A DNA stretch of 64,000 nucleotides from Sphingomicrobium lutaoense. Its GTDB lineage: Bacteria > Pseudomonadota > Alphaproteobacteria > Sphingomonadales > Sphingomonadaceae. Below are positions 1-64,000 of this stretch, piece by piece. The notes beneath the pieces were generated by a model. That model searched no databases and was not told the DNA's origin. It saw only the letters and a list, made by a program, of their open reading frames with translations. Location of the stretch: NCBI RefSeq assembly GCF_014195685.1, contig NZ_JACICF010000001.1, forward strand, positions 1,373,317-1,437,316, in the 5' to 3' direction. Each line of letters begins with the position of its first letter. Position 1 is the first letter of the stretch. The position numbers and the translations under genes were made by a program.

Positions 1-570
1 CTCCGCCTCGATGACCTTCTGCAGGATCGCCTGCTTGCCCTCGGGGGTGAAATGGATCTCGGCATCCTTGCCTTCGACCCGGTCCTGGATGAAGCGACGC
101 TCCTCCAGGTCGTTGATATGCATATATTCGGTACCGACCGTGCCGCAGTAATTATTCTGCAGCACCCCGACGATCTGGCGGATCGTCGCGCGGTCGAAGC
201 CGAGCACCCCGCCTAGCCACACTTCTTCCTCGAGGTTGGTGAAGCCGTGATATTCGGGGGTCAGTTCCTTGGGAAAATCATGGTGGCTGAGGCCCAGCGG
301 ATCGAGCCGCGCGGCCAGGTGCCCGCGCACGCGATAGGTGCGGATGAGCATCATCGCCCGGTTCGAGGCATCGGCAGCATGCTGCACCGCCGGATCGTCA
401 AGCGAGCCGCCGCCCGCGCGGACGATCGCGTCGGCGGCCTGTTCGCGCGCCTGCTCGATGACCGCCTGCGTCGGGTCGAGGCCCAGGTTCACATCGTCGA
501 GTACCGACAGCGGCCAATTGTCCCGCTGCCAGCTCGGACCTTCCTCACGCTCCACGCTCATCGCGTCCAT
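1..570 (-). CDS. sucA: 2-oxoglutarate dehydrogenase E1 component, N-terminal part (cut by window edge)
   Basis: E1 decarboxylates 2-oxoglutarate with thiamine diphosphate in the 2-oxoglutarate dehydrogenase complex of the TCA cycle. Only the first 190 residues are in the window and the frame is open at base 1. Residues about 71-90 carry the family block RAMMLIRTYRVRGHLAA followed by LDPLGL. The ATG at 570 follows an AGGAAGG ribosome binding site, and an in-frame TAG lies 15 bases upstream, so a longer N-terminus is excluded. The YRVRGH block falls near residue 79, whereas in E. coli SucA it lies beyond residue 100. The usual N-terminal helix (FLxGAN..YIExLY type) seems to be absent. It lies 52 bases downstream of sucD and is probably cotranscribed with it. 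Confidence 0.93.
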   Translation of the reverse strand, partial: MDAMSVEREEGPSWQRDNWPLSVLDDVNLGLDPTQAVIEQAREQAADAIVRAGGGSLDDPAVQHAADASNRAMMLIRTYRVRGHLAARLDPLGLSHHDFPKELTPEYHGFTNLEEEVWLGGVLGFDRATIRQIVGVLQNNYCGTVGTEYMHINDLEERRFIQDRVEGKDAEIHFTPEGKQAILQKVIEAE

Positions 571-582
571 AATTCGCCTTCC

Positions 583-597
583 TCGCTACATTAGCGA
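583..597. repeat. 6-3-6 inverted repeat between sucD and sucA
   Basis: TCGCTA-CAT-TAGCGA is a perfect 15-bp inverted repeat in the 52-base sucD-sucA gap, ending 12 bases before the sucA start. It could form an mRNA hairpin close to the ribosome binding site or act as a protein site. No function is known to me. Confidence 0.4.
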
Positions 598-622
598 ATG
601 ACGGGGGCTATCGACCGGTTCC

Positions 623-1507
<885 letters not shown>

Positions 1508-1563
1508 CTACTTCTTCTCCGAAATCTGTTCAGCAGGGGCCAGCCGGGGCCAAGGGCAGTGGA

Positions 1564-2625
<1,062 letters not shown>

Positions 2626-2648
2626 TCAATTTGCGGGCGGATTTACCC

Positions 2649-3386
2649 TCAGCGCGCGGCGGCCAGCAGAGCCTTGTCAAACGCGGTCGCTTCGGCCTGC
2701 CGATCGTCGGGATCGCTGAACAGCGTCAGGATAGACGGCTGGTCGATATCGTCCAGCCGCGACGAGGCCAGCGGAAGCGTCCCCACCATCGCGGCATAAT
2801 GGCCGATCTGCCGCAGCGTGAGGCCCTTGATCGCTTCGGCCTCGATATAGACGAAGCTCTGTTCGACATCGCGCCGGGTCGTGCCGCTGATCCGCGAGGA
2901 GCTGGTCACGCTCAACTGTTCTCCGCCCCGTGCGCCCGACTGGCCATGCACCTGGTCGCCGCCGGTCTGGATCGACCGCCCGTCGGCCCCGCGCAGGATC
3001 GAACTGCGGAAAGCGCGCACCGGCGCGCTCCCGTCGGTCAGGCGGCGCACGTCGGGGGCCGACATGTTGTTGAACACCGTCGGCTGGCTGCGCTTCAGCG
3101 ATTTCACCGCTTCGCCGGTATCGGGCGTGACGATGATGAAAAGGTTGGGCTCGCACTGTCCGTCGGCCCCGGTTTCGACGCCATTCTGATCGAGCAGCGA
3201 GCGCGCTTCCCCGAGCACCGCGACGGCAAGATCGGCGGGCAGTCCGCCGATGCCCGGACAGACCGGATCCGAGAAATAGGCGGGATCTTGTGTCTCCAGC
3301 CGCTCCAACTGTCGCTTGCCGTCCACCGCGTCCGCCTGGGCTGTCGCCAGTCCCAGGACGGCGACCAGGATTGCCGGTGCCATCAT
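2649..3386 (-). CDS. Exported protein of unknown function
   Basis: I do not recognise the family. The 245-residue protein begins with a signal peptide of about 20 residues (MMAPAILVAVLGLATAQADA), so it is periplasmic or outer-membrane associated. The mature part is mixed alpha/beta and contains a hydrophobic strand, PNLFIIVTPD, near residue 85. The ATG pair at 3386/3383 follows AGGAAGGAGAGG, so I preferred it over an in-frame start 11 codons upstream. It stands alone between the DUF6265-like gene and mdh. Homologues with the same layout would be expected in sphingomonads. Confidence 0.75.
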   Translation of the reverse strand: MMAPAILVAVLGLATAQADAVDGKRQLERLETQDPAYFSDPVCPGIGGLPADLAVAVLGEARSLLDQNGVETGADGQCEPNLFIIVTPDTGEAVKSLKRSQPTVFNNMSAPDVRRLTDGSAPVRAFRSSILRGADGRSIQTGGDQVHGQSGARGGEQLSVTSSSRISGTTRRDVEQSFVYIEAEAIKGLTLRQIGHYAAMVGTLPLASSRLDDIDQPSILTLFSDPDDRQAEATAFDKALLAAAR

Positions 3387-3516
3387 ATGCCCTCTCCTTC
3401 CTGCCCGCGAGGGGGCCACGCGGGCTTGTCGGAAGGCTCATAGCATGGCCGCGTCCTGCCGAGCAGGGTCAGGCCGCCAGCCATCGACCAGCGCACCAAG
3501 GGCATCGACAAAAGGG

Positions 3517-3996
3517 CTATTCGGCGCGTTCGAGCTGGAAAAGGACGTCCTTCACGCTTCCGTCGGCCTGTTTCATCCGCACCGTCGCGTCCATCCGCCC
3601 CGCATCGTGGAAGATGGTCAGCCCCTTGAACAGCAGCACGCCGGGATCGGTGGTTTCAGGCGCGAAGCGGATCCACTCGTCCTTTTCCTCCCAGGCGGTG
3701 AAATCGCCGTCGAAATGCTTGACCAGCATTTCGAGCGCGCCCTCGGAGGGGCGAAGCAGCATCAGCTCGTAGAAGATGACCTTGCCGTCGCGCGCATAGG
3801 TGAGATGCCCGACCATCTGCCCGCCCTGCGCCGGCGACCAGACTTCCTCCACATCGCCCCCCATGCCGGTCCCGACCCAGCGTCCTTCCATCCAGGCCGC
3901 ATGCTCCAAAGCCGTCTGAGTAGGCACTTCCTCGAGACCGCCGTCATGGCCGGGATGCGCGGCGAAAAGAAAGAGGGCCAGGATGGGTGCAAGCAT
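3517..3996 (-). CDS. DUF6265-like exported protein
   Basis: The 159 residues begin with a short hydrophobic signal segment (MLAPILALFLFAAHP). The family hallmark follows: a WMEGRWVG block near residue 35, then EEVWSPAQGGQMVGHL. Proteins with this pattern are annotated DUF6265 and are thought to form a small lipocalin-like beta barrel. The ligand is unknown. The start at 3996 has a GGGAGAA ribosome binding site. A monocistronic unit is likely, since the neighbouring minus-strand gene begins 130 bases downstream. Confidence 0.8.
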   Translation of the reverse strand: MLAPILALFLFAAHPGHDGGLEEVPTQTALEHAAWMEGRWVGTGMGGDVEEVWSPAQGGQMVGHLTYARDGKVIFYELMLLRPSEGALEMLVKHFDGDFTAWEEKDEWIRFAPETTDPGVLLFKGLTIFHDAGRMDATVRMKQADGSVKDVLFQLERAE

Positions 3997-4139
3997 GAAA
4001 GTTCTCCCGTCAGCGCCGGGATGGGCGCCTCACCCCCCTCTTTTCAGCCGATCCCGCCTTCCGCGTCAAACCCCTGAAAGTGCGCGGTTATCGACCAGCT
4101 GACGGCCAAGGCCGACGAGGCGAGATGGTTAAGGCCTCC

Positions 4140-4156
4140 CTGACCGGACTGGTCAG
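4140..4156. promoter_or_regulatory. Inverted repeat CTGACC-N5-GGTCAG upstream of the 4214 gene
   Basis: CTGACC (4140-4145) and GGTCAG (4151-4156) are a perfect inverted repeat with a 5-base spacer, about 58 bases before the start at 4214. The position suits an operator for that gene. The spacing fits a dimeric regulator. No regulator is assigned. Confidence 0.35.
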
Positions 4157-4213
4157 CAACAATTCAGCGATTGAAACGTAAAAAAGGGCAAAAGAAACAG
4201 GAGAAGTTTCGTG

Positions 4214-4612
4214 ATGAACAAGTTTCTCATTCTCGGCGGGGCCGCCCTCGCCTTTGCGACCACTCCGGCGCTGGCCGGTCCGCCCTCGCACGCCAAGGCA
4301 GGCAAGGCGAACCATGCCCAGATGCACAAGGGCCACAAGATGAAGGGTCATGCCATGAAGGCCTGCCCTCCCGGCCTCGCCAAGAAGCATAATGGCTGCA
4401 TGCCGCCGGGCCAGGCGAAGAAGATGTACGAGCAGGGCTATCGCTTCGATCGCACCTTCTCGGGCTACACCGCCTATGACCGCATCCCGCGCGACCTGCG
4501 TCGTCATTATGATCTCGATCCGCGCGATCGCTACATCTACGACAACAATTACATCTACCGCGTCGACCCGACCACGCGGATCGTCCGCGAAGTGCTCAAC
4601 GCGATCCTTTAA
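4214..4612 (+). CDS. RcnB-like periplasmic protein with metal-ligand-rich N-terminus
   Basis: The protein has 132 residues. Residues 1-22 form a signal peptide (ATTPALAG cleavage). A His/Lys/Met-rich stretch follows (HAQMHKGHKMKGHAMK), then two copies of a PPG(L/Q)AKK motif each preceded by a Cys. The C-terminal half is Tyr/Asp/Arg-rich (DPRDRYIYDNNYIYRVDP) and matches the RcnB/YXWGXW-type small periplasmic proteins. RcnB affects nickel/cobalt homeostasis in E. coli, but the role here is inferred only from composition. An AGGAG site precedes both a GTG (4211) and this ATG (4214), and either could start. An intrinsic terminator follows. Confidence 0.8.
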   Translation: MNKFLILGGAALAFATTPALAGPPSHAKAGKANHAQMHKGHKMKGHAMKACPPGLAKKHNGCMPPGQAKKMYEQGYRFDRTFSGYTAYDRIPRDLRRHYDLDPRDRYIYDNNYIYRVDPTTRIVREVLNAIL

Positions 4613-4638
4613 AAGGGCGAGTGCAACCGCCCTTCATG

Positions 4639-4674
4639 AGGGCCGTCCCCCGTGCCCGGGGGGCGGCCCTTTTC
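4639..4674 (+). terminator. Intrinsic terminator after the RcnB-like gene
   Basis: A 14-bp GC-rich stem (4639-4652 with 4657-4670, one G-U pair) has the 4-base loop TGCC and runs directly into TTTT. It lies 27 bases after the stop of the 4214-4612 gene and overlaps the last bases of zapE on the other strand. Confidence 0.9.
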
Positions 4675-5785
4675 ATTGGTCCTCGGCTTGTCCGTGCCCG
4701 GCCTCGAGATAATCGCGGCTCTGCATTTCCTCGAGGCGGCTCACGGTCCGCTCGAATTCGAAACTGCCGTCGCCCGCGGGATAGAGCCCCGATGGCTCGG
4801 CGTCGGCCGAGGCCAGCAGCTTCACGCGATGCTCGTAGAGCGCATCGATCAACGTAACGAAACGCGCTGCCTCGTTGCGCATTTCAGGCCCCATCACCGG
4901 GATGCCAACGATGATCACCGTGTGGAAATTCTGCGCGATCGCCAGATAGTCCGCGGCGCCCCGCGGCTGCCCGCACAGTCGCTTGAAACTGAACACCGCC
5001 ACGCCCTTCAATGCCTTCGGGACATGGAGGCTGCGCCCCGCGCCCACGTCCAGCTCCATCGAGGGCACTTCCTCGCGCCGCACTTCATGGTCGGTCAGGC
5101 GGAAGAAGGCTTCGGATAATTTCTCGGTGGCCTCGGGCCCGTTGGGCACGTGCCACAGGTCGAGCCCCTTCATCCGGTCGAGCCGATAGTCGGTCGGCCC
5201 GTCGAGCTCGATCACCTTCATCTGCGCCTCGATGAGCCGGATGAAGGGCAGGAACAGCTCGCGGTTGAGCCCGTCCTTGTAAAGATCGGCAGGCGGCCGG
5301 TTCGATGTGGTGATGATCCCTACGCCCTCGTCGATCAGCGCGGTGAACAGCCGCCCCATGATCATCGCGTCGGCGGTGTTGGTGACCTGCATCTCGTCGA
5401 AAGCGAGGAAGCGCGCCTCGGACGCGATTTCCTCGGCGGCGCGGATCAGCGGATCCTCGGCGCCCTGGTCGCGCAGCGCCTTCAACCGCATGTGTACCTC
5501 GAGCATGAAGGCATGGAAATGGGCCCGCCGCTTGGGGCTCGCCGGAATCGCTTCATAGGCAAGATCCATCAGCATGGATTTGCCGCGCCCCACTCCGCCC
5601 CACATATAGACCCCGCAGGGCGCGGGGGTCTCGCGTCCGAACAATCGCGAAAGAAAGCCCTTGCGCGTCCGCCCCAGGTCGGCAGCAAATCGGTCAAGGG
5701 CGTGCGCGGCGCGCTCCTGGTCGGCATCGGGCTTCAATTCGCCCGCGGCGACCAGCGCACGATAGGCATCACTTACGGTCGTCAT
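4673..5785 (-). CDS. zapE: Cell division protein ZapE (AFG1-like ATPase)
   Basis: ZapE is a P-loop ATPase that acts at the Z-ring in E. coli and is homologous to mitochondrial Afg1/Lace1. The 370 residues show Walker A GGVGRGKSMLMD near residue 63 and Walker B FLAFDEMQV near 126. A sensor-type TTSNRPP follows near 160. The start overlaps the end of the thioesterase gene by 17 bases, so it is the last gene of an sdhB-thioesterase-zapE unit. Its stop lies inside the plus-strand terminator at 4639-4674, giving tight convergent packing. Confidence 0.95.
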   Translation of the reverse strand: MTTVSDAYRALVAAGELKPDADQERAAHALDRFAADLGRTRKGFLSRLFGRETPAPCGVYMWGGVGRGKSMLMDLAYEAIPASPKRRAHFHAFMLEVHMRLKALRDQGAEDPLIRAAEEIASEARFLAFDEMQVTNTADAMIMGRLFTALIDEGVGIITTSNRPPADLYKDGLNRELFLPFIRLIEAQMKVIELDGPTDYRLDRMKGLDLWHVPNGPEATEKLSEAFFRLTDHEVRREEVPSMELDVGAGRSLHVPKALKGVAVFSFKRLCGQPRGAADYLAIAQNFHTVIIVGIPVMGPEMRNEAARFVTLIDALYEHRVKLLASADAEPSGLYPAGDGSFEFERTVSRLEEMQSRDYLEAGHGQAEDQ

Positions 5786-6257
5786 CGCCCTTTTCCCGGG
5801 GATCGCGCACCCGCTTCAGGCTGCCGCTGAAGGCATAGCGCGGCTGTCCGTCCTGCTCGACATGGCCCGAAAGAAAGACCAGTCCGCCCGGCGTCTGGCG
5901 CAGCATGGTGACATGGGCATCGAGCGGACTGCCCGCGCGCCCCCGCGCGAGAAAGCGCGTATGGCAGTCAAGCGTGACATAATGCGCCCGCTCCATCCCC
6001 GCGCAGAAAGCGCCCGCGAACAGCGCCATGTCGATGAAGCTCATCACGCAGCCGCCATGGATCGATCCGCCGGGATTGAGATGGCGTTCCTCGGGGAACA
6101 TCCGCACCACGCCGGTGCCTTCCTTCTCGCCCGGGCGAAACAGCATCGGGCCGACCTGCGCGGCAAAACTGTCAGGATCGCGCCAGCCACCCCACCAATA
6201 CCAGCCGTCATGGTCGGGGTGCGGCTCGGCCCCCGCGGGAACCCGCGCCTCGGTCAA
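5769..6257 (-). CDS. PaaI/hotdog-fold thioesterase
   Basis: The 162-residue protein has a hotdog-fold signature, [21 protein letters not shown], around residues 57-77. In PaaI-like enzymes the HGG segment and the following Asp form the acyl-CoA thioesterase site. The substrate cannot be read from the sequence. The best start is a TTG at 6257 that overlaps the sdhB stop (TTGA), because the longer frame runs into sdhB coding sequence and offers no better site. It is coupled to sdhB upstream and zapE downstream. Confidence 0.85.
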
Positions 6258-7033
6258 GCCGCGCGCTCGGCGATCAGCTTCTTGGTCTCGGCGATCGCCT
6301 TGGCAGGGTTGAGACCCTTGGGGCACGCATTGGCGCAGTTCATGATCGTGTGGCAGCGATAGAGGCGATAGGCATCGTTGAGATAGTCGAGCCGGTCACC
6401 GGTCGCTTCATCGCGGCTGTCGGCGAGCCAGCGATAGGCCGCGAGCAGCGCCGCCGGACCGAGGAAACGGTCCGAATTCCACCAGTAGGAGGGGCAGCTG
6501 GTCGAGCAGCAGGCGCATAGGATGCATTCGTAGAGCCCGTCGAGCTTGGCACGGTCCTCGGGGGCCTGCAGCCGCTCGCGGCCCGAGGGTTCGGGCGTCG
6601 CGGACTGGAGCCAGGGCTGCACGCTCGCATATTGGGCGTAGAAATGGGTGAAGTCGGGAACGAGGTCCTTGACCACTTCCATGTGCGGCAGTGGCGTGAT
6701 CGTGATCGTGCCCTTGTAATCCTCGATTGCGGTGGTGCAGGCCAGCCCGTTCTTGCCTTCCATGTTCATCGCGCACGAACCGCAGATACCTTCGCGGCAC
6801 GAACGGCGGAAGGTCAGCGTCGGGTCGATCTCGTTCTTGATCTTGATGATCGCGTCGAGAACCATCGGGCCGCACTTGTCGAGATCGATGGTATAGGTGT
6901 CGTAGCGCGGATTGGCGCCGGTATCGGGATCGTAGCGATAGATCTTGAACTGCTTCAGCCGGCTGCCTTCCTGCGCCGCATATTTCCGGCCCTTCATGAT
7001 CTTGGAATTGGCGGGAAGCGTGAATTCGGCCAC
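6254..7033 (-). CDS. sdhB: Succinate dehydrogenase iron-sulfur subunit
   Basis: SdhB relays electrons from the flavoprotein SdhA to the membrane anchor in complex II. The 259 residues carry the [2Fe-2S] ligands Cys79, Cys84, Cys87 and Cys99. C170-x2-C173-x2-C176, with C180, and the later C227, C233 and C237 supply the [4Fe-4S] and [3Fe-4S] clusters. I chose the GTG at 7033 because AAGGA lies 7 bases upstream and the protein then starts [10 protein letters not shown]. The frame extends 41 codons further without a ribosome binding site. sdhC, sdhD and sdhA are not adjacent. Confidence 0.96.
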
Positions 7034-7118
7034 GTGATGATCCTTCGATAATATGGTCGCGCGCCGCGCTAGCATGAGACGGCGGGCTTTTCCAAGTGGG
7101 TTGCGATGCCCCTGCCCG

Positions 7119-7577
7119 CTAGAGCGATCGCGCGGCTTCGAGCACCTCCTCGACATGGCCCTTCACCCGCACCTTGGGCCAGGCGCGCACGACCTTTCCT
7201 TCTCGGTCGATGAGGAAGGTCGATCGGATCATGCCCATGAATTCGCGGCCCATGAACTTCTTGAGGTCCCAGGTCCCGAACGCGTCCGAAATCTTGCCTT
7301 TCTCGTCACTCGCCAGTGGCACCGACAGGTCATGCTTGTCGATGAACCTGCGGTGTTTTTCCTCGCTGTCGCGGCTCACTCCGACGACGCGCACTCCCGC
7401 TTCCTCGAAGGAAGCGAGATGTTCGGTGAAATCCTTGGCCTCGGTGGTGCAGCCCGGCGTATCGTCCCTGGGGTAGAAATAGACGACCAGCGGCATCCCC
7501 GGACGGTCGGCCCGGATCTCGTCCCCGCGCACGGTCTTGATGGTCACAGCGGGAGCCCGCTCACCTTCCTTGATCAT
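7119..7577 (-). CDS. bcp: Thioredoxin-dependent thiol peroxidase (Bcp/PrxQ)
   Basis: It reduces peroxides with a peroxidatic cysteine, here Cys43 in [11 protein letters not shown]. The 152-residue length is normal for the family. Many Bcp enzymes have a resolving Cys five residues later, but this one has Lys there, and I see no other Cys. It may therefore act as a 1-Cys enzyme. The ATG at 7577 overlaps the glnE stop (ATGA) and has an AGGAAG site, so it is probably translated from the glnE transcript. Confidence 0.93.
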
Positions 7578-10249
7578 CGATCTTCCTTCACCTGTTTCCA
7601 ATAGTCCGCGATCCGCGATCGCGCCGCATCATGCGCTGCCATGAGCGCTTTCCAATCGGGATAACCGGTCAACTCGGCCAGAAGCTCCCGCGCACTGCGC
7701 GACGGCCCGCGCGTATCGGGCGCGACCAGCCGCAGGATCACCAGCATCCCGGTCAGCAATTTCATGTCGTCGAGCAGGCTGTCGGGCGCCAATTCCCTTG
7801 CATGGAGAGCGTTGATCACGACTTCGAGATCGGGATCGAGCCCTTCGCGGCTGATGAGCTGGCGGGTGTGGATGGCGAATTCGCCATCGACTAGACCGCC
7901 AGGCCCCAGCTTGAGGTCGAGCTTGCCGCGCGGCGGCTTGTGCTGCGCCATCTCCTCGCGCATCGCGGCGGCATCGGCGATGGTCTTCGCGGGGTCGCGC
8001 TCGGCGCCGAAGATATCGGCCAGCACTTCGCAGGCCTTCTGCTGCGCGGCGGCCGAGCCGAACACCGGCCGCGCACGGGTGAGCGCCATATGCTCCCAGG
8101 TCCAGGCTTCGCGCAGCTGATAGGCATGGAAGGCATGGATCGATGTCGCGAGGCTGCCCTTCACGCCCTGCGGACGCAGCCGCGTGTCGACTTCGTACAA
8201 AGGCCCGGCGGCGGTCGGCACGCTCAACGCCGAGATGATGCGGCTCGCCAGCCGGTTGTAATAGTCGCTCGGGCCCAGGGGACGCGCCCCGTTCGAGGCT
8301 TCCCCGGTCGGCGCGTCGAAAAGGAAGATGATGTCGAGATCGGAAGCGAAGGTGAGCGTCTCGCCTCCGAGCCTTCCCAGCCCAAGGATCACCAGCCCGT
8401 CATTGTCGAACCGGCCATGCTGGATTTCGAATTCGCGGATCGTGCGCGCCGCCAGCGCCTGGATCGCGCCCTCGGCAACGCGCGAATAGCCCGCCGCGAT
8501 CTCGAGCGGGTCGGCCTTGCCGTCGATAAGCTGCACCCCCAGCGCGAACCTTTTCTCCCCTACCAGCGCGCGCGCCCGGTCGAGCGCGAGGTCATATTCG
8601 AGCGGCGCGGTTTCCTCTTCCAATGTCTCGGCAAAGCTCTCGGCATCGGGCAAGGGGTCGAAAGTCGAGCGGTCGAGCAGCCCGTCGAGCAGCGAAGGAC
8701 GCCGCCCCAATTGCTGCGCCAGCGCGGGCGCGTGCGACAGGATCCGCGCGAGCAGCCGCGCCAGTTCGGGGCGCGCCTCGATCAGCCGGTAGAAATTGAT
8801 CCCGCTCGGGATGCCCTCTACGATGTCGGCAAAGCGGTTGAGCGCATGGACGGGGTCGGGCGCCGCCGCGATTGCCTCGACCATGGTTGGCAGCATCGCC
8901 TCGAAGGCCGCGCGCGCCGGGCCCGAGCGCAGGGAGCGCACCCGCCCCGAGCGCCAGTTGCCGATAAGGCGCACCGCCGCCTCGGGATCATCGAGGCCAT
9001 AGCGCTTCAGCGCCTCGGCGAGCCGCTCGGGATTGGCGGGAAGGTGAGCGGGGCCGTCGGCAACGATTCGGTCGAACCGCTGTGCGATCTCATGGACATG
9101 GGGCCGCAGGCTCTCGATGAAGGCCTTGCCATCGCCGCAGCCGTCGAGCCGCGCCACCGCGTCGAGCGCTTCCTCGCGCTTGGGCAGTTCGTGCGTCTGC
9201 TTGTCGCCGATCATCTGTACCCGATGTTCGGCGCTACGCAGCGCCCGATAGGCATTGGAAAGCACCTCTGCTCCATGCCCGTCGAGATGCCCCGCCAGCC
9301 GCAGCGCCGCCGCGGCGTCGAGCGTCGCGGGCTGGCGAAGCGACGGATCGCGTCCACCATGGATCAGCTGCTGGGCCTGGAGGAAGAATTCGACTTCGCG
9401 GATGCCTCCACGGCCCCGCTTGAGATCATAGCCCGGCCCGAAATTCTGCCCGCCCGCATAATGGTCGCGGATGCGCTGCCCCACGCGGCGGATTTCCTCG
9501 ATCACGCCATAATCGATGGCCCGCCGCCAGATGAAAGGCTGGATCGACTCCAAGAACCGCTGTCCCAGCGCCATGTCGCCACCCGCCGCGCGGGCGCGGA
9601 TGAAGGCCGCCCGCTCCCAGCCGAGTGCCTGGCTTTCATAATGCGAAATGGCGGCATTGACCGGCAAGGCGATGGGCGTGACTTCACTGGCGGGGCGCAG
9701 GCGCAGATCGACCCTCGCGACATAGCCATCGGCATCGCGTTCCTGGAGCAGTTGCACGAAACGCCGCGCGATCCGCACCGCGCTCTCGCCCGCATCGTCC
9801 TTCTCGCGCCTCGGCAGATGATCGGGATCGTAAAGAAGGATGAGATCGATGTCCGAACTGTAGTTGAGCTCGCGGCTCCCCAATTTGCCCAGCGCAATCA
9901 CCGAAAAGCCGAGAAGTGGCGCGCCCGGCACCCGCTCGTCGATTGCCGCGCCCAACGCCCGGTCGATCGCTCCGTCGGCAAAATCGGACAGGCTGCGCGT
10001 CACCTGTTCGAGCGTCCAGTCGCCCGACAGGTCGGCAAGCGCGGTGACAAGCGCCAAGGCATCGCGGCGGCGCCGCAATTGCGCTGAAAGCGGCAGATTT
10101 CCGTCGATTTCGAACCCTGCCAGCGCGACATCGGGCCCCTGTTCGACAAATAGGTCGACACATTCGGGCCAGCGCGACGCCGCACCGCGCAGAAAAGGCG
10201 CGTTTTCCCGCGCTCTTTCGAGGGCGTGGAGGCGTTCGGAACGATTCAT
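7574..10249 (-). CDS. glnE: Bifunctional glutamine synthetase adenylyltransferase/deadenylase
   Basis: GlnE adenylylates and deadenylylates glutamine synthetase in response to PII. The 891 residues contain two nucleotidyltransferase domains. The N-terminal (deadenylylating) motif is GSRELNYSSDIDLILLYD and the C-terminal (adenylylating) motif is GGETLTFASDLDIIFLFD, each with the DxD metal pair. A helical regulatory region lies between them. The ATG at 10249 has AAGG immediately before it, while the only longer alternative is a TTG nine codons upstream. It is divergent from the small NepR-like gene. Confidence 0.95.
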   Translation of the reverse strand: MNRSERLHALERARENAPFLRGAASRWPECVDLFVEQGPDVALAGFEIDGNLPLSAQLRRRRDALALVTALADLSGDWTLEQVTRSLSDFADGAIDRALGAAIDERVPGAPLLGFSVIALGKLGSRELNYSSDIDLILLYDPDHLPRREKDDAGESAVRIARRFVQLLQERDADGYVARVDLRLRPASEVTPIALPVNAAISHYESQALGWERAAFIRARAAGGDMALGQRFLESIQPFIWRRAIDYGVIEEIRRVGQRIRDHYAGGQNFGPGYDLKRGRGGIREVEFFLQAQQLIHGGRDPSLRQPATLDAAAALRLAGHLDGHGAEVLSNAYRALRSAEHRVQMIGDKQTHELPKREEALDAVARLDGCGDGKAFIESLRPHVHEIAQRFDRIVADGPAHLPANPERLAEALKRYGLDDPEAAVRLIGNWRSGRVRSLRSGPARAAFEAMLPTMVEAIAAAPDPVHALNRFADIVEGIPSGINFYRLIEARPELARLLARILSHAPALAQQLGRRPSLLDGLLDRSTFDPLPDAESFAETLEEETAPLEYDLALDRARALVGEKRFALGVQLIDGKADPLEIAAGYSRVAEGAIQALAARTIREFEIQHGRFDNDGLVILGLGRLGGETLTFASDLDIIFLFDAPTGEASNGARPLGPSDYYNRLASRIISALSVPTAAGPLYEVDTRLRPQGVKGSLATSIHAFHAYQLREAWTWEHMALTRARPVFGSAAAQQKACEVLADIFGAERDPAKTIADAAAMREEMAQHKPPRGKLDLKLGPGGLVDGEFAIHTRQLISREGLDPDLEVVINALHARELAPDSLLDDMKLLTGMLVILRLVAPDTRGPSRSARELLAELTGYPDWKALMAAHDAARSRIADYWKQVKEDR

Positions 10250-10280
10250 CCTTCGCTGATGCACGATTTGACGCAAAGGC

Positions 10281-10305
10281 GAAACCTGAACGGCTTTGGG
10301 TCGTT
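10281..10305 (+). promoter_or_regulatory. EcfG-type promoter-like sequence upstream of the NepR-like gene
   Basis: GAAAC (10281-10285), a 16-base spacer and CGTT (10302-10305) match the alphaproteobacterial EcfG consensus GGAAC-N16/17-CGTT with one mismatch in the -35 element. Transcription would start near 10312, only a few bases before the ATG at 10316, implying an almost leaderless mRNA. Confidence 0.45.
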
Positions 10306-10315
10306 ATGTCCGAGA

Positions 10316-10507
10316 ATGGAACAGGAAAGCGCCTTGGTGGCAGGGAAGGGTTCTGAGAACGCTGAAAGCGTCATCCGCATCGAAGCTGAACCCTCTGATG
10401 CCTGTATCGCGGCCGCATTGCACCGCGCCTTCGCGGAGCCCGAAGTGGACGACCGCGAAGACCCTTTCGCGCACCTTCTCGAAAAGCTGAACGCCTGTAG
10501 CGGTTAA
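10316..10507 (+). CDS. Small NepR-like protein (possible second anti-sigma factor)
   Basis: This 63-residue protein is acidic. Its C-terminal 29-residue helix pair, starting IAAALHRAF and ending HLLEKLN, aligns without gaps to the NepR core at 12303-12521 (VGRALRSVY to DLLGKLS). Eight positions are identical, and Y/F, V/I and several D/E positions are conservative. NepR binds EcfG and phospho-PhyR through these two helices. The gene is convergent with ecfG and shares the bases TTAA for both stop codons. The start is uncertain: ATG 10316 has no clear ribosome binding site, and a GTG about 20 bases on, after AGGAAAG, is possible. A second NepR is an inference from this alignment and location. 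Confidence 0.6.
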   Translation: MEQESALVAGKGSENAESVIRIEAEPSDACIAAALHRAFAEPEVDDREDPFAHLLEKLNACSG

Positions 10508-11184
10508 TTCTCGCTGTCGCCCGACAGCTGGTCGACCTCGTTCATGATCGATTCGAGCGCCGAACGCTCGGGATCGCCGCCCTGCTGGCGGCGCGAAGGC
10601 AGGTCGTTGGATTCGAGCAGATTGTCGAGCGCGACGCGGCCACGCGCGACGCGGCTCTTGATCGTCCCCACCGCACAACCGCAGATCTGCGCCGCTTCTT
10701 CATAGGCAAAGCCACCCGCCCCGACGAGAATGAGCGCTTCGCGCTGCGGCTGGGGAAGCTGGAGCAATGCGCGCTGCATATCGCCCAGGTCCACATGCTT
10801 GTCCTGCGCGGCCGGTGCGGCGAGGATCTTGGCGGCGGTGACATCGTCCCACTCGCCCTTGAAGCGCGCCCGGCGCATCTGGCTGAGAAAGAGATTGCGA
10901 AGGATGATGAAGGTCCATGCGCGCATATTGGTGCCGGCCTGAAAGCGCTTGCGCGCCGCCCATGCCTTCAGAAGCGTTTCCTGGACCAGGTCGTCGGCGG
11001 TATCGCGATTGCCCGAAAGGCTGCGGCCGAACGCACGCAGGTGCGGAATGACCTGCGCCAACTGCTCCTTGAATTCGTCATCCGGCAAGGGAACCGGATC
11101 CGGGCGACTTTCCGCCGGCGGCTCTGCAGGATTTTTCTTGGCCAAGGAAACCCCCAAACTGTGGCGTCGCGACATGGGCGCCAT
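10504..11184 (-). CDS. ecfG: General stress response ECF sigma factor EcfG
   Basis: EcfG directs RNA polymerase to GGAAC/CGTT promoters under general stress and is held inactive by NepR. The protein has up to 226 residues. Sigma2 spans about 45-110 (DDLVQETLLKAWAARKRF). Sigma4 spans about 130-185 with the helix-turn-helix AAQICGCAVGTIKSRVARGR. The start is uncertain: ATG 11184, ATG 11175 or a TTG about 15 codons in that has a GGGGG site. It lies 79 bases downstream of phyR on the same strand, and I see no EcfG-type promoter directly before it, so it may depend on phyR transcription. Confidence 0.93.
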   Translation of the reverse strand: MAPMSRRHSLGVSLAKKNPAEPPAESRPDPVPLPDDEFKEQLAQVIPHLRAFGRSLSGNRDTADDLVQETLLKAWAARKRFQAGTNMRAWTFIILRNLFLSQMRRARFKGEWDDVTAAKILAAPAAQDKHVDLGDMQRALLQLPQPQREALILVGAGGFAYEEAAQICGCAVGTIKSRVARGRVALDNLLESNDLPSRRQQGGDPERSALESIMNEVDQLSGDSEN

Positions 11185-11263
11185 GTTACGCGATCATCAT
11201 GACAGCGAAATGAATGTAGGTAGCCATGGCCACCTTCACAAGGATTTGCGTGCGAAAAGACCC

Positions 11264-12055
11264 TTAGGCGGGAACGGTGGCCGCGTCGAAGAAGAGCGCC
11301 TGGCTGATCGCCGCTTTCACGGTTGCCCTCTGGAAAGGCTTGGTGATCAGGAAGGTCGGCTCGGGACGCGAACCCGTCAGGAGACGTTCGGGGAAGGCGG
11401 TGATGAAGATCACCGGCACCTTGAAGTCCTTGAGGATGTCCTTGACCGCATCGATGCCCGAACTGTCGTCGGCGAGCTGGATGTCGGCCAGAACGAGGCT
11501 CGGCCGGTCGGCCTTGGCCTGCGCCACCGCTTCGTCGCGAGTCACCGCAACGCCCGTGACATTATGCCCCAGGTCGCGGACGATCGTCTCGATATCCATC
11601 GCGATGATCGGCTCGTCCTCGATAATGAGGACATCGGCATGGGTTTGGCGCTCGATTTCCTTGGTCGCTTCGGACACCAGCTTTTCGACATCCTCGGCGG
11701 GCACGTCGATCAGATAGGCCGTGTCCTCGTTGGAGAAGCCTTCGAGGCTGGTGAGGAGAAGCGCCTGGCGCGACAGCGGGGTGATCCGCGAAAGGCGCGC
11801 CTGCGCGATGCTTTCGGCATCGTCGCCGCCGGGCTCGCCGCTATCTTCGAGATGCGCGGTCGACCAGATGGCGTGGAACGTCCGGTAGAGACCGAGCCGG
11901 GGATCGACGTCGGAAGGAAAATCCTCGGGGCTGGCGATAATCGTTTCCAGCGTGCTGCGAACGAAATTGTCGCCATGCTGCTGGCTGCCGGTCAATGCGC
12001 GCGCATAACGACGCAGGAAAGGCAGGTGGGGGGCGAGCTTATCACCAAGCGACAT
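11264..12055 (-). CDS. phyR: General stress response regulator PhyR
   Basis: PhyR is the anti-anti-sigma factor of the system. When phosphorylated, its sigma-like domain sequesters NepR and frees EcfG. The 263 residues comprise an ECF-sigma-like domain (about 1-130) and a receiver domain (about 140-263). The receiver has acidic residues Glu146/Asp147, the phosphorylation site Asp191 in LVLADIQL, Thr219 and Lys239 in TKPF. The ATG at 12055 has a strong GAGGAG site, so I rejected the 42-codon upstream extension. It is divergent from nepR, as in other alphaproteobacteria. Confidence 0.97.
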   Translation of the reverse strand: MSLGDKLAPHLPFLRRYARALTGSQQHGDNFVRSTLETIIASPEDFPSDVDPRLGLYRTFHAIWSTAHLEDSGEPGGDDAESIAQARLSRITPLSRQALLLTSLEGFSNEDTAYLIDVPAEDVEKLVSEATKEIERQTHADVLIIEDEPIIAMDIETIVRDLGHNVTGVAVTRDEAVAQAKADRPSLVLADIQLADDSSGIDAVKDILKDFKVPVIFITAFPERLLTGSRPEPTFLITKPFQRATVKAAISQALFFDAATVPA

Positions 12056-12174
12056 ACTAATCTCCTCAGGCACCGTCCGGGCTGTTTTGGGACCCTCGCG
12101 GCAATGTTTCAAGTAGGCTGGGGCCAAGTTGTTGCGCTGATGCGACCCACCCCGGCACCGCCTCGTTCGGATAT

Positions 12175-12199
12175 GGAACAAAGCAGGCGGACTTTGGTT
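12175..12199 (+). promoter_or_regulatory. EcfG-dependent promoter of nepR-phyP
   Basis: GGAAC (12175-12179), a 16-base spacer and GGTT (12196-12199) match the EcfG consensus GGAAC-N16/17-CGTT with one substitution. It lies in the phyR-nepR intergenic region and points to nepR, leaving a leader of about 95 bases. This would give the negative autoregulation known for nepR. Confidence 0.75.
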
Positions 12200-12302
12200 T
12201 CACCGCCTGAAGCCTTTGCGTTGACCTTGCTGTCGCAATGGTTTTAGTGACACGCGATTTTGCGCGCCCGCCACAGGGTTCGCGTTCGTAATGGAGCGGT
12301 TT

Positions 12303-12521
12303 ATGGCGCGCGAGTACCCGCGCGAAGGGGAAGATGGGTTGAGTGGCAAGAAAAGTGATGAGGCTCGGCGTGCCACTTCTTCCGACGGGAAAAAGGGGAC
12401 TTCGAAAAAGGCTGCACAAAGTCCGGACCCGGTGGGCCGGGCTTTGCGTTCGGTCTATGATGATACCCTTCGCGAAGAAATTCCCGATGAGTTCAAGGAC
12501 CTTCTCGGCAAGCTCAGCTAG
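12303..12521 (+). CDS. nepR: Anti-sigma factor NepR
   Basis: NepR binds and inhibits EcfG until phospho-PhyR removes it. The 72-residue protein has a basic, disordered N-terminus and the family core near the C-terminus (DPVGRALRSVYDD, then IPDEFKDLLGKLS). The ATG at 12303 has GGAG six bases upstream. An earlier ATG at 12291 and a later TTG in a GGGGAAGATGGG context are alternatives. phyP starts 15 bases after its stop, so the two are cotranscribed. ecfG, often paired with nepR in other genera, is not in this operon. Confidence 0.93.
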   Translation: MAREYPREGEDGLSGKKSDEARRATSSDGKKGTSKKAAQSPDPVGRALRSVYDDTLREEIPDEFKDLLGKLS

Positions 12522-12536
12522 GACGGGCGTCCTTCG

Positions 12537-14075
12537 ATGACTTCGCGCCTTGCAGCAAGCGCGGCGGCCCTTTCGACGCCGGTCAAACTGCTGCTCTACC
12601 TGACGATTGCGCTCGCGCCGATCGGGGCGCTGCTGACATGGTCCGCGGTCAGCGAGGTGCGCCAGACCCAGCGCGCAATCCTCGGCCAGGCCGATGGCAA
12701 GATGGTCAGCGCGGCCCGCGCCGTCGATGCCCTCATCGCGCGCAACGCCCTGGCGCTTCGCGTCGCGGCCAACGGCGCCTTTGCCGCCAACACCTCCGAC
12801 CCCTGCACCGCGGCGGCCAAATCGCTCGAAATCACCCCCGCGCTCAGCCAGCGTTTCATCCTCACTTCCGCCGACGGCCGGCAATTGTGCAACGACAGCG
12901 AAATCGGCGAAGTGCGCCGCGGTGAGGATGTACCCGCAGGCGGAATCGCGGTCTGGCTCGCCGAAGATGGTGACGGCGTCGTCACCCGCGTCGGCGTTCC
13001 CGGCGGCAGCGCCACCAGCCTCGTACCCATCGACCAGCTGCGCGACACGGTCGAAGCCGCCGCGCCGGGCATCGACATGATGACACTCGCGGGACGCAAC
13101 GGCTCGCTCACCCTCATCGGCGACGGGGCGATCATCTCGGGCGAACAGCGCACCGGCAGCAGCGACATCGCAAGCGGCCGACTGAAGGCGCATATGGCAG
13201 TCGATGTCGCCGACCTTACCGTGTCGGACCGGCTGCTCATCTTCCTTCCGGTCCTGATGTTCGCCATCGCCCTGCTCCTGAGCTGGCTCCTGATGGACCG
13301 CCTTCTCATCCGGCCCCTGCGCAAATTGCGCCGCGCGGTCGCCAATTACGATCCCGACGAACATCGCTTCGACCTGCCCGCCCGTCTCGGTCCCGCGACC
13401 GAGATCCGCGATCTCGGCGATGCCTTCGTCCACACCGTCGGCCGCATCGAACAGTCCGAGCAGGTCACTGCCAGCGCACTCGAAGGCCAGCGCAAGCTTG
13501 TGCGCGAGGTCCATCACCGGGTGAAGAACAATCTCCAGGTCGTGGCCTCTTTGCTGAACATCCATTCGCGGGGCGCCGAAGGCGGCGAAGCACAGGCCGC
13601 CTACGCGGGCATCGGCCGCCGAGTCGAGGCGCTCGCGGTTGTCCACCGCAACCATTTTGCCGAAGTCGAGGAAAGCCGCGGAATCCAGATGCGCCCCCTC
13701 GTCACCGAACTGGCGTCGAGCCTGCGGTCGAGCGCTCCCCCGGGCAGCGCCAGCTCGGCCTTCGATCTCGAACTCGACGCGGTATCGACCACGCAGGACG
13801 TGGCCGTCGCGGCGGCCTTCCTCATTACCGAGGTGGTCGAATATATCATCAACAAGAACCAGCCGACCCCGATCGAGATCAGCTTGCGCAAGGTGACCGA
13901 GCTTACCGCCCGCCTCACCATCGCCAGCGAGGCGCTGGTCGACGATGCCGATGACGACACACAGCGGCTGCAATTCGATCGCATCGTCGCGGGGTTGGCG
14001 CGGCAGCTGCGTTCGCCCCTGGACAAGCGGCTCGGCAGCTATGCCGTGGACCTCCCGATTTTCCCCGAAAATTAG
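12537..14075 (+). CDS. phyP: PhyP-type membrane sensor histidine kinase homologue (degenerate ATPase domain)
   Basis: PhyP of Sphingomonas acts at the phyR locus and appears to keep PhyR unphosphorylated. The 512 residues show a transmembrane helix at about 18-38, a periplasmic sensor region, a second helix at about 232-253 and a HAMP-like linker. A HisKA_2 phosphoacceptor segment follows (EVHHRVKNNLQVVASLLN, His326/His327). The C-terminal part should be an HATPase domain but lacks recognisable N, G1 and G2 boxes such as DxGxG. This matches the published description of PhyP as lacking an obvious ATPase domain. It is coupled to nepR. Confidence 0.9.
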   Translation: MTSRLAASAAALSTPVKLLLYLTIALAPIGALLTWSAVSEVRQTQRAILGQADGKMVSAARAVDALIARNALALRVAANGAFAANTSDPCTAAAKSLEITPALSQRFILTSADGRQLCNDSEIGEVRRGEDVPAGGIAVWLAEDGDGVVTRVGVPGGSATSLVPIDQLRDTVEAAAPGIDMMTLAGRNGSLTLIGDGAIISGEQRTGSSDIASGRLKAHMAVDVADLTVSDRLLIFLPVLMFAIALLLSWLLMDRLLIRPLRKLRRAVANYDPDEHRFDLPARLGPATEIRDLGDAFVHTVGRIEQSEQVTASALEGQRKLVREVHHRVKNNLQVVASLLNIHSRGAEGGEAQAAYAGIGRRVEALAVVHRNHFAEVEESRGIQMRPLVTELASSLRSSAPPGSASSAFDLELDAVSTTQDVAVAAAFLITEVVEYIINKNQPTPIEISLRKVTELTARLTIASEALVDDADDDTQRLQFDRIVAGLARQLRSPLDKRLGSYAVDLPIFPEN

Positions 14076-14124
14076 AGGAAAGCGGGATCGTTACGGCCCT
14101 GTCAAAAAAAATTCACTTTTCCAA

Positions 14125-14150
14125 GGAACCGTCCCCGAAAAATGGGCGTT
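14125..14150 (+). promoter_or_regulatory. Perfect EcfG-type promoter after phyP
   Basis: GGAAC (14125-14129), a 17-base spacer and CGTT (14147-14150) match the EcfG consensus exactly. It lies 50 bases after the phyP stop and points away from phyP into a region with no plus-strand protein gene, so the expected product is an untranslated RNA starting near 14157. Confidence 0.8.
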
Positions 14151-14156
14151 TAATCA

Positions 14157-14260
14157 CACGGATAGTGACCTTTTGCCCCCCCGCTCTCGCTATCCAACTA
14201 CATGGGCCCGGAATTGCCAACCCTCCCCCCCCCCGGTGGCGATTTCGGGCCCACTTTTTT
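14157..14260 (+). ncRNA. Putative EcfG-controlled small RNA with C-rich loop
   Basis: A perfect EcfG promoter (14125-14150) and a strong intrinsic terminator (14203-14260) delimit an RNA of about 104 bases. The 5' part has a single-stranded-looking run of seven C (14175-14181). The terminator stem is capped by a C-rich loop (C-U followed by ten C, 14223-14234). C-rich or CCUCC loops are typical of alphaproteobacterial small RNAs that pair with ribosome binding sites. GsrN, the general-stress sRNA of Caulobacter, has a similar size, sigma control and C-rich target loop. The size, control and loop are inferred from sequence; homology to GsrN is not shown. Confidence 0.65.
14203..14260 (+). terminator. 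Intrinsic terminator of the putative small RNA
   Basis: A 16-bp stem (14203-14218 with 14238-14253, two G-U pairs) extends by ACC/GGT inside the loop and is followed by C and six T (14255-14260). On the minus strand no T run follows, so it serves plus-strand transcription. Confidence 0.8.
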
Positions 14261-14289
14261 GCCCGAAATCCCGAGAGAAATCCTTCCAG

Positions 14290-15060
14290 CTAAGAGAGTG
14301 CTTCGTCCTGCGAGGCGGCCTCGGCTTCGCGACGCGGCCGCGTCAGGCGGATGGCAAGGATCGCGCCCTCGTAGAGCGCATAGAGCGGTAGCGCGAGCAT
14401 CACCTGGCTCACCGCGTCCGGCGGGGTCAGGATCGCGCCGAGAAGGAATGCGGCGACCAGCGCATAACGCCGCCCCCGCACCAGCTGCTCGCGCGTGACC
14501 AGACCTGCCCGCTCGAGAACGAGAATGAGGATCGGCAGTAGGAAAGCGACCCCGAAGCCGAACAGGAAGCGCGTCACGAAGGACAGGTAATTGCCCACGC
14601 CCGGCAGCGCCTCGCGCTCGACCCCGCCGATATTGCCCTCGAAGCCGAGGAGGAAATGCAGCGCCCAGGGCATCGCAATGAAATAGGCAAAGGCTGCGCC
14701 GCCCGCGAAAAAGAAGGGCGTGAGCAAGAGAAAGGGCAGGAATGCCTTCTTCTCGCGCGCATAGAGGCCCGGCGCGACAAAGCGCCACAATTGGGTCGCC
14801 AGCACCGGGAAGGTGATCATCAGCGACGCGAAGAAAGCGACCTTCATCTCCACGAAAAAGGCTTCGAACAGGTCGATGAAGACGAGCCGCCCCTGCCCTG
14901 CCTCGAGCAGGGGCTGCACCAGCATCGCGAAGATCGGCTTGGCGAAATAGAGACAGGCGAAAAAGGTCACGAACAGCGTCGCCACCACCAGCAGCAGCCT
15001 TTTTCGCAACTCGATCAGATGGTCGAGTAGCGGCGCCTTGGTATTATCGAGATCTTTCAC
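14290..15060 (-). CDS. tatC: Sec-independent protein translocase TatC
   Basis: TatC binds twin-arginine signal peptides in the inner membrane. The 256 residues include the conserved N-terminal LLDHLIELRKRLL and six predicted membrane helices. The start overlaps the tatB stop as ATGA. It is the last gene of the argS-SPOR-nagZ-scpA-scpB-tatABC group, and its stop lies 30 bases from the end of the small RNA on the opposite strand. Confidence 0.97.
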   Translation of the reverse strand: MKDLDNTKAPLLDHLIELRKRLLLVVATLFVTFFACLYFAKPIFAMLVQPLLEAGQGRLVFIDLFEAFFVEMKVAFFASLMITFPVLATQLWRFVAPGLYAREKKAFLPFLLLTPFFFAGGAAFAYFIAMPWALHFLLGFEGNIGGVEREALPGVGNYLSFVTRFLFGFGVAFLLPILILVLERAGLVTREQLVRGRRYALVAAFLLGAILTPPDAVSQVMLALPLYALYEGAILAIRLTRPRREAEAASQDEALS

Positions 15061-15419
15061 GGAAGCTCGCGCTCCCCGGGCGGCCTTTTGTCGGCTTCCT
15101 CGTCAAGCGGAAGGCGCGTCTGACCCTTGCCATCTTCGCCATGCGGCACGTCCCCGCTTGTGCCGGGGTCGCCGCTTTCGACCTGCGGATATTTGGCCAT
15201 GATGCGGGCATTCTGCTCGCGCCATTCCTTTTCCATCGCTTCCAGTTCGGCTTCGCGCATCACCGCGTCGATCCCGGCGTTGAAATGGCGGGCATAGCCG
15301 CGCACCTTGCCCACCCAGCGACCGACCGTCCGCATCGCGAGCGGCAGGTCCTTGGGTCCGATGACAAGCAGCGCGGCGATCGCCACGACAAGGATTTCGA
15401 CACCGTCGACGCCGAACAT
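15057..15419 (-). CDS. tatB: Sec-independent protein translocase TatB
   Basis: TatB forms the Tat substrate receptor with TatC. The 120 residues have an N-terminal membrane helix (EILVVAIAALLVIGPKDLP, with the TatB Glu at position 8 and the GP hinge). An amphipathic helix and a charged tail with many Asp, Glu and Pro follow. It begins 13 bases after tatA and overlaps tatC by four bases. Confidence 0.95.
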   Translation of the reverse strand: MFGVDGVEILVVAIAALLVIGPKDLPLAMRTVGRWVGKVRGYARHFNAGIDAVMREAELEAMEKEWREQNARIMAKYPQVESGDPGTSGDVPHGEDGKGQTRLPLDEEADKRPPGERELP

Positions 15420-15432
15420 CGGCCCGTCTTTC

Positions 15433-15672
15433 CTACCGCTGTTCGCGCTCGCGTTCGCCCGTCACTTGGGCATCGATGGCCTTGTCCTCGCGCGGCAGCT
15501 GGCGCGGCGGCGCCTGGTGATTGGCGGCCTCATCCTCGTCGGACAGGCCTTTCTTGAAGTTTTTCAAACCCTTGGCAACATCGCCCATCATGTTGGAAAA
15601 GCGGTTGCGCCCAAACAGGAGCAGCAGCAGCAATGCCAGGATAAGGATACCGGGGAGGCCGATCTGGCTCAT
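15433..15672 (-). CDS. tatA: Sec-independent protein translocase TatA
   Basis: TatA is the pore-forming component. The 79 residues show a short hydrophobic helix ([19 protein letters not shown]), the FG hinge, an amphipathic helix with [10 protein letters not shown] and an acidic tail. It begins 33 bases after scpB and is followed by tatB 13 bases later. Confidence 0.95.
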
Positions 15673-15705
15673 GACTAATCTCCGAAAATGCAGTTGCCGG
15701 AGAAC

Positions 15706-16305
15706 TTAGTCCTCTTCGTCCTCACTTGCCAGCGTCTCGTCCGATTCCAGTTCGAGTTGCAGCGCTTCTTCGTCGAGCGGATCGAGCAGCCCCGCCGCCT
15801 TGAGATCGTCGATCCCCGGCAGGTTGCGGCGGCTGCCCAGCCCGAAATGGGTGAGGAATTCGCGAGTGGTCGCATATTGCAGCGGTCGTCCCGGCGTCTC
15901 GCGCCGTCCGGCAGTGCGGACCCACTCGGCTTCCATCAGCACGTCGAGCGTCCCCTTGGAAATCTGCACACCGCGAATCGCTTCGATCTCGGCGCGGGTC
16001 ACCGGCTCGTGATAAGCGATGATCGCCAGCGTCTCGGTCGCCGCCCGGCTCAACCGCCGCGGCTCCTCGCGCTCGCGTCGAAGGTGGTGCGAAAGATCGG
16101 GCGCGGTCTGGAAATGCCAGCGGCCGCCCCGCTCCACCAATTCGATGCCGCGCCCCTCATAATGTTCGGCAAGCGCGCCGAGCGCCTCTTTCACCGCGCC
16201 CTCGACCGCGAGATTTTCGCCGACATGCCCCTCGATCGCCTCCACGCTGAGCGGCTCCTCGCTGGCGAAGAGAATTGCCTCGACCGCGCGGGTGACGTCT
16301 TCCAT
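15706..16305 (-). CDS. scpB: Segregation and condensation protein ScpB
   Basis: ScpB is the winged-helix kite subunit of the SMC-ScpAB condensin. The 199 residues include AVEAILFASEEPLSVEAI at the start and the conserved ATETLAIIAYHEPVTRAEIE near residue 90. The tail is acidic. The ATG at 16305 overlaps the scpA stop as TGATG, and the 54-codon upstream extension runs through scpA and is rejected. It lies upstream of tatA. Confidence 0.95.
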   Translation of the reverse strand: MEDVTRAVEAILFASEEPLSVEAIEGHVGENLAVEGAVKEALGALAEHYEGRGIELVERGGRWHFQTAPDLSHHLRREREEPRRLSRAATETLAIIAYHEPVTRAEIEAIRGVQISKGTLDVLMEAEWVRTAGRRETPGRPLQYATTREFLTHFGLGSRRNLPGIDDLKAAGLLDPLDEEALQLELESDETLASEDEED

Positions 16306-17057
16306 CAGGCAGCCTTCACCCGGATATCCGAAAAGGCTTCCTCCTGCTCGAGCGCCAGCTTGCCCTGCCGCGCCAGTTCGAGCGCGGCGAGGAAGGAAGA
16401 GGCAAGACAGGACTTGCGGAAAGCGGGGTCGTCGGTCGCGGGCAGAAAGGCTTCGAGCGTGGTCCATTCGACCGCGATGCCGAGCATCTGCTGAACCCGG
16501 TGAATCGCATCCTCGAGCGTCATCACGCGCCGGTCATGGACCATGTGCACCGCGGGCTGGGTGCGCGCCCGGACGCGACCATAGGCGGCATAGAGATCGA
16601 AGGCGCTCGACTGCCAGGCCGCGCGGCGGATGAGCTTCAAACCCTCGGGCGCCCCGCGCACGAAGACATCGCGCCCCACTCGGTCCCGCGCGAGCAGGCG
16701 CGCCCCCGCATCGCGCATCGCGTCGAGCCGCATCAGCCGCTGCTGCAGGCGAAGCGCCAGTTCCTCGGGGCTGGGATCGGCTTCGGGATCCTTGGGAAGG
16801 AGAAGGCAGCTCTTGAGATAGGCCAGCCAGGCCGCCATCACGAGATAGTCGGCCGCCAGCTCGAGCTTCACTTCCTTGGCCTTCTCGACGAAAGCCAGAT
16901 ATTGCTCGACGAGGTCGAGGATCGAGATCTGGGTCAGATCGACCTTCTGGTTGCGCGCGAGGCTGAGCAAAAGGTCAAGCGGACCTTCCCACCCGTCTAG
17001 GTCGAGATGCAGCTGTCCCTCGCGGCTGCGTTCGCTGGCGAATAAGGGCTCCCCCAT
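16305..17057 (-). CDS. scpA: Segregation and condensation protein ScpA
   Basis: ScpA is the kleisin subunit that bridges the SMC heads. The 250 residues contain the family block WEGPLDLLLSLARNQKVDL near residue 23, followed by ISILDLVEQYL. It lies 20 bases downstream of nagZ and overlaps scpB by one base (TGATG). Confidence 0.95.
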   Translation of the reverse strand: MGEPLFASERSREGQLHLDLDGWEGPLDLLLSLARNQKVDLTQISILDLVEQYLAFVEKAKEVKLELAADYLVMAAWLAYLKSCLLLPKDPEADPSPEELALRLQQRLMRLDAMRDAGARLLARDRVGRDVFVRGAPEGLKLIRRAAWQSSAFDLYAAYGRVRARTQPAVHMVHDRRVMTLEDAIHRVQQMLGIAVEWTTLEAFLPATDDPAFRKSCLASSFLAALELARQGKLALEQEEAFSDIRVKAA

Positions 17058-17077
17058 GCCGCCAGCCTAGCGCATTT

Positions 17078-18097
17078 TCAGGCCAGCGCCAGCAGTTCGT
17101 CGCGCTTGGCCATGCTCGCCGCAAGGTCGGGTTCGCGCTCGTCCTCGACCAGCCGTTGCCCGGCCCAGTCGAGTGCGGCTTCCATGCGCTTCACATTGGC
17201 CGCGCTGGCAGGCGGCACATGGCCCGCGATCAACTCCATCTCGTCCATCTTGCCTGAACAATGGAGCGCGCTATCGCAGCCTGCCCGCAGCACGCCCATC
17301 GCACGCGCGCCCATGTCGCCATCGAGTGCTTCCATCCCGATATCGTCGCTCATCAGCCAGCCGGTAAAACCGATGCGCCCGCGCACGATATCGCGGATCA
17401 CCGTTTCGGACTGGCTGGCGGGGTGGTCGGGATCCCAGCAGCTATAGACGACATGCGCCATCATCCCCACCGGCGCCCAGTTGAGCGTCTCGAAGGGCTG
17501 GAGATCGGCATCCAATTCCGGGCCCGTCGCTTCGACCACGGGCAATTCCTTGTGGCTGTCGACCAGGGCGCGGCCATGCCCCGGGATATGCTTGACGATC
17601 CCCGACACGCCTGCCGATGCCAGCCCGTCGAGCACGGCCCGGCCCAGCGCCGCCACCTGCATCGGATCGTCACCCAGCGCGCGGTCGCCGATGATCTCGT
17701 CGGCATCGGGCTGGCGAACATCGAGAAGCGGCAGCGCATCGACATTGATCCCCACCTCGCGGAGCATGAGGCCCAGTGCACGGGCATTGACCCGCGCCGC
17801 CTCGATCGCGCTCGACGGCGCGCGGGCATAGAGTTTCGCAAAGTCGCCCATCGGCGGAAAAAGAGGCCAGGACGGCGCTTTCATCCGCGCTACCCGACCG
17901 CCTTCCTGGTCGATGAGGATAGCCAGATTGTCGCGGCCCGAAAGCGAGCGCAGATCGTCGGTCAGCCGCCGGAGCTGGTCGGGCGTCTCGCAATTGCGCG
18001 CGAAGAGGATGATCCCCTGCGGATCGGCATCCTTCAGAAAGGATCGTTCGGCGTCGGTCAGTTTGGGGCCCGAAAGCCCGTAGATCGCAGCGCGCAT
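17078..18097 (-). CDS. nagZ: Beta-N-acetylhexosaminidase NagZ
   Basis: NagZ removes GlcNAc from anhydro-muropeptides during cytoplasmic cell-wall recycling. The 339 residues carry the glycoside hydrolase family 3 motifs: ILIDQEGGRVAR near 62, the KHIPGHG loop with the catalytic His, and the nucleophile Asp in LMSDDIGME. No signal peptide is present, as expected. The ATG at 18097 overlaps the stop of the SPOR gene (TGATG). Confidence 0.95.
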   Translation of the reverse strand: MRAAIYGLSGPKLTDAERSFLKDADPQGIILFARNCETPDQLRRLTDDLRSLSGRDNLAILIDQEGGRVARMKAPSWPLFPPMGDFAKLYARAPSSAIEAARVNARALGLMLREVGINVDALPLLDVRQPDADEIIGDRALGDDPMQVAALGRAVLDGLASAGVSGIVKHIPGHGRALVDSHKELPVVEATGPELDADLQPFETLNWAPVGMMAHVVYSCWDPDHPASQSETVIRDIVRGRIGFTGWLMSDDIGMEALDGDMGARAMGVLRAGCDSALHCSGKMDEMELIAGHVPPASAANVKRMEAALDWAGQRLVEDEREPDLAASMAKRDELLALA

Positions 18098-18780
18098 CAA
18101 TTCACCGGAACGCAGCTTTCGCCGTCAGCCTTCAAGGCATCGCAGGCGGCCTGCGCCGCGGCCCGGTCAGGCGCCACGGCACGCAGGCGGTAGAGCTTGC
18201 GCCCGTTGACGCGCGCCTCGACGATATTCTTCTTCAGGGCCGCCACTTCGGGGAAATTGCTCGACAGCAGCACCCAGCCGGTTTCGGCCTTGGCCAGCGT
18301 CGAATAGGCCCCCAGCTGCACTTGCGGCCCGCTTGGCGCGGCGGCGGCGGGAGCAGCGGGTTCGGGCTCGCTCGGCGCGGCGCGCGGAGCGGGCTTGGGC
18401 GGTGCCGGCGCGGGTTCCTTGACCGCGATTACCGGTGCCTCGACCAGCTTCTCCTCGTCGATCCGCGCATCGGGCTCCTCGCCCGCCGAGGTGGCGAAGG
18501 CGGTTTCGCTGTCGCCGTCGACGTCGAGACCGCCCGGATCGTCGGGCTTGACCTTGATCGGCGTGTCGGGCGCGGCGATGAGTTCGGGAGCCCCGCCCAC
18601 CGTTTCGTCATTGCGCCCGAGCCAGAACATGGTCGCGGCAACCAGACCCATGGCGACCAGGACGACCGCGATGAAGGCGGTCATCTTGCCGGCGCTGATC
18701 GCGCGCGGCGCATCCTCGTCGTCGACCGCTTCCAGCCAGGGAAGCCGATCCTCGTCATAGCCCGTCCGCGTCTCGACCAT
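18097..18780 (-). CDS. SPOR-domain membrane protein
   Basis: The 227 residues have one membrane helix at about 32-55 (KMTAFIAVVLVAMGLVAATMFWLG), a long acidic and Pro/Ala-rich linker, and a C-terminal SPOR domain from about 148 (GPQVQLGAYSTLAKAETGW). SPOR domains bind denuded septal peptidoglycan, so a role in division or septal wall processing is likely. It sits between argS and nagZ with one-base TGATG couplings on both sides, an order known from other alphaproteobacteria. Confidence 0.92.
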   Translation of the reverse strand: MVETRTGYDEDRLPWLEAVDDEDAPRAISAGKMTAFIAVVLVAMGLVAATMFWLGRNDETVGGAPELIAAPDTPIKVKPDDPGGLDVDGDSETAFATSAGEEPDARIDEEKLVEAPVIAVKEPAPAPPKPAPRAAPSEPEPAAPAAAAPSGPQVQLGAYSTLAKAETGWVLLSSNFPEVAALKKNIVEARVNGRKLYRLRAVAPDRAAAQAACDALKADGESCVPVN

Positions 18781-20507
18781 CAGCGCATCTCCTCGGCGGC
18801 CTCGACCCCCATGATCTTGAGCCCGTTGCGAAGAACCTGCCCGATGCCGCGCGCCAATGCCAGACGCGATCTGCTCACTTCGGGATTGTCCTCGATGAGG
18901 AAGCGTTTTTCGGGATGGTCGTTACCGCGATTCCACGCCGCATGCAGCGCCGCGGCAAGGTCGTAGAGATAGAAGGCGATGCGGTGCGGCTCATGCGCTA
19001 GCGCGGCCTGCTCGACGATGCGCGGGAATTGCGCGGCCTTCTGCACCAGAGCCAGTTCCTCGCCGTCGAGCAGCGAAAGGTCGGCTTCGCCCTTGTCGAG
19101 CCCCAGAGCCTTGGCCTTGCGATGCAGGGACGAAATGCGCGCATGGGCATATTGGACATAGAAGACCGGATTGTCCTTCGAAGCCTCGACCACCTTGGCA
19201 AAGTCGAATTCGAGCATCGCGTCGGCCTTGCGGGTGAGCATCATGAAGCGCACCACGTCCTTGCCCACTTCGCGCACCACGTCGGCCAGCGTGACGAAAT
19301 TGCCCGACCGCTTGGACATCTTGATCGGTTCGCCCGCGCGCATCAGCTTGACCATCTGGACGAGCTTGACGTCGAGATCGACCTTGCCGTCGGTGAGCGC
19401 GGTGACCGCCGACTGGACGCGCTTCACCGTCCCGGCATGATCGGCGCCCCAGATGTTGACGAGATGATCGACCCCTTTCGCCTTCTGGAGGTGATAGGCG
19501 GCATCGGCGCCGAAATAGGTCCAGCTGCCGTCCGACTTCTTCATCGGCCGGTCCTGGTCGTCGCCGAAGCGGGTCGAGCGGAACAGCGTCAGTTCGACCG
19601 GTTCCCAATCGTCGGGAACCTCGCCCTTGGGCGGCTCCAGCGTGCCTTCATAGACCAGCCCCTTGTCCATGAGCGTGCGCATCGCCTCGTCGACCTTGCC
19701 CGCTTCCTGCAGTTCGGCTTCGGACGCGAAGACGTCGTGATGGATGCCGAGCAGCGCGAGGTCCACGCGGATGAGATCCATCATCGCGGCGACGGTGCGC
19801 TTCTTGAACAGGGGCAGCCACTCGCTCTCGGCCTTGCCCACCCAGCGGTCGCCATATTCCTCGGCGAGCATCGCGCCGACGGGCTTCAGATAGTCACCGG
19901 GATAAAGGCCCTCGGGGATCTCGCCCACGTCCTCGCCCAATGCCTCGCGGTAACGCAGGTGCGCCGAGCGGGCGAGCGTATCGACCTGGCTGCCTGCATC
20001 GTTGACATAATATTCGCGCACCACGCGATAGCCCGCCCATTCGAGCAGGCTCGCCAGCGCATCGCCCACCACCGCGCCGCGGCAATGGCCCATGTGCATC
20101 GGGCCGGTCGGATTGGCCGAGACATATTCGATATTGACCGCTTCGCCCTCACCGGTGCGGCTGCGCCCGTAATCGGCACCGGCGGCATGGATCGCCGCCA
20201 GTTCGTCGCGCCACGCGACCTCGTCGAGGCGGATGTTGATGAAGCCCGGCCCGGCGATCTCGACCGCGGTCACGCCCTCTACCTTCTCCAGCCGCGAAGC
20301 GATCTCGCCCGCAAGCGCGCGCGGATTGGTCCCGGCGGGCTTGGCCAGCACCATCGCCGCATTGGTGGCAAGGTCGCCATGCGAGGCATCGCGCGGCGGC
20401 TCGACCGAGACATTCTTGCGCGGCAGGTCGGCAGGCAGCGTCCCCGCGGCGGTCAGGTCATCGAGAATGGCGTCCAGCGCGGTGGCGAAACGGGCATAAA
20501 GCGACAT
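18780..20507 (-). CDS. argS: Arginyl-tRNA synthetase
   Basis: A class I synthetase of 575 residues that charges tRNA-Arg. The HIGH signature appears as HMGH at about 138-141 ([15 protein letters not shown]). The KMSKS signature appears as KMSKRSG near residue 400. The DALR anticodon-binding domain is at the C-terminus. The ATG at 20507 has GGAAAAA five bases upstream. A TTG four codons earlier is less likely. It heads the argS-SPOR-nagZ-scpAB-tat group. Confidence 0.97.
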
Positions 20508-20590
20508 GGATTTTTCCAAAGCGATTCAAGGTCAGGCGCGCCTCTAGCGCAGCCCTCGCCATTCGTCACCCGTGCAAAGAGATGGAAGCT

Positions 20591-21058
20591 TCAGCGTCCC
20601 GACGACGGCGGCGTGATGATCCGCCATTTGGTCGGTTCGTTCCCGCCGACGATCTGCACGCTGGGCCGCGGCGCCAGCGGGTCGCCGAAGGCGAAATGGC
20701 TATGATCGCCTTCGTCGAGGCTTTCGATCAGCCGGTATCCCGCACGGCGATAGGCGGCATCGATCTGGCCATGGGTCACGCCTGCCCGCCGCGCGATGTC
20801 GATCGCCCGGCCACGGATGTGATGGCTGTTGGGAACCCCGCCAACGCGCCGGTTATGCTCGGGGCTTCGGCGCAGGCTCGTCACGCGGCCATATTGTCCG
20901 CCAAGACTGGCCACCGCACCAAGGTCGAATGCCGCCGGAATGGGCGCAAGGGCGGGATCGACATATTCGGGTCGCCCGACCAGGCGAATGCCCCAGTCGG
21001 TCTCCACCTTCTTGTCCGTTTCGCTTGCCGCCGCCAGCATCGCCAATGCCATAAACAT
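20591..21058 (-). CDS. Peptidase M15 family (D-Ala-D-Ala carboxypeptidase-like) protein
   Basis: The 155-residue protein has the M15A zinc-binding pattern: SHHIRGRAIDI around residue 80 (His and Asp ligands) and DHSHFAF near 120 (third His). Members cleave D-amino-acid bonds in peptidoglycan or are phage-type endolysins. The short hydrophobic N-terminus (MFMALAMLAAAS) may be a signal peptide. The ATG at 21058 follows AAGGGG, and a sigma70-type promoter lies 32 bases upstream. No phage genes surround it, so a chromosomal cell-wall enzyme is more likely. Confidence 0.82.
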   Translation of the reverse strand: MFMALAMLAAASETDKKVETDWGIRLVGRPEYVDPALAPIPAAFDLGAVASLGGQYGRVTSLRRSPEHNRRVGGVPNSHHIRGRAIDIARRAGVTHGQIDAAYRRAGYRLIESLDEGDHSHFAFGDPLAPRPSVQIVGGNEPTKWRIITPPSSGR

Positions 21059-21089
21059 CTTCGCTGCCCCTTCCGCAAAAGACCCCGCC

Positions 21090-21118
21090 GTATAACATAA
21101 GTTAAACGAGTCGTTCAA
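21090..21118 (-). promoter_or_regulatory. Sigma70-type promoter of the M15 peptidase gene
   Basis: On the minus strand TTGAAC (21113-21118), a 17-base spacer and TTATAC (21090-21095) form a good housekeeping promoter. Transcription would start about 25 bases before the ATG at 21058. Confidence 0.65.
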
Positions 21119-21239
21119 ACCTAGGAATTAATCGTCCGAAAACAGAACGGTGTGCCGCTTGGAGGCGACCGTTGGCATCATGAAAGTTTTTCCGCTCCAG
21201 AATAGTTGTGTGGGCAAAATGTACGAAAAATCCCCTTTT

Positions 21240-21731
21240 TTATAGGTCGTCGGGGTCGAAATCACCGCTCCACTCGCCCTCGCGCTGGCGCCGATCGGCG
21301 TCGTCGGCACGCCACTGTCGCTCGAACCACCAGAAGGCGAGGCCCGTCGCCGCCCCGATCAGCGTACCCGGTCCCAGGGGATCGATTCCCCCCGGCGTCC
21401 CCCATCTCCCGGTAGTGAGGATCAGCACGCCCGCGACCAGCAGATTGCCCGCGATCGCTCCCATCACGACCGCCGCCAGCGGAAGCCATGGCGCACGAAA
21501 GTCGCCGCCCACCGCGCGCGCGGCGGGCAATCCGAAAAGAAGAAGCCCCAGCGCGGCGACCGGAACGATGAAGGCACCATAGACCAATATCATGAGGGGC
21601 AGCGCCCAGGCCGGTCCGCTCGGTACCATGTCGCGCGCCACCAGCAACATTCCCCACAGGAACAGTCCCAGATAGGAACCGAAGATCGCGCCCATGATGA
21701 TCGGACGTCGCGCCGAGAAGGGCCGGATCAT
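21240..21731 (-). CDS. Small integral membrane protein, unknown function
   Basis: The 163 residues contain about four membrane helices (from IIMGAIFGSYLGLFLWGMLL to LIGAATGLAFWWFE) and a charged C-terminal tail rich in Arg and Asp. No family is recognised. The ATG at 21731 overlaps the stop of the Rossmann-fold gene (ATGA). The much longer frame upstream is the shadow of that gene. It is the last gene of the ftsZ-downstream run, and a 120-base AT-richer gap separates it from the M15 peptidase gene. Confidence 0.75.
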   Translation of the reverse strand: MIRPFSARRPIIMGAIFGSYLGLFLWGMLLVARDMVPSGPAWALPLMILVYGAFIVPVAALGLLLFGLPAARAVGGDFRAPWLPLAAVVMGAIAGNLLVAGVLILTTGRWGTPGGIDPLGPGTLIGAATGLAFWWFERQWRADDADRRQREGEWSGDFDPDDL

Positions 21732-22372
21732 TCCCCCAGCGCCTTCAACTCGCGATTGTGATGGATGAAGACGCCGCCACCGGCCTTGCCCACCAGCGCC
21801 GCGACGGCGCGCGCGACCTGCTCGGCATCGATTGCCTGATATTTCTCCAACGGTCCGCGCAGCAGGAGGTTGAGCAGCGGCGAAATGAGAATGCCGAACC
21901 GTTCGCCCGGTCTGCGGTCGCTTCCCCGCTTTCCACGCAAAAGGCCGGGCCTCACGACATCGACCCGCTCGAACCCGAGCTTGCGCACATCGGCTTCCAT
22001 CCGACCCTTGATCGCAAGATAGCGATTGCGACTGTCGGCATCGGCGAGCGCCGAGGAGATCACGATCAGTTGCCGCGCGCCTGCGCGTCGCGCTCCTTCC
22101 GCAAAGCTGGTCACTCCATGACGGTCGATCGCCTCGAACTTCTCCCAGTCGCGCACCTTCGCCCATGTCGTCCCGATCGCCGCGATGGCGACATCAACTC
22201 CGTCGCCTTCGAGCAGCCCGGGCCAATCCTCGATCGGCCCGACCTTCTCGCGATGATGCGGCATGAAAGGCAGACTTTCTCGCCGTCCCAGCGTCAGGAG
22301 ATCGTGCCGGGCAAGCATGGGCACCAGCGACCGGCCGATCAGGCCCGTTGCGCCGATGAGTGCGATCCGCAC
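21728..22372 (-). CDS. NAD(P)-binding Rossmann-fold protein (NmrA/HTATIP2-like)
   Basis: The 214 residues start with the dinucleotide-binding motif MRIALIGATGLIGRSL. The atypical SDR pattern follows, with VISSALAD near 105 and a YLAIKGRMEADVRKLG segment near 118 that holds the Tyr and Lys of this superfamily. Substrate is unknown; relatives include NAD(P)H-binding regulators and electron-transfer accessory proteins. The start is one base after the dgt stop, and the next gene overlaps by four bases. Confidence 0.85.
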   Translation of the reverse strand: MRIALIGATGLIGRSLVPMLARHDLLTLGRRESLPFMPHHREKVGPIEDWPGLLEGDGVDVAIAAIGTTWAKVRDWEKFEAIDRHGVTSFAEGARRAGARQLIVISSALADADSRNRYLAIKGRMEADVRKLGFERVDVVRPGLLRGKRGSDRRPGERFGILISPLLNLLLRGPLEKYQAIDAEQVARAVAALVGKAGGGVFIHHNRELKALGE

Positions 22373-23536
22373 CTAGAACCGGTCCGGAAGGTCCACCGGC
22401 CCGATCCACTCCTCGTGGCGGCGGATGGCGAAAGTGTCGGTCATGCCTGCAATATAATCGCCAATTCCGCGCAGCAAAGCTTCCTCGCCCTCGCCGCGCT
22501 GCCAGCCCTTGGGAAGCAGTCCCGGCTCGTCCTTCAACTTCTGTGCCAGGTCGCCCACGATCCGCTGTGCCTCGACGCGGATGGGCCGCAGCGCCTCGCT
22601 ATCGTAGAGATGCGCGTAAAGATGGCGCTTCAGCTGCCGCTCCTGCGCTTCCATCTCGGGTGAGAAACCCGCCAGCTGGCGACCCGCGGCCCGGACATCG
22701 TCCAGCGTCTCGACGCCCGCTTCACGCACCCGCCGCTTCGTTTCGGTCAGCACGTCGCTCACCATCGTTCCGATCATGTCGCGGACCAATGCCGCCTGCT
22801 TGCGGGGCGGCGCGATGCCCGGATGGCGCGCCTCGATCGCATCCCAGTGCCGTTTTACCAGCGGCACTCCTTCGACCAGCGCCTCAAGATCGAGAATGCC
22901 CGCCCGCAACCCGTCGTCCACGTCATGATTGTCATAGGCGATATCGTCGGCAATCGCCGCGACCTGCGCTTCGAGCGAGGGCCAGCTTCCCAATTCCAGC
23001 CCGTGCCCGGCGTCGGCCTCGGCCATCGCCCAGCTCGGCTGCGAAATCGGGCCATTATGCTTGGCCAGCCCCTCGAGCATTTCCCAGGTGAGATTGAGCC
23101 CGTCGAAGCCCGGATAAGGCGTCTCGAGCAGCGTCACCAACCGAAGCGAATGGGCATTATGGTCAAAGCCCCCCGCGCTCTCCAGTTCGCGCTCGAGTGC
23201 ATCCTCGCCGCCATGGCCGAACGGCGGATGGCCAAGGTCGTGCGCGAGGCACAGCGCCTCGGTCAGATCCTCGTTGAGCCCCAGCGTGCGCGCCATCGCC
23301 CTGCCGATCTGCGCGACTTCGAGGCTGTGGGTCAGGCGGACGCGGAAATGGTCGCCATCGGGCGCGGCGAAAACCTGCGTCTTGTGACGCAAGCGGCGAA
23401 AGGCCACCGAATGGATGATCCGGTCGCGATCACGCTGGAAGGCATCGCGCGGGCCGCGCGGGCCGCGATCATCCTCGCAATGCCGACGGCCGCGCGATCG
23501 TGCGGGATCCGCGGCCAGTGCCCCCAGCGCGCGCAT
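22373..23536 (-). CDS. dgt: Deoxyguanosinetriphosphate triphosphohydrolase-like protein
   Basis: An HD-superfamily dNTP triphosphohydrolase (dNTPase) that releases triphosphate from dNTPs. The 387 residues show RDRDRIIHSVAFRRLRHKTQVF near residue 40. The metal site follows: RLTHSLEVAQIGR, LAHDLGHPPFGHGGE and a downstream Asp. I chose the ATG at 23536, which overlaps the TPR/SPOR gene stop as TGATG and has a GGGAG site. A start 16 codons upstream lacks one. Confidence 0.93.
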   Translation of the reverse strand: MRALGALAADPARSRGRRHCEDDRGPRGPRDAFQRDRDRIIHSVAFRRLRHKTQVFAAPDGDHFRVRLTHSLEVAQIGRAMARTLGLNEDLTEALCLAHDLGHPPFGHGGEDALERELESAGGFDHNAHSLRLVTLLETPYPGFDGLNLTWEMLEGLAKHNGPISQPSWAMAEADAGHGLELGSWPSLEAQVAAIADDIAYDNHDVDDGLRAGILDLEALVEGVPLVKRHWDAIEARHPGIAPPRKQAALVRDMIGTMVSDVLTETKRRVREAGVETLDDVRAAGRQLAGFSPEMEAQERQLKRHLYAHLYDSEALRPIRVEAQRIVGDLAQKLKDEPGLLPKGWQRGEGEEALLRGIGDYIAGMTDTFAIRRHEEWIGPVDLPDRF

Positions 23537-25137
23537 CAACTCCCGATTTTCTCGATCCGGAGCAGCGCGGGGCGCCGTTGCCATGTAAAACTGTCGACAC
23601 CCTCGGCGCGCAGCTTGTTGACCATTTCCTGCGCTTCGTCATCGGACCGGAAAGGCCCGACCAGCAGGCGGAAGAAATCGACCCCCTGCGTGACATGGCC
23701 GGTCTGGCCATTGAGAACATTGCCTGCCTGCCGCGAAATCCGCCGCCATTCATAGGGCATGGCGTCCTTGCGCGATCCGCCCGCCAGCTGCACCCAATAG
23801 GTGCCCGCCACCCCGATATCGGGCTGCGGTGCGGGCTGCGGCGCAGCGCGTTGCGGTTCCGCGCGCGGCGCCTCGAAGCGCGGGCGCGGCGCGGGCGGCG
23901 GCTCGTAGCGCGGACGCGGCGCAGGCGGGACTTCGGTGCGCGGCTGCGAACCCTGCGCGGGGAGCCGTTCGAGCGCCTCGTCGATCCCCGCTAGTCGCGA
24001 CGAGGCCGGACGCCGCGGCTCCTGCCGCTCGGCAGGAGGCAGGGAGACGCTCTCGACGCGCGAATGCTGCGCCGCGGCAGCAGCCGAGGGCAGCGTGAAA
24101 TCGCTCAGGCCCGGAGAGGGCGCGTTTTGGTTGTTCTCGGGCTCGGCCCTGTCCACGTCATCGTCGGGGTCGGGGTTGATCTCGACCAGCTTGACGCGCC
24201 GGTCGGGGCCATGCGGCGTGGGCCGCTCGGCGACCACCTGGCGGAAGCGGCGAACCCGCCGACCATCTTCCTGGTCGGCGCTGCGCTGGGCTTCGGGTGC
24301 CGGACGCGGCTCGGGCCGCGATACATTCTCGGCGACGCTGCGCTGGGGCACCGTGCGCGCCTGCGGCGTCGGCACGCGCGAGGAAAGTTGGATTTGATCG
24401 TCGCTCGGGAACCGGCCGAGGTGCACCGCGGCCGCCTTTTGCGGCACCGCGATGATGCCGAGCTTGCGAATGAAGGGATCGATGCGATCGGCCGTGCCGG
24501 GCATCGCGCTGTCGAAAGCGCGCCGTGCACCGTCGAGATCGCCCGTCAGCGCCAGCACGAAGGCGCGCCCGCGCTGCGCGGCGGGATCGCCGGCATCGAG
24601 CAGCGGCTTCAGGAATGCGAGCGCCGCGGTACGGTCACCCTGCATCGCCAGATTGAGCGCGAGGCGGCGGCGCGCCTGCGCGTCGCGATGGGTGCCAAGC
24701 CCCTTGCGATAATCGGCCTCGGCAGCCTTCAACTGGCCGATGAGGTCATAGGCAAGGCCGCGATCGACCCCGAACTGCGCGGGCGAGGCGCCCAGCCGCT
24801 CGGCCGCCGCGAAATAGGCGAGCGCCCGTTCGGCTTCGCCATTCTCGGCCATCACCGCGCCCATCCCCGCCTGCGGGCGCGGATCGTTGGGATTGACGTC
24901 GGCGGCGCGGCCGAAAAAGCCCCCCGCCGCGGGATAGTCGCCCAGATCGAGCGAGGCATAGCCGGCCGCGACCAGCGCCTCCATGTCATTGGGACGCGAA
25001 TTGAGCGTCTGGAGCTGGCGCTTCAACACGTCGGCGGGCGGTTCGCCACTATGTTGAGCGGAAGCGGGCATGGCCACGGCAAGAGCCGTCGCCGCGAGCG
25101 CGCTGGTCAGGGCGTTTTTGAGGATACGGGTCTGCAT
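23536..25137 (-). CDS. Exported TPR protein with C-terminal SPOR domain
   Basis: The 533 residues begin with a signal peptide (about 1-27, ending MPASAQ). Tetratricopeptide-like helices follow at about 45-230, such as LGDYPAAGGFFGRAADVNPND. Then comes a long Pro/Arg/Ala-rich linker with repeated PRPRYEPPPAPRPRFE-like units. A SPOR domain (about 455-530, YWVQLAGGSRKDAMPYEW) ends the protein. A periplasmic septal peptidoglycan binding role is likely. The position 106 bases after ftsZ supports a link to division. Confidence 0.88.
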   Translation of the reverse strand: MQTRILKNALTSALAATALAVAMPASAQHSGEPPADVLKRQLQTLNSRPNDMEALVAAGYASLDLGDYPAAGGFFGRAADVNPNDPRPQAGMGAVMAENGEAERALAYFAAAERLGASPAQFGVDRGLAYDLIGQLKAAEADYRKGLGTHRDAQARRRLALNLAMQGDRTAALAFLKPLLDAGDPAAQRGRAFVLALTGDLDGARRAFDSAMPGTADRIDPFIRKLGIIAVPQKAAAVHLGRFPSDDQIQLSSRVPTPQARTVPQRSVAENVSRPEPRPAPEAQRSADQEDGRRVRRFRQVVAERPTPHGPDRRVKLVEINPDPDDDVDRAEPENNQNAPSPGLSDFTLPSAAAAAQHSRVESVSLPPAERQEPRRPASSRLAGIDEALERLPAQGSQPRTEVPPAPRPRYEPPPAPRPRFEAPRAEPQRAAPQPAPQPDIGVAGTYWVQLAGGSRKDAMPYEWRRISRQAGNVLNGQTGHVTQGVDFFRLLVGPFRSDDEAQEMVNKLRAEGVDSFTWQRRPALLRIEKIGS

Positions 25138-25203
25138 ATTGCTCCCATGCCAGACCTCGCCTGTCTTTCACCTGTCCGAAGAGACGCGGCGCGACAGGAC
25201 GTT

Positions 25204-25234
25204 GCCGGCGAACGGTGAATGACCGGTCGCCGGC
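25204..25234. repeat. Long hairpin in the ftsZ-downstream gap
   Basis: GCCGGCGA (25204-25211) pairs with TCGCCGGC (25227-25234), with an inner CGGT/ACCG pairing and a GAATG loop. No T run follows on either strand. It lies just after the ftsZ stop and could protect or attenuate the ftsZ mRNA. Confidence 0.5.
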
Positions 25235-25243
25235 GTTAACTGC

Positions 25244-26707
25244 CTATTGGTTATTCTGCCGGTTAAGAAAACGCGGAATATCAAGAGGTTCGCGGCGTAG
25301 GCTCGGCCCCTCGCCCGAACCCGATTCGCCCGCTCCCGAACCGCGCGCGATGTTGGACATGCGCTCGAACAGCGTGCCCCCCGCGGCCTTGCCCGTGTCG
25401 GCATCCTTGCCGCCCTCGTCGCGCTCGGCGCTGCCTTCGGAGGTGACGACATCGTCATTGTCACTCGGCACGAACGGCGGCTTGGTGACGGGCGTGGTCA
25501 GCACTTCCTCATTGTCGAGAAGCAGTTCGTCGCCCGCTTCGTCCTCGGCAGTGAGGTCGAGGAGATCGTCGCCCTCGTCACTGCCCTCGTCGTCCTGCTG
25601 CACCGTGGGCGCGGTCGGCGCCGGGGTCTCGGTGACGGGCGCGGCGCTCGTCGGGGTCGCGGGCTTGGCGCTCGGGAAGGTGAAGACCTTGCCCGCCTGC
25701 CCGCTTGCCTGGGTGGTGCCGCCCGCGGGCATCACGCCTTCCTCGCCGTCGATACCCGTGGCGACCACGCTCACGCGGATCTTGCCGTCGAGGCTGTCGT
25801 TGAAGGCCGAACCCCAGATGATGTTGGCATCGTCGTCAACCAGTTCCTTGATGTGGCTGGCCGCTTCGTCGACTTCCATCAGCTTCATGTCCATGCCGCC
25901 GGTGATCGAGATGATGACGCCCTTGGCGCCCTTCATGCTCACCCCGTCGAGCAGCGGGTTGGAAATGGCCTTTTCGGCGGCTTCGATGGCGCGATTGTCG
26001 CCCTCGGCCTCGCCGGTGCCCATCATCGCCTTGCCCATCTCGCCCATCACCGACCGCACGTCGGCAAAGTCGAGGTTGATGAGGCCCGGCATGACCATAA
26101 GGTCGGTGATCCCGCGCACGCCCTGCTGCAGCACCTCGTCGGCCATCTCGAAGGCCTCCTTGAAGGTGGTGTCGGCATTGGCGAGGCGGAAGAGATTCTG
26201 GTTGGGAATGACGATCAGCGTGTCGACATGCTGCTGCAGTTCCTCGATGCCGCTGTCGGCCGAACGCATCCGGCGCGCACCTTCGAAGGCGAAGGGCTTG
26301 GTCACCACGCCGACGGTCAGGATACCCTTGTTGCGAGCGGTCTTGGCGATCACCGGCGCAGCGCCGGTACCGGTTCCGCCGCCCATCCCCGCAGCGATGA
26401 AGCACATGTGTGCCCCCTCGAGCGCCGCTTCGATTTCCTCGAGCGTTTCCTCGGCGGCGGCACGGCCGATCTCGGGCCGCGAACCCGCACCCAGACCCTG
26501 GGTGATCTTGAGGCCAAGCTGGATGCGCGTATCGGCATCGGAGGCATTGAGCGCCTGCGCATCGGTATTGGCGACGAGGAATTCGACGCCCTGGACATCG
26601 GCGCGGATCATGTTGGCGACCGCATTGCCACCGGCGCCGCCGACCCCGATCACGCTGATTCTGGGACGAAGTTCATCGACTTCCGGACGCATCAGATCAA
26701 TGCTCAT
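25244..26707 (-). CDS. ftsZ: Cell division protein FtsZ
   Basis: FtsZ is the tubulin-like GTPase that forms the Z-ring. The 487 residues have the GTPase core (about 15-320) with [13 protein letters not shown], the tubulin signature [11 protein letters not shown] near residue 107 and the T7 loop [11 protein letters not shown] near 210. A roughly 150-residue Asp/Thr/Pro-rich linker precedes the C-terminal conserved peptide DIPRFLNRQ. Long linkers are usual in alphaproteobacteria. A 166-base gap separates it from ftsA, suggesting its own promoter. Confidence 0.98.
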
Positions 26708-26781
26708 GATTGGCCCCCTGACCTCACTACTGGTTCAACACTTGCTGCGAATCCTTGCACAGCCCGATGCACCGCCCAAGC

Positions 26782-26810
26782 AAAAAGTTAACGCGGGCCC
26801 AAAAAAGTTA
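26782..26810. repeat. Direct repeat in the ftsA-ftsZ intergenic region
   Basis: AAAAAGTTA occurs at 26782-26790 and again at 26802-26810, exactly 20 bp (two helical turns) apart, around the GC-rich core CGCGGGCCC. It lies about 75-105 bases before the ftsZ start. The spacing fits a regulator binding one face of the DNA. A GTTAAC palindrome overlaps the first copy. No regulator is assigned. Confidence 0.45.
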
Positions 26811-26873
26811 GGATTTGATTCAATATAGGACAATTGCTGAGTCTTTCGCGCAACAAATGCCTGCAATCCGGAC

Positions 26874-28118
26874 CTAATAACCTTCCTTGAGCGCGCGGAT
26901 GAGGCGCGACAACAGGCCCCCGCTGCGCGCCGTGCGCGCCGCTTCCTTTAGCGCGATGTCATGCAATCCGTCGTCGCCCTTGGCTGCCATCAGCGCAAGG
27001 CCGATGAGCGTCGCCGAAGCCGGCCCCGACAGCGCATCGGGAAGCCCGGGCAGCCCGCGCGGCCGTCCGACCCGAACCTGCCGACCCAGCACCCCGCCCA
27101 TATAGTCATCGACATTCTTGAGCTCGGCCCCGCCGCCGGTCACCACGACCTGCCGCCCGACCGGCCCCGAAAAGCCAAGGCTCCGCAGCGCCGCATCGAC
27201 TTCGTTGCAGATTTCCTCGGTGCGCTGGCGGATGACGGTGACGAGCTGCGCGCGGGTGATGCGCATCGGCTCGCCCGAGGCGCCGACCTGCGCATCGATC
27301 ATCTCGTGATTGTCGCGCGGGCTCTGCATCGCCGAGCCATAGAAACATTTCATCCGCTCGGCATCGCGGCGCGGCACGCCGAATGCCATCGCGATATCCT
27401 CGGTGACATCGCGCGCGCCAAGCGGGATCGAACGCAGTCCGACCAGCATTCCCCCCGCATGGAGCGAGACATTGGTGACATCGGCACCAAGTTCGACCAG
27501 CGCGACGCCGAGGTCGCGCTCGTCCTCGGTAAGGACGGCCTCGGCCGAGGCGGCGGTCGAAGCGACGATGGCGCGGACGCCAAGATGCGCCGATCGGATG
27601 ACATAATCGAGGTTGCGCAAAGGCGCCTCGTCGGCGGCAATCACATGGATATCGACCCCCAGTCGTCCGGCATGGAGCCCGCGCGGGTTCTTGACGCCCT
27701 GCACACCATCGATGGTGTAAAGCGCGGGATGGGCATGGAGAACGACCTGCCCTTCGCGGTCGATCGCCGCGCGCCCCGCCGCCAGGAGTTCGGCGATGTC
27801 GCTTTCCTCGACCGGATGGCCGCCCAGTTCGACTTCGACATTCGCGACGTCGCTGACCAGTCCGCCCGCGGCAAATCCCGCCCAGACCTCATCGACGGTC
27901 ACTCCGCTCATCCGCTCGGCAAGATCGACCGCCTCGCGAACCGCCACCTCGGAGATTTCCATGTCGGTGATATAGCCGCGCTTGACGCCCTTGGACTCGC
28001 GCTGCCCCGATCCCAGCACCTTGATCGCGCCGTCATCATCCTTCTGGACGACCAGCGCGGAGACCTTGGACGAACCGATGTCGAGCGCGGCAATGGGCGC
28101 TTCGCCGAGCGCAGCCAT
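26874..28118 (-). CDS. ftsA: Cell division protein FtsA
   Basis: FtsA is the actin-like ATPase that anchors FtsZ to the membrane and recruits later division proteins. The 414 residues show IAALDIGSSKVSALV at the N-terminus, the SHS2-like 1C domain and the phosphate-binding VVTGGGAELKNV near residue 345. An amphipathic membrane-targeting helix ends the protein (LLSRLIRALKEGY). The ATG at 28118 overlaps the ftsQ stop as TGATG. Confidence 0.97.
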   Translation of the reverse strand: MAALGEAPIAALDIGSSKVSALVVQKDDDGAIKVLGSGQRESKGVKRGYITDMEISEVAVREAVDLAERMSGVTVDEVWAGFAAGGLVSDVANVEVELGGHPVEESDIAELLAAGRAAIDREGQVVLHAHPALYTIDGVQGVKNPRGLHAGRLGVDIHVIAADEAPLRNLDYVIRSAHLGVRAIVASTAASAEAVLTEDERDLGVALVELGADVTNVSLHAGGMLVGLRSIPLGARDVTEDIAMAFGVPRRDAERMKCFYGSAMQSPRDNHEMIDAQVGASGEPMRITRAQLVTVIRQRTEEICNEVDAALRSLGFSGPVGRQVVVTGGGAELKNVDDYMGGVLGRQVRVGRPRGLPGLPDALSGPASATLIGLALMAAKGDDGLHDIALKEAARTARSGGLLSRLIRALKEGY

Positions 28119-28981
28119 CAGGCGCCTCCCCCGTCGCGCAATTCCTCGACCGGCCCCGGCATCCGCGCGATCGCCTGGCCCGGAATGCGCAGGTCGTAGC
28201 GCTTCACCCCGAGGCCCAGGAGCGGATTGGCACGATCGTTCTTCATGAAGCTCGCAAGCGCCTCGGACGCGGCTTTCTCGCCTTCGGGAAGGACGAGGAT
28301 TTCCCCGCTCGTCACATTGAGGTCCCAGCGCCGCCGCCCGACCCAGCGCGCCGAGGCAAGCTGGCTCTTGAGCGCGGGCTCGCGGTCGAGGATCCGCGCC
28401 AGCTGGGCATAGTTGGCGGGCGCGCCGGGGCCGAGCAGAAGCGGCAGGTCGGGCATCTCGCTGATCGGCACCCGGTCGAGGATCCTGCCCTCTGCATCGA
28501 TCAGCATCAGCCGCCCGTCGTCCTGCCACAGCGCGGCAGGCTCGCGCTCGACGATGTCGATCACCAGCGTGTCGGGATAGCGGCGCGACACGCGCGCATC
28601 ATGCACCCAGCCGAAATCGAGCAGGCGGCGCCGCACGTCCGAGGTATCGACCAGCGGCAGGGCGGTGGTGCGCTGGTTGAGCGCGATGCGATAGACGGGT
28701 TCGGGATCCATCCGCTCGATGCCCTGAACATCGACGCTCTTCACGCGAAAGCCCATCGAGCCCACGCCTTCCCCGGCCGCCCGAGCGGCCTTGCCGGGCA
28801 GGTCGAGCGCGAAGAGAATGGCGATGCCGATGACCGCGGCAAAGGCGAAGAATGCGAAACGGGCAACCCTGTCGGCTCCTGCCTGCGCGCCGCCGGCGGC
28901 ATTCTTGCGCGGAGCGGCCTTGCGGGTCCGCCGCGCGCTTCGCCGCTTGGGGGCACTGCGTTTCACATGCTTGGCGCTCAT
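28118..28981 (-). CDS. ftsQ: Cell division protein FtsQ
   Basis: FtsQ bridges cytoplasmic and periplasmic divisome proteins. The 287 residues begin with a very basic cytoplasmic tail (KRSAPKRRSARRTRKAAPRK), then one membrane helix at about 43-63 and a POTRA domain starting MGFRVKSVDVQGIERM. A beta domain follows (WVGRRRWDLNVTSGEILVLP). The ATG at 28981 overlaps the ddl stop (ATGA), and the longer frame runs into ddl and is rejected. Confidence 0.95.
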   Translation of the reverse strand: MSAKHVKRSAPKRRSARRTRKAAPRKNAAGGAQAGADRVARFAFFAFAAVIGIAILFALDLPGKAARAAGEGVGSMGFRVKSVDVQGIERMDPEPVYRIALNQRTTALPLVDTSDVRRRLLDFGWVHDARVSRRYPDTLVIDIVEREPAALWQDDGRLMLIDAEGRILDRVPISEMPDLPLLLGPGAPANYAQLARILDREPALKSQLASARWVGRRRWDLNVTSGEILVLPEGEKAASEALASFMKNDRANPLLGLGVKRYDLRIPGQAIARMPGPVEELRDGGGA

Positions 28982-29907
28982 CGCGAAAGCGCCTCCGCGA
29001 TGATCTTCTCGACGAGTTCGCCATAGCTCATCCCGATCGCGCGCGCCTGTTCGGGCACGAGGCTGAGCGGGGTCATGCCGGGTTGGGTATTGGTCTCGAG
29101 AAGGAAGATGCCGTCCATGCCCTTTTCGTCGTCCCAGCGGAAATCGGAGCGCGACACGCCCTTGCAACCAAGAATGCGATGCGCTTCGACGGCATGTGCT
29201 TTCATCGCCTCGGCGACGTCGTCGGGGATGTGCGCGGGGCAGATATGGTCGGTCTTCCCGTCGGTATATTTGGCCTCATAGTCGTAAAAGCCCGCCTTGG
29301 GCTTCAATTCGGTGACGCAAAAGGCTTCTTCGCCCAGCACCGAAACGGTGAGTTCGCGTCCCTCGATGAAGGTCTCGGCCAAAAGCCGGTCGAACTTCTG
29401 CCACGGACCCTCGGCCTTGGCCGAAATCGGATGGCCGACATTGCTGTCCTCGGTGACGATCGCGATGCCGACGCTCGACCCCTCGTTGACGGGCTTGAGG
29501 ACGAAAGGACGAGGAAGGGGATCGCCTTCGAAAAGCGAAGCGCTTTCGACCACTTTTCCGGGCGGCATCGGAATGCCATGCGGTTCGAGCACCGCCTTGG
29601 TGAGCTGCTTGTCGATCGCCACCGCCGAGGTGGTCACGCCCGAGTGGGTGTAGCGGATGCCCATGATGTCCATCAGGCCCTGCACGCTGCCATCCTCGCC
29701 CGGCGTGCCGTGCAGCGCGTTGAAGACGACATCGGGGCGCAGTTCGGCAAGTTTCGCGGCTATGTCGCGGTCCATGTCGAGCGCGGTGACATTCTTCCAT
29801 CCGCGCTCCTCGAGCGCTGCGACCACTCCCTTGCCGCTCATCAAGGAGACTTCGCGCTCGGCGGACCAACCGCCCATCAGAACGACGACAATGAGATCCT
29901 TGTTCAC
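28978..29907 (-). CDS. ddl: D-alanine-D-alanine ligase
   Basis: An ATP-grasp enzyme that makes the D-Ala-D-Ala dipeptide for peptidoglycan. The 309 residues include VLMGGWSAEREVSL near the N-terminus, VLKPVNEGSSVGI near 145 and EVNT-type metal ligands in FLLETNTQPGMT. The GTG at 29907 overlaps the murB stop (GTGA). This is chosen over an ATG 11 codons upstream inside murB. Confidence 0.96.
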   Translation of the reverse strand: MNKDLIVVVLMGGWSAEREVSLMSGKGVVAALEERGWKNVTALDMDRDIAAKLAELRPDVVFNALHGTPGEDGSVQGLMDIMGIRYTHSGVTTSAVAIDKQLTKAVLEPHGIPMPPGKVVESASLFEGDPLPRPFVLKPVNEGSSVGIAIVTEDSNVGHPISAKAEGPWQKFDRLLAETFIEGRELTVSVLGEEAFCVTELKPKAGFYDYEAKYTDGKTDHICPAHIPDDVAEAMKAHAVEAHRILGCKGVSRSDFRWDDEKGMDGIFLLETNTQPGMTPLSLVPEQARAIGMSYGELVEKIIAEALSR

Positions 29908-30797
29908 CCGGATTTCCGTCCTACCCGCTGGATTTCCCATTCCAGTTCCACGCCCGAATGGGCCTTCACCTTGTCGCGAACATCCTCGCCCAACTGCTCG
30001 ATGTCGCTTGCCGAAGCGTTACCGAGATTGATGAGGAAGTTGCAATGTTTCTCCGACACCTGCGCGTCGCCGCGGGTGAGGCCGCGGCATCCTGCCGCGT
30101 CGACATGCTCCCAGGCCTTCCCACCCTCGGGATTCTTGAAGGTCGAACCGCCGGTGCGGGTGCGGACCGGCTGCGAATTCTCGCGCGCTTCCTGGATGCG
30201 GTCCATCTCGGCCTGGATCGCCTCGGGCTTTTCGGGATGGCCGCGAAAGGTCGCCGACAGGACGATCGCGCCCTCGGGCAGTTCGCTGTGCCGATAGCTG
30301 TAGCCCAGCTCCTCGTTCGACAGCGTGCGCACGCTTCCGTCGCGCAGCAGCACCTCGGCCTCGATGAGGATTTCGCAGGTCTCGCGCCCATAGGCGCCGC
30401 CATTCATGCGGACGAAACCGCCCACCGTGCCCGGTATCGAGCGCAGGAATTCCAGCCCGCCGATCCCCGCATCGCGCGCCGCCGAGGACACGAGAACGCC
30501 ATGCGCTCCGCCTCCGCATTTGAGCGTCACATCGTCCAGCTTCTCGACCGAGGCGAAGGCCTTGCCGAGCTTCACCACCACGCCCTCGACCCCGCCATCG
30601 CGGATGATCATGTTCGACCCGAGGCCCAGCGCCATCACCGGCATGGTCTCGGGTATCGAAGCGATGAATTCGACAAGATCGTCACGGTCGGCAGGCTCGA
30701 ACAGCCAGTCGGCATGACCGCCGGCCTTGAACCAGACAAGCTTCGCCAGCGGCGCATCCTTCTTCAACTTGCCTCGAACGGAGGGCATTTCAGTCAT
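29904..30797 (-). CDS. murB: UDP-N-acetylenolpyruvoylglucosamine reductase
   Basis: MurB is the FAD enzyme that reduces UDP-GlcNAc-enolpyruvate to UDP-MurNAc with NADPH. The 297 residues show the FAD-binding [13 protein letters not shown] near 57 and [25 protein letters not shown] near 110. The catalytic Ser lies in the [14 protein letters not shown] stretch. The ATG at 30797 overlaps the murC stop (ATGA). Confidence 0.96.
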
Positions 30798-32218
30798 TTC
30801 GAAACACGCGCCTTCCTGATTCCATCGGCCAGCCCCGCGGCCCAGCGGGTGATGTCGCCCGCGCCCATGCACAGGACCAGGTCGCCCTCGGCGGCAATGT
30901 CGCGAAGCGCTTCGGCCAGATCCTCCTCGTCCTTCACCGTGCGCACCATGCGGTGCCCGCGTGCGCGCAGGCCATCGGCCAGCGCCTCGGCGTCGATCCC
31001 CTCGATCGGCTCCTCCCCCGCGGCATAGACGGGCGTGATCATCACGATATCGGCTTCGTTGAAAGCGGTCTGGAACTCGTCCATCAAATCGTGAAGACGG
31101 CTGTAGCGGTGCGGCTGCGCCACAGCGATCACCCGCCCGCCATCGCTGTCCGACACCGCTTCGCGCGCCGCGCTCAACACCGCGCGGATCTCGACCGGGT
31201 GATGGGCATAATCATCGATGATGATCGCGCCATCGACTTCGCCGACGCGGGTGAAACGCCGCTTCACGCCGTCGAAGTCGGCAAAGCCCTGCGTGACCGC
31301 TTCGTCGCTCATCCCCAGTTCGAGCCCGACCGCGATCGCGGCAAGCGCATTCTGGACATTATGCCGCCCGGGCATGGGCAGGAAGACATCGCGAAGCGTA
31401 CGGCTCTCGCCGTCGCGATCGGTGATCACCACGTCGAAACGGCTGCCGCCATTTTCGGACCGCACATTGTCGGCGCGGATATCGGCGGCGGCCGAAAAAC
31501 CATAGGTCTGGATGCGCCGGTCCTGGATGCGGCTGAGGACATTCTGCACCTCGGGATGGTCGATGCACATCACCGCGAGACCGTAGAAAGGCACATTCTC
31601 GATGAACTGGCAGAAAGCGTCCTTGACCTTGTCGAACCCGCCATAATGCTCGAGATGCTCGGGATCGATATTGGTCACCACCGCGACCGTGCCGTCGAGC
31701 CGCAGGAAGCTGCCATCGGACTCGTCGGCCTCGACCACCATCCAGTCCGATTTGCCCAACCGCGCATTCGAACCGTAGCGATTGATGATCCCGCCATTGA
31801 TGACGGTGGGCTCGATCCCGCCATGGTCGAGCATCGCCGCGATCATCGAGGTGGTGGTGGTCTTGCCATGGGTGCCCGCGACCGCGATGGTCGCCTGCAT
31901 CCGCATCAGTTCGGCCAGCATCTCGCTTCGCTTGACCAGCGGCAGGCGCTTCTCGATCGCCGCCTCGACTTCGGGATTGCCGCGCGAAATGGCGGTCGAA
32001 CAGACAACCACCGCGGCATCGCCGAGATTGTCCCGGTCATGCCCGATCTTCACCTCGATCCCCTTGGACCGCAATTTCTCGACCGTCGGCCCTTCCTTCA
32101 TGTCGCTGCCCTGGACCTGGTAACCCAGTTCGCACATCACCTCGGCGATCCCCGACATGCCGATCCCGCCGATGCCGACGAAATGGATGATCCCGATGTC
32201 GCGCCCCAGGGCCTTCAT
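30794..32218 (-). CDS. murC: UDP-N-acetylmuramate-L-alanine ligase
   Basis: MurC adds L-Ala to UDP-MurNAc, the first Mur ligase step. The 474 residues have the N-terminal nucleotide-sugar motif [15 protein letters not shown], the P-loop [12 protein letters not shown] near 114 and [10 protein letters not shown] near 340. It overlaps murG upstream and murB downstream by four bases each. Confidence 0.97.
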
Positions 32219-33369
32219 GCGGGCACCCCCATCCCGCCGGTTCGCGGAGCGGGGCGCTGCGCGCGAACGGGATCGGTGGGCATTGGATTGTCCCCCGCCG
32301 CAACCCGCTCGACCAGGTCGGCCAGTTCGGACGCGGCATGGGGCTTGCCGATCGCGAGCGAGCGCTGCGCGGCGTTGGCAAGCGCCTGCGGATCGGAACA
32401 GATTTCGGCGACCTGCGCGGCCAGCGTCTCGGCGGTGAAATTCTCCTGCCGGATCATCCGCGCTCCCCCGCCCTCGGCCATGTCCATGGCATTATAAGTC
32501 TGGTGATTGTCGGTCGCACTCGGCAGCGGCACGAGAATCGCGGGCCGACCGGCGACGGTCAGTTCGGCGATGGTCGAGGCACCCGCACGGGCGATCACCA
32601 GATGGGCATCGCCGATCCGGCCCGGCATGTCTTCGATATAGGTCATGGTCTCCGCGGGAATATCGAGGTCGACATAGGCCTGTCGGACATCGTCGATATC
32701 CTCGGGTCGGCACTGTTGAACAATATTCAAGCGGTGCTTGAGTTCCTCGGGAAGCCGCCCCATCGCCGCTGGCACGACCTCGCCCAGCACGCGCGCGCCC
32801 TGGCTCCCGCCGGTCACGAGAATATGCAGCGGGCTGCTTTCGTCGAAGGCCGGAAAGGGAATTTCGCCCAGCCGCTGGATTTCGGCGCGGACCGGATTGC
32901 CGACCAGTACCGCCTTGCCCTGGTCCTTCAGCCGCTGGACCTTGCGATAGGCAGTGGCGACCGCCTTGGCCTTGCCCGCCAGCGCACGATTGACGCGTCC
33001 GAGCACCGCATTCTGCTCGTGCAGCAGCGTCGGGATGCCGCGCCGCTGCGCCGCCAGCAACGACGGCAGGGCCGGATAGCCGCCAAAGCCCACCACCACG
33101 TCGGGCGGATAGCTTTCGTAAAGTTCGCTGGCCGCGCGCGTGCCCTTGTAGACGTTCCAGATCGTCCGGATCATGCCGAGCGGCCCGCCCTGCAGGCGCC
33201 CGGCGGGAAGCACATGGGTCTCGACATCGTCGAAGATCGCGGGGATGCCCGCGCCGCGCTGGTCGGTGACCAGCATCACGCCATGCCCGCGCCGCTTCAG
33301 TTCATCGGCCAGCGCATGCGCCGGGATCATGTGACCGCCGGTTCCGCCCGCTGCGAGGATGACATTCAT
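32215..33369 (-). CDS. murG: UDP-GlcNAc:undecaprenyl-PP-MurNAc-pentapeptide GlcNAc transferase
   Basis: MurG converts lipid I to lipid II on the cytoplasmic membrane face. The 384 residues begin [19 protein letters not shown] with the first glycine-rich loop. The second [11 protein letters not shown] loop is near residue 190, and the UDP-GlcNAc site [12 protein letters not shown] near 265. I chose the ATG at 33369, with a GGAGCGG site and an ATGA overlap with ftsW, over an in-frame ATG four codons upstream. Confidence 0.97.
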
Positions 33370-34538
33370 GATCCGCTCCATTTGACCACATAGGGTGACC
33401 GGTTGAGATAAGGGTTCGCACGCGTGAAGGCGAGCAGCAATCCGATCATGATCGACAAGGCCAGCATGGAGGAACCGCCGTAGGAAATGAAGGGCAGCGT
33501 CATGCCCTTCGACGGCGCGATCTGGACGTTGACCGCCATGTTGATGAAGGCCTGCAGCCCGAACATCATCGCCAGCCCCGATGCCGCGAGAATGGCAAAG
33601 GGATCTTCCTCGTCGAGCAGCCGCACCAGCACCCGCGCCATGATCCCAAGATAGAGAAGCGCGATGACCAGGCAGGCAATCAGCCCGAATTCCTCGCCGA
33701 TCACCGAGAAGATATAATCGGTATGCGGTTCGGGCAGGGTGAATTTGAAGCGTCCTGCGCCGGGCCCCATGCCGAACAGCCCGCCCGCGGTCAGCGTGCG
33801 CATCGCATTCTGCGTCTGGAAATTGTCGCCCTCGCCGAAAAGGAAGGCATCGATGCGCGTCTGCGCGACATCATAGAAGAAATAGGCCAGAATGATCCCG
33901 ACCAGCGCGGCCACGCCCATCGCGCCCAACAGGCGCATATTGGCCCCGGCCAGCGCGAACATCCCCGCCCAGACCGCGCCGAAGATGATCGTCGATCCGA
34001 AATCGGGTTGCGCCATCAGGAGCACCGCGACCGCCCCGAACATCGCAGCCGAAATCAGCCCGGTCGGCAGCCCCTTGTCCTTCAGGCTGAACAGCCATGC
34101 CAGCGCGACGACATAGAAGGGCTTCAGAAACTCCGACGGCTGGAAGCGCGAGATGCCGAGGTCGATCCAGCGCTGCGCGCCATTGGTCTCCGATCCGATG
34201 AAAGGCACGAGAAGCAGCGCGACGAAAGCCACCCCCGCCCCGACGAGGCTCAACCGCCGCGCCATGTCGCGGTTCATCATCGAGATGAACAACATGATCG
34301 GGATCGACAGGGTGATCCAGGCGATCTGCCGGTAGAAGAAATAGAGTTCGGGGACCTTTACCGCTCCGCCTGACAGGCGCCGCGCGCCCGCCGGACTGGC
34401 CGCGGCGACCGCAATGAGCCCGATGCCGATCAGCATCGCGATCATCAGGAGGAGCACCTTGTCCACTTCCCAGAACCAGCGCCCCATCATCGAGCGGTCG
34501 GCGCGCCCGTAACGGGCCTTGTCGGCAAAACTCTTCAC
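33366..34538 (-). CDS. ftsW: Septal peptidoglycan polymerase FtsW (SEDS family)
   Basis: FtsW polymerises glycan strands from lipid II with its partner FtsI. The 390 residues form about ten membrane helices. SEDS hallmarks include FQPSEFLKPFYVV near 135, a region containing QPDFGSTIIF, and FISYGGSSML near the C-terminus. It overlaps murD and murG by four bases each. Confidence 0.96.
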   Translation of the reverse strand: MKSFADKARYGRADRSMMGRWFWEVDKVLLLMIAMLIGIGLIAVAAASPAGARRLSGGAVKVPELYFFYRQIAWITLSIPIMLFISMMNRDMARRLSLVGAGVAFVALLLVPFIGSETNGAQRWIDLGISRFQPSEFLKPFYVVALAWLFSLKDKGLPTGLISAAMFGAVAVLLMAQPDFGSTIIFGAVWAGMFALAGANMRLLGAMGVAALVGIILAYFFYDVAQTRIDAFLFGEGDNFQTQNAMRTLTAGGLFGMGPGAGRFKFTLPEPHTDYIFSVIGEEFGLIACLVIALLYLGIMARVLVRLLDEEDPFAILAASGLAMMFGLQAFINMAVNVQIAPSKGMTLPFISYGGSSMLALSIMIGLLLAFTRANPYLNRSPYVVKWSGS

Positions 34539-35749
34539 AGGGCCTCCACCGCCTTCCGGAAGGCATCGCCGCGCGCTTCATAATGGTCGAACTGGTCGAA
34601 ACTGGCGCAGGCCGGCGACAGCAGCACCGTGTCCCCTGCCTCCGCATCCGCAGCCGCCTGTTTCACCGCTTCGTCGATCGTCCCGCATTGCACCGCATCG
34701 ACCCTGCCGTCGAGCAACCGGCCGAACAGGTCGGCGGCTTCGCCAATCAGATAGGCCCGCGCGACATTGGAAAAATGCGGCTCGAGATCGTCGAGATTGT
34801 CGGTCTTGGCCTGCCCTCCCGCGATCCAGCGAATATGCGGATAGGCCGCCAGCGCGGGCGCGGTCGCGGTCGGGTTGGTCGCCTTCGAATCGTTGACGAA
34901 CAGCACGCCATCCTTCTCGGCCACCCGCTCCATCCGGTGCGGCAACCCTCCATAGCTGGCGAGCCCCGCCTCGATTTCCGCCTGTTCGAGACCGAGCGCC
35001 GCACAGGCCATCACCGCGGCAGCGGCATTCTGGGCATTGTGCGGGCCCTGGAGGCTCGGCCATTTGCCCGTGTCGAGACCCGACCCGTCGGGCTCGACGA
35101 TCGCCACCCCCTCCTCGGACTGCATGGCGAACAGCCGCTCCTTCGAGGCCTTGTAGGCATCGAAATCGGCATAGCGGTCGAGATGATCGGGCGTGACGTT
35201 CAAAAGCACCGCGACCTCGCAATCGAGGCTGCGGGTCAAATCGATCTGGAAGCTCGACAGCTCGAGCACATAGACCCCACCGAAGGGCAGCGGCTCCTGC
35301 TCGAGAATGGGCAGCCCGATATTGCCCCCCATGCTCGTCGGCACCCCCGCTTCCTTGAGGATATGATGGATCAGCGCAGTCGTCGTCGACTTGCCGTTGG
35401 TTCCGGTGATCCCCACCACTGCATGATCGGGAAGCCCGGCCCTCGCCTGCGCGAACAGTTCGATGTCGCCGATGACCGACACATCGGCCTTCCTTGCCAT
35501 GTCGGCGATCCAGTGCCGGTTGATCGGCACGCCGGGCGACACGATCAGCGCGTCATAACCATCCAGCCCCTCGGTCTCGAAATCGACTCGGCTAGCCCAT
35601 GGCGAGGCCTTGGCACGCGCTTCTTCCCTGGCGTCCCAGCAGGCAACCTTGGCGCCCGAGCGCACCAGCGCCTCGACGCTCGCCAGCCCCGAACGGGCCA
35701 GCCCGTAGACAGCGTAGGATTTGCCCTGCCAGGCCTCGCTCAGGATCAC
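34535..35749 (-). CDS. murD: UDP-N-acetylmuramoyl-L-alanine-D-glutamate ligase
   Basis: MurD adds D-Glu to UDP-MurNAc-L-Ala. The 404 residues show [14 protein letters not shown] at the N-terminus, the P-loop [15 protein letters not shown] near 113, and the substrate motifs RMERV and [10 protein letters not shown]. It is shorter than E. coli MurD (438) mainly at loops. ATGA overlaps join it to mraY and ftsW. Confidence 0.95.
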
Positions 35750-36816
35750 CGCAGTTTCAGGGTGCTAAGGCCCGCCAGCGCGAGAACGAAGCTGATGATC
35801 CAGAAACGGATCACCACGGTCGGCTCGGACCAGCCAAGCTGTTCGAAATGATGGTGGATCGGCGCCATGCGAAAGATCCGCTTGCCCGTCCGCTTGTAGA
35901 AGAAGACCTGCACGATCACGCTCACCGCCTCGAGCACGAACAGCCCGCCGATGATCGCCAGCACGAATTCATGATGGGTCGCCACCGCGACCGCGCCCAG
36001 CGCGCCGCCCAGTGCAAGGCTACCGGTATCGCCCATGAACACCGCCGCCGGCGGCGCATTGAACCAGAGAAAGGCCAGCCCCGCTCCCACGATGGCAAGC
36101 AGGAGCACGGTAAGATCGCCTACGCCCAGCACGTTGGGAATGCCCAGATATTCGGCGAAGATGGCGTTGCCGACGAGATAGGCGATGAGGGTAAAGGCAA
36201 CCGCCGCGATGATCACCGGCATGGTCGCCAGCCCGTCGAGCCCGTCGGTCAGGTTGACCGCATTACCGAAGGCAACGATCACGAAGGCGCCGAAGGGAAT
36301 GTAAAGCCAGCCGATATCGAACAGCGCGCCCTGCACGAAAGGCAGGTAGAGCTCGGTGCCCGACACGCGCACCATTGCCCATGTCGCAAAGCCCGCGATG
36401 GCAAATTCCAGAAGCAGCCGCATCTTGCCCGAGATGCCGCCATGATGGGCTTTCTTCACCTTCGCATAATCGTCGAGAAAACCGATCGCGCCAAAGCCCA
36501 CGGTGACCATGATGCAGGCCCAGACGAAAGGATTGGACAGGTCCATCCAAAGAAGGACCGAAATCATCACCGAAATGAGGATGAGCAGGCCACCCATGGT
36601 GGGGGTGCCACGCTTGGCAAGATGGGTCTGCGGTCCGTCGGCGCGGATCGGCTGGCCCTTGCCCTGCTTTTTCCGCAGCCAGTTGATGAGCGGCGGCCCG
36701 AGGATCAGCCCGATGATCAGCGCGGTCGCCGTCGCCGCCCCCGCACGGAATGTGATGTAGCGGATGAGGTTCAGGACGCCGGGAAAGCCCAGCTGTTCGG
36801 CGATCAGGTAGAGCAT
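35746..36816 (-). CDS. mraY: Phospho-N-acetylmuramoyl-pentapeptide transferase
   Basis: MraY transfers phospho-MurNAc-pentapeptide to undecaprenyl phosphate, giving lipid I. The 356 residues have ten membrane helices and the family motifs: GTPTMGG near 72, [11 protein letters not shown] near 115 with the catalytic Asp pair, [10 protein letters not shown] near 190 and the HHHFEQLGW signature near 320. It begins inside murF with a 13-base overlap. Confidence 0.97.
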
Positions 36817-38189
36817 GGACGCCCCCCTGCCAGTGCTTCGACCAGTTTCGCAAGTCCTACCGAGTTGCTCGCCTTGACGAGGATCGCGTCCCCGGGCCGC
36901 AAAATCGCCTTTGCGGCGTCGGTCGCTTCGCCGGCATCGTCGACCCGCGCCAGGGGGACCTTGCCTTCCAGGGCTGCCTCGAGCGGCGCCATTTCCTCGC
37001 CGACCAGGATGAGCTGTTCGATCCCCGCATCGAGGATCGGCGCGGCAAGATCGGCATGGAGCTGCGCGCTCTGCTCGCCCAATTCCTTCATCGCACCGAG
37101 AACCGCGATCTTGCGCCCCTCCTCGCGCCCGAGGCTTGCCAGCGTCGCCTTCATCGACGCCGAATTGGCATTATAGCTTTCATCGATCAGCAGCGCCTGG
37201 CCGTCATCGACCGGAATGACATGGCGCTCGCCGCGTCCTTTGAGCCCGGCCATGTCGGCCAGCGCCAGCCCGGCCTGCGCGACATCGCCGCCCGCCGCCT
37301 CGACCGCGGCCAGCACCGCCAGCGAATTGGCGATCCAATGGTCGCCTTTCTGCGCGATGGTGTAAGTGACTTCGCGCCCGCGCAGCCGGGCCGTCACCAG
37401 GCTCCCGCCGCTCCGCGCGGGCACCGCATGGAGAAGTGCCGCATCGGCATCCTTGCTGCCGAAAGTGAGGATATGCCGGGTCTTGCCCCGCGCCGCGCGG
37501 ATCAGCCGGTCGCGGTGCGGCGAATCCTCGGGCAGGATCGCGGTCCCGCCTTCCTCCAGCCCGGTGAAGATTTCGGCCTTGGCGTCGGCGATCGCCTCGA
37601 TGGTGCCGAGATTCTCGATATGCGCGGGCGCGATGGCAGTGACCAGCGCGATATGCGGCCGCACCAGCTTGACCAGTTCGGCAATTTCGCCCGCATGGTT
37701 CATTCCCATTTCAAAGACCGCGAAGCGCACGTCGCGCGGCGTGCGGGCCACGCTCAGCGGCACGCCCGTATGGTTGTTATAGCTCTTGACCGAACGGTGC
37801 GCTCGTCCCCGCGCGCTGCGTTCGAGCGCCGCATAGAGCGCTTCCTTGGTCGAGGTTTTGCCGACCGACCCCGTGACGCCAATGACCACCGCATCCTCGG
37901 AAAGCCGCTCGCGCGCCGCGCGCGCCAGCGCGTCAAGCGCCGCCGCGACATCCGGAACGAGGATATGCGGCCCCTTCACTTCCTCGCTCACCAAGGCGCC
38001 ATGCGCGCCTTTCTGGAAAGCCATGGGAACGAACTGGTGGCCGTCATGACGCGTGCCGGGCATGGCGACGAACAGGTCGCCGGGCTCGACTTCGCGGCTA
38101 TCGAAGGTCACGCCCCCGACGGCGAAGTTCCCATGAATTTCCCCGCCGGTCGCGGCGGCGATTTCCTCGGCGGTCCACAGAACGCTCAT
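36804..38189 (-). CDS. murF: UDP-MurNAc-tripeptide-D-Ala-D-Ala ligase
   Basis: MurF adds D-Ala-D-Ala to complete the UDP-MurNAc pentapeptide. The 461 residues have the P-loop [15 protein letters not shown] near 108, [10 protein letters not shown] near 140 and the [10 protein letters not shown] motif near 320. The ATG at 38189 overlaps the murE stop (ATGA). A GTG three codons upstream is less likely. Confidence 0.96.
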
Positions 38190-39601
38190 ACCGCACACTC
38201 CCGCGCCACTTCGACATCGTCGAACGGCAAGACTTTGTCGCCGACGATCTGCCCCTGTTCATGCCCCTTGCCCGCGAGCAGGACGATATCGCCCGCGCGC
38301 GCTTCCTTGATCGCGGCCGCAATGGCATCGCGCCGCCCGGCGATGTTGAGCGCATCGGGCGCGCCCTTCATGATCTCGGCGCGGATCGCATCGGGATCCT
38401 CGCTGCGCGGATTGTCATCGGTGACGATCACGAGATCGCTCCCTGCCGCGGCAACTTCGCCCATCGGCACCCGCTTGCCCGTGTCGCGGTCCCCGCCCGC
38501 TCCGAACAGGGTGATGAGCCGCCCTTCGACATGGGGGCGAAGCGCGGCGATCGCCGCCTCGAGCGCGTCGGGCGTATGGGCATAATCGACATAGACGGGC
38601 GCGCCCTTGCGGCTGATCACCGCCCGTTCCAACCGACCGCGCACCGGCGACAATCTCGTCATCGCCCCGAAGATCTTCTCCCAGTCGCCTCCGGTCGCCA
38701 GCGCCAGCCCCGCCGCGACGAGCACGTTGGCAGCCTGGTAGGCCCCGATCAGCGGCAGCTTCAACAACCGCTGTTCACCGTCATGCACGATGTTGAGCGC
38801 CTGCCCCAGCGGAGTCGAGCGGCGCTCGCCCAGCCGGATCGTATCCCCCCGCTCACCGACCGTGAGCAGCCGCAACCCGCGTTCCTTGACGTGCGCGATC
38901 ACTTCGTCCGAGCGCGGATCATCGGTCCACACCACCGCGGCCCCGCCATCGACCACCACATCGGTGAACAAGCGCATCTTCGCCGCGAAATAGGCGTCCA
39001 TGTCCTTGTGATAATCGAGATGGTCGCGCGAGAAATTGGTGAAGGCGCCGACCTTCACTGGCAGCCCTTCGGAGCGGTGCTGGTCAAGCCCGTGGCTCGA
39101 CGCCTCATAGGCGACATGGCTGATCCCCATCCGCCGCATCCCCGCCATGTTCGACAGGAAGGTGACGATGTCGGGGGTGGTCAGGCCGGTCTTCACCTGG
39201 TCATCGCCAGTGGTCACGCCCAACGTCCCGATCGAGGCCGAACGCTTGCCCGTCATCCGCCAGATCTGGCGCGTCATCTCGACCGTGGAAGTCTTGCCGT
39301 TGGTCCCGGTCACCGCGACGATCTCGTCGGGGTAAGGCGCATAATAACGCCCGGCGAGTTCGGCGAAGGTCGCGCGCACATTGTCGCTCTCGATGCGGAA
39401 AGCGCGGCCGGTCTCGACCCCGGGGCGCGTCACCACCGCGATCGCTCCGCGCTCCACCGCTTCTTCGATGAAATCCTCGCCGTTGAACTTGGCGCCCTGG
39501 AAGGCCCCGAAGACATTGCCCGGCACGACCTTGCGATGGTCGATCGCGAAGCCGGTGACTTTCTGGTCGCTTCCCCGGCGTACCAGGTCGCACAATTTCA
39601 A
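38186..39601 (-). CDS. murE: UDP-MurNAc-L-Ala-D-Glu:meso-diaminopimelate ligase
   Basis: MurE adds the third amino acid of the stem peptide. The 471 residues have the P-loop VTGTNGKTSTVEM near 112, YEASSHGLDQHR near 180, and the DNPRSEDP motif near 410 that selects meso-diaminopimelate. No ATG or GTG is available near the family start. I chose the TTG at 39601, which has AAGGA eight bases upstream and lies four bases after the ftsI stop. The longer ATG frame enters ftsI. Confidence 0.93.
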   Translation of the reverse strand: MKLCDLVRRGSDQKVTGFAIDHRKVVPGNVFGAFQGAKFNGEDFIEEAVERGAIAVVTRPGVETGRAFRIESDNVRATFAELAGRYYAPYPDEIVAVTGTNGKTSTVEMTRQIWRMTGKRSASIGTLGVTTGDDQVKTGLTTPDIVTFLSNMAGMRRMGISHVAYEASSHGLDQHRSEGLPVKVGAFTNFSRDHLDYHKDMDAYFAAKMRLFTDVVVDGGAAVVWTDDPRSDEVIAHVKERGLRLLTVGERGDTIRLGERRSTPLGQALNIVHDGEQRLLKLPLIGAYQAANVLVAAGLALATGGDWEKIFGAMTRLSPVRGRLERAVISRKGAPVYVDYAHTPDALEAAIAALRPHVEGRLITLFGAGGDRDTGKRVPMGEVAAAGSDLVIVTDDNPRSEDPDAIRAEIMKGAPDALNIAGRRDAIAAAIKEARAGDIVLLAGKGHEQGQIVGDKVLPFDDVEVARECAV

Positions 39602-39605
39602 AAGC

Positions 39606-41312
39606 CTAATCCTTGTTTTCGTACAAATAGGGCAGAACGCTATCCAGTTCGGGTTCGCGGGATTCGTCGGGACGAACCCCCAGCATCGGTGCGATGCGGC
39701 TGATCGTTCCGGAAACGACCGGCGCGACGTTCCACCCGGCCGTGCGGAAACCGAATGTTTCCTTGGTTCCCTTGGGTTCGTCAAGCATCACGACCGCCAC
39801 ATAGCGGGGTTCGTCCATGGGGAAAACGCCCGCGAAGCTGTTAACGACCAGCTGGCGCGAATAGCGGCCGTTCACCAGTTTCTCCGCAGTCCCGGTCTTG
39901 CCCCCGACGCGATAGCCCTTGGCCTCGGCTTTGCGCCCCGTGCCATGGGTGACCACCATCCGCAAAAGCGCGCGCATCTTGTAGCTGGTGTCCTCGGAAA
40001 AAACCCGCTCGCCCTTGGCGGCGGGATGGCCGGGCCCGACCTTGAGGATGGTCGGCTTGCGATAGAGCCCGCCATTCAGAAGCGTCGCATAGCCGGTCGC
40101 CAGATGGAGCGGCGTCACCGCAATTCCATGGCCATAGCCCACCGTCGCGGTGGCGATCTCGCTCCAGTCGCGCGGATAAAGCGTGCGCCCGCGCTCGGGC
40201 AGCTCATGGCCCAGCCGGTCGAGAAAGCCCATCTTGCGCAGATATTCTTCCTGCCGCTTGGCACCCAGCTGGAGCGCGATCTGCGCGGTCCCGACGTTGG
40301 AGCTTTCCTGCATGATCTCGGCCACCGAGCAGGCGCGCCCGAAGGGATGGGTATCGCCGATCGTGCGCTTCCCGATGGTTAGCTTCTTGGGGCAGGGATA
40401 CATTTGCGAAAAGCTCTTCACGATCCCCTCGTCCATCGCCATCGCGACGGTGAAGGGCTTGAAGGTCGATCCGAGTTCATAGACGCCAAGGCTCGCGCGG
40501 TTGAACCGCGCATCGGCCGAGCCTTCGCCCGCGACATTGGGATTGAGCTGCGGCAGGCTCGTCATCGCGAGGATTTCGCCGGTGTGGATGTCCATGATGA
40601 CGCCCGCCGCCCCGATCGCCGAATATTTCTCCATGGCGTGCGCCAGTTCGGCCTTCAACGCCTGCTGGATACGGCTCGAGATCGACAGCTGCACCGGCTC
40701 GGCGCGGCGCGAGGGATCGGTGAGCCATTCGTCGAAGGCGCGCTCGGCCCCCGCGACGCCATTGCCGTCGACATCGGTATAGCCGATCACATGGGCCGCC
40801 AGCGCGGTCTGGGGATAGAGCCGGTCAGGCTCGCGCATTAGCTGGATGCCGGGCTCGCCCAGCGCGTTGACCCGCTCGACGAGCCGCGGGCTGGCACGGC
40901 GCGAAAGATAGATGAAATTGCGGTCCGAGGAGAGCAGTTCGTAATATTGTCCCTCGTCGCGGTCGGGCATGATCTCGGCGAGCTTGCGCGCAAGGTCCAG
41001 CTTGTTGCCGATGACCTTGGGCGGCTGCACCGCGATCGACCAGGCATCGATGGTGCGGGCCAGCGCTTCGCCTTCGCGGTCGATGATGTCGCCTCGTGCC
41101 GGGACGAAGGCGCCCACGCCCGCGCGCTCGGAGGAACTGTCACCGAATGCGGCAAGCCAGCCGATCCGCCCCGCGACGAGGAGGATCGCCCCGGCAAAAA
41201 GGATCAGCACCAGCATCAGGCGCTGGTGCATCATGGCCAGGAGCTTGCGCTTCTGCCCGACCAGCCGCAGCCGCTCGGGCTTGGCGACGAGGTTGGGCAT
41301 GGGTGCGTTCAT
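39606..41312 (-). CDS. ftsI: Septal peptidoglycan transpeptidase FtsI (PBP3)
   Basis: A class B penicillin-binding protein that crosslinks septal peptidoglycan with FtsW. The 568 residues have one N-terminal membrane helix (about 30-52), a pedestal domain (PARGDIIDREGEALA near 90) and the transpeptidase domain. The active-site STFKP has Ser at about 282, SSN follows in QESSNVGTAQ, and KTGT in GGKTGTAEKLV. It overlaps ftsL by four bases. Confidence 0.97.
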   Translation of the reverse strand: MNAPMPNLVAKPERLRLVGQKRKLLAMMHQRLMLVLILFAGAILLVAGRIGWLAAFGDSSSERAGVGAFVPARGDIIDREGEALARTIDAWSIAVQPPKVIGNKLDLARKLAEIMPDRDEGQYYELLSSDRNFIYLSRRASPRLVERVNALGEPGIQLMREPDRLYPQTALAAHVIGYTDVDGNGVAGAERAFDEWLTDPSRRAEPVQLSISSRIQQALKAELAHAMEKYSAIGAAGVIMDIHTGEILAMTSLPQLNPNVAGEGSADARFNRASLGVYELGSTFKPFTVAMAMDEGIVKSFSQMYPCPKKLTIGKRTIGDTHPFGRACSVAEIMQESSNVGTAQIALQLGAKRQEEYLRKMGFLDRLGHELPERGRTLYPRDWSEIATATVGYGHGIAVTPLHLATGYATLLNGGLYRKPTILKVGPGHPAAKGERVFSEDTSYKMRALLRMVVTHGTGRKAEAKGYRVGGKTGTAEKLVNGRYSRQLVVNSFAGVFPMDEPRYVAVVMLDEPKGTKETFGFRTAGWNVAPVVSGTISRIAPMLGVRPDESREPELDSVLPYLYENKD

Positions 41313-41866
41313 CGTGCCGGGCTTGATTCCTTGGTGGAGATGAATGCCATCGGGCTGCGCTCATCCTCGCGGCCAGCGTTGGACGCTTGTTCGCGCGCTG
41401 GCAAGGGGGCAAGCGGATCGGCCGCGCTCACCTGCACCGGAGCCGGGGCGATTTTCTTGGCCCGCTTGGGCTCGACCGGCGCGGGCAGCGATGCCTGCAC
41501 CAGCAGATCTTCACGCGAAACGCTTTCCTCGGCGGGCGCGGCGGCCAGGATGACCGGCGCCTCGACCACGGGCTTCTCTTCGGGCCGCGTCAGCGTTGCC
41601 AGCTGGAAACTGCCATCGAGAAACTGTCCGGCGCGAGGCGCCGAAAGCTGGAGAAAGCGGACGTTCCACTGCTCGAGCTGGGCGAGCCGCCCGCGCGTGC
41701 CGATCTCGGTTTCCAGTTCGCGGATCTCGCGGGTAACCGCGAGGATCTCGCGCTCGACATCTTCGAGCTGCGCCCGTTCGGACGCCACCTGAAGCGATAC
41801 CAGATAACAGGACAGGGCTGCGAAAGCGACGCCGCACGCCCAGAGGATGGGACCGAAGCCTCTCAT
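41309..41866 (-). CDS. ftsL: Cell division protein FtsL-like
   Basis: FtsL forms a periplasmic coiled coil with FtsB and FtsQ and activates FtsWI. The 185 residues have a membrane helix at about 5-24 and a heptad coiled coil at about 28-62 ([19 protein letters not shown]). An unusually long Pro/Ala/Lys-rich tail makes up the rest. FtsL of E. coli has about 120 residues. The ATG at 41866 has GGGAGG and overlaps the rsmH stop. Identity rests on position and topology more than on sequence. Confidence 0.85.
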
Positions 41867-42798
41867 GCTGCCTCCCTCTCGTCCCACGCGGGCGCGTCGG
41901 TGCGGACTGCCGACCGCAGCCGTGCCGAGCGCGCGCGCGGGTTCCGGGCCAATTCGTCGTCCGAAGGGCCGACGGGCTTGGCGATGTTGGTGAATGTGGG
42001 TTCAGGGCCAGGGGCCGCGACGGGACGGTGACGCGACCCCTGGGGCCGGTTCCCGCTACGATCGCGCAGGAACCGTTTGACGATCCGGTCCTCGAGACTG
42101 TGAAAGGTCACGACCGCGAGCCGGCCGCCGGGCTTGAGCATGCGTTCGGCGGCGCGCAGCCCCGCCTCCAGCTCCTCGAGCTCGGCATTGAGATAGATGC
42201 GAATGGCCTGGAAGGTGCGGGTCGCCGGATCGACCTTCATCCCCGCATGATGGCCCAGCGCGCCGCGAACCACGTCGGCGAGTTCGCCGGTGCGGCTCAA
42301 GGGGCGCGCCTTGACGATCGCGGCGGCGACGCGGCGCGCGCGCGGCTCTTCGCCATAGGTCTTGATGACCCGCGCGATCTCGGCCTCGTCGGCATGGTTG
42401 AGAAATTCGGCGGCGGTCTGGCCGGCCTGGCTCATCCGCATGTCGAGCGGCCCGTCGGCCTGGAAGGAAAAGCCGCGTTCGGGCTGGTCGATCTGCATCG
42501 AGGAGATGCCGATGTCGAGCACCACGCCGTCGACCTTGTCGCCGACCGCTTCGTCCATGCGCGAGAATTCGGTTTCGATGAGCGTGAGGCGATCCGATGG
42601 GACGCGTGCCGGCCCGGCCGCGATCGCATCCGGATCGCGGTCGAGACCGATCACCCGCCCCGCCCCCGCGGCAAGAATGGCCCGCGTGTAGCCGCCGGCC
42701 CCGAAGGTGCCGTCGACGATCACGTCGTCGGGAGTAGGGGTGAGCGCCGCGACCACCTCGTCGAGAAGCACAGGGATATGTGGTGGCCGGGCGCTCAT
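41863..42798 (-). CDS. rsmH: 16S rRNA (cytosine-1402-N4)-methyltransferase
   Basis: RsmH (MraW) methylates C1402 in 16S rRNA. The 311 residues contain the substrate-facing [13 protein letters not shown] start, the SAM-binding [14 protein letters not shown] near 29, and the [13 protein letters not shown] motif near 245. It is the second gene of the dcw cluster, with ATGA overlaps to mraZ and ftsL. Confidence 0.97.
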
Positions 42799-43286
42799 TC
42801 GCTGATCCCCCGTTCTTCCATGCGGAAACGGGCGATGTCCTTCATGTCCTCGGGGATGCGGTCGTCGCCGAGGAAAATTCGGGGGTTCCAGATCTGGAAG
42901 GTCTCGCCGACGCCGATGAACAGCGCGAGGTCCTCGATAAGGCCCTTGCGGCGCATCATCGGGGGCAGGACGATCCGTCCGGATTTGTCATAGGGAACTT
43001 CCTCGGTGGCACCGAAGGCCATCATCGAGGTGCGCATATATTCGAGGTCGGAGCCGTCCGAAGTCTCGAGCTTCTCGGCCCGCCGTTCGAGCTTTTCATG
43101 CTTCAGTGCGGCATAAGCGGGATCATAGGCCGACAGCGCATCGAAAAGGTCATGTTTCGCCAGCACGATGGTGCGCGCGTCGCCGCGCCGTTCGATCACC
43201 GATCGCAGGAATGCGGGCACGGAGACACGCCCTTTGGCGTCTACCGCGTTGAGCGCGCTTCCCTGGAAAAGATGTTCGAGTGCCAC
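42795..43286 (-). CDS. mraZ: Transcriptional regulator MraZ
   Basis: MraZ is an AbrB-fold DNA-binding protein that represses the dcw operon in E. coli by binding short repeats before its own gene. The 163 residues contain two SpoVT/AbrB-like halves, [17 protein letters not shown] near residue 14 and [14 protein letters not shown] near 100. The GTG at 43286 gives the standard family length. The 18-codon upstream extension carries no family sequence. Its likely operator is the periodic repeat at 43428-43465. Confidence 0.95.
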
Positions 43287-43427
43287 CCTGCTGCTTCCCC
43301 GAGCGGAGGCAAACCTCTCCCGTGTCCAGGCGAGCGGCATCGCCGCCCGGTCACCGGATCATCGCACCATGCAATGGGTAGCCCCGCGCTAACCCTTTGT
43401 GGGTAACGCATCTCGCTGCGGGATACA

Positions 43428-43465
43428 ATGGGATTTTATGCCATTTCATGGATTCTCATGCCACT
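43428..43465. promoter_or_regulatory. 10-bp-periodic repeats upstream of mraZ, candidate MraZ operator
   Basis: On the plus strand ATGG/ATGCC units recur every 10 bp: ATGGGAT (43428), ATGCCAT (43438), ATGGATT (43448), ATGCCAC (43458). Known MraZ sites are TGGGN units repeated every 10 bp before mraZ. Here the units alternate between TGG and TGCC forms, and the array lies about 140 bp before the mraZ start. Confidence 0.55.
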
Positions 43466-43534
43466 TCGCGGATTTCCGCGACTTTTTACGGCACGTCATG
43501 ACATGGGCGGACCCCTCCCCGATCGGGAAAAGCC

Positions 43535-43543
43535 TGTGGATAA
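43535..43543 (-). promoter_or_regulatory. DnaA box upstream of the dcw cluster
   Basis: TTATCCACA on the minus strand matches the DnaA box consensus TTATNCACA exactly. It lies about 250 bp before the mraZ start and 36 bp after the end of the lipoprotein gene at 43579. Only one clear box is present, so an origin is not suggested; DnaA-linked control of the cluster is possible. Confidence 0.55.
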
Positions 43544-43578
43544 ATCTGTTGGAAAGTGCGGTTTGCCGCCGACTCGGC

Positions 43579-44283
43579 TCATCGGGCCGAAAGCTGCGCC
43601 AGCTCGGAAAGCAGAAAGGCCAGCCCCGCATCGCCCTGGCGCTCGGCGCGCAGGAAATCGGCATCGGCGATCAGCGTCACCTGCCCCTTGCCGAGCGCGC
43701 AGGTGGCGATGAAACCATTGGCGCGCAGCGCGCATGCCTCGCCGGTCGCGGCGAAACGGCCCGGACTGCTGGTCATCACGTCGCGCCCTTCGACATCGAC
43801 GCTCACCGGCCCGTCGGCGATCGGCCCGTGCAGCACCAGCCCCCAATGACCGAGCAGCCCGGTGTCCGCGAAAAAGGGAATCGGACGGCGCCGGTCGCCC
43901 ATCGGCAGGTCGCTCGGCCAGTCGAGCCGCGGATCGGCGAGCAGCAACAGCCGCCCCCCGCCGCGCACCCAGGCGTCGAGATCGACCAGACCCTCGGCGG
44001 TCTGCACCGGCGCATGCGCCATCAGCAAAAGGTCATGCGGCGCCAGTTCGCGCGCATCGGTGGTTGCCACCGCCTGCACCTGCCATTCGCTTTGCAGCGC
44101 GCTCAGCGCGGGCGACCCCGCGCCCTCGATCGAGAATTCTTCCCCGAACATCAGCGGCAGGCTGGTCAACATCGCCAGCGGCGGCTGCCCGGCTTCGGCG
44201 GGAGGCGGCGATTCGCCATTGCCTTCCGAAGCGCAGGCCCCGAGCGCGAGCGCGGCCAGCAGGGTCATCGCGCGGCGCATCAT
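43579..44283 (-). CDS. Lipoprotein with GldG/DUF4350-like domain
   Basis: The 234 residues start with a lipoprotein signal (LLAALALGAC, Cys16) followed by a Glu/Pro-rich spacer. The rest resembles the ABC-type uncharacterised transport/GldG-like fold: LTSLPLMFG near 41, DLLLMAHAP near 84, WVRGGGRLLLLADP near 105 and VTLIADADFL near 200. Such proteins are usually membrane-anchored and lack known catalysis. The start overlaps the stop of the upstream single-helix protein, so the two are a pair. It is transcribed toward the dcw leader. Confidence 0.75.
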   Translation of the reverse strand: MMRRAMTLLAALALGACASEGNGESPPPAEAGQPPLAMLTSLPLMFGEEFSIEGAGSPALSALQSEWQVQAVATTDARELAPHDLLLMAHAPVQTAEGLVDLDAWVRGGGRLLLLADPRLDWPSDLPMGDRRRPIPFFADTGLLGHWGLVLHGPIADGPVSVDVEGRDVMTSSPGRFAATGEACALRANGFIATCALGKGQVTLIADADFLRAERQGDAGLAFLLSELAQLSAR

Positions 44284-44591
44284 TGCGGGCGGCTTTCTCC
44301 GGCCAGCTCGTCCTTCAATTCCTCGGCAACCATGTCCTCGGCCTTGGCGCCTGCCTTGGCCTCGGCCTGCGCCTCGGCGGCATCGGCGTCGACTTCGGCG
44401 GCCGACCCGGGCGCTGCCCCGATCTCGGCCAGCGGCTCGCGCGGCGACGGCGCGACCACCTCGTTGGCGACCGGCACCTCTTCCTCGGTTCCGCCGCCGA
44501 TGGCGCTGCCCAGCACCACCATGAGAAAGACCACGCCCAGCCCGGTAAGGCCGATGCGGATCCGCTGACTATGATCGGAAGCTAATGCCAT
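44280..44591 (-). CDS. Single-helix membrane protein, unknown function
   Basis: The 103 residues have a membrane helix at about 11-32 (IRIGLTGLGVVFLMVVLGSAIGG in part) and a long acidic, Ala/Glu-rich tail that may form a helix or coiled coil. No family is recognised. It overlaps the downstream lipoprotein gene by four bases and is divergent from the lipoprotein gene at 44670. Confidence 0.7.
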   Translation of the reverse strand: MALASDHSQRIRIGLTGLGVVFLMVVLGSAIGGGTEEEVPVANEVVAPSPREPLAEIGAAPGSAAEVDADAAEAQAEAKAGAKAEDMVAEELKDELAGESRPQ

Positions 44592-44669
44592 CGCCTTATC
44601 CTATCCGCTCGTCGATCCGCTTTGCAATCGGGGTTGACGAAGGATGCTGCACCCGCGAAAGGGGCGCGC

Positions 44670-45044
44670 ATGAAAAAGAATGTCCTCAGCTTCTGCATCG
44701 CTGCGACCGCCATTCTCGGCGCTTGTGGCCAGAATGACGAACCCGATGTCGTGGGCGGCCCCGCCGATCCGATGGCCAACCAGCTCGCCAATGCCGAGCC
44801 GATCGGCCCCATTCCGGTGATGGTCGGCAGCGAAGACTATCGCTGCGCCGACAACAGTCTCGTCCAGGTCGACTTCATCCAGACGGGCGAAGAAAACAGC
44901 GTCCGCGTCACCCCCGAAGGCGAAGCGGGCGTGACCGCCGTCGAAGGCGAGGAAGCCGGCACGTTCACGGGCGAAGGCGTCACCGTCAAGGGTGCCCCCT
45001 CGGATGCCAGCATCACCTACAACGGCCAGACCTGCAAACGCTGA
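44670..45044 (+). CDS. Small lipoprotein, possibly MliC-like
   Basis: The 124 residues start with a lipobox (AILGACGQ, Cys about 18). The mature part contains YRCADNSLVQVDF and ends YNGQTCKR. Two cysteines and the YxC...G/N...V pattern resemble the MliC family of C-type lysozyme inhibitors. The match is weak and the family is tentative. The ATG at 44670 follows AAAGGGG, so the 16-codon extension is rejected. An intrinsic terminator follows. Confidence 0.7.
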   Translation: MKKNVLSFCIAATAILGACGQNDEPDVVGGPADPMANQLANAEPIGPIPVMVGSEDYRCADNSLVQVDFIQTGEENSVRVTPEGEAGVTAVEGEEAGTFTGEGVTVKGAPSDASITYNGQTCKR

Positions 45045-45076
45045 GGCGTTCGCTCGTCCGATCCGAAATTCATGAG

Positions 45077-45106
45077 AGCCCCGGCCATTGCGGCCGGGGC
45101 TTTTTT
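45077..45106 (+). terminator. Intrinsic terminator after the small lipoprotein gene
   Basis: AGCCCCGGCC (45077-45086) pairs perfectly with GGCCGGGGCT (45092-45101) around a 5-base loop and runs into six T. It lies 33 bases after the stop at 45044 and abuts the end of the convergent VOC gene. Confidence 0.92.
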
Positions 45107-45567
45107 CATGCCTGCGCGGCCATCATCTCGTGCATACGCCGCTGGATCGTCTCGGTGGACAAATCCTCCTTGTGCGTGCCGATCGTCCATTCATGCCCGA
45201 ACGGATCGGTCAGGGTGCCCGACCGGTCGCCATAGAATTGATCTTCGACCGGACGCACTTCGGTGGCTCCGGCATCGACCGCCTGCCGGAAGGCCCGGTC
45301 GCAATCCTCGACATAGAGCATCATCGAGGTGCTCGTGCCGCCGCGCGACTTGGGGCCCAGCTTGCCATGGTCGGGCCATTCGTCCGACAGCATGAGATGG
45401 CTGTCGCCGATCTTCACTTCGGCATGGCCGATGCCATCCCCCATTTCGAGACGCATCACTTCCTCGGCGCCGAAAGCCCTTTTGTAGAAATCGATCGCCG
45501 CCGCGGCATCGTCGACGGTCAGATAGGGCGTTACGCTATGAAAACCTTCGGGAACGGGCTGTGCCAT
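45106..45567 (-). CDS. VOC-family (glyoxalase/PhnB-like) protein
   Basis: The 153 residues form two beta-alpha-beta-beta-beta units typical of vicinal oxygen chelate proteins of the PhnB type: [26 protein letters not shown] near residue 12 in part, and [18 protein letters not shown] near 84. [12 protein letters not shown] near 120 is a PhnB hallmark. Metal and substrate are unknown. The ATG at 45567 has a GAGAGGGAG site. It is divergent from purL. Confidence 0.88.
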
Positions 45568-45689
45568 GGTGCTTCTCCCTCTCAAGGCAATCCGCCTTAT
45601 GCGCCTCGCCTCCGAGTCCCTGCAAATTTCGCCGTCCCCGCACGGTTGCGACTAGCCCCGCACCCCCCTCGGCGCTATGGACCTGCGCC

Positions 45690-47897
45690 ATGACCGAGAT
45701 CACCCCCGAAATCGTTGCCGAACACGGCCTTTCGCCCGAGGAATATGACCGGATCGTCGCTGCCATCGGCCGCGAACCCAATCTCGTCGAGTTGGGCATC
45801 TTCTCGGTGATGTGGTCGGAGCATTGCTCCTACAAATCCTCGCGCCTCCACCTCAAGAAGCTGCCCACCGAGGCGCCCTGGGTGATCTGTGGGCCGGGCG
45901 AGAATGCCGGGGTGATCGACATCGGCGACGGCCAGGCCGCCATCTTCAAGATGGAAAGCCATAACCACCCCTCCTACATCGAACCCTACCAGGGCGCGGC
46001 GACCGGCGTGGGCGGGATCCTTCGCGACGTCTTCACCATGGGCGCGCGTCCCGTCGCCAACATGAACGCGCTGCGCTTCGGGCGTCCCGACCATCCCAAG
46101 ATGCGCCACCTCATCGCGGGCGTGGTCGCGGGGATCGGCGGCTATGGCAATTGCGTGGGCGTCCCCACCGTCGGCGGCGAAACCAATTTCCACCGCGCCT
46201 ATGATGGAAACATCCTCGTCAACGCGATGACGGTGGGCGTCGCCGATGCCGACCGCATCTTCTATTCGGCGGCCACGGGCGTGGGCAATCCGATCGTCTA
46301 TGTCGGCTCGAAGACCGGCCGCGACGGCATCCACGGCGCGACCATGGCCAGCGCCGATTTCGACGAGGATAGCGAAGAGAAGCGCCCCACCGTCCAGGTC
46401 GGCGACCCCTTCACCGAAAAGCTCCTGATCGAGGCCTGCCTCGAACTGATGGCGACCGACGCGATCGTCGCGATCCAGGACATGGGCGCGGCGGGCCTCA
46501 CTTCCTCCTCGGTCGAGATGGCGACCAATGGCGGGGTCGGCATCCGCCTCGACATGGACAAGGTGCCGTGCCGCGAGGAAGGCATGACGCCCTATGAAAT
46601 GATGCTCTCGGAAAGCCAGGAGCGCATGCTAATGGTGCTGAAGCCCGGCAAGGAAGAGATGGCGAAAGCCATCTTCGAGAAATGGGAACTCGACTTCGCG
46701 GTTATCGGCGAAGTCACCGAGGGCGGCCACATGGTCCTCACCTTCGAAGGCGAGACGGTGTGCGACATCCCGCTCGGCCCGCTCGCCGACGAAGCCCCCG
46801 AATATGACCGCCCCTATGTCGAGACCCCGCGCCCCGCTCCGCTCGAGGACGAGCCCGACAGCAAGGACGTGATGGCCGATCTCGAAGCGATGATGGGCTC
46901 CCCCGCGCTCGCCAGCCGCCGCTGGATCTGGCAGCAATATGACAGCCAGGTCGGCGCGAACACCGTCCAGAAGCCCGGCGGCGATGCCGCGGTGGTGCGC
47001 GTTCATGGAACCACCAAGGCGCTTGGCATCACCACCGACTGCACGCCGCGCTACTGCTTCGCCGACCCGCGCGAAGGCGGCAAGCAGGCGATCGCCGAGA
47101 CCTACCGCAATCTCTCGGCAGTGGGCGCACGCCCGCTCGCGGTCACCAATTGCCTCAACTTCGCCAATCCGCAGCGCCCCGAGATCATGGGCCAGTTCGT
47201 CGGCTGCCTCGAAGGCATGGGCGAAGCCTGCCGCGCGCTCGACTATCCGATCGTCTCGGGCAACGTCTCGCTCTACAACGAGACCCGCCTCGACGACGGC
47301 TCGAGCATGGCGATCCTCCCCACTCCCGCGATCGGCGGCGTGGGCCTGCTCGACGATTGGGAAAAATCGGCCAGCCTCGCCTTCAAGGCCGCCGACGAAC
47401 AGATTTTCCTCGTCGGCGAAACCCCGCACCATCTCGGCCAGTCGGTGTTCCTCAAGGAAGTGCATGGCCGCGAGGAAGGCCCTCCGCCGCCCGTCGATCT
47501 CGAGCTGGAACGGCGCCATGGCGAATTCGTCCGCACCGCGATCGGCGAGGGTCTCGTCAGCGCGGTCCACGACATATCCGATGGCGGCTTGCTCGTCGCG
47601 CTCGCCGAAATGGCACTCGCGGGCGGCATGGGTGCCGATCTCCATCTCGAACGGCTCAATGCCCGCAACCGCGCGGCGATGCTCTTCGGCGAGGACCAGG
47701 CCCGCTATGTCGTCACCACCACCGATCCCGACGCCCTGCGCAAGAGCGCCAAGGAAAATGGCATAGCGCTCGAACCCCTCGGTACCACCCGCGACGATGG
47801 CCAGATCACCCTCGACGGCAACGACAGCATCGCGCTCGACCGGCTGCGCGCCGCGCATGAAGGCTTCTTTCCGACGCTGATGGAAGGCGAACTCTGA
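45690..47897 (+). CDS. purL: Phosphoribosylformylglycinamidine synthase, small PurL subunit
   Basis: PurL makes FGAM from FGAR, ATP and ammonia in purine synthesis. At 735 residues this is the short form that needs PurS and PurQ, which are not in the window. Motifs include [14 protein letters not shown] near 37, the ATP-binding KMESHNHPS near 89 and [11 protein letters not shown]-type sequence just after. A second repeat begins near 430. The ATG at 45690 gives the family start [14 protein letters not shown], and upstream codons are unrelated. Confidence 0.96.
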
Positions 47898-47927
47898 CAC
47901 CCCTTCCGGGGCGCTGCATCTTAATTA

Positions 47928-47955
47928 TTGCAACTCATTCGCATTAGCCTATATT
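47928..47955 (+). promoter_or_regulatory. Promoter with Fur-like box before the bfd-like gene
   Basis: TTGCAA (47928-47933), 16 bases and TATATT (47950-47955) form a sigma70-type promoter. The inverted repeat TGCAACT-C-ATTCGCA (47929-47943) overlaps the -35 and matches the 7-1-7 form of iron boxes at many positions. Transcription would start about at the ATG (47963), so the mRNA may be leaderless. Iron repression is inferred. Confidence 0.55.
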
Positions 47956-47962
47956 GGCTCGC

Positions 47963-48157
47963 ATGATTATTTGCAGCTGCAACGTGATTCGCGAACGGGA
48001 CATCCGTGACGCCGCGCGCAAGGGGCACCCCTGCGCCGTGAGCGCCTATCGCTCGATGGGCTGCGAATTCCAGTGCGGCGGCTGCGAGGATCATGCCGAT
48101 CATATCATCGCCGAGGAAAAGGCGCTCGGCGTCGCCGCGAACAAGACCGCGGCCTGA
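47963..48157 (+). CDS. bfd: Bacterioferritin-associated ferredoxin-like [2Fe-2S] protein
   Basis: The 64-residue protein has the Bfd cysteine pattern: CSC at positions 4-6 and CGGC in the later half (EFQCGGCEDHAD). These bind a [2Fe-2S] cluster. In Pseudomonas and E. coli, Bfd reduces bacterioferritin to release stored iron. The ATG at 47963 is preferred because it is nearest to the predicted start of transcription. A bacterioferritin gene follows 118 bases later, which supports the function. Confidence 0.92.
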   Translation: MIICSCNVIRERDIRDAARKGHPCAVSAYRSMGCEFQCGGCEDHADHIIAEEKALGVAANKTAA

Positions 48158-48171
48158 TCCGTCTCCGCGGC

Positions 48172-48186
48172 TGATAATCAGTCGCA
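48172..48186. promoter_or_regulatory. Possible iron box between bfd and bfr
   Basis: TGATAAT-C-AGTCGCA has the 7-1-7 layout of Fur-like boxes, and its left half is identical to the classical half-site. It lies about 90 bases before the bfr start. The right half is degenerate, so this is weak. Confidence 0.35.
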
Positions 48187-48226
48187 ATCGCAACTTTTTC
48201 CCGATTTTCCGCCACTTTTTCGCTTT

Positions 48227-48253
48227 GCATTAAGCGCCGCGAAGGCTTAATGC
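48227..48253. repeat. Perfect 9-9-9 inverted repeat in the bfr leader
   Basis: GCATTAAGC (48227-48235) and GCTTAATGC (48245-48253) are perfect inverted copies around a 9-base spacer. The repeat ends 22 bases before the bfr ATG. It could be an operator or an mRNA hairpin controlling translation. Confidence 0.5.
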
Positions 48254-48275
48254 TGCGTGCGAAAGGGGTCCGAAC

Positions 48276-48755
48276 ATGAAGGGCGATGGCAAGGTAATCG
48301 AACTGCTCAACGAGACGCTCAAGAACGAGCTGACGGCGGTCAACCAATATTGGCTCCACTACCGCTTGCTCGACGACTGGGGCGTCACTCGCCTCGCCGA
48401 GCATGAGCGCGAGGAATCGATTGAGGAAATGAAGCATGCCGACGAACTGGCAAAGCGCATCCTCTATCTCGGCGGGCTTCCCAATTTCCAGGCACTCGGC
48501 CAGCTGCGCATCGGCGAAAGCGTCGAGGAAATCCTGAAAGCCGACCTCGAGGTCGAACGCGAAGCGATCGAACAGCTCAAGGGCGCGATCCGCCATTGCG
48601 AAAATGTCCAGGACTATGTCAGCCGCGACCTTTTCGTCTCGATCCTCTCGGCCGAGGAAGACCATGTCGACGAGATCGAGACGCAGTTCGACATGATCCG
48701 CCAGATGGGCCTCGAAAACTATATCCAGCTCCAGTCCAAGCCCGCCGACGGCTGA
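48276..48755 (+). CDS. bfr: Bacterioferritin
   Basis: Bacterioferritin stores iron as a ferric mineral inside a 24-subunit haem-containing shell. The 159 residues keep all ferroxidase ligands: Glu18, Glu51, His54, Glu94, Glu127 and His130. The haem-binding Met52 and Tyr25 are also present. The ATG at 48276 has a GAAAGGGG site. It follows the bfd-like gene on the same strand and has its own leader with an inverted repeat. Confidence 0.97.
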   Translation: MKGDGKVIELLNETLKNELTAVNQYWLHYRLLDDWGVTRLAEHEREESIEEMKHADELAKRILYLGGLPNFQALGQLRIGESVEEILKADLEVEREAIEQLKGAIRHCENVQDYVSRDLFVSILSAEEDHVDEIETQFDMIRQMGLENYIQLQSKPADG

Positions 48756-48796
48756 GCGGGCTGGACGGCGGCGCGTCGGCTTGTAAAAGCGGGGGC

Positions 48797-49471
48797 ATGC
48801 AAGACGTGCCCTCGATCCCCTACACCAACCTGCCCGACCTCAGCGACAGCGAGCGCATCGCCCGGGCGCGTTCCTTCTATCTCGACATGGCATCGCGCCG
48901 CTCGTGCCGGATGTTCTCGGACAAGCCCGTTCCGCGCGAAGTGATCGAACAGGCGATCCTCGCCGCAGGCACCGCCCCCAACGGCGCCAACCACCAGCCC
49001 TGGCATTTCGCGGTGATTTCGGACGCCGACATGAAGCACCGCATCCGCGAAGCCGCCGAGGTCGAGGAAAAGGCCTTCTACGCGGGCAAGGCGGGGCAGG
49101 AATGGCTCGAAGCGCTCGCCCCCATCGGCACCGACGAGGACAAATCCTATCTCGACATCGCGCCCTGGCACATCGTGGTCTTCGGCCAACGGAAGGGCGG
49201 GATCGAACCCGGCGAGAAGAAGCAGAATTATTATGTCACCGAAAGCTGCGGCATCGCTTGCGGCCTGCTTCTCGCCAGCCTCCACAAGGCGGGCCTTGCC
49301 ACTCTCACCCACACGCCTTCGCCGATGGGCTTCCTGCGCGAGATCTGCAATCGCCCCGGCGATGAAAAGCCGATGATGATCATCGTCGCCGGCCATCCTG
49401 CCGAAGACGCGACCGTCCCGGTCCACGCCACCAAAAAGAAACCCCTCGAACAGATCAGCAGCTGGTTCTGA
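48797..49471 (+). CDS. Nitroreductase-family flavoprotein
   Basis: The 224 residues have the FMN-binding start of the family, ASRRSCRMFSDKPVPREVIEQA in part near 33, and APNGANHQPWHFAVI near 64. GLATLTHTPSPM near 170 resembles the BluB/iodotyrosine-deiodinase branch. Members reduce nitro, quinone or halogenated compounds; the substrate is not evident. The ATG at 48797 follows GGGGG closely. The longer frame upstream is a shadow of bfr. Confidence 0.88.
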   Translation: MQDVPSIPYTNLPDLSDSERIARARSFYLDMASRRSCRMFSDKPVPREVIEQAILAAGTAPNGANHQPWHFAVISDADMKHRIREAAEVEEKAFYAGKAGQEWLEALAPIGTDEDKSYLDIAPWHIVVFGQRKGGIEPGEKKQNYYVTESCGIACGLLLASLHKAGLATLTHTPSPMGFLREICNRPGDEKPMMIIVAGHPAEDATVPVHATKKKPLEQISSWF

Positions 49472-49537
49472 GGCCATCGCGCTTATTGGCGCGATCGGCT
49501 ATGCATGGATCTTCGGACGCTTGAACCGGGGGGAAAT

Positions 49538-50803
49538 ATGGCGACGACCACGCGCACGCGCATCCTGACGCTCGACATCATTCGCGGGGTCGCGGTGATG
49601 GGCATCCTGGCAATGAACATCTACGCCTTCGCCGGTCCCGGCGCGATGTATTTCAATCCCGCGGCCTATGGGGGCGACAGCGGCATCGACTGGCTCGTCT
49701 GGGCGTTCAACTTCGTCCTTGTCGACAGCAAGATGCGCGGGCTCTTCTCGATCCTGTTCGGCGCTTCGACACTGCTTGTCATCGAACGGGCGATGGCGAA
49801 AAGCGACCGCCCGGCGGTGCGCCACTATGCCCGGATGATCTGGCTCCTTGCCTTCGGGCTGGTGCATTTCTGGTTCATCTGGTGGGGCGACATCCTCGCC
49901 ATCTACGCCATCGCGGGCCTCTTCCTTTTCTTCTGGCGCAACTGCAGCGTGAAAGTGCTGCGCATCTGGGCGATCGTGATGCTCACCCTGGGCTTCCTCT
50001 TCGTCGGTTCGCAGAATCTCGCTTTCCGGATGGCCGACAATCCCGACCTCACCGCCGAGCAGCGTAAATCCTTGGACCAGGCGCTGACGCAGACCGAGGG
50101 GTTTTTCGGCGCCAACACGCCCGAATCCGAGGCCAAGGTCCGCGAACATCTCGAGCTTCATCGGGGCAGCTACGAAGAGATCGTCGACAAGCGGTTCGTC
50201 GAATGGCGCTTCAAGCCCTTCACCAACGCCCTTTTCCTCCTTCCCGAAACGCTCGGGCTGATGCTGGTCGGCATGGCGCTGTTCAAATCGGGCTTCCTCA
50301 CCGGCGAGTGGCCAAGGGAGCGCTATCGCAAATGGGCGATCACCCTTTTCGCCATCGGCGTGCCCGCCAATCTCGCTCTGCTCGTCTGGCAGGTGCAAAG
50401 CGATTATGACGCGATCGTCGTGCTCAACAGCACGCTGGTCCTTTCGATGCCCTTCGACGTGTTGATGGCGATCGGCTGGGCGGCGCTTGTCACCTGGCTC
50501 GCCAAGGGCGCGCTTGAAGGCCCGCTCGCCACCCGCATCGGCGCTGCGGGGCGAATGGCCTTCACCAATTATCTGATGACCTCGATCGTGATGACCACGA
50601 TCTTCTACGGCTACGGCCTCGGCCTTTATGGCGAGGTCGGCCGCGCGGGGCTCTACCTGTTCGTCATCGGGATGTGGGCGCTGATGCTGCTCTGGTCCAA
50701 ACCCTGGCTCGACCGCTTCCGCTACGGCCCCTTCGAATGGCTGTGGCGCAGCCTCTCGCGCTTCTCGCTCCAGCCCATGGGCCGGGCGAGCGCGGCCGCC
50801 TAG
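49538..50803 (+). CDS. DUF418-domain membrane protein
   Basis: The 421 residues begin RILTLDIIRGVAVMGILAMNI, the start typical of DUF418/YeiB-like proteins, and contain about ten membrane helices. The GRMAFTNYLMTSIV block near 346 is the DUF418 core. These proteins are thought to be membrane transporters or acyltransferase relatives; the role is unknown. The ATG at 49538 has a GGGGGGA site and is preferred over one 11 codons earlier. It converges on the HPt gene and the stops share the bases CTAG. Confidence 0.88.
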   Translation: MATTTRTRILTLDIIRGVAVMGILAMNIYAFAGPGAMYFNPAAYGGDSGIDWLVWAFNFVLVDSKMRGLFSILFGASTLLVIERAMAKSDRPAVRHYARMIWLLAFGLVHFWFIWWGDILAIYAIAGLFLFFWRNCSVKVLRIWAIVMLTLGFLFVGSQNLAFRMADNPDLTAEQRKSLDQALTQTEGFFGANTPESEAKVREHLELHRGSYEEIVDKRFVEWRFKPFTNALFLLPETLGLMLVGMALFKSGFLTGEWPRERYRKWAITLFAIGVPANLALLVWQVQSDYDAIVVLNSTLVLSMPFDVLMAIGWAALVTWLAKGALEGPLATRIGAAGRMAFTNYLMTSIVMTTIFYGYGLGLYGEVGRAGLYLFVIGMWALMLLWSKPWLDRFRYGPFEWLWRSLSRFSLQPMGRASAAA

Positions 50804-51231
50804 CCCGAGCGACCGAAAACAGTGTTGGCGGCCTTCTGCCCGAAGGTCGGCCGGTCGCGCCGCTTGAGCGGGCTGATCCGCTCGTCAAATGCCGCCACGG
50901 TCTGTCCGAACAATTGCTCGAGCTTGACCACGTCGGGCACCAATTCGTCGGGATAGCGTCCTTCCTCGACGGCCTGGCGGGCGGTCATCTCGATCTTCTC
51001 GGCGACATCGGCCAGCGGCTCGGCACCGAACTGGCGGCTTTCTCCCTTGAGGGTGTGCGAGGGAATGATGAGCTTGACGGGGTCCTGCGCGTGCATCGCC
51101 GCCTTGATATTGGCGACCGCCGTGGCTCCATCTTCCCGGAAATAGCCGAGAATCCGGATGAAGCCCGGCCCCAACTCGGCCCGCGCCTTCTCGAAATAAC
51201 GCCAGTCGATAATCTCGACGCCTTGCTGCAT
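50800..51231 (-). CDS. Histidine phosphotransfer (HPt) domain protein
   Basis: The 143 residues contain the HPt signature IPSHTLKGESRQFGA with the phosphoacceptor His59, inside a four-helix bundle (about 15-110). There are no kinase or receiver domains. Such stand-alone HPt proteins relay phosphate between a hybrid kinase and a response regulator. No partner is adjacent, and the cell-cycle protein ChpT is unrelated in size. The ATG at 51231 has a GGAGAGG site. Confidence 0.88.
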   Translation of the reverse strand: MQQGVEIIDWRYFEKARAELGPGFIRILGYFREDGATAVANIKAAMHAQDPVKLIIPSHTLKGESRQFGAEPLADVAEKIEMTARQAVEEGRYPDELVPDVVKLEQLFGQTVAAFDERISPLKRRDRPTFGQKAANTVFGRSG

Positions 51232-51355
51232 CACCCTCTCCGTTACCCGCGCGGCCCCACATCGCCCGGGCAATGATCATGCCCGACAGCTACGCCCCGC
51301 AGGTAAATTTTAGGTTGACGCTTCGCCGCTGCGGATTGCCGCGCACGCAAGCCGC

Positions 51356-52720
51356 TCAGGCCTTGCGCGCCCGCTTGTGATAAGGGTTCTTCTGCATCCG
51401 GAGGTTCACCCGGATGGGCACCGGCCCCAGGTCGAGGTCGTCGCGCATCGAATTTTCGAGATAGCGCACATAGCTCGCCGGCAGCATGTCGAGCCGATTG
51501 CCGAAGATGACGAAGGTGGGCGGGCGCGACTTGACCTGCGTGATGTAGCGCAGCTTGATCCGCTGGCCCTTGGGCGCGGGCGGCTGATGCGCCTCGATGG
51601 CATCGTCGAACCAGCGGTTGAGTTCGCCCGTCGGCACCCGCTTCGACCATTGGTCACGCAACGTGAAGGCCGCCTCGATAAGGACGTCGATGCCCTTGCC
51701 GGTCTTGGCCGACACGGTCAGCACGGGCACGCCCTTCACCTGGCTCAACCCGTCGACCAGCGCCGCCTTGATCCCGTTGAACAGGCTCGAGGCATTGTCC
51801 GCCACGTCCCACTTGTTGATCGCGATGATGAGCGCGCGGCCCTCTTCGAGAACCTGGTCGGCGATGCGCAGGTCCTGTGCCTCCAGCCCGCGCGTCGCAT
51901 CGAGCAGAAGCACCACCACCTCGGCCATGTCGATCGACCGCTTGGTGTCGATGGTCGAGAGTTTCTCCAGCTTGTCCTGCACCTTGGCGCGCTTGCGCAG
52001 CCCCGCGGTATCGACCAGCTGGACCTTGCGTCCGCCATGCTCCCAGTCGATCGTGATCGCATCGCGGGTGATCCCCGCCTCGGGGCCGGTGATGAGCCGC
52101 TCCTGCCCCAGCATCTTGTTGATGAGGGTCGACTTGCCCGCATTGGGCCGCCCGACGATGGCAAGCTTGAGCGGTCCGCCCTCTTCTTCCTCGTCCTCGG
52201 CCCCGCCGCTTTCCTCATCCTCGCGCCCAATGAACGGCCGCAGTCCCTCGAACAGGTCGACGATCCCCTCGCCATGCTCGGCCGACAGGCCAAAGGGTTC
52301 ACCAAAGCCCAGCGAAAAGGCCTCGAGCCTCCCCGTTTCCCCCGCCGATCCCTCCGCCTTGTTGGCGGCGACGATCACCGGCGTGTCGATGGCGCGAAGC
52401 CAGCCCGCGACTTCCTCGTCGAGCGGCATCACTCCCGCGCGCCCGTCGATAAGGAACAGCGCGACATCGGCCTCGCGGACGGCCGCTTCGGTCTGCACGC
52501 GCATCCGCCCCGGCAGCGTCTCGGGATCGTCGGTTTCGAACCCCGCGGTATCGATGACCTTGAATTCGGTGCCCAGGAGGATGCCCGTGCCTTCGCGCCG
52601 GTCGCGCGTCACCCCTGGCCGATCATCGACCAGCGCGATCCGCTTACCCACCAGCCGATTGAAAAGGGTGGATTTTCCGACATTGGGTCGACCGACGATT
52701 GCTACGACAGGGAGGGCCAT
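51356..52720 (-). CDS. der: Ribosome biogenesis GTPase Der
   Basis: Der (EngA) is a double-GTPase needed for 50S subunit assembly. The 454 residues have two G domains: GRPNVGKSTLFNRL near 10 with DTAGFE and NKAE, and GRPNAGKSTLINKM near 190 with DTAGLRKRAK and NKWD. A C-terminal KH-like domain follows. It lies 48 bases downstream of bamB in the order yfgM-like, bamB, der, as in gammaproteobacteria. Confidence 0.97.
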   Translation of the reverse strand: MALPVVAIVGRPNVGKSTLFNRLVGKRIALVDDRPGVTRDRREGTGILLGTEFKVIDTAGFETDDPETLPGRMRVQTEAAVREADVALFLIDGRAGVMPLDEEVAGWLRAIDTPVIVAANKAEGSAGETGRLEAFSLGFGEPFGLSAEHGEGIVDLFEGLRPFIGREDEESGGAEDEEEEGGPLKLAIVGRPNAGKSTLINKMLGQERLITGPEAGITRDAITIDWEHGGRKVQLVDTAGLRKRAKVQDKLEKLSTIDTKRSIDMAEVVVLLLDATRGLEAQDLRIADQVLEEGRALIIAINKWDVADNASSLFNGIKAALVDGLSQVKGVPVLTVSAKTGKGIDVLIEAAFTLRDQWSKRVPTGELNRWFDDAIEAHQPPAPKGQRIKLRYITQVKSRPPTFVIFGNRLDMLPASYVRYLENSMRDDLDLGPVPIRVNLRMQKNPYHKRARKA

Positions 52721-52768
52721 GGCAGCGCGCCCTGCCCGCCCCGGCCGCGCCGGTCAAGCATTTAGCGC

Positions 52769-54103
52769 CTATTGATAGGCGATCAGCCGCCCTTCGCCCG
52801 TGACGATGTAGAGCATATTGTCGGCCACCACCGGCTGCAGAGTCACCGACGCACCCACGTCCTGCTGCTGGATGAAGGCGCCGTCATTGGGATTGATGGT
52901 GATGAGCGCGCCGTTCGATCCGGCCACGATCAGCCGGTCCCCGGCCAGCACCGGCCCGACATAATTGATCGGGTCGCGCCGCTTCTTCGCGTTGCGGAAA
53001 GCCGGCAGCTGGTTGATCCAGCGCACCCGTCCGGTCGCCCGCGAAATCGCCATCAGCTGGGCATCGTCATTGACCACGAACACCCATTCACCCGCGACCC
53101 AGGGAGTGGCGATGCCCGCCATGTTGAGTTCCCAGATGCGCTGCCCCGACAGGAGATCGAGCGCGACCATGCGCCCGCCCTGCCCGATGGCAATCACCTG
53201 CCCATTGTCGATCACCGGATCGGCATCGACGTCCGAAATCGAGCTCACCGAGCGCGAAATGCTTGTCCGCGCCAGCGTGTCCGACCAGACGAGCCGGCCG
53301 TTCTCATAACGATAGGCATTGAGTTCGCCCGAGGAGAAACCGGCGACCACGGTGCCGCGCGCGACCGCGGGCGAGGATGCCCCGAACACGCCCGCGACTT
53401 CCAGCGTCGCGGCCTGGTTCCAGCGCGTTTCGCCATTGGCGGCATTGAGCGCGATGATCTGATTGTCCTGGCTGGTGACATAGACGGTGTCGCCCGACAC
53501 CGACGGCGCGCCGCGCAGCGGACCCACCGGCTTGACCTGCCAGACGAGGCTGCCCGAGACGGGGTCGATCGCCCCCACCTGGCCAAGGCCGTTGGTGGCA
53601 TAGATACGCCCGTTGCCGAAGGCGAGGCCGCCGCCATAAAGCGAGGAGGCATTGCCCTGCCCCCCGCCAAAGTTGAGCATCCAGGCCTGCGCGCCGGTCT
53701 TGGCGTCGAAGGCGCGCACCACCGCGCGCGTGTCCATCGTATAGACGCGCCCGCCAACCACGATCGGCGATCCGCCCATGCGGGCTTCGCGCGAATTGCC
53801 TTCGCCGATCGAAGCGCCCCAAGTGTAATTGAGCCCGTCGCCCGTATTGAGCGCGAGATGCCCCATCGACTTGTTGGCATTGCCGCCCGACTGCTCCCAG
53901 CTGGCATTGGCGGTCTGCACCGGCAGGCTCATCGGCATCGCCGCGGTCGCCGGATCGATCCCGATTTCCAGTTCGGCGCCCAGCACCGGCACGCGCTCGC
54001 CGAGCACCGGAGTGCCACGCTGCGCTTTCTTGAAGATGCCGCAGCCCGAAAGGGTGGTCGCGGCAAGGGTCAGGACGATCGCGGTACGAAGGCTCTTCAT
54101 CAT
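52769..54103 (-). CDS. bamB: Outer membrane assembly lipoprotein BamB
   Basis: BamB is a beta-propeller subunit of the BAM complex that inserts outer membrane proteins. The 444 residues begin with a lipoprotein signal (AATTLSGCG, Cys about 21) and have repeated PQQ-like blades such as YTMDTRAVVRAFDAKTGAQAW and VQTANASWEQSGGN. The start at 54103 overlaps the stop of the TPR gene (ATGA). der follows. Confidence 0.95.
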   Translation of the reverse strand: MMKSLRTAIVLTLAATTLSGCGIFKKAQRGTPVLGERVPVLGAELEIGIDPATAAMPMSLPVQTANASWEQSGGNANKSMGHLALNTGDGLNYTWGASIGEGNSREARMGGSPIVVGGRVYTMDTRAVVRAFDAKTGAQAWMLNFGGGQGNASSLYGGGLAFGNGRIYATNGLGQVGAIDPVSGSLVWQVKPVGPLRGAPSVSGDTVYVTSQDNQIIALNAANGETRWNQAATLEVAGVFGASSPAVARGTVVAGFSSGELNAYRYENGRLVWSDTLARTSISRSVSSISDVDADPVIDNGQVIAIGQGGRMVALDLLSGQRIWELNMAGIATPWVAGEWVFVVNDDAQLMAISRATGRVRWINQLPAFRNAKKRRDPINYVGPVLAGDRLIVAGSNGALITINPNDGAFIQQQDVGASVTLQPVVADNMLYIVTGEGRLIAYQ

Positions 54104-54825
54104 TCGGATTCTTCTTCCTGTGCGGGGGCAGCTTCGGCGGAGGATTTCACCGCCGCGGCGGCGGCAAGGCTGCTGGCCATCTGCTCGGCGCGGCTGCGCA
54201 AGGTCTGGGGAACCGCGCTGTCCTGCGCGATGGTTTCGAAAAGCTTGGCCGCTTCGGCGGTTCGACCCGCGCGCTCCATGGCGATCGCGGTCAGCTCGGC
54301 GGCGGTGCCGTAAAAGGGTTCGCCCTGCTGCGCGAGCGGCTGCATGCGGGCGATGACGGTATCGGGGTCGAGATCGTTATACTCCAGCAGCGTCTGGCGG
54401 AGGGTCGCCAGTTCGCGATAGGGCGCGGGCAGGTCTTCGTCGCCCGCCACCGCGGCATAGCTCTCGATTGCCTTGGCGCGGTCGCCCTGGCGAAGCGCCA
54501 CCGAGGCCCGGGTCATGAGAGCGGTCGCGCGCGCCGCCCCCTCGCTTTCGGCGGCGAGTGCATCGAGCCGCGCCGGCACATCGTCCATGCGGTTGTTCTC
54601 GATGTCGCGCAGGATGAGCGCCATTTCCTCGCCATGCTTGCCCGCGATCTTGTCCTCGCGGTCCTGCCACCACAGGCTGAACGCCACCGCGCCGAGGAAC
54701 AGGATCAGGCCGAAAACGATCCACTTGCCATATTTCCTGGCAAAGTCGGCCATCTGGTCGCGGCGCAGATTCTCATCCACTTCGCGTTCGAAACTGACAG
54801 GAGCGTCATTGGGGGGCAGCGCCAA
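54100..54825 (-). CDS. YfgM-like membrane-anchored TPR protein
   Basis: The 241 residues have one membrane helix at about 35-54 (WIVFGLILFLGAVAFSLWW) and a periplasmic TPR_21-type region with repeated ARATALMTRASVALRQGDRAKAIESYAAVAG-like helices. The tail is Ala/Glu-rich. YfgM of E. coli has the same topology, works with the SecYEG-PpiD chaperone network and precedes bamB-der. The gene order here supports that identity, though sequence similarity is only modest. Confidence 0.85.
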   Translation of the reverse strand: MALPPNDAPVSFEREVDENLRRDQMADFARKYGKWIVFGLILFLGAVAFSLWWQDREDKIAGKHGEEMALILRDIENNRMDDVPARLDALAAESEGAARATALMTRASVALRQGDRAKAIESYAAVAGDEDLPAPYRELATLRQTLLEYNDLDPDTVIARMQPLAQQGEPFYGTAAELTAIAMERAGRTAEAAKLFETIAQDSAVPQTLRSRAEQMASSLAAAAAVKSSAEAAPAQEEESE

Positions 54826-54980
54826 TGGGGACCTCTTCGCTGGACGGGGCGGACGTGATTGTGACTCGCTTCTTTCCCACCCCGGGTGAACAGAAGCTGG
54901 CTACCCCCTAGCGCGGCGTTTTGCCAAAGGCAAAGGGGACATGACCCCTCCCCCGCCGCGCCTGGCGCGACGGGCAGGCT

Positions 54981-55847
54981 TCAGCCCTTGGGACGATAGG
55001 TCTGCTCATCGGTGGGAAAGCTGCGGCTGCGCACTTCGGCGGCATAGCGCTCGACCGCATCGCTCATCTCGCCGGCAAGGTCATGATAGCGTTTGACGAA
55101 GCGCGGAACCCGCTCGAACAGCCCCAGCATGTCCTCGGTCACCAGCACCTGCCCGTCGCACTTTGCCGAGGCGCCGATGCCGATCGTCGGGATATCCACG
55201 CTTTCGGTGATCTCGTCGGCAATCTCTTCCATCACGCCTTCGATCACGAGCGCGAAGGCTCCCGCTTCGGCCACCGCACGCGCATCGGCGAGCACCTTGG
55301 CGGCTTCGGCTTCGTCGCGCCCCCGCGCGCGATAGCTGCCGAGGAGGTTGATCGCCTGCGGAGTGAGGCCGACATGACCGATCACCGGAATGCCCCGCGC
55401 GTTGAGGAAATGGATGGTCTCGGCCATCGCTTCCCCGCCCTCGAGCTTGACCGCGCTCGCGCCGGTTTCCTTGAGGATGCGACTGGCATTGCGAAAGGCG
55501 ACTTCCTTCGATTCCTCATAGCTGCCGAAGGGCATGTCCACGGTCACCTGCGCGTGCCAGGATCCGCGCACCACCGCCGCGCCATGGTTGATCATCATCT
55601 CGATGGTGACCGGCACGGTGCTGTCGAGCCCGTAGATCACGTTGCCGAGGCTGTCCCCGACCAGCAGCATGTCGCAATGCGCGTCGAGCAGTTGCGCCTG
55701 CCGCATCGTATAGGCAGTCAGCATCACCAGCGGTTCGGCCTCGGGATCGCCCTTGCGCGCCCGGATCTTGGGCACCGTCATGCGCTTGCCCGGCTTGGGC
55801 GCGGGCGTCGCCCGGCTGGTATCGGTATCGATCGTGATCTTGCTCAT
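54981..55847 (-). CDS. panB: 3-methyl-2-oxobutanoate hydroxymethyltransferase
   Basis: PanB makes ketopantoate from ketoisovalerate and methylene-tetrahydrofolate for pantothenate synthesis. The 288 residues have [15 protein letters not shown] near 42, the Mg-binding [13 protein letters not shown] near 60, [12 protein letters not shown] near 125 and [16 protein letters not shown] near 205. The start at 55847 gives the family length. The 700-residue frame extending upstream is a shadow of other genes. A 155-base gap separates it from the YfgM-like gene. Confidence 0.95.
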
Positions 55848-55928
55848 GGCCCAAGCTTCTAGCGGGGGGCGGGCGAGCGCGCTAGGCTGGCGAAAACTGG
55901 GGCCAGATCTGGGGAAGGACCGGCTCGG

Positions 55929-56414
55929 ATGGCAGGCAAGGACAAGGATATCGCGGGCGTCATCGCTCCGCCTCCGCTGATCTACGGCATCCCGCTCGCT
56001 CTGGGGCTGTGGATCCACGCCACCATCGGCGGCATGGACGTTCCCGAAACCATCCTGCCCTGGCTGCCGCGTGCCCTCACTGGCGGCGCGCTGGCGGCGG
56101 CGGGCGCGGTGATCATCGTCCTCGCGCTGCTCCGCTTCGGCCAGGCCAAAACCCCGCCCGAACCCTGGGAGGAGACCACCGCGCTGGTCACCGGCGGCAT
56201 CTACCGGCGAACGCGCAATCCCATGTATCTGGGGATGGCGCTCATCTTCTTCGGCATCACGCTGATCGCCGCCTGCCTCCTCCTCTTGGCGCTGTTCGTG
56301 CTTGCGGTGGTGGTGATCGACCGGGGCGTCATCCGCCGCGAAGAGAGCTATATGGAACGCAAGTTCGGGGACGATTATCGCGCCTACAAGGCCGCGACCA
56401 AGCGCTGGATCTAG
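55929..56414 (+). CDS. Isoprenylcysteine carboxyl methyltransferase-family membrane protein
   Basis: The 161 residues have four membrane helices. The signature of the ICMT/phospholipid methyltransferase fold follows: [15 protein letters not shown] near 91 and a terminal [19 protein letters not shown]. These bind SAM at the membrane. Bacterial substrates are mostly unknown. The ATG at 55929 has GGGGAAGGA upstream. It converges on the LysR gene and their stop codons share CTAG. Confidence 0.85.
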
Positions 56415-57244
56415 CGTAGGAAGCGCCCCAGCGACCCGATCAATTCCTCGGCCGCCGGATGCTGGGCCGATCGGCGCCAGCAAGCGAAGATCGGATAGTC
56501 GAAGGGTTCGACCTCCTCCACCCGCCGCAATTCGCCCGAAGCGATCCGCTCGCGCACCAGCCGCGCGGGCATGAAGCCCGCCATCGCCTGTTCGGCCAAC
56601 CAATGCGCCGCCTGCGCGCCGAGATCGAGGACAAGGCCATTGCCGGGCGGCAAGTCGATCATCGCCATCATCTGCCGCCCGATGACTCCGCCCCATTCGA
56701 CCTGCACATAATCCTCGCGCCATCGCGACGGCTCGCCCCCGGTAACGAGGATGAGCTGGTCGTCGACCAGCTTGCGCGCGGCGATCCCGGGCTCGAGCAG
56801 CGGCGCATAGGTCACCGCCAGGTCCATCAGCCCGGCCACTAGGTCGCGCCCCAGCCGCGCCGATGCCCCTGCGGTCACCTCGAACGCCAGCGCGGGATGC
56901 GCGGCCCGCGCCTCGACCAGCCAATGCTGCATCAGGCCCGGCCAAAGCGCGGTCTGCCCGCCAATGACGATACGGTCGGTGAACCGCTCGGCAAGCTGGG
57001 CATCGGCGCGCGCTCCGTCCCATGCATCGACGATCCGCTCGGCGACCGGCAGCAGCCGGTTGCCCGCCACGGTCAACCGGCACCCTCCGCGGTCGCGCTC
57101 GAACAATCGCACCCCCAGCCGCTCCTCGAGCCGCTGCAACCGGTCGGTAACCGTCGAGGCGCTGGCATGGACCACCAACCCCGTCGCACCGAAACTCCCG
57201 GCGCGAGCCGCCGCCACGAAGGTCCGGAGGAAATCGATCTGCAT
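56411..57244 (-). CDS. LysR-family transcriptional regulator
   Basis: The 277 residues have an N-terminal winged HTH (about 1-60; [21 protein letters not shown] in part, followed by [15 protein letters not shown]). An effector-binding domain fills the rest. The ligand is unknown. The gene is divergent from the coiled-coil protein at 57337, with two 17-bp inverted-repeat sites between them at 57249-57265 and 57280-57296. The first site almost abuts its own start codon, so autoregulation is likely. Confidence 0.92.
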
Positions 57245-57248
57245 GATT

Positions 57249-57265
57249 ATCCGGTTATACCGGAT
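57249..57265. promoter_or_regulatory. 17-bp palindromic site 1 in the lysR intergenic region
   Basis: ATCCGGT-TAT-ACCGGAT is a perfect 7-3-7 inverted repeat, five bases before the LysR start. It is the likely primary binding site of the LysR regulator encoded at 56411-57244. Confidence 0.65.
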
Positions 57266-57279
57266 TTAACCTTCAGACA

Positions 57280-57296
57280 ATCCCGATATACCGGAT
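57280..57296. promoter_or_regulatory. 17-bp site 2 in the lysR intergenic region
   Basis: ATCCCGA-TAT-ACCGGAT repeats site 1 with two changes in the left half. The two sites are offset by 31 bp, three helical turns, which fits a LysR tetramer occupying a recognition site and an activation site before the gene at 57337. Confidence 0.6.
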
Positions 57297-57336
57297 AAGG
57301 GCGTACCGTTACAGGCGGGGAATGAAAGGATTTCCC

Positions 57337-57858
57337 GTGATCAAACTGACTGTCTTCACCATGGCCTCGGCCCTGTCGCTCGCCTGTGGCGCTCCCGCGC
57401 TCGCTCAGGCCATTCCGCCCGCCTCGATCGCGGGTTCGCCCGCCGAAGGCGAATGGGTCAAGCTATCCGAGAAGGAGGCCGAGCTGCGCCGCGACGTGAA
57501 CCGCCTCCATACCGACCATGCCCGCGACATGAGCAAGCTTGCCGAGATCGCCGCGACCAAGGACCGGGCCTTGTCCCGTTCGGCCGACGCACGCCAGTCT
57601 TACGAGCGGCTGCTCGCTTCGCCTCCGCCCACCGGCCATGCCGAAATGGCCGACAGATGGGCGAAGAAGCTTGCCGAATCCGCCGACGACTGGGCGCTTC
57701 ACGAACGCAAGCATGAAGACGGCGCGAAGAAATGGCGCAAGGCCGAGGAACGCGAATCCAAATCGGCCTCGGCGCTCCGCAAGGCGCAGGACCGTCTCGA
57801 CAAGGCCGTCCGCGAACGCACTGCGCTCGAACAGCGCGCGCTCATGGCCCGCCGCTAG
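57337..57858 (+). CDS. Periplasmic coiled-coil protein, unknown function
   Basis: The 173 residues start with a signal peptide (about 1-25, ending GAPALAQ). The mature part is nearly all charged helix with coiled-coil character (KLSEKEAELRRDVNRLHTDH and KAQDRLDKAVRERTALEQ). No family is recognised. I preferred the GTG at 57337, which has AAAGGA six bases upstream and a standard signal peptide, over an ATG five codons earlier. The facing LysR regulator probably controls it. Confidence 0.75.
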   Translation: MIKLTVFTMASALSLACGAPALAQAIPPASIAGSPAEGEWVKLSEKEAELRRDVNRLHTDHARDMSKLAEIAATKDRALSRSADARQSYERLLASPPPTGHAEMADRWAKKLAESADDWALHERKHEDGAKKWRKAEERESKSASALRKAQDRLDKAVRERTALEQRALMARR

Positions 57859-57869
57859 GCTCCCTGGTC

Positions 57870-58361
57870 ATGGCACCTCTTCCCGACGCCACTGGCGCGA
57901 CGCAAATGGCACCCACCCCTCGCCAGCGTCCCGTCCCGGCATCGCCGCATGCCGGTCGCAATTTCTGTGACCGGGTCGCGGCGCTCGGCGGCCTCGGCGT
58001 CTCGGTCTTTGCGCTCGCGCACTGGATCGGGGTGCCGGGCCTGGCCGCCACCACGCGCCTCGGCGTGGCGCAGGGCGACCGCATGGTGATCGCTGCCTGG
58101 CTGGTATGCGGGCTGATGATGCTTGTCGGGGGCACGGTGCGGCTGCGCACCATGACCATGTTCGGGGCCGACATGCTGCTGATGCTTTCGGCGCTCGGCG
58201 CGGGCCTCCTGATGCTGTCGAGCACTTCGCACTGGCCGGTCGTACCCTATGCCGCGCTTGCCCTGACCGGATTGGTCGTCAGCCTCTTTGCGCGCATCAT
58301 CGACCGCAGCGAGACCCGCCGCGAACTGCTCGTCGCCCGGCTCGCGGGAATGGCTAGCTGA
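57870..58361 (+). CDS. Four-helix membrane protein, unknown function
   Basis: The 163 residues contain about four predicted membrane helices (from VAALGGLGVSVFALAHWIG to AALALTGLVVSLFARIID) and basic loops. No family is recognised. The ATG at 57870 is a guess, and one 12 codons later (57906) is equally possible; neither has a clear ribosome binding site. Its stop overlaps that of the convergent DUF427 gene by eight bases. Confidence 0.65.
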   Translation: MAPLPDATGATQMAPTPRQRPVPASPHAGRNFCDRVAALGGLGVSVFALAHWIGVPGLAATTRLGVAQGDRMVIAAWLVCGLMMLVGGTVRLRTMTMFGADMLLMLSALGAGLLMLSSTSHWPVVPYAALALTGLVVSLFARIIDRSETRRELLVARLAGMAS

Positions 58362-58635
58362 CCTCGACCCCGTTCCAGAAGGCGATGCGATCCTTGATCT
58401 CGCTCGCCGCTTCCTTGGGTTCCTTGTAGGTCCAGGCCGCGTCGGCATTGGTCACCCCGCCGGCCTTGATCGAATAATAGGAAGCCTCGCCCTTCCACGG
58501 ACAATGGCTTGTGTGCTCGGACGGCACCAGCCGGTCCATCTTCACGCTGTCGCGCGGGAAATAATGATTGTCCTCGACGACGACCGTATCGTCGCTCTCG
58601 GCGATGACTTCGCCGTTCCACATCGCCTTGACCAT
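58354..58635 (-). CDS. DUF427-domain protein
   Basis: The 93 residues show the DUF427 signature: a MVKAMWNGEVIAES start, VVEDNHYFPRDSV near 26 and the CPWKGEASYYSI block near 50. It ends with WTYKEP and IAFWNGVEV. DUF427 proteins are small beta-barrels of unknown biochemical role, often found singly. The ATG at 58635 has AAGGAGAG upstream. Confidence 0.92.
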   Translation of the reverse strand: MVKAMWNGEVIAESDDTVVVEDNHYFPRDSVKMDRLVPSEHTSHCPWKGEASYYSIKAGGVTNADAAWTYKEPKEAASEIKDRIAFWNGVEVS

Positions 58636-58690
58636 GGCATCTCTCCTTCGATGCCATGAACGGAAGGCGCCCCCGCGATGTTCCGGATGG

Positions 58691-59044
58691 CTAGAGGCCG
58701 AGCAGCGTCTCGTACGCCGTCGAATCATAGCCGACGATCAGCTCGCCATCGATCTCGACGATCGGCCGCTTGATCATCGAGGGATGCGCGCTCATCAGCA
58801 TGATCGCCTTGTCCCCGTCGATATCTTCCTTGAGCACGTCGGGAAGCTGGCGGAAGGTGGTGCCGCGCTTGTTGAGGATCGGCTCCCACCCCTTTTCGAG
58901 CACCCACAGTTCGAGCTTTTCCTTCTCGATCCCGGCCTTCTTATAGTCATGAAAGCTGTAGGGAATCTGGCGCTTCTCGAACCATGCGCGGGTCTTCTTG
59001 ACCGTGTCGCAATTGGGAATGCCGTAAAGTGTGATGTCAGCCAT
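58691..59044 (-). CDS. ArsC/Spx-family (YffB-like) thioredoxin-fold protein
   Basis: The 117 residues have a CDTVKKTRAWFEKR segment near 12, with the single conserved cysteine of the Spx/ArsC family, and RPIVEIDGELIVGYD near 93. Although relatives include arsenate reductases, the YffB-like branch has no proven arsenate activity and there is no ars operon here. It lies 60 bases downstream of the MATE gene. Confidence 0.88.
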   Translation of the reverse strand: MADITLYGIPNCDTVKKTRAWFEKRQIPYSFHDYKKAGIEKEKLELWVLEKGWEPILNKRGTTFRQLPDVLKEDIDGDKAIMLMSAHPSMIKRPIVEIDGELIVGYDSTAYETLLGL

Positions 59045-59104
59045 GGCCGCCCCCTAGCGCCCCGCCCCCGCCGCTGCAACTCCCCGCGTGAAGGGGCCTT
59101 CGCT

Positions 59105-60466
59105 TCAGCTCTGCTCGTGGATCGCCTCGGGATGCCGCCAGAACAGCCAGTAAAGCATCGCCGCCGCGATCGTCCCCCCGGCAAGATTGGCCGCCAGCTC
59201 GGCCGCGTAGACGCCCTCGGCGCCCCATGCGGCACGCAGGACCAGCCCCGTCGGCACCATCACCAAAAGCACCCGCACCAGCGACTGCGCCAGCGCCGCT
59301 CCCGCCTTGTCGACCGCGTTCAACGCGCCATTGCCCATGATGAGAAGCCCATATCCGGCATAGCCCCAGGCCGCGATCGCCAGATAGCGCCCGATCTCTG
59401 CGCGGATCGCCTCGTCCTCGCTGAACAAAGCCGCCAGCGGCTCGCGCGCCCACACCAGCGCCGCAGCGGTCACCAGCCCGTAGGCAAGACAGAAGCCACC
59501 CGCCAGCAGGAGCGCACGATGCACCCGGTCGATCCGCCTCGCTCCCCAATTCTGCCCGACGATCGCCCCGATCGACCCCGACAGGGCAAGAAGGGGCACC
59601 ACCGCGAAACTCTGCAAGCGCCCGCCCGCGCCAAAGCCCGCCACCGCGTCCTGCCCGCTCGCCGCGACCAGCGCGGTCAGTACCGCAAGGCCGATGGGAT
59701 TGACCGAATTGGAAAAGGCCGCCGGCCCTGCCACCCGCGCGATGGCCTTCGTCCCGACCCCCCAGTCGAGCCCGCGCAACCGGTTGAGCGAAAAGGGGAT
59801 CGTCCCGCTCTGCAACATGAAGAAGCCCAGCGTCGCGGCGATCATCCATCCGCCGATGGTCGCATAGGCCGCCCCCGCGATCCCGAACCCCGCAAAGCCG
59901 AAAGCCCCGGTGATGAGAATGGGATCGAGAACCCAATTGGCCGCCGCGTAGGCAATGAGGATCGCCGAGGACCGTTTGGCCGCCCCCTGCCCGCGCAACC
60001 CCCCGTTGATCCCGAACATCAGGAAGAACAGCGGATAGCCCATCGCGAAAGGCACCATATAGGCATCGATCAGCGGAAGCAGTTCGGGTTCCGCCTGCAT
60101 CAGGCGGAACAGCGGCAAGCGGACGAGCAGCAGCAACCCCGCGAAACTCAATCCCGCGATCGCTGCCAGCGCGATGGCGAGATTGCCCCGCGACCAGGCC
60201 TTGTCATGATCGCCTTCGCCCAGCGCCCGGCTCACCACCGAACTCGTTCCCGCCATCAGCCCCACGCCAAGGCTCGACAGCGCCACCGTCACCGGAAAGA
60301 TGAAGCTCACCGCGGCCAATTCGGCCGAGCCCAGCTGGCCGATGAAATAGGCATCGATGATGCCCACCGACATGATCGCCGCCACGCCCAGCAGCATGGG
60401 CGAGGTCTGCGCCCACAGATGGCCCGCGATGGAGCCCGAGACCAGCCGGGCGTGCGGCGAGGTCAT
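59105..60466 (-). CDS. MATE-family efflux transporter
   Basis: The 453 residues form twelve membrane helices in two similar halves. MATE features include SVGIIDAYFIGQLGSAELAAVS near 33 and the second-half repeat FSNSVNPIGLAVLTALVAASG near 255 (both in part). These export cationic compounds with Na+ or H+. Substrate is not evident. It lies 20 bases downstream of guaA, so it may be cotranscribed with it. Confidence 0.93.
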   Translation of the reverse strand: MTSPHARLVSGSIAGHLWAQTSPMLLGVAAIMSVGIIDAYFIGQLGSAELAAVSFIFPVTVALSSLGVGLMAGTSSVVSRALGEGDHDKAWSRGNLAIALAAIAGLSFAGLLLLVRLPLFRLMQAEPELLPLIDAYMVPFAMGYPLFFLMFGINGGLRGQGAAKRSSAILIAYAAANWVLDPILITGAFGFAGFGIAGAAYATIGGWMIAATLGFFMLQSGTIPFSLNRLRGLDWGVGTKAIARVAGPAAFSNSVNPIGLAVLTALVAASGQDAVAGFGAGGRLQSFAVVPLLALSGSIGAIVGQNWGARRIDRVHRALLLAGGFCLAYGLVTAAALVWAREPLAALFSEDEAIRAEIGRYLAIAAWGYAGYGLLIMGNGALNAVDKAGAALAQSLVRVLLVMVPTGLVLRAAWGAEGVYAAELAANLAGGTIAAAMLYWLFWRHPEAIHEQS

Positions 60467-60485
60467 GCCTGCGCGCGCCCCCCCG

Positions 60486-62051
60486 TCATTCCCATTCGAT
60501 CGTTCCGGGCGGCTTGGAGGTATAGTCGTAGACCACGCGGTTGACCCCCTTTACCTCGTTGACGATCCGCGTCGCGCAATTGGTGAGAAAGCCCGCGTCG
60601 AAGGGATAGACATCGGCGGTCATGCCATCGACGCTGGTCACCGCGCGCAAGGCGCAGACGCTGTCATAGGTGCGATAATCGCCCATCACTCCGACCGTGC
60701 GCACCGGCAGCAGCACCGCGAAGGCCTGCCAGATCGCATCGTAGAGCCCGGCCTTGCGGATCTCGTCGAGATAGATGGCATCGGCCTTGCGAAGGATGTC
60801 GCACCGCTCCTTGGTGACTTCGCCCGGAATGCGGATCGCGAGACCCGGCCCCGGGAAGGGATGCCGCCCGACGAACTGGTCATTGAGCCCCAGTTCGCGC
60901 CCCAGTTCGCGCACTTCGTCCTTGAACAGTTCGCGCAAGGGCTCGACCAGCTCCATGTTCATCCGCTCGGGCAGCCCGCCGACATTATGATGGCTCTTGA
61001 TCGTCACCGAGGGCCCGCCGGTGAAGCTCACGCTCTCGATGACATCGGGATAAAGCGTCCCCTGCGCGAGGAAATCGGCCCCGCCCAGCTTCTTCGCTTC
61101 TTCCTCGAACACCCCGATGAATTCGCCGCCGATGAACTTGCGCTTGGCCTCGGGATCGGTGACCCCTTCGAGCCCCTTCATGAAGCGTTCCTCGGCATCC
61201 ACCACGACGAGCGGGATGTTGTAATGGTCGCGGAACAGCGTCTCGACCTGCTCGCGCTCGTTGAGGCGAAGCAAGCCATGATCGACGAACACGCACGTCA
61301 GCTGGTCGCCGATCGCTTCATGGATGAGGATTGCGGCGACCGAGGAATCGACTCCGCCCGACAGGCCGCAGATGACCCTGCCGTCGCCCACCTGCGCGCG
61401 GATGTCGGCGATCTTGGCTTCGCGATAGGCGCCCATCGTCCAGTCGCCCTTGAGCCCGCAGACATGGTGGACGAAATTGGCCAGGAGCCGCGCCCCGTCG
61501 GGAGTGTGCACCACTTCGGGATGGAATTGGGTGCCATAATATTTGCGTTTCTCGTCGGCGATCACCGCGAAGGGCGCGCCGTCGCTGGTGGCGACGATCT
61601 CGAAACCGGGCGCGAACTGGGTGACCTTGTCGCCATGGCTCATCCACACCTGGTGGCGCTCGCCCACTTCCCACATCCCCTCGAACAGGGCGCATTGCTT
61701 GGTGACGGTCAGGAAAGCCCGGCCGAATTCGCCGCTGTCCCCGGCCTCGACCCGCCCGCCGAGCTGGTGGGTCATGACCTGCTGGCCATAACAGATGCCG
61801 AGGATGGGAAGCCCGCTGTCGAACAGGATCTGCGGCGCGCGCGGAGAGCCTTCCTCGGGCACGCCCGCGGGCGAACCCGACAGGATGATCCCGCCCGGCT
61901 TCAACCGTTCGAAGGCTTCTTCGGCAGTGGCGAAGGGCGCGATCTCGCAATAGACGCCCGCTTCGCGCACGCGGCGCGCAATGAGCTGGGTGACCTGGCT
62001 CCCGAAATCGACGATCAGGATCGTCTCGCCAACTTCTTCCGCCACACTCAT
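60486..62051 (-). CDS. guaA: GMP synthase (glutamine-hydrolysing)
   Basis: GuaA aminates XMP to GMP. The 521 residues carry the glutamine amidotransferase triad Cys87 (GICYGQQ), His177 and Glu179 (QFHPE), and the ATP-pyrophosphatase P-loop [14 protein letters not shown] near 230. The C-terminal dimerisation domain ends PPGTIEWE. The ATG at 62051 is preferred over a GTG seven codons upstream. Confidence 0.97.
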
Positions 62052-62099
62052 GCCCCAAGCCTTTCGCGCCACTTCGATTGGCGCGTTCGATAGGGGCGC

Positions 62100-62126
62100 G
62101 CCGCCCCGCTGTCCAGCGGGGGCGGC
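62100..62126. repeat. Strong hairpin downstream of the DPII protein A gene
   Basis: GCCGCCCCGCT (62100-62110) pairs with AGCGGGGGCGGC (62115-62126) with one bulged base and a GTCC loop. On the minus strand it lies 20 bases after the stop of the gene at 62145 and 49 bases before the guaA start. No T run follows, so it may block or slow transcription entering guaA. Confidence 0.5.
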
Positions 62127-62144
62127 TGGCCGTCGGAAAGGCCG

Positions 62145-62618
62145 TCAGGCGCTCGGCTGGCGGTTGATGATGATCGGATCGTCCATCAGCTTCTGGCCTC
62201 CATCCTTGTCGACATGGAGTTCCAGCGCATAACTGTATTTGCCGCCATTATCATTGCTGTCACTCATCACGAAGCTGTCCGTGCCGCCGGGATTGACGGT
62301 GATGGGCCCACCCGAGGGCGGCGCGGGGTTGGTGGGCTTGTCGAGAATCCCGTTGCCGAGAAGCACACTCTGATTGACCGGATTTTTCAGCGACACGTCA
62401 TAATCGGTGCCGCCGATCTTCACCTTCTTGGTCTTGAGATTGAAGGTAAGATCGAGCGAATCGTTCACCGCGCTCGCATCGATATTGCCGGTTTTCCCGA
62501 TAATTTTGGGATTGGACGGGCTCTTCTGCTGATATTTGAACTGCCCGCGATAGACATTGTCGACGCTGTCCCAGACGACATCCTTCACGCTGACGTCCAC
62601 ACTTACTACCTGTGCCAT
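62145..62618 (-). CDS. Small beta-rich protein of unknown family with DPII C-terminus (protein A)
   Basis: The 157 residues are rich in Asn, Asp, Ser and Thr and predicted mostly beta, with no signal peptide, membrane helix or Cys. The end, KYSYALELHVDKDG followed by DDPIIINR, matches the end of the neighbouring protein B (HQYTVHV...FDPIIRDR). The N-terminus has VVWDSVDNVYRGQFKYQ. I do not recognise a family. The ATG at 62618 follows AAAGGGAG. It is downstream of protein B and separated from it by a GAAA-capped hairpin. Confidence 0.75.
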   Translation of the reverse strand: MAQVVSVDVSVKDVVWDSVDNVYRGQFKYQQKSPSNPKIIGKTGNIDASAVNDSLDLTFNLKTKKVKIGGTDYDVSLKNPVNQSVLLGNGILDKPTNPAPPSGGPITVNPGGTDSFVMSDSNDNGGKYSYALELHVDKDGGQKLMDDPIIINRQPSA

Positions 62619-62663
62619 CTCCCTTTCTCCTCCCGTTGAAAAAACTCCTGCCCTGAATAAGGA

Positions 62664-62693
62664 CGGGCGGCCCTTCTTTCGAAGGACCGCCCG
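62664..62693. repeat. Hairpin with GAAA loop between the DPII genes
   Basis: On the minus strand a 13-bp stem (one G-U pair) is closed by a GAAA tetraloop, a stable GNRA loop. It lies nine bases after the stop of protein B and 45 bases before the start of protein A, with no T run. It may stabilise or partly terminate the message and set the ratio of the two proteins. Confidence 0.55.
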
Positions 62694-62701
62694 CTCGGCG
62701 C

Positions 62702-63046
62702 TCAATTGCCCCGATCTCGGATGATCGGGTCGAAATCGCAATGTTCGCCGGTATTGCTCACCACATGCACCGTGTATTGGTGCGTCGGGTTGCGTGCCTT
62801 GTCGGCACCCGTGTCATTGACGTTGAGATGGGTGTCGTCGATCAACCGGCTGGTGAAATCCTGCGGGTTGGCGATCGTCACCGGGTTGTTCTGCATGAAG
62901 GACCATTGCTTGGTCCCCGATGATTGCAGCGTCATCTCGATATTGTTGTTTTCATCGGGCGTGACGTCCTCCGGATCATAGCTCACCTGCCGCTGGTCAT
63001 CGACCGTAATGGTGACGGCACCCACGCCGCTCGTCTGCTTGCTCAT
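62702..63046 (-). CDS. Small beta-rich protein of unknown family with DPII C-terminus (protein B)
   Basis: The 114 residues are mostly predicted beta strands, with no signal peptide. Notable segments are GAVTITVDDQRQVSYDPEDV near 8, GTKQWSFMQNNPVTI near 43 and the closing HQYTVHVVSNTGEHCDFDPII. The last 25 residues align with protein A downstream, so the two are probably distant paralogues. The ATG at 63046 follows AAGGAG. Function is unknown; position next to a TPR protein suggests they act with it. Confidence 0.75.
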   Translation of the reverse strand: MSKQTSGVGAVTITVDDQRQVSYDPEDVTPDENNNIEMTLQSSGTKQWSFMQNNPVTIANPQDFTSRLIDDTHLNVNDTGADKARNPTHQYTVHVVSNTGEHCDFDPIIRDRGN

Positions 63047-63142
63047 CCTTGCTTCTCCTTTGTCACGGGAAGCGGCCGTTCCGCTTCCTCCTCCAAGGGG
63101 CACGAGCGGCCACGGGCCGCACCTTCACCAACGCCTCCTGCC

Positions 63143-64000
63143 CTATGAACTCGTCAAACCCTCGTCGATCGGCGGGTCGATCCCCATCCTCTGCAACCGG
63201 CCACGATATTCGCGCGCCCGCGACCGCTCGCCCAACCGCTCGGCCGCCGCCGCCTTGAGCGCCAGCGAACGATAACCGTTCGGGTCGGCCTCCTTGCCTG
63301 CCACCGCCAGCGCCTTGCGCCAGGCGGTCCGCGCATCGCCGGCCCGTCCTTCGCGGCGCATCGCTTCGCCGTGCAGCAAATGCGCGGCCACCAGTTCCCA
63401 TTCATATTTGACCGGCTCGTCGGCGAGCCGCGATATCCATCGACCCGCCAGTTCCGCCATCGCGCGCGGCGCCATCGCCTTCTCGACGGTCAGCGCTTCA
63501 TGCAGGTCCACCCGCGCGAGATTGTCCTTGTTCCAGACCGGATTGTCCCGGTCGCGGCGGGCGAGATCGGCGGCCAGCTCCCGCGCGGTGCGGAAATCCT
63601 CCCGCGCCAGTTGGTCGCGCCCCTGCGCGAAATGGAGAAGCCCCCGGTTGATCCAGGCATCGAGCGCCAGTTCGACCGACAGCGTATTGTCCGCATCGGC
63701 GGCGCGCAGCGTCCGCGCTCCCGCGATCGCTTCGTCGAGATCGCTTTGCGCGGCGCGATGCTCGCCGGTCATCATGTGGATCATGCCCATCTGGCCCAGC
63801 GCGAAGACCAGCCCCTGGAGCGCGTCATGATTGTTCGCATCCTGCTCCAGGATCGATCGATAGACCTCGATCTGGCGCATTCGCGAGCGGGCCGAATCGC
63901 GCCAGCGCCCGAGGCTGGCCAGCGTCGTGGAAACCCAGCTTTCCGCCTCGGCGACAGAGATCATTCGCGCAGGCGGGCGTCCCTCGGCTTGGGCGACCCG
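63143..64000 (-). CDS. TPR-containing protein, C-terminal part (cut by window edge)
   Basis: At least 286 residues in one open frame reach the window end without a stop, and an internal ATG at 63964 is unlikely to be the start. The sequence is a series of TPR-like helices: VYRSILEQDANNHDALQGLVF, TGEHRAAQSDLDEAI, EDFRTARELAADLARRD and AWRKALAVAGKEADPNGY (some in part). A conserved LDAWINRGLLHFAQGRD block is near the middle. The N-terminal domain lies outside the window, so the class (kinase, TIR or caspase-type receptor, or plain TPR protein) cannot be told. Protein B starts 96 bases downstream. Confidence 0.75.
   Translation of the reverse strand, partial: RVAQAEGRPPARMISVAEAESWVSTTLASLGRWRDSARSRMRQIEVYRSILEQDANNHDALQGLVFALGQMGMIHMMTGEHRAAQSDLDEAIAGARTLRAADADNTLSVELALDAWINRGLLHFAQGRDQLAREDFRTARELAADLARRDRDNPVWNKDNLARVDLHEALTVEKAMAPRAMAELAGRWISRLADEPVKYEWELVAAHLLHGEAMRREGRAGDARTAWRKALAVAGKEADPNGYRSLALKAAAAERLGERSRAREYRGRLQRMGIDPPIDEGLTSS

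Follow-up and report, generated by a model that had tools for sequence, protein, structure and literature searches.

A predicted EcfG-type small RNA with C-rich loops at the general stress locus of Sphingomicrobium lutaoense, and its conservation in related genomes

The DNA analysed here, a 64,000-nucleotide stretch of the Sphingomicrobium lutaoense genome (the window), carries a general stress locus that includes: an EcfG-type sigma factor gene (10504-11184, minus strand; Pfam Sigma70_r2 and Sigma70_r4_2, the name EcfG being taken from the locus); the gene of the PhyR response regulator (11264-12055, minus strand; Pfam PhyR_sigma2, PhyR_sigma-like and Response_reg); the gene of the NepR anti-sigma factor (12291-12521, plus strand; Pfam NepR), whose start may be a TTG at 12339; and, at the phyP position, a gene for a HisKA_2/HWE histidine kinase (12537-14075, plus strand; Pfam), which we take to be phyP, the name also used in an earlier note on this DNA. 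An EcfG-like sequence motif, GGAAC-N16-GGTT, lies upstream of nepR (12175-12199, plus strand). The putative small RNA (sRNA) gene is situated inside this ecfG-phyR-nepR-phyP locus, between the stop of the kinase gene (14075) and the stop (14290) of the convergent tatC gene (14290-15060, minus strand; Pfam TatC). It begins with an EcfG-type promoter, GGAAC-N17-CGTT (14125-14150, plus strand), composed of GGAAC (14125-14129), a 17-base spacer and CGTT (14147-14150), and the predicted transcript comprises about 104 bases (14157-14260, plus strand), the start being placed from the promoter and the end from the T run. Direct reading of the sequence confirmed both the promoter and the length given in the earlier note.

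The predicted RNA folds into two hairpins. Hairpin 1 (14160-14195, plus strand), which was absent from the earlier description, pairs GGATAGTGA (14160-14168) with TCGCTATCC (14187-14195) around an 18-base loop (14169-14186), and inside this loop lies the C7 run that had been noticed near the 5' end. The C-rich core of loop 1 (14176-14185, plus strand) consists of C7 (14176-14182) followed by GCU. The terminator with its T6 tail (14203-14260, plus strand) is formed by a hairpin (14203-14253) and six T (14255-14260), and a second C-rich loop, C-U-C10 (14223-14234, plus strand), is read within the hairpin; the loop, the tail and the hairpin were as previously described, and the stem, formerly given as 16 bp, was corrected to 19 pairs with one bulged A. 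The fold of a 107-base RNA had an energy of -45.9 kcal/mol (z -6.2), and none of 200 shuffled sequences folded as well. The genome of S. lutaoense itself contains a single match to the RNA.

The promoter motif by itself is not significant, because GGAAC-N16/17-CGTT occurs twice in the 64-kb window compared to 0.69 expected, and 13 of 100 shuffles contained two or more. The other exact match (58659-58684, minus strand) may be due to chance. The earlier note had called chance unlikely for the combination of promoter, terminator and locus, and the unit of promoter and RNA as a whole is conserved in the genus. It is conservation, rather than the motif alone, that is decisive for a predicted RNA gene at this position. 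When 71 genomes of the genus (the own genome included) were searched at the DNA level, the RNA was detected in 69, including all 53 of the complete, clean ones, and many matches start and stop about where the predicted transcript does. The 69 genus loci that were read represent 68 genomes, two of the loci being from G052; the match of G060 and a second, partial one of G056 are at the ends of contigs and fall outside this set. GGAAC-N16 or N17-CGTT was present in 69/69 loci, always with a distance of 9 bases between CGTT and GGATAG. In an alignment of 68 genus members (A1; L069 left out), the loop-1 bases were nearly invariant, and two-sided changes affected 9 of the 28 base pairs, all of them in the terminator hairpin, a level reached by none of 500 shuffles.

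A covariance model built from A1 (R1) was searched against the family, a comparison that the earlier note had proposed, and gave matches in 99 of 298 family genomes. One or a few loci were taken per genus, and 43 loci outside the genus were accepted as true members. GGAAC-N16/17-NGTT was found just upstream of the RNA in 41 of these 43 loci, compared to 1 of 645 control windows, and 29 of the 41 carry the exact GGAAC-N16-CGTT. TatC was encoded near the RNA in 34 of the 43 loci, a PhyP-like kinase in 31, both in 24 and at least one of them in 41; the two loci lacking these neighbours are a contig end (L124) and a second copy within one genome (L129).

Covariation was analysed in a second alignment (A3), composed of 52 diverse rows. 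Antisense R1 matches, L128 and L131-L135 were left out of both A3 and the promoter count. All 28 base pairs showed two-sided changes (9/9 in hairpin 1, 19/19 in the terminator) and 95.8 per cent of the cells pair, figures to be read with the lean of A3 towards the model structure, since the alignment was fitted to the model. The covariation value was 0.452 compared to 0.175 in shuffled alignments (0/500 as good) and to 0.093 or less in slid versions. Nine bases of loop 1 (14177-14185, CCCCCCGCU) were identical in the 52 rows, gapped rows not being counted against identity; no other part of the RNA is as well conserved as this core, and the 5' portion of the same loop varies. The stem columns had a mean identity of 0.82 to 0.84 for hairpin 1, compared to 0.60 to 0.61 for the terminator. 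A loop core kept amid stems that change in concert is the pattern expected of a loop that acts by base pairing or binding. Promoter, stem and loop, whose loss in relatives the earlier note had set against its own proposal, are all three conserved in the genus and in the family.

A further model (R2) found RNAs of the window type (type A) in 116 of the 298 family genomes at E <= 1e-4. The second copy mentioned above (L129:2048-2142) keeps ACCTTTTGCCCCCCCGCTCTC and an EcfG-type promoter and has a different stem; no match to the stress or tat genes of the window was found around it. Another possible second copy, of diverged sequence, is L128, where both a C-rich loop and a GGAAC promoter occur; second R2 matches were also observed in G284 and G328. 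The exact promoter-plus-loop pattern occurred in at least 119 stretches in a scan of named records; judged by title, the 80 matches listed come from sphingomonads, namely Sphingomonas, Sphingomicrobium, Sphingosinicella, Stakelama, Parasphingopyxis, Rhizorhabdus, Sphingobium and Glacieibacterium, and from metagenome bins labelled Sphingomonadaceae, Sphingomonadales or Alphaproteobacteria. Promoter and loop are both present in the record of Sphingomicrobium astaxanthinifaciens JCM 18551, a laboratory strain with type A. Among 289 genomes of the class, R2 gave four with matches at E <= 0.01, two of them family members, and no convincing match outside the family. The two others (L282, L283) had no GGAAC promoter at the right place by eye; the stretch L282:1480-1600 is RNA-like, with C-rich loops on two hairpins. 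A search of the order gave one weak match outside the family (G439, E 0.0015). Misses in these searches are no proof of absence, because searches over 40 genomes use stricter filters.

Family genomes negative for R1 were sampled for other RNAs (20 genomes from 20 genera, 18 of them with PhyR; one of the 20, G073, matched R2 at E 2.3e-6). A different candidate RNA of about 95 bases, type B, was detected near phyR in 15 of the 18 (L306-L320): in 13 it adjoins phyR and is divergent from it, and in two (L307, L315) it lies about 1 kb off. The order of its elements is promoter, 5' hairpin, terminator. The promoter, GGAAC-N16-CATT, was present in 15/15 loci and in 8/8 further ones (L322-L329), and in the 5' loop stands CCCCCC(C)TCCCGTCC, in some cases with a C run that is a little shorter. 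The four of the 15 that were folded had z values of -5.1 to -6.6, and no Rfam family was reached in the 10 loci searched, seven of which carry type B. Types A and B share the GGAAC promoter, the 5' hairpin with a C-rich loop and the terminator, but differ in sequence, in the stem, in the -10 element (CATT in type B, CGTT in type A) and in the terminator loop, which is not C-rich in type B.

A model of type B (R3) matched 117 of the 298 family genomes at E <= 2e-9. With the cut-offs used for comparison (type A, E <= 1e-4, which keeps 116 of the 125 genomes matched at E <= 0.01; type B, E <= 2e-9, which keeps 117 of 125), no genome had a strong match to both types and 233/298 had one or the other; the Fisher value of this exclusion is not a count of independent events, because the split follows descent in part. 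Strong B matches were present in six of the nine genomes with weaker A matches, and strong A matches in four of the eight with weaker B matches; weaker matches in genomes with a strong match of the other type were taken as chance. The genome of the window has type A and no match to type B. PhyR was detected in 266 of the 298 genomes (E <= 1e-25), and A or B in 230 of the 266 genomes with phyR compared to 3 of the 32 without it, the three being fragmented drafts; this count, uncorrected for phylogeny, ties the presence of the predicted RNA to the presence of the regulator. Neither RNA was found in 36/266 phyR genomes, and in 10 of these 36 the surroundings of phyR (L304, L321, L353-L361) contained nothing convincing. 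One of the ten, G094, has a possible diverged relative near tatC (L285:3562-3702, R2 E 0.00024), which contains two C-rich stretches and is preceded by a GGAAC motif. It is conceivable, and we propose it tentatively, that an RNA arm is a near-universal part of the sphingomonad stress response, the role being taken either by A (in most cases between phyP and tatC) or by B (near phyR), the two replacing each other between lineages; if this were true, a C-loop RNA would be a required part of the circuit, swapped or rebuilt at least once.

The comparisons described above show, at the level of predicted features, a promoter and an RNA of about 104 bases that has two hairpins, ends in an intrinsic terminator and exposes two C-rich loops; several explanations other than an sRNA acting in trans were weighed. 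The hairpin might merely end transcription of the nepR-phyP operon, or separate phyP from tatC, with a fortuitous motif upstream: the site lies between convergent genes, a T run stands at its end, and in the window the motif taken alone does not exceed chance. Several observations make this very unlikely: the promoter comes after the phyP stop and is kept in place in 69/69 loci of the genus and 41/43 outside it; hairpin 1 and its loop, useless for termination, contain the most conserved bases; and the second copy in L129 has no stress or tat gene matches around it. There is likewise little probability in an RNA that works mainly on the neighbouring tatC as a cis-antisense RNA. The tatC frame, followed from a protein match, does run on opposite the sRNA in 50 of 68 genus loci (the commonest end being 55 bases inside the hairpin end), and within the genus this frame may be a further constraint on the terminator hairpin. 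However, tatC ends 37 bases short of the hairpin in the window, there was no overlap in any of 34 loci of other genera (gaps of 18 to 873 bases), so the tatC frame does not explain conservation across the family, and the invariant part of the RNA is loop 1. The read-on of tatC ends in tails such as GPETPPGGGRVGGSGPI (e.g. L002, L004-L015), perhaps an overprinted C-terminus (compare window positions 14253-14290).

A small protein gene is the explanation for which an ATG at 14202, opening a frame that in the window extends over 98 codons, would speak; a start codon was found at this position in 60 of 68 genus loci (56 ATG, 4 GTG), which qualifies the earlier statement that the transcript has no credible ORF. 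The frames behind this start, however, vary in length between 11 and 227 codons and are unlike in sequence; their reading frames also differ, because the length of the C run changes by single bases, and the start codon falls within the terminator stem, where compensatory base pairs occur. The statement thus stands with that caveat, the RNA gene is apparently non-coding, and a coding function is hardly credible. The C-rich loops might also bind a protein or sequester other G-rich RNA instead of pairing with mRNA leaders, which would agree with a loop core invariant across genera and with perfect complements that are not enriched in the genome. To our knowledge, there is no bacterial poly-C binding protein that would suit such loops. 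The precedent points to mRNA, GsrN being described as pairing with it (PMC5869019), and we hold protein binding or sequestration to be rather unlikely.

An EcfG-driven trans-acting sRNA of the general stress response, acting through its C-rich loops, is the reading that we favour and consider fairly probable, its pairing mechanism included. Stress would free EcfG from NepR; EcfG would, judging from the promoter, transcribe the RNA under stress; the C-rich loops would base-pair with G-rich segments in mRNA 5' leaders or close to ribosome-binding sites; and pairing would alter translation or stability of the target mRNAs, as GsrN does in Caulobacter. Pairing of the loops with G-rich mRNA is proposed because the loop is invariant and because of the analogy with GsrN. 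The stress sRNA claimed by the earlier note is hence sustained as a structured, conserved and apparently non-coding gene with an EcfG-type promoter at a stress locus, its link to the sigma factor being a prediction.

The evidence for pairing with G-rich sites, also part of that claim, was mixed: genome-wide enrichment and duplex energy did not support it, and the G runs of two leaders, nepR and dnaJ, were above controls. The complement of the loop-1 core, AGCGGGGGG, is not enriched in the own genome, since 23 sites were found compared to 31 for the reversed control pattern. One such site falls right at the start codon of an ORF of 901 codons, which we take, from its protein sequence, to encode an outer-membrane usher; about 0.2 sites of this kind are expected by chance (rough arithmetic), and it was given no weight as target evidence. 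In 20 of 21 genus nepR leaders read by eye (the window, 12325-12341, and 20 relatives, L362-L381; the exception is L372), a TTG start follows a run of 4 to 6 G, and nepR probably starts at the TTG at 12339. The duplex energy of nepR was no outlier against 439 start regions, ranking 113th with loop 1 and 50th with loop 2. In the own genome, a strong double G tract, G5-C-G5, lies in the leader of dnaJ (L396:15763-15790), a gene named from its protein sequence. This long tract was not kept in 10 relatives (L402-L411), which have shorter G runs only; a run of at least 4 G was present within 33 bases before the match in 9 of the 10, the run of L404 lying far out. Runs of at least 4 G occurred in control leaders of 30 bases in 6/20 phyR, 3/27 tatC and 2/27 tatB genes, and in 52 of 439 start regions of the own genome, the nepR, dnaJ and control counts differing in window and in start-finding method. 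Another G-rich site of the own genome, a run of 13 G, stands a short way upstream of the first start of an ORF of 248 codons (L399:7660-7706). The nepR and dnaJ leaders are possible targets of the C loops and are regarded as leads, not as results, because a conserved G-rich ribosome-binding site needs no sRNA. If nepR were repressed by the RNA, a positive loop on EcfG would be closed. More generally, the two RNA families could explain a post-transcriptional action of the sphingomonad stress response, and together they occur in 230/266 phyR genomes of the 298-genome sample; a covariance model is at hand for further work, as are a promoter and a loop that can be mutated.

EcfG-dependent sRNAs have been characterised mainly through GsrN of Caulobacter, and the sphingomonads have a relative, Erythrobacter litoralis, that bears on the comparison. 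An Rfam scan of the window reached no family at its gathering score; the RNA gave a weak full-length match, on the right strand, to the alphaproteobacterial sRNA ar14 (RF02344), below the gathering cut-off (13.8 compared to 58.8 bits, E 1.3). No report of a type A or type B RNA was found in the literature covered, which consisted mostly of the beginnings of abstracts, with subscription journals largely outside, and in the main text examined from sphingomonad stress-response papers the one hit for terms denoting small or non-coding RNA was a reference title on the RNA SuhB. According to the report on GsrN (PMC5869019), this RNA is transcribed by SigT, its C-rich 5' loop pairs with the G-rich leader of katG, raising KatG, and it is cleaved to a stable 5' isoform of 51-54 bases and stabilised by Hfq. 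The same report states that BLASTn hits of gsrN were restricted to the Caulobacteraceae, that the outgroup Erythrobacter litoralis was without an apparent gsrN-like gene, and that GsrN homologues are usually near the general stress locus, though not in C. crescentus itself (PMC5869019). The GsrN-like candidates of the Rhizobiaceae were predicted there from position, promoter and expression (PMC5869019); compared by description, they share with the window RNA the position, the EcfG site and the exposed C-rich loop.

Set beside the description of GsrN, the window RNA has in common with it: an EcfG/SigT-type promoter directly upstream, present here as a sequence feature; a length of about 100 bases with an intrinsic terminator (about 104 from promoter to T run); a C-rich loop in the 5' half, which in A3 is highly conserved and predicted to be exposed; and closeness to the ecfG-nepR-phyR locus. 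The second C-rich loop, in the terminator, is a point in which the window RNA differs from GsrN. The parallel with GsrN drawn in the earlier note is thus retained as a likeness of kind, made by description and not by sequence kinship: the window RNA resembles GsrN in promoter, size, locus and exposed C loop.
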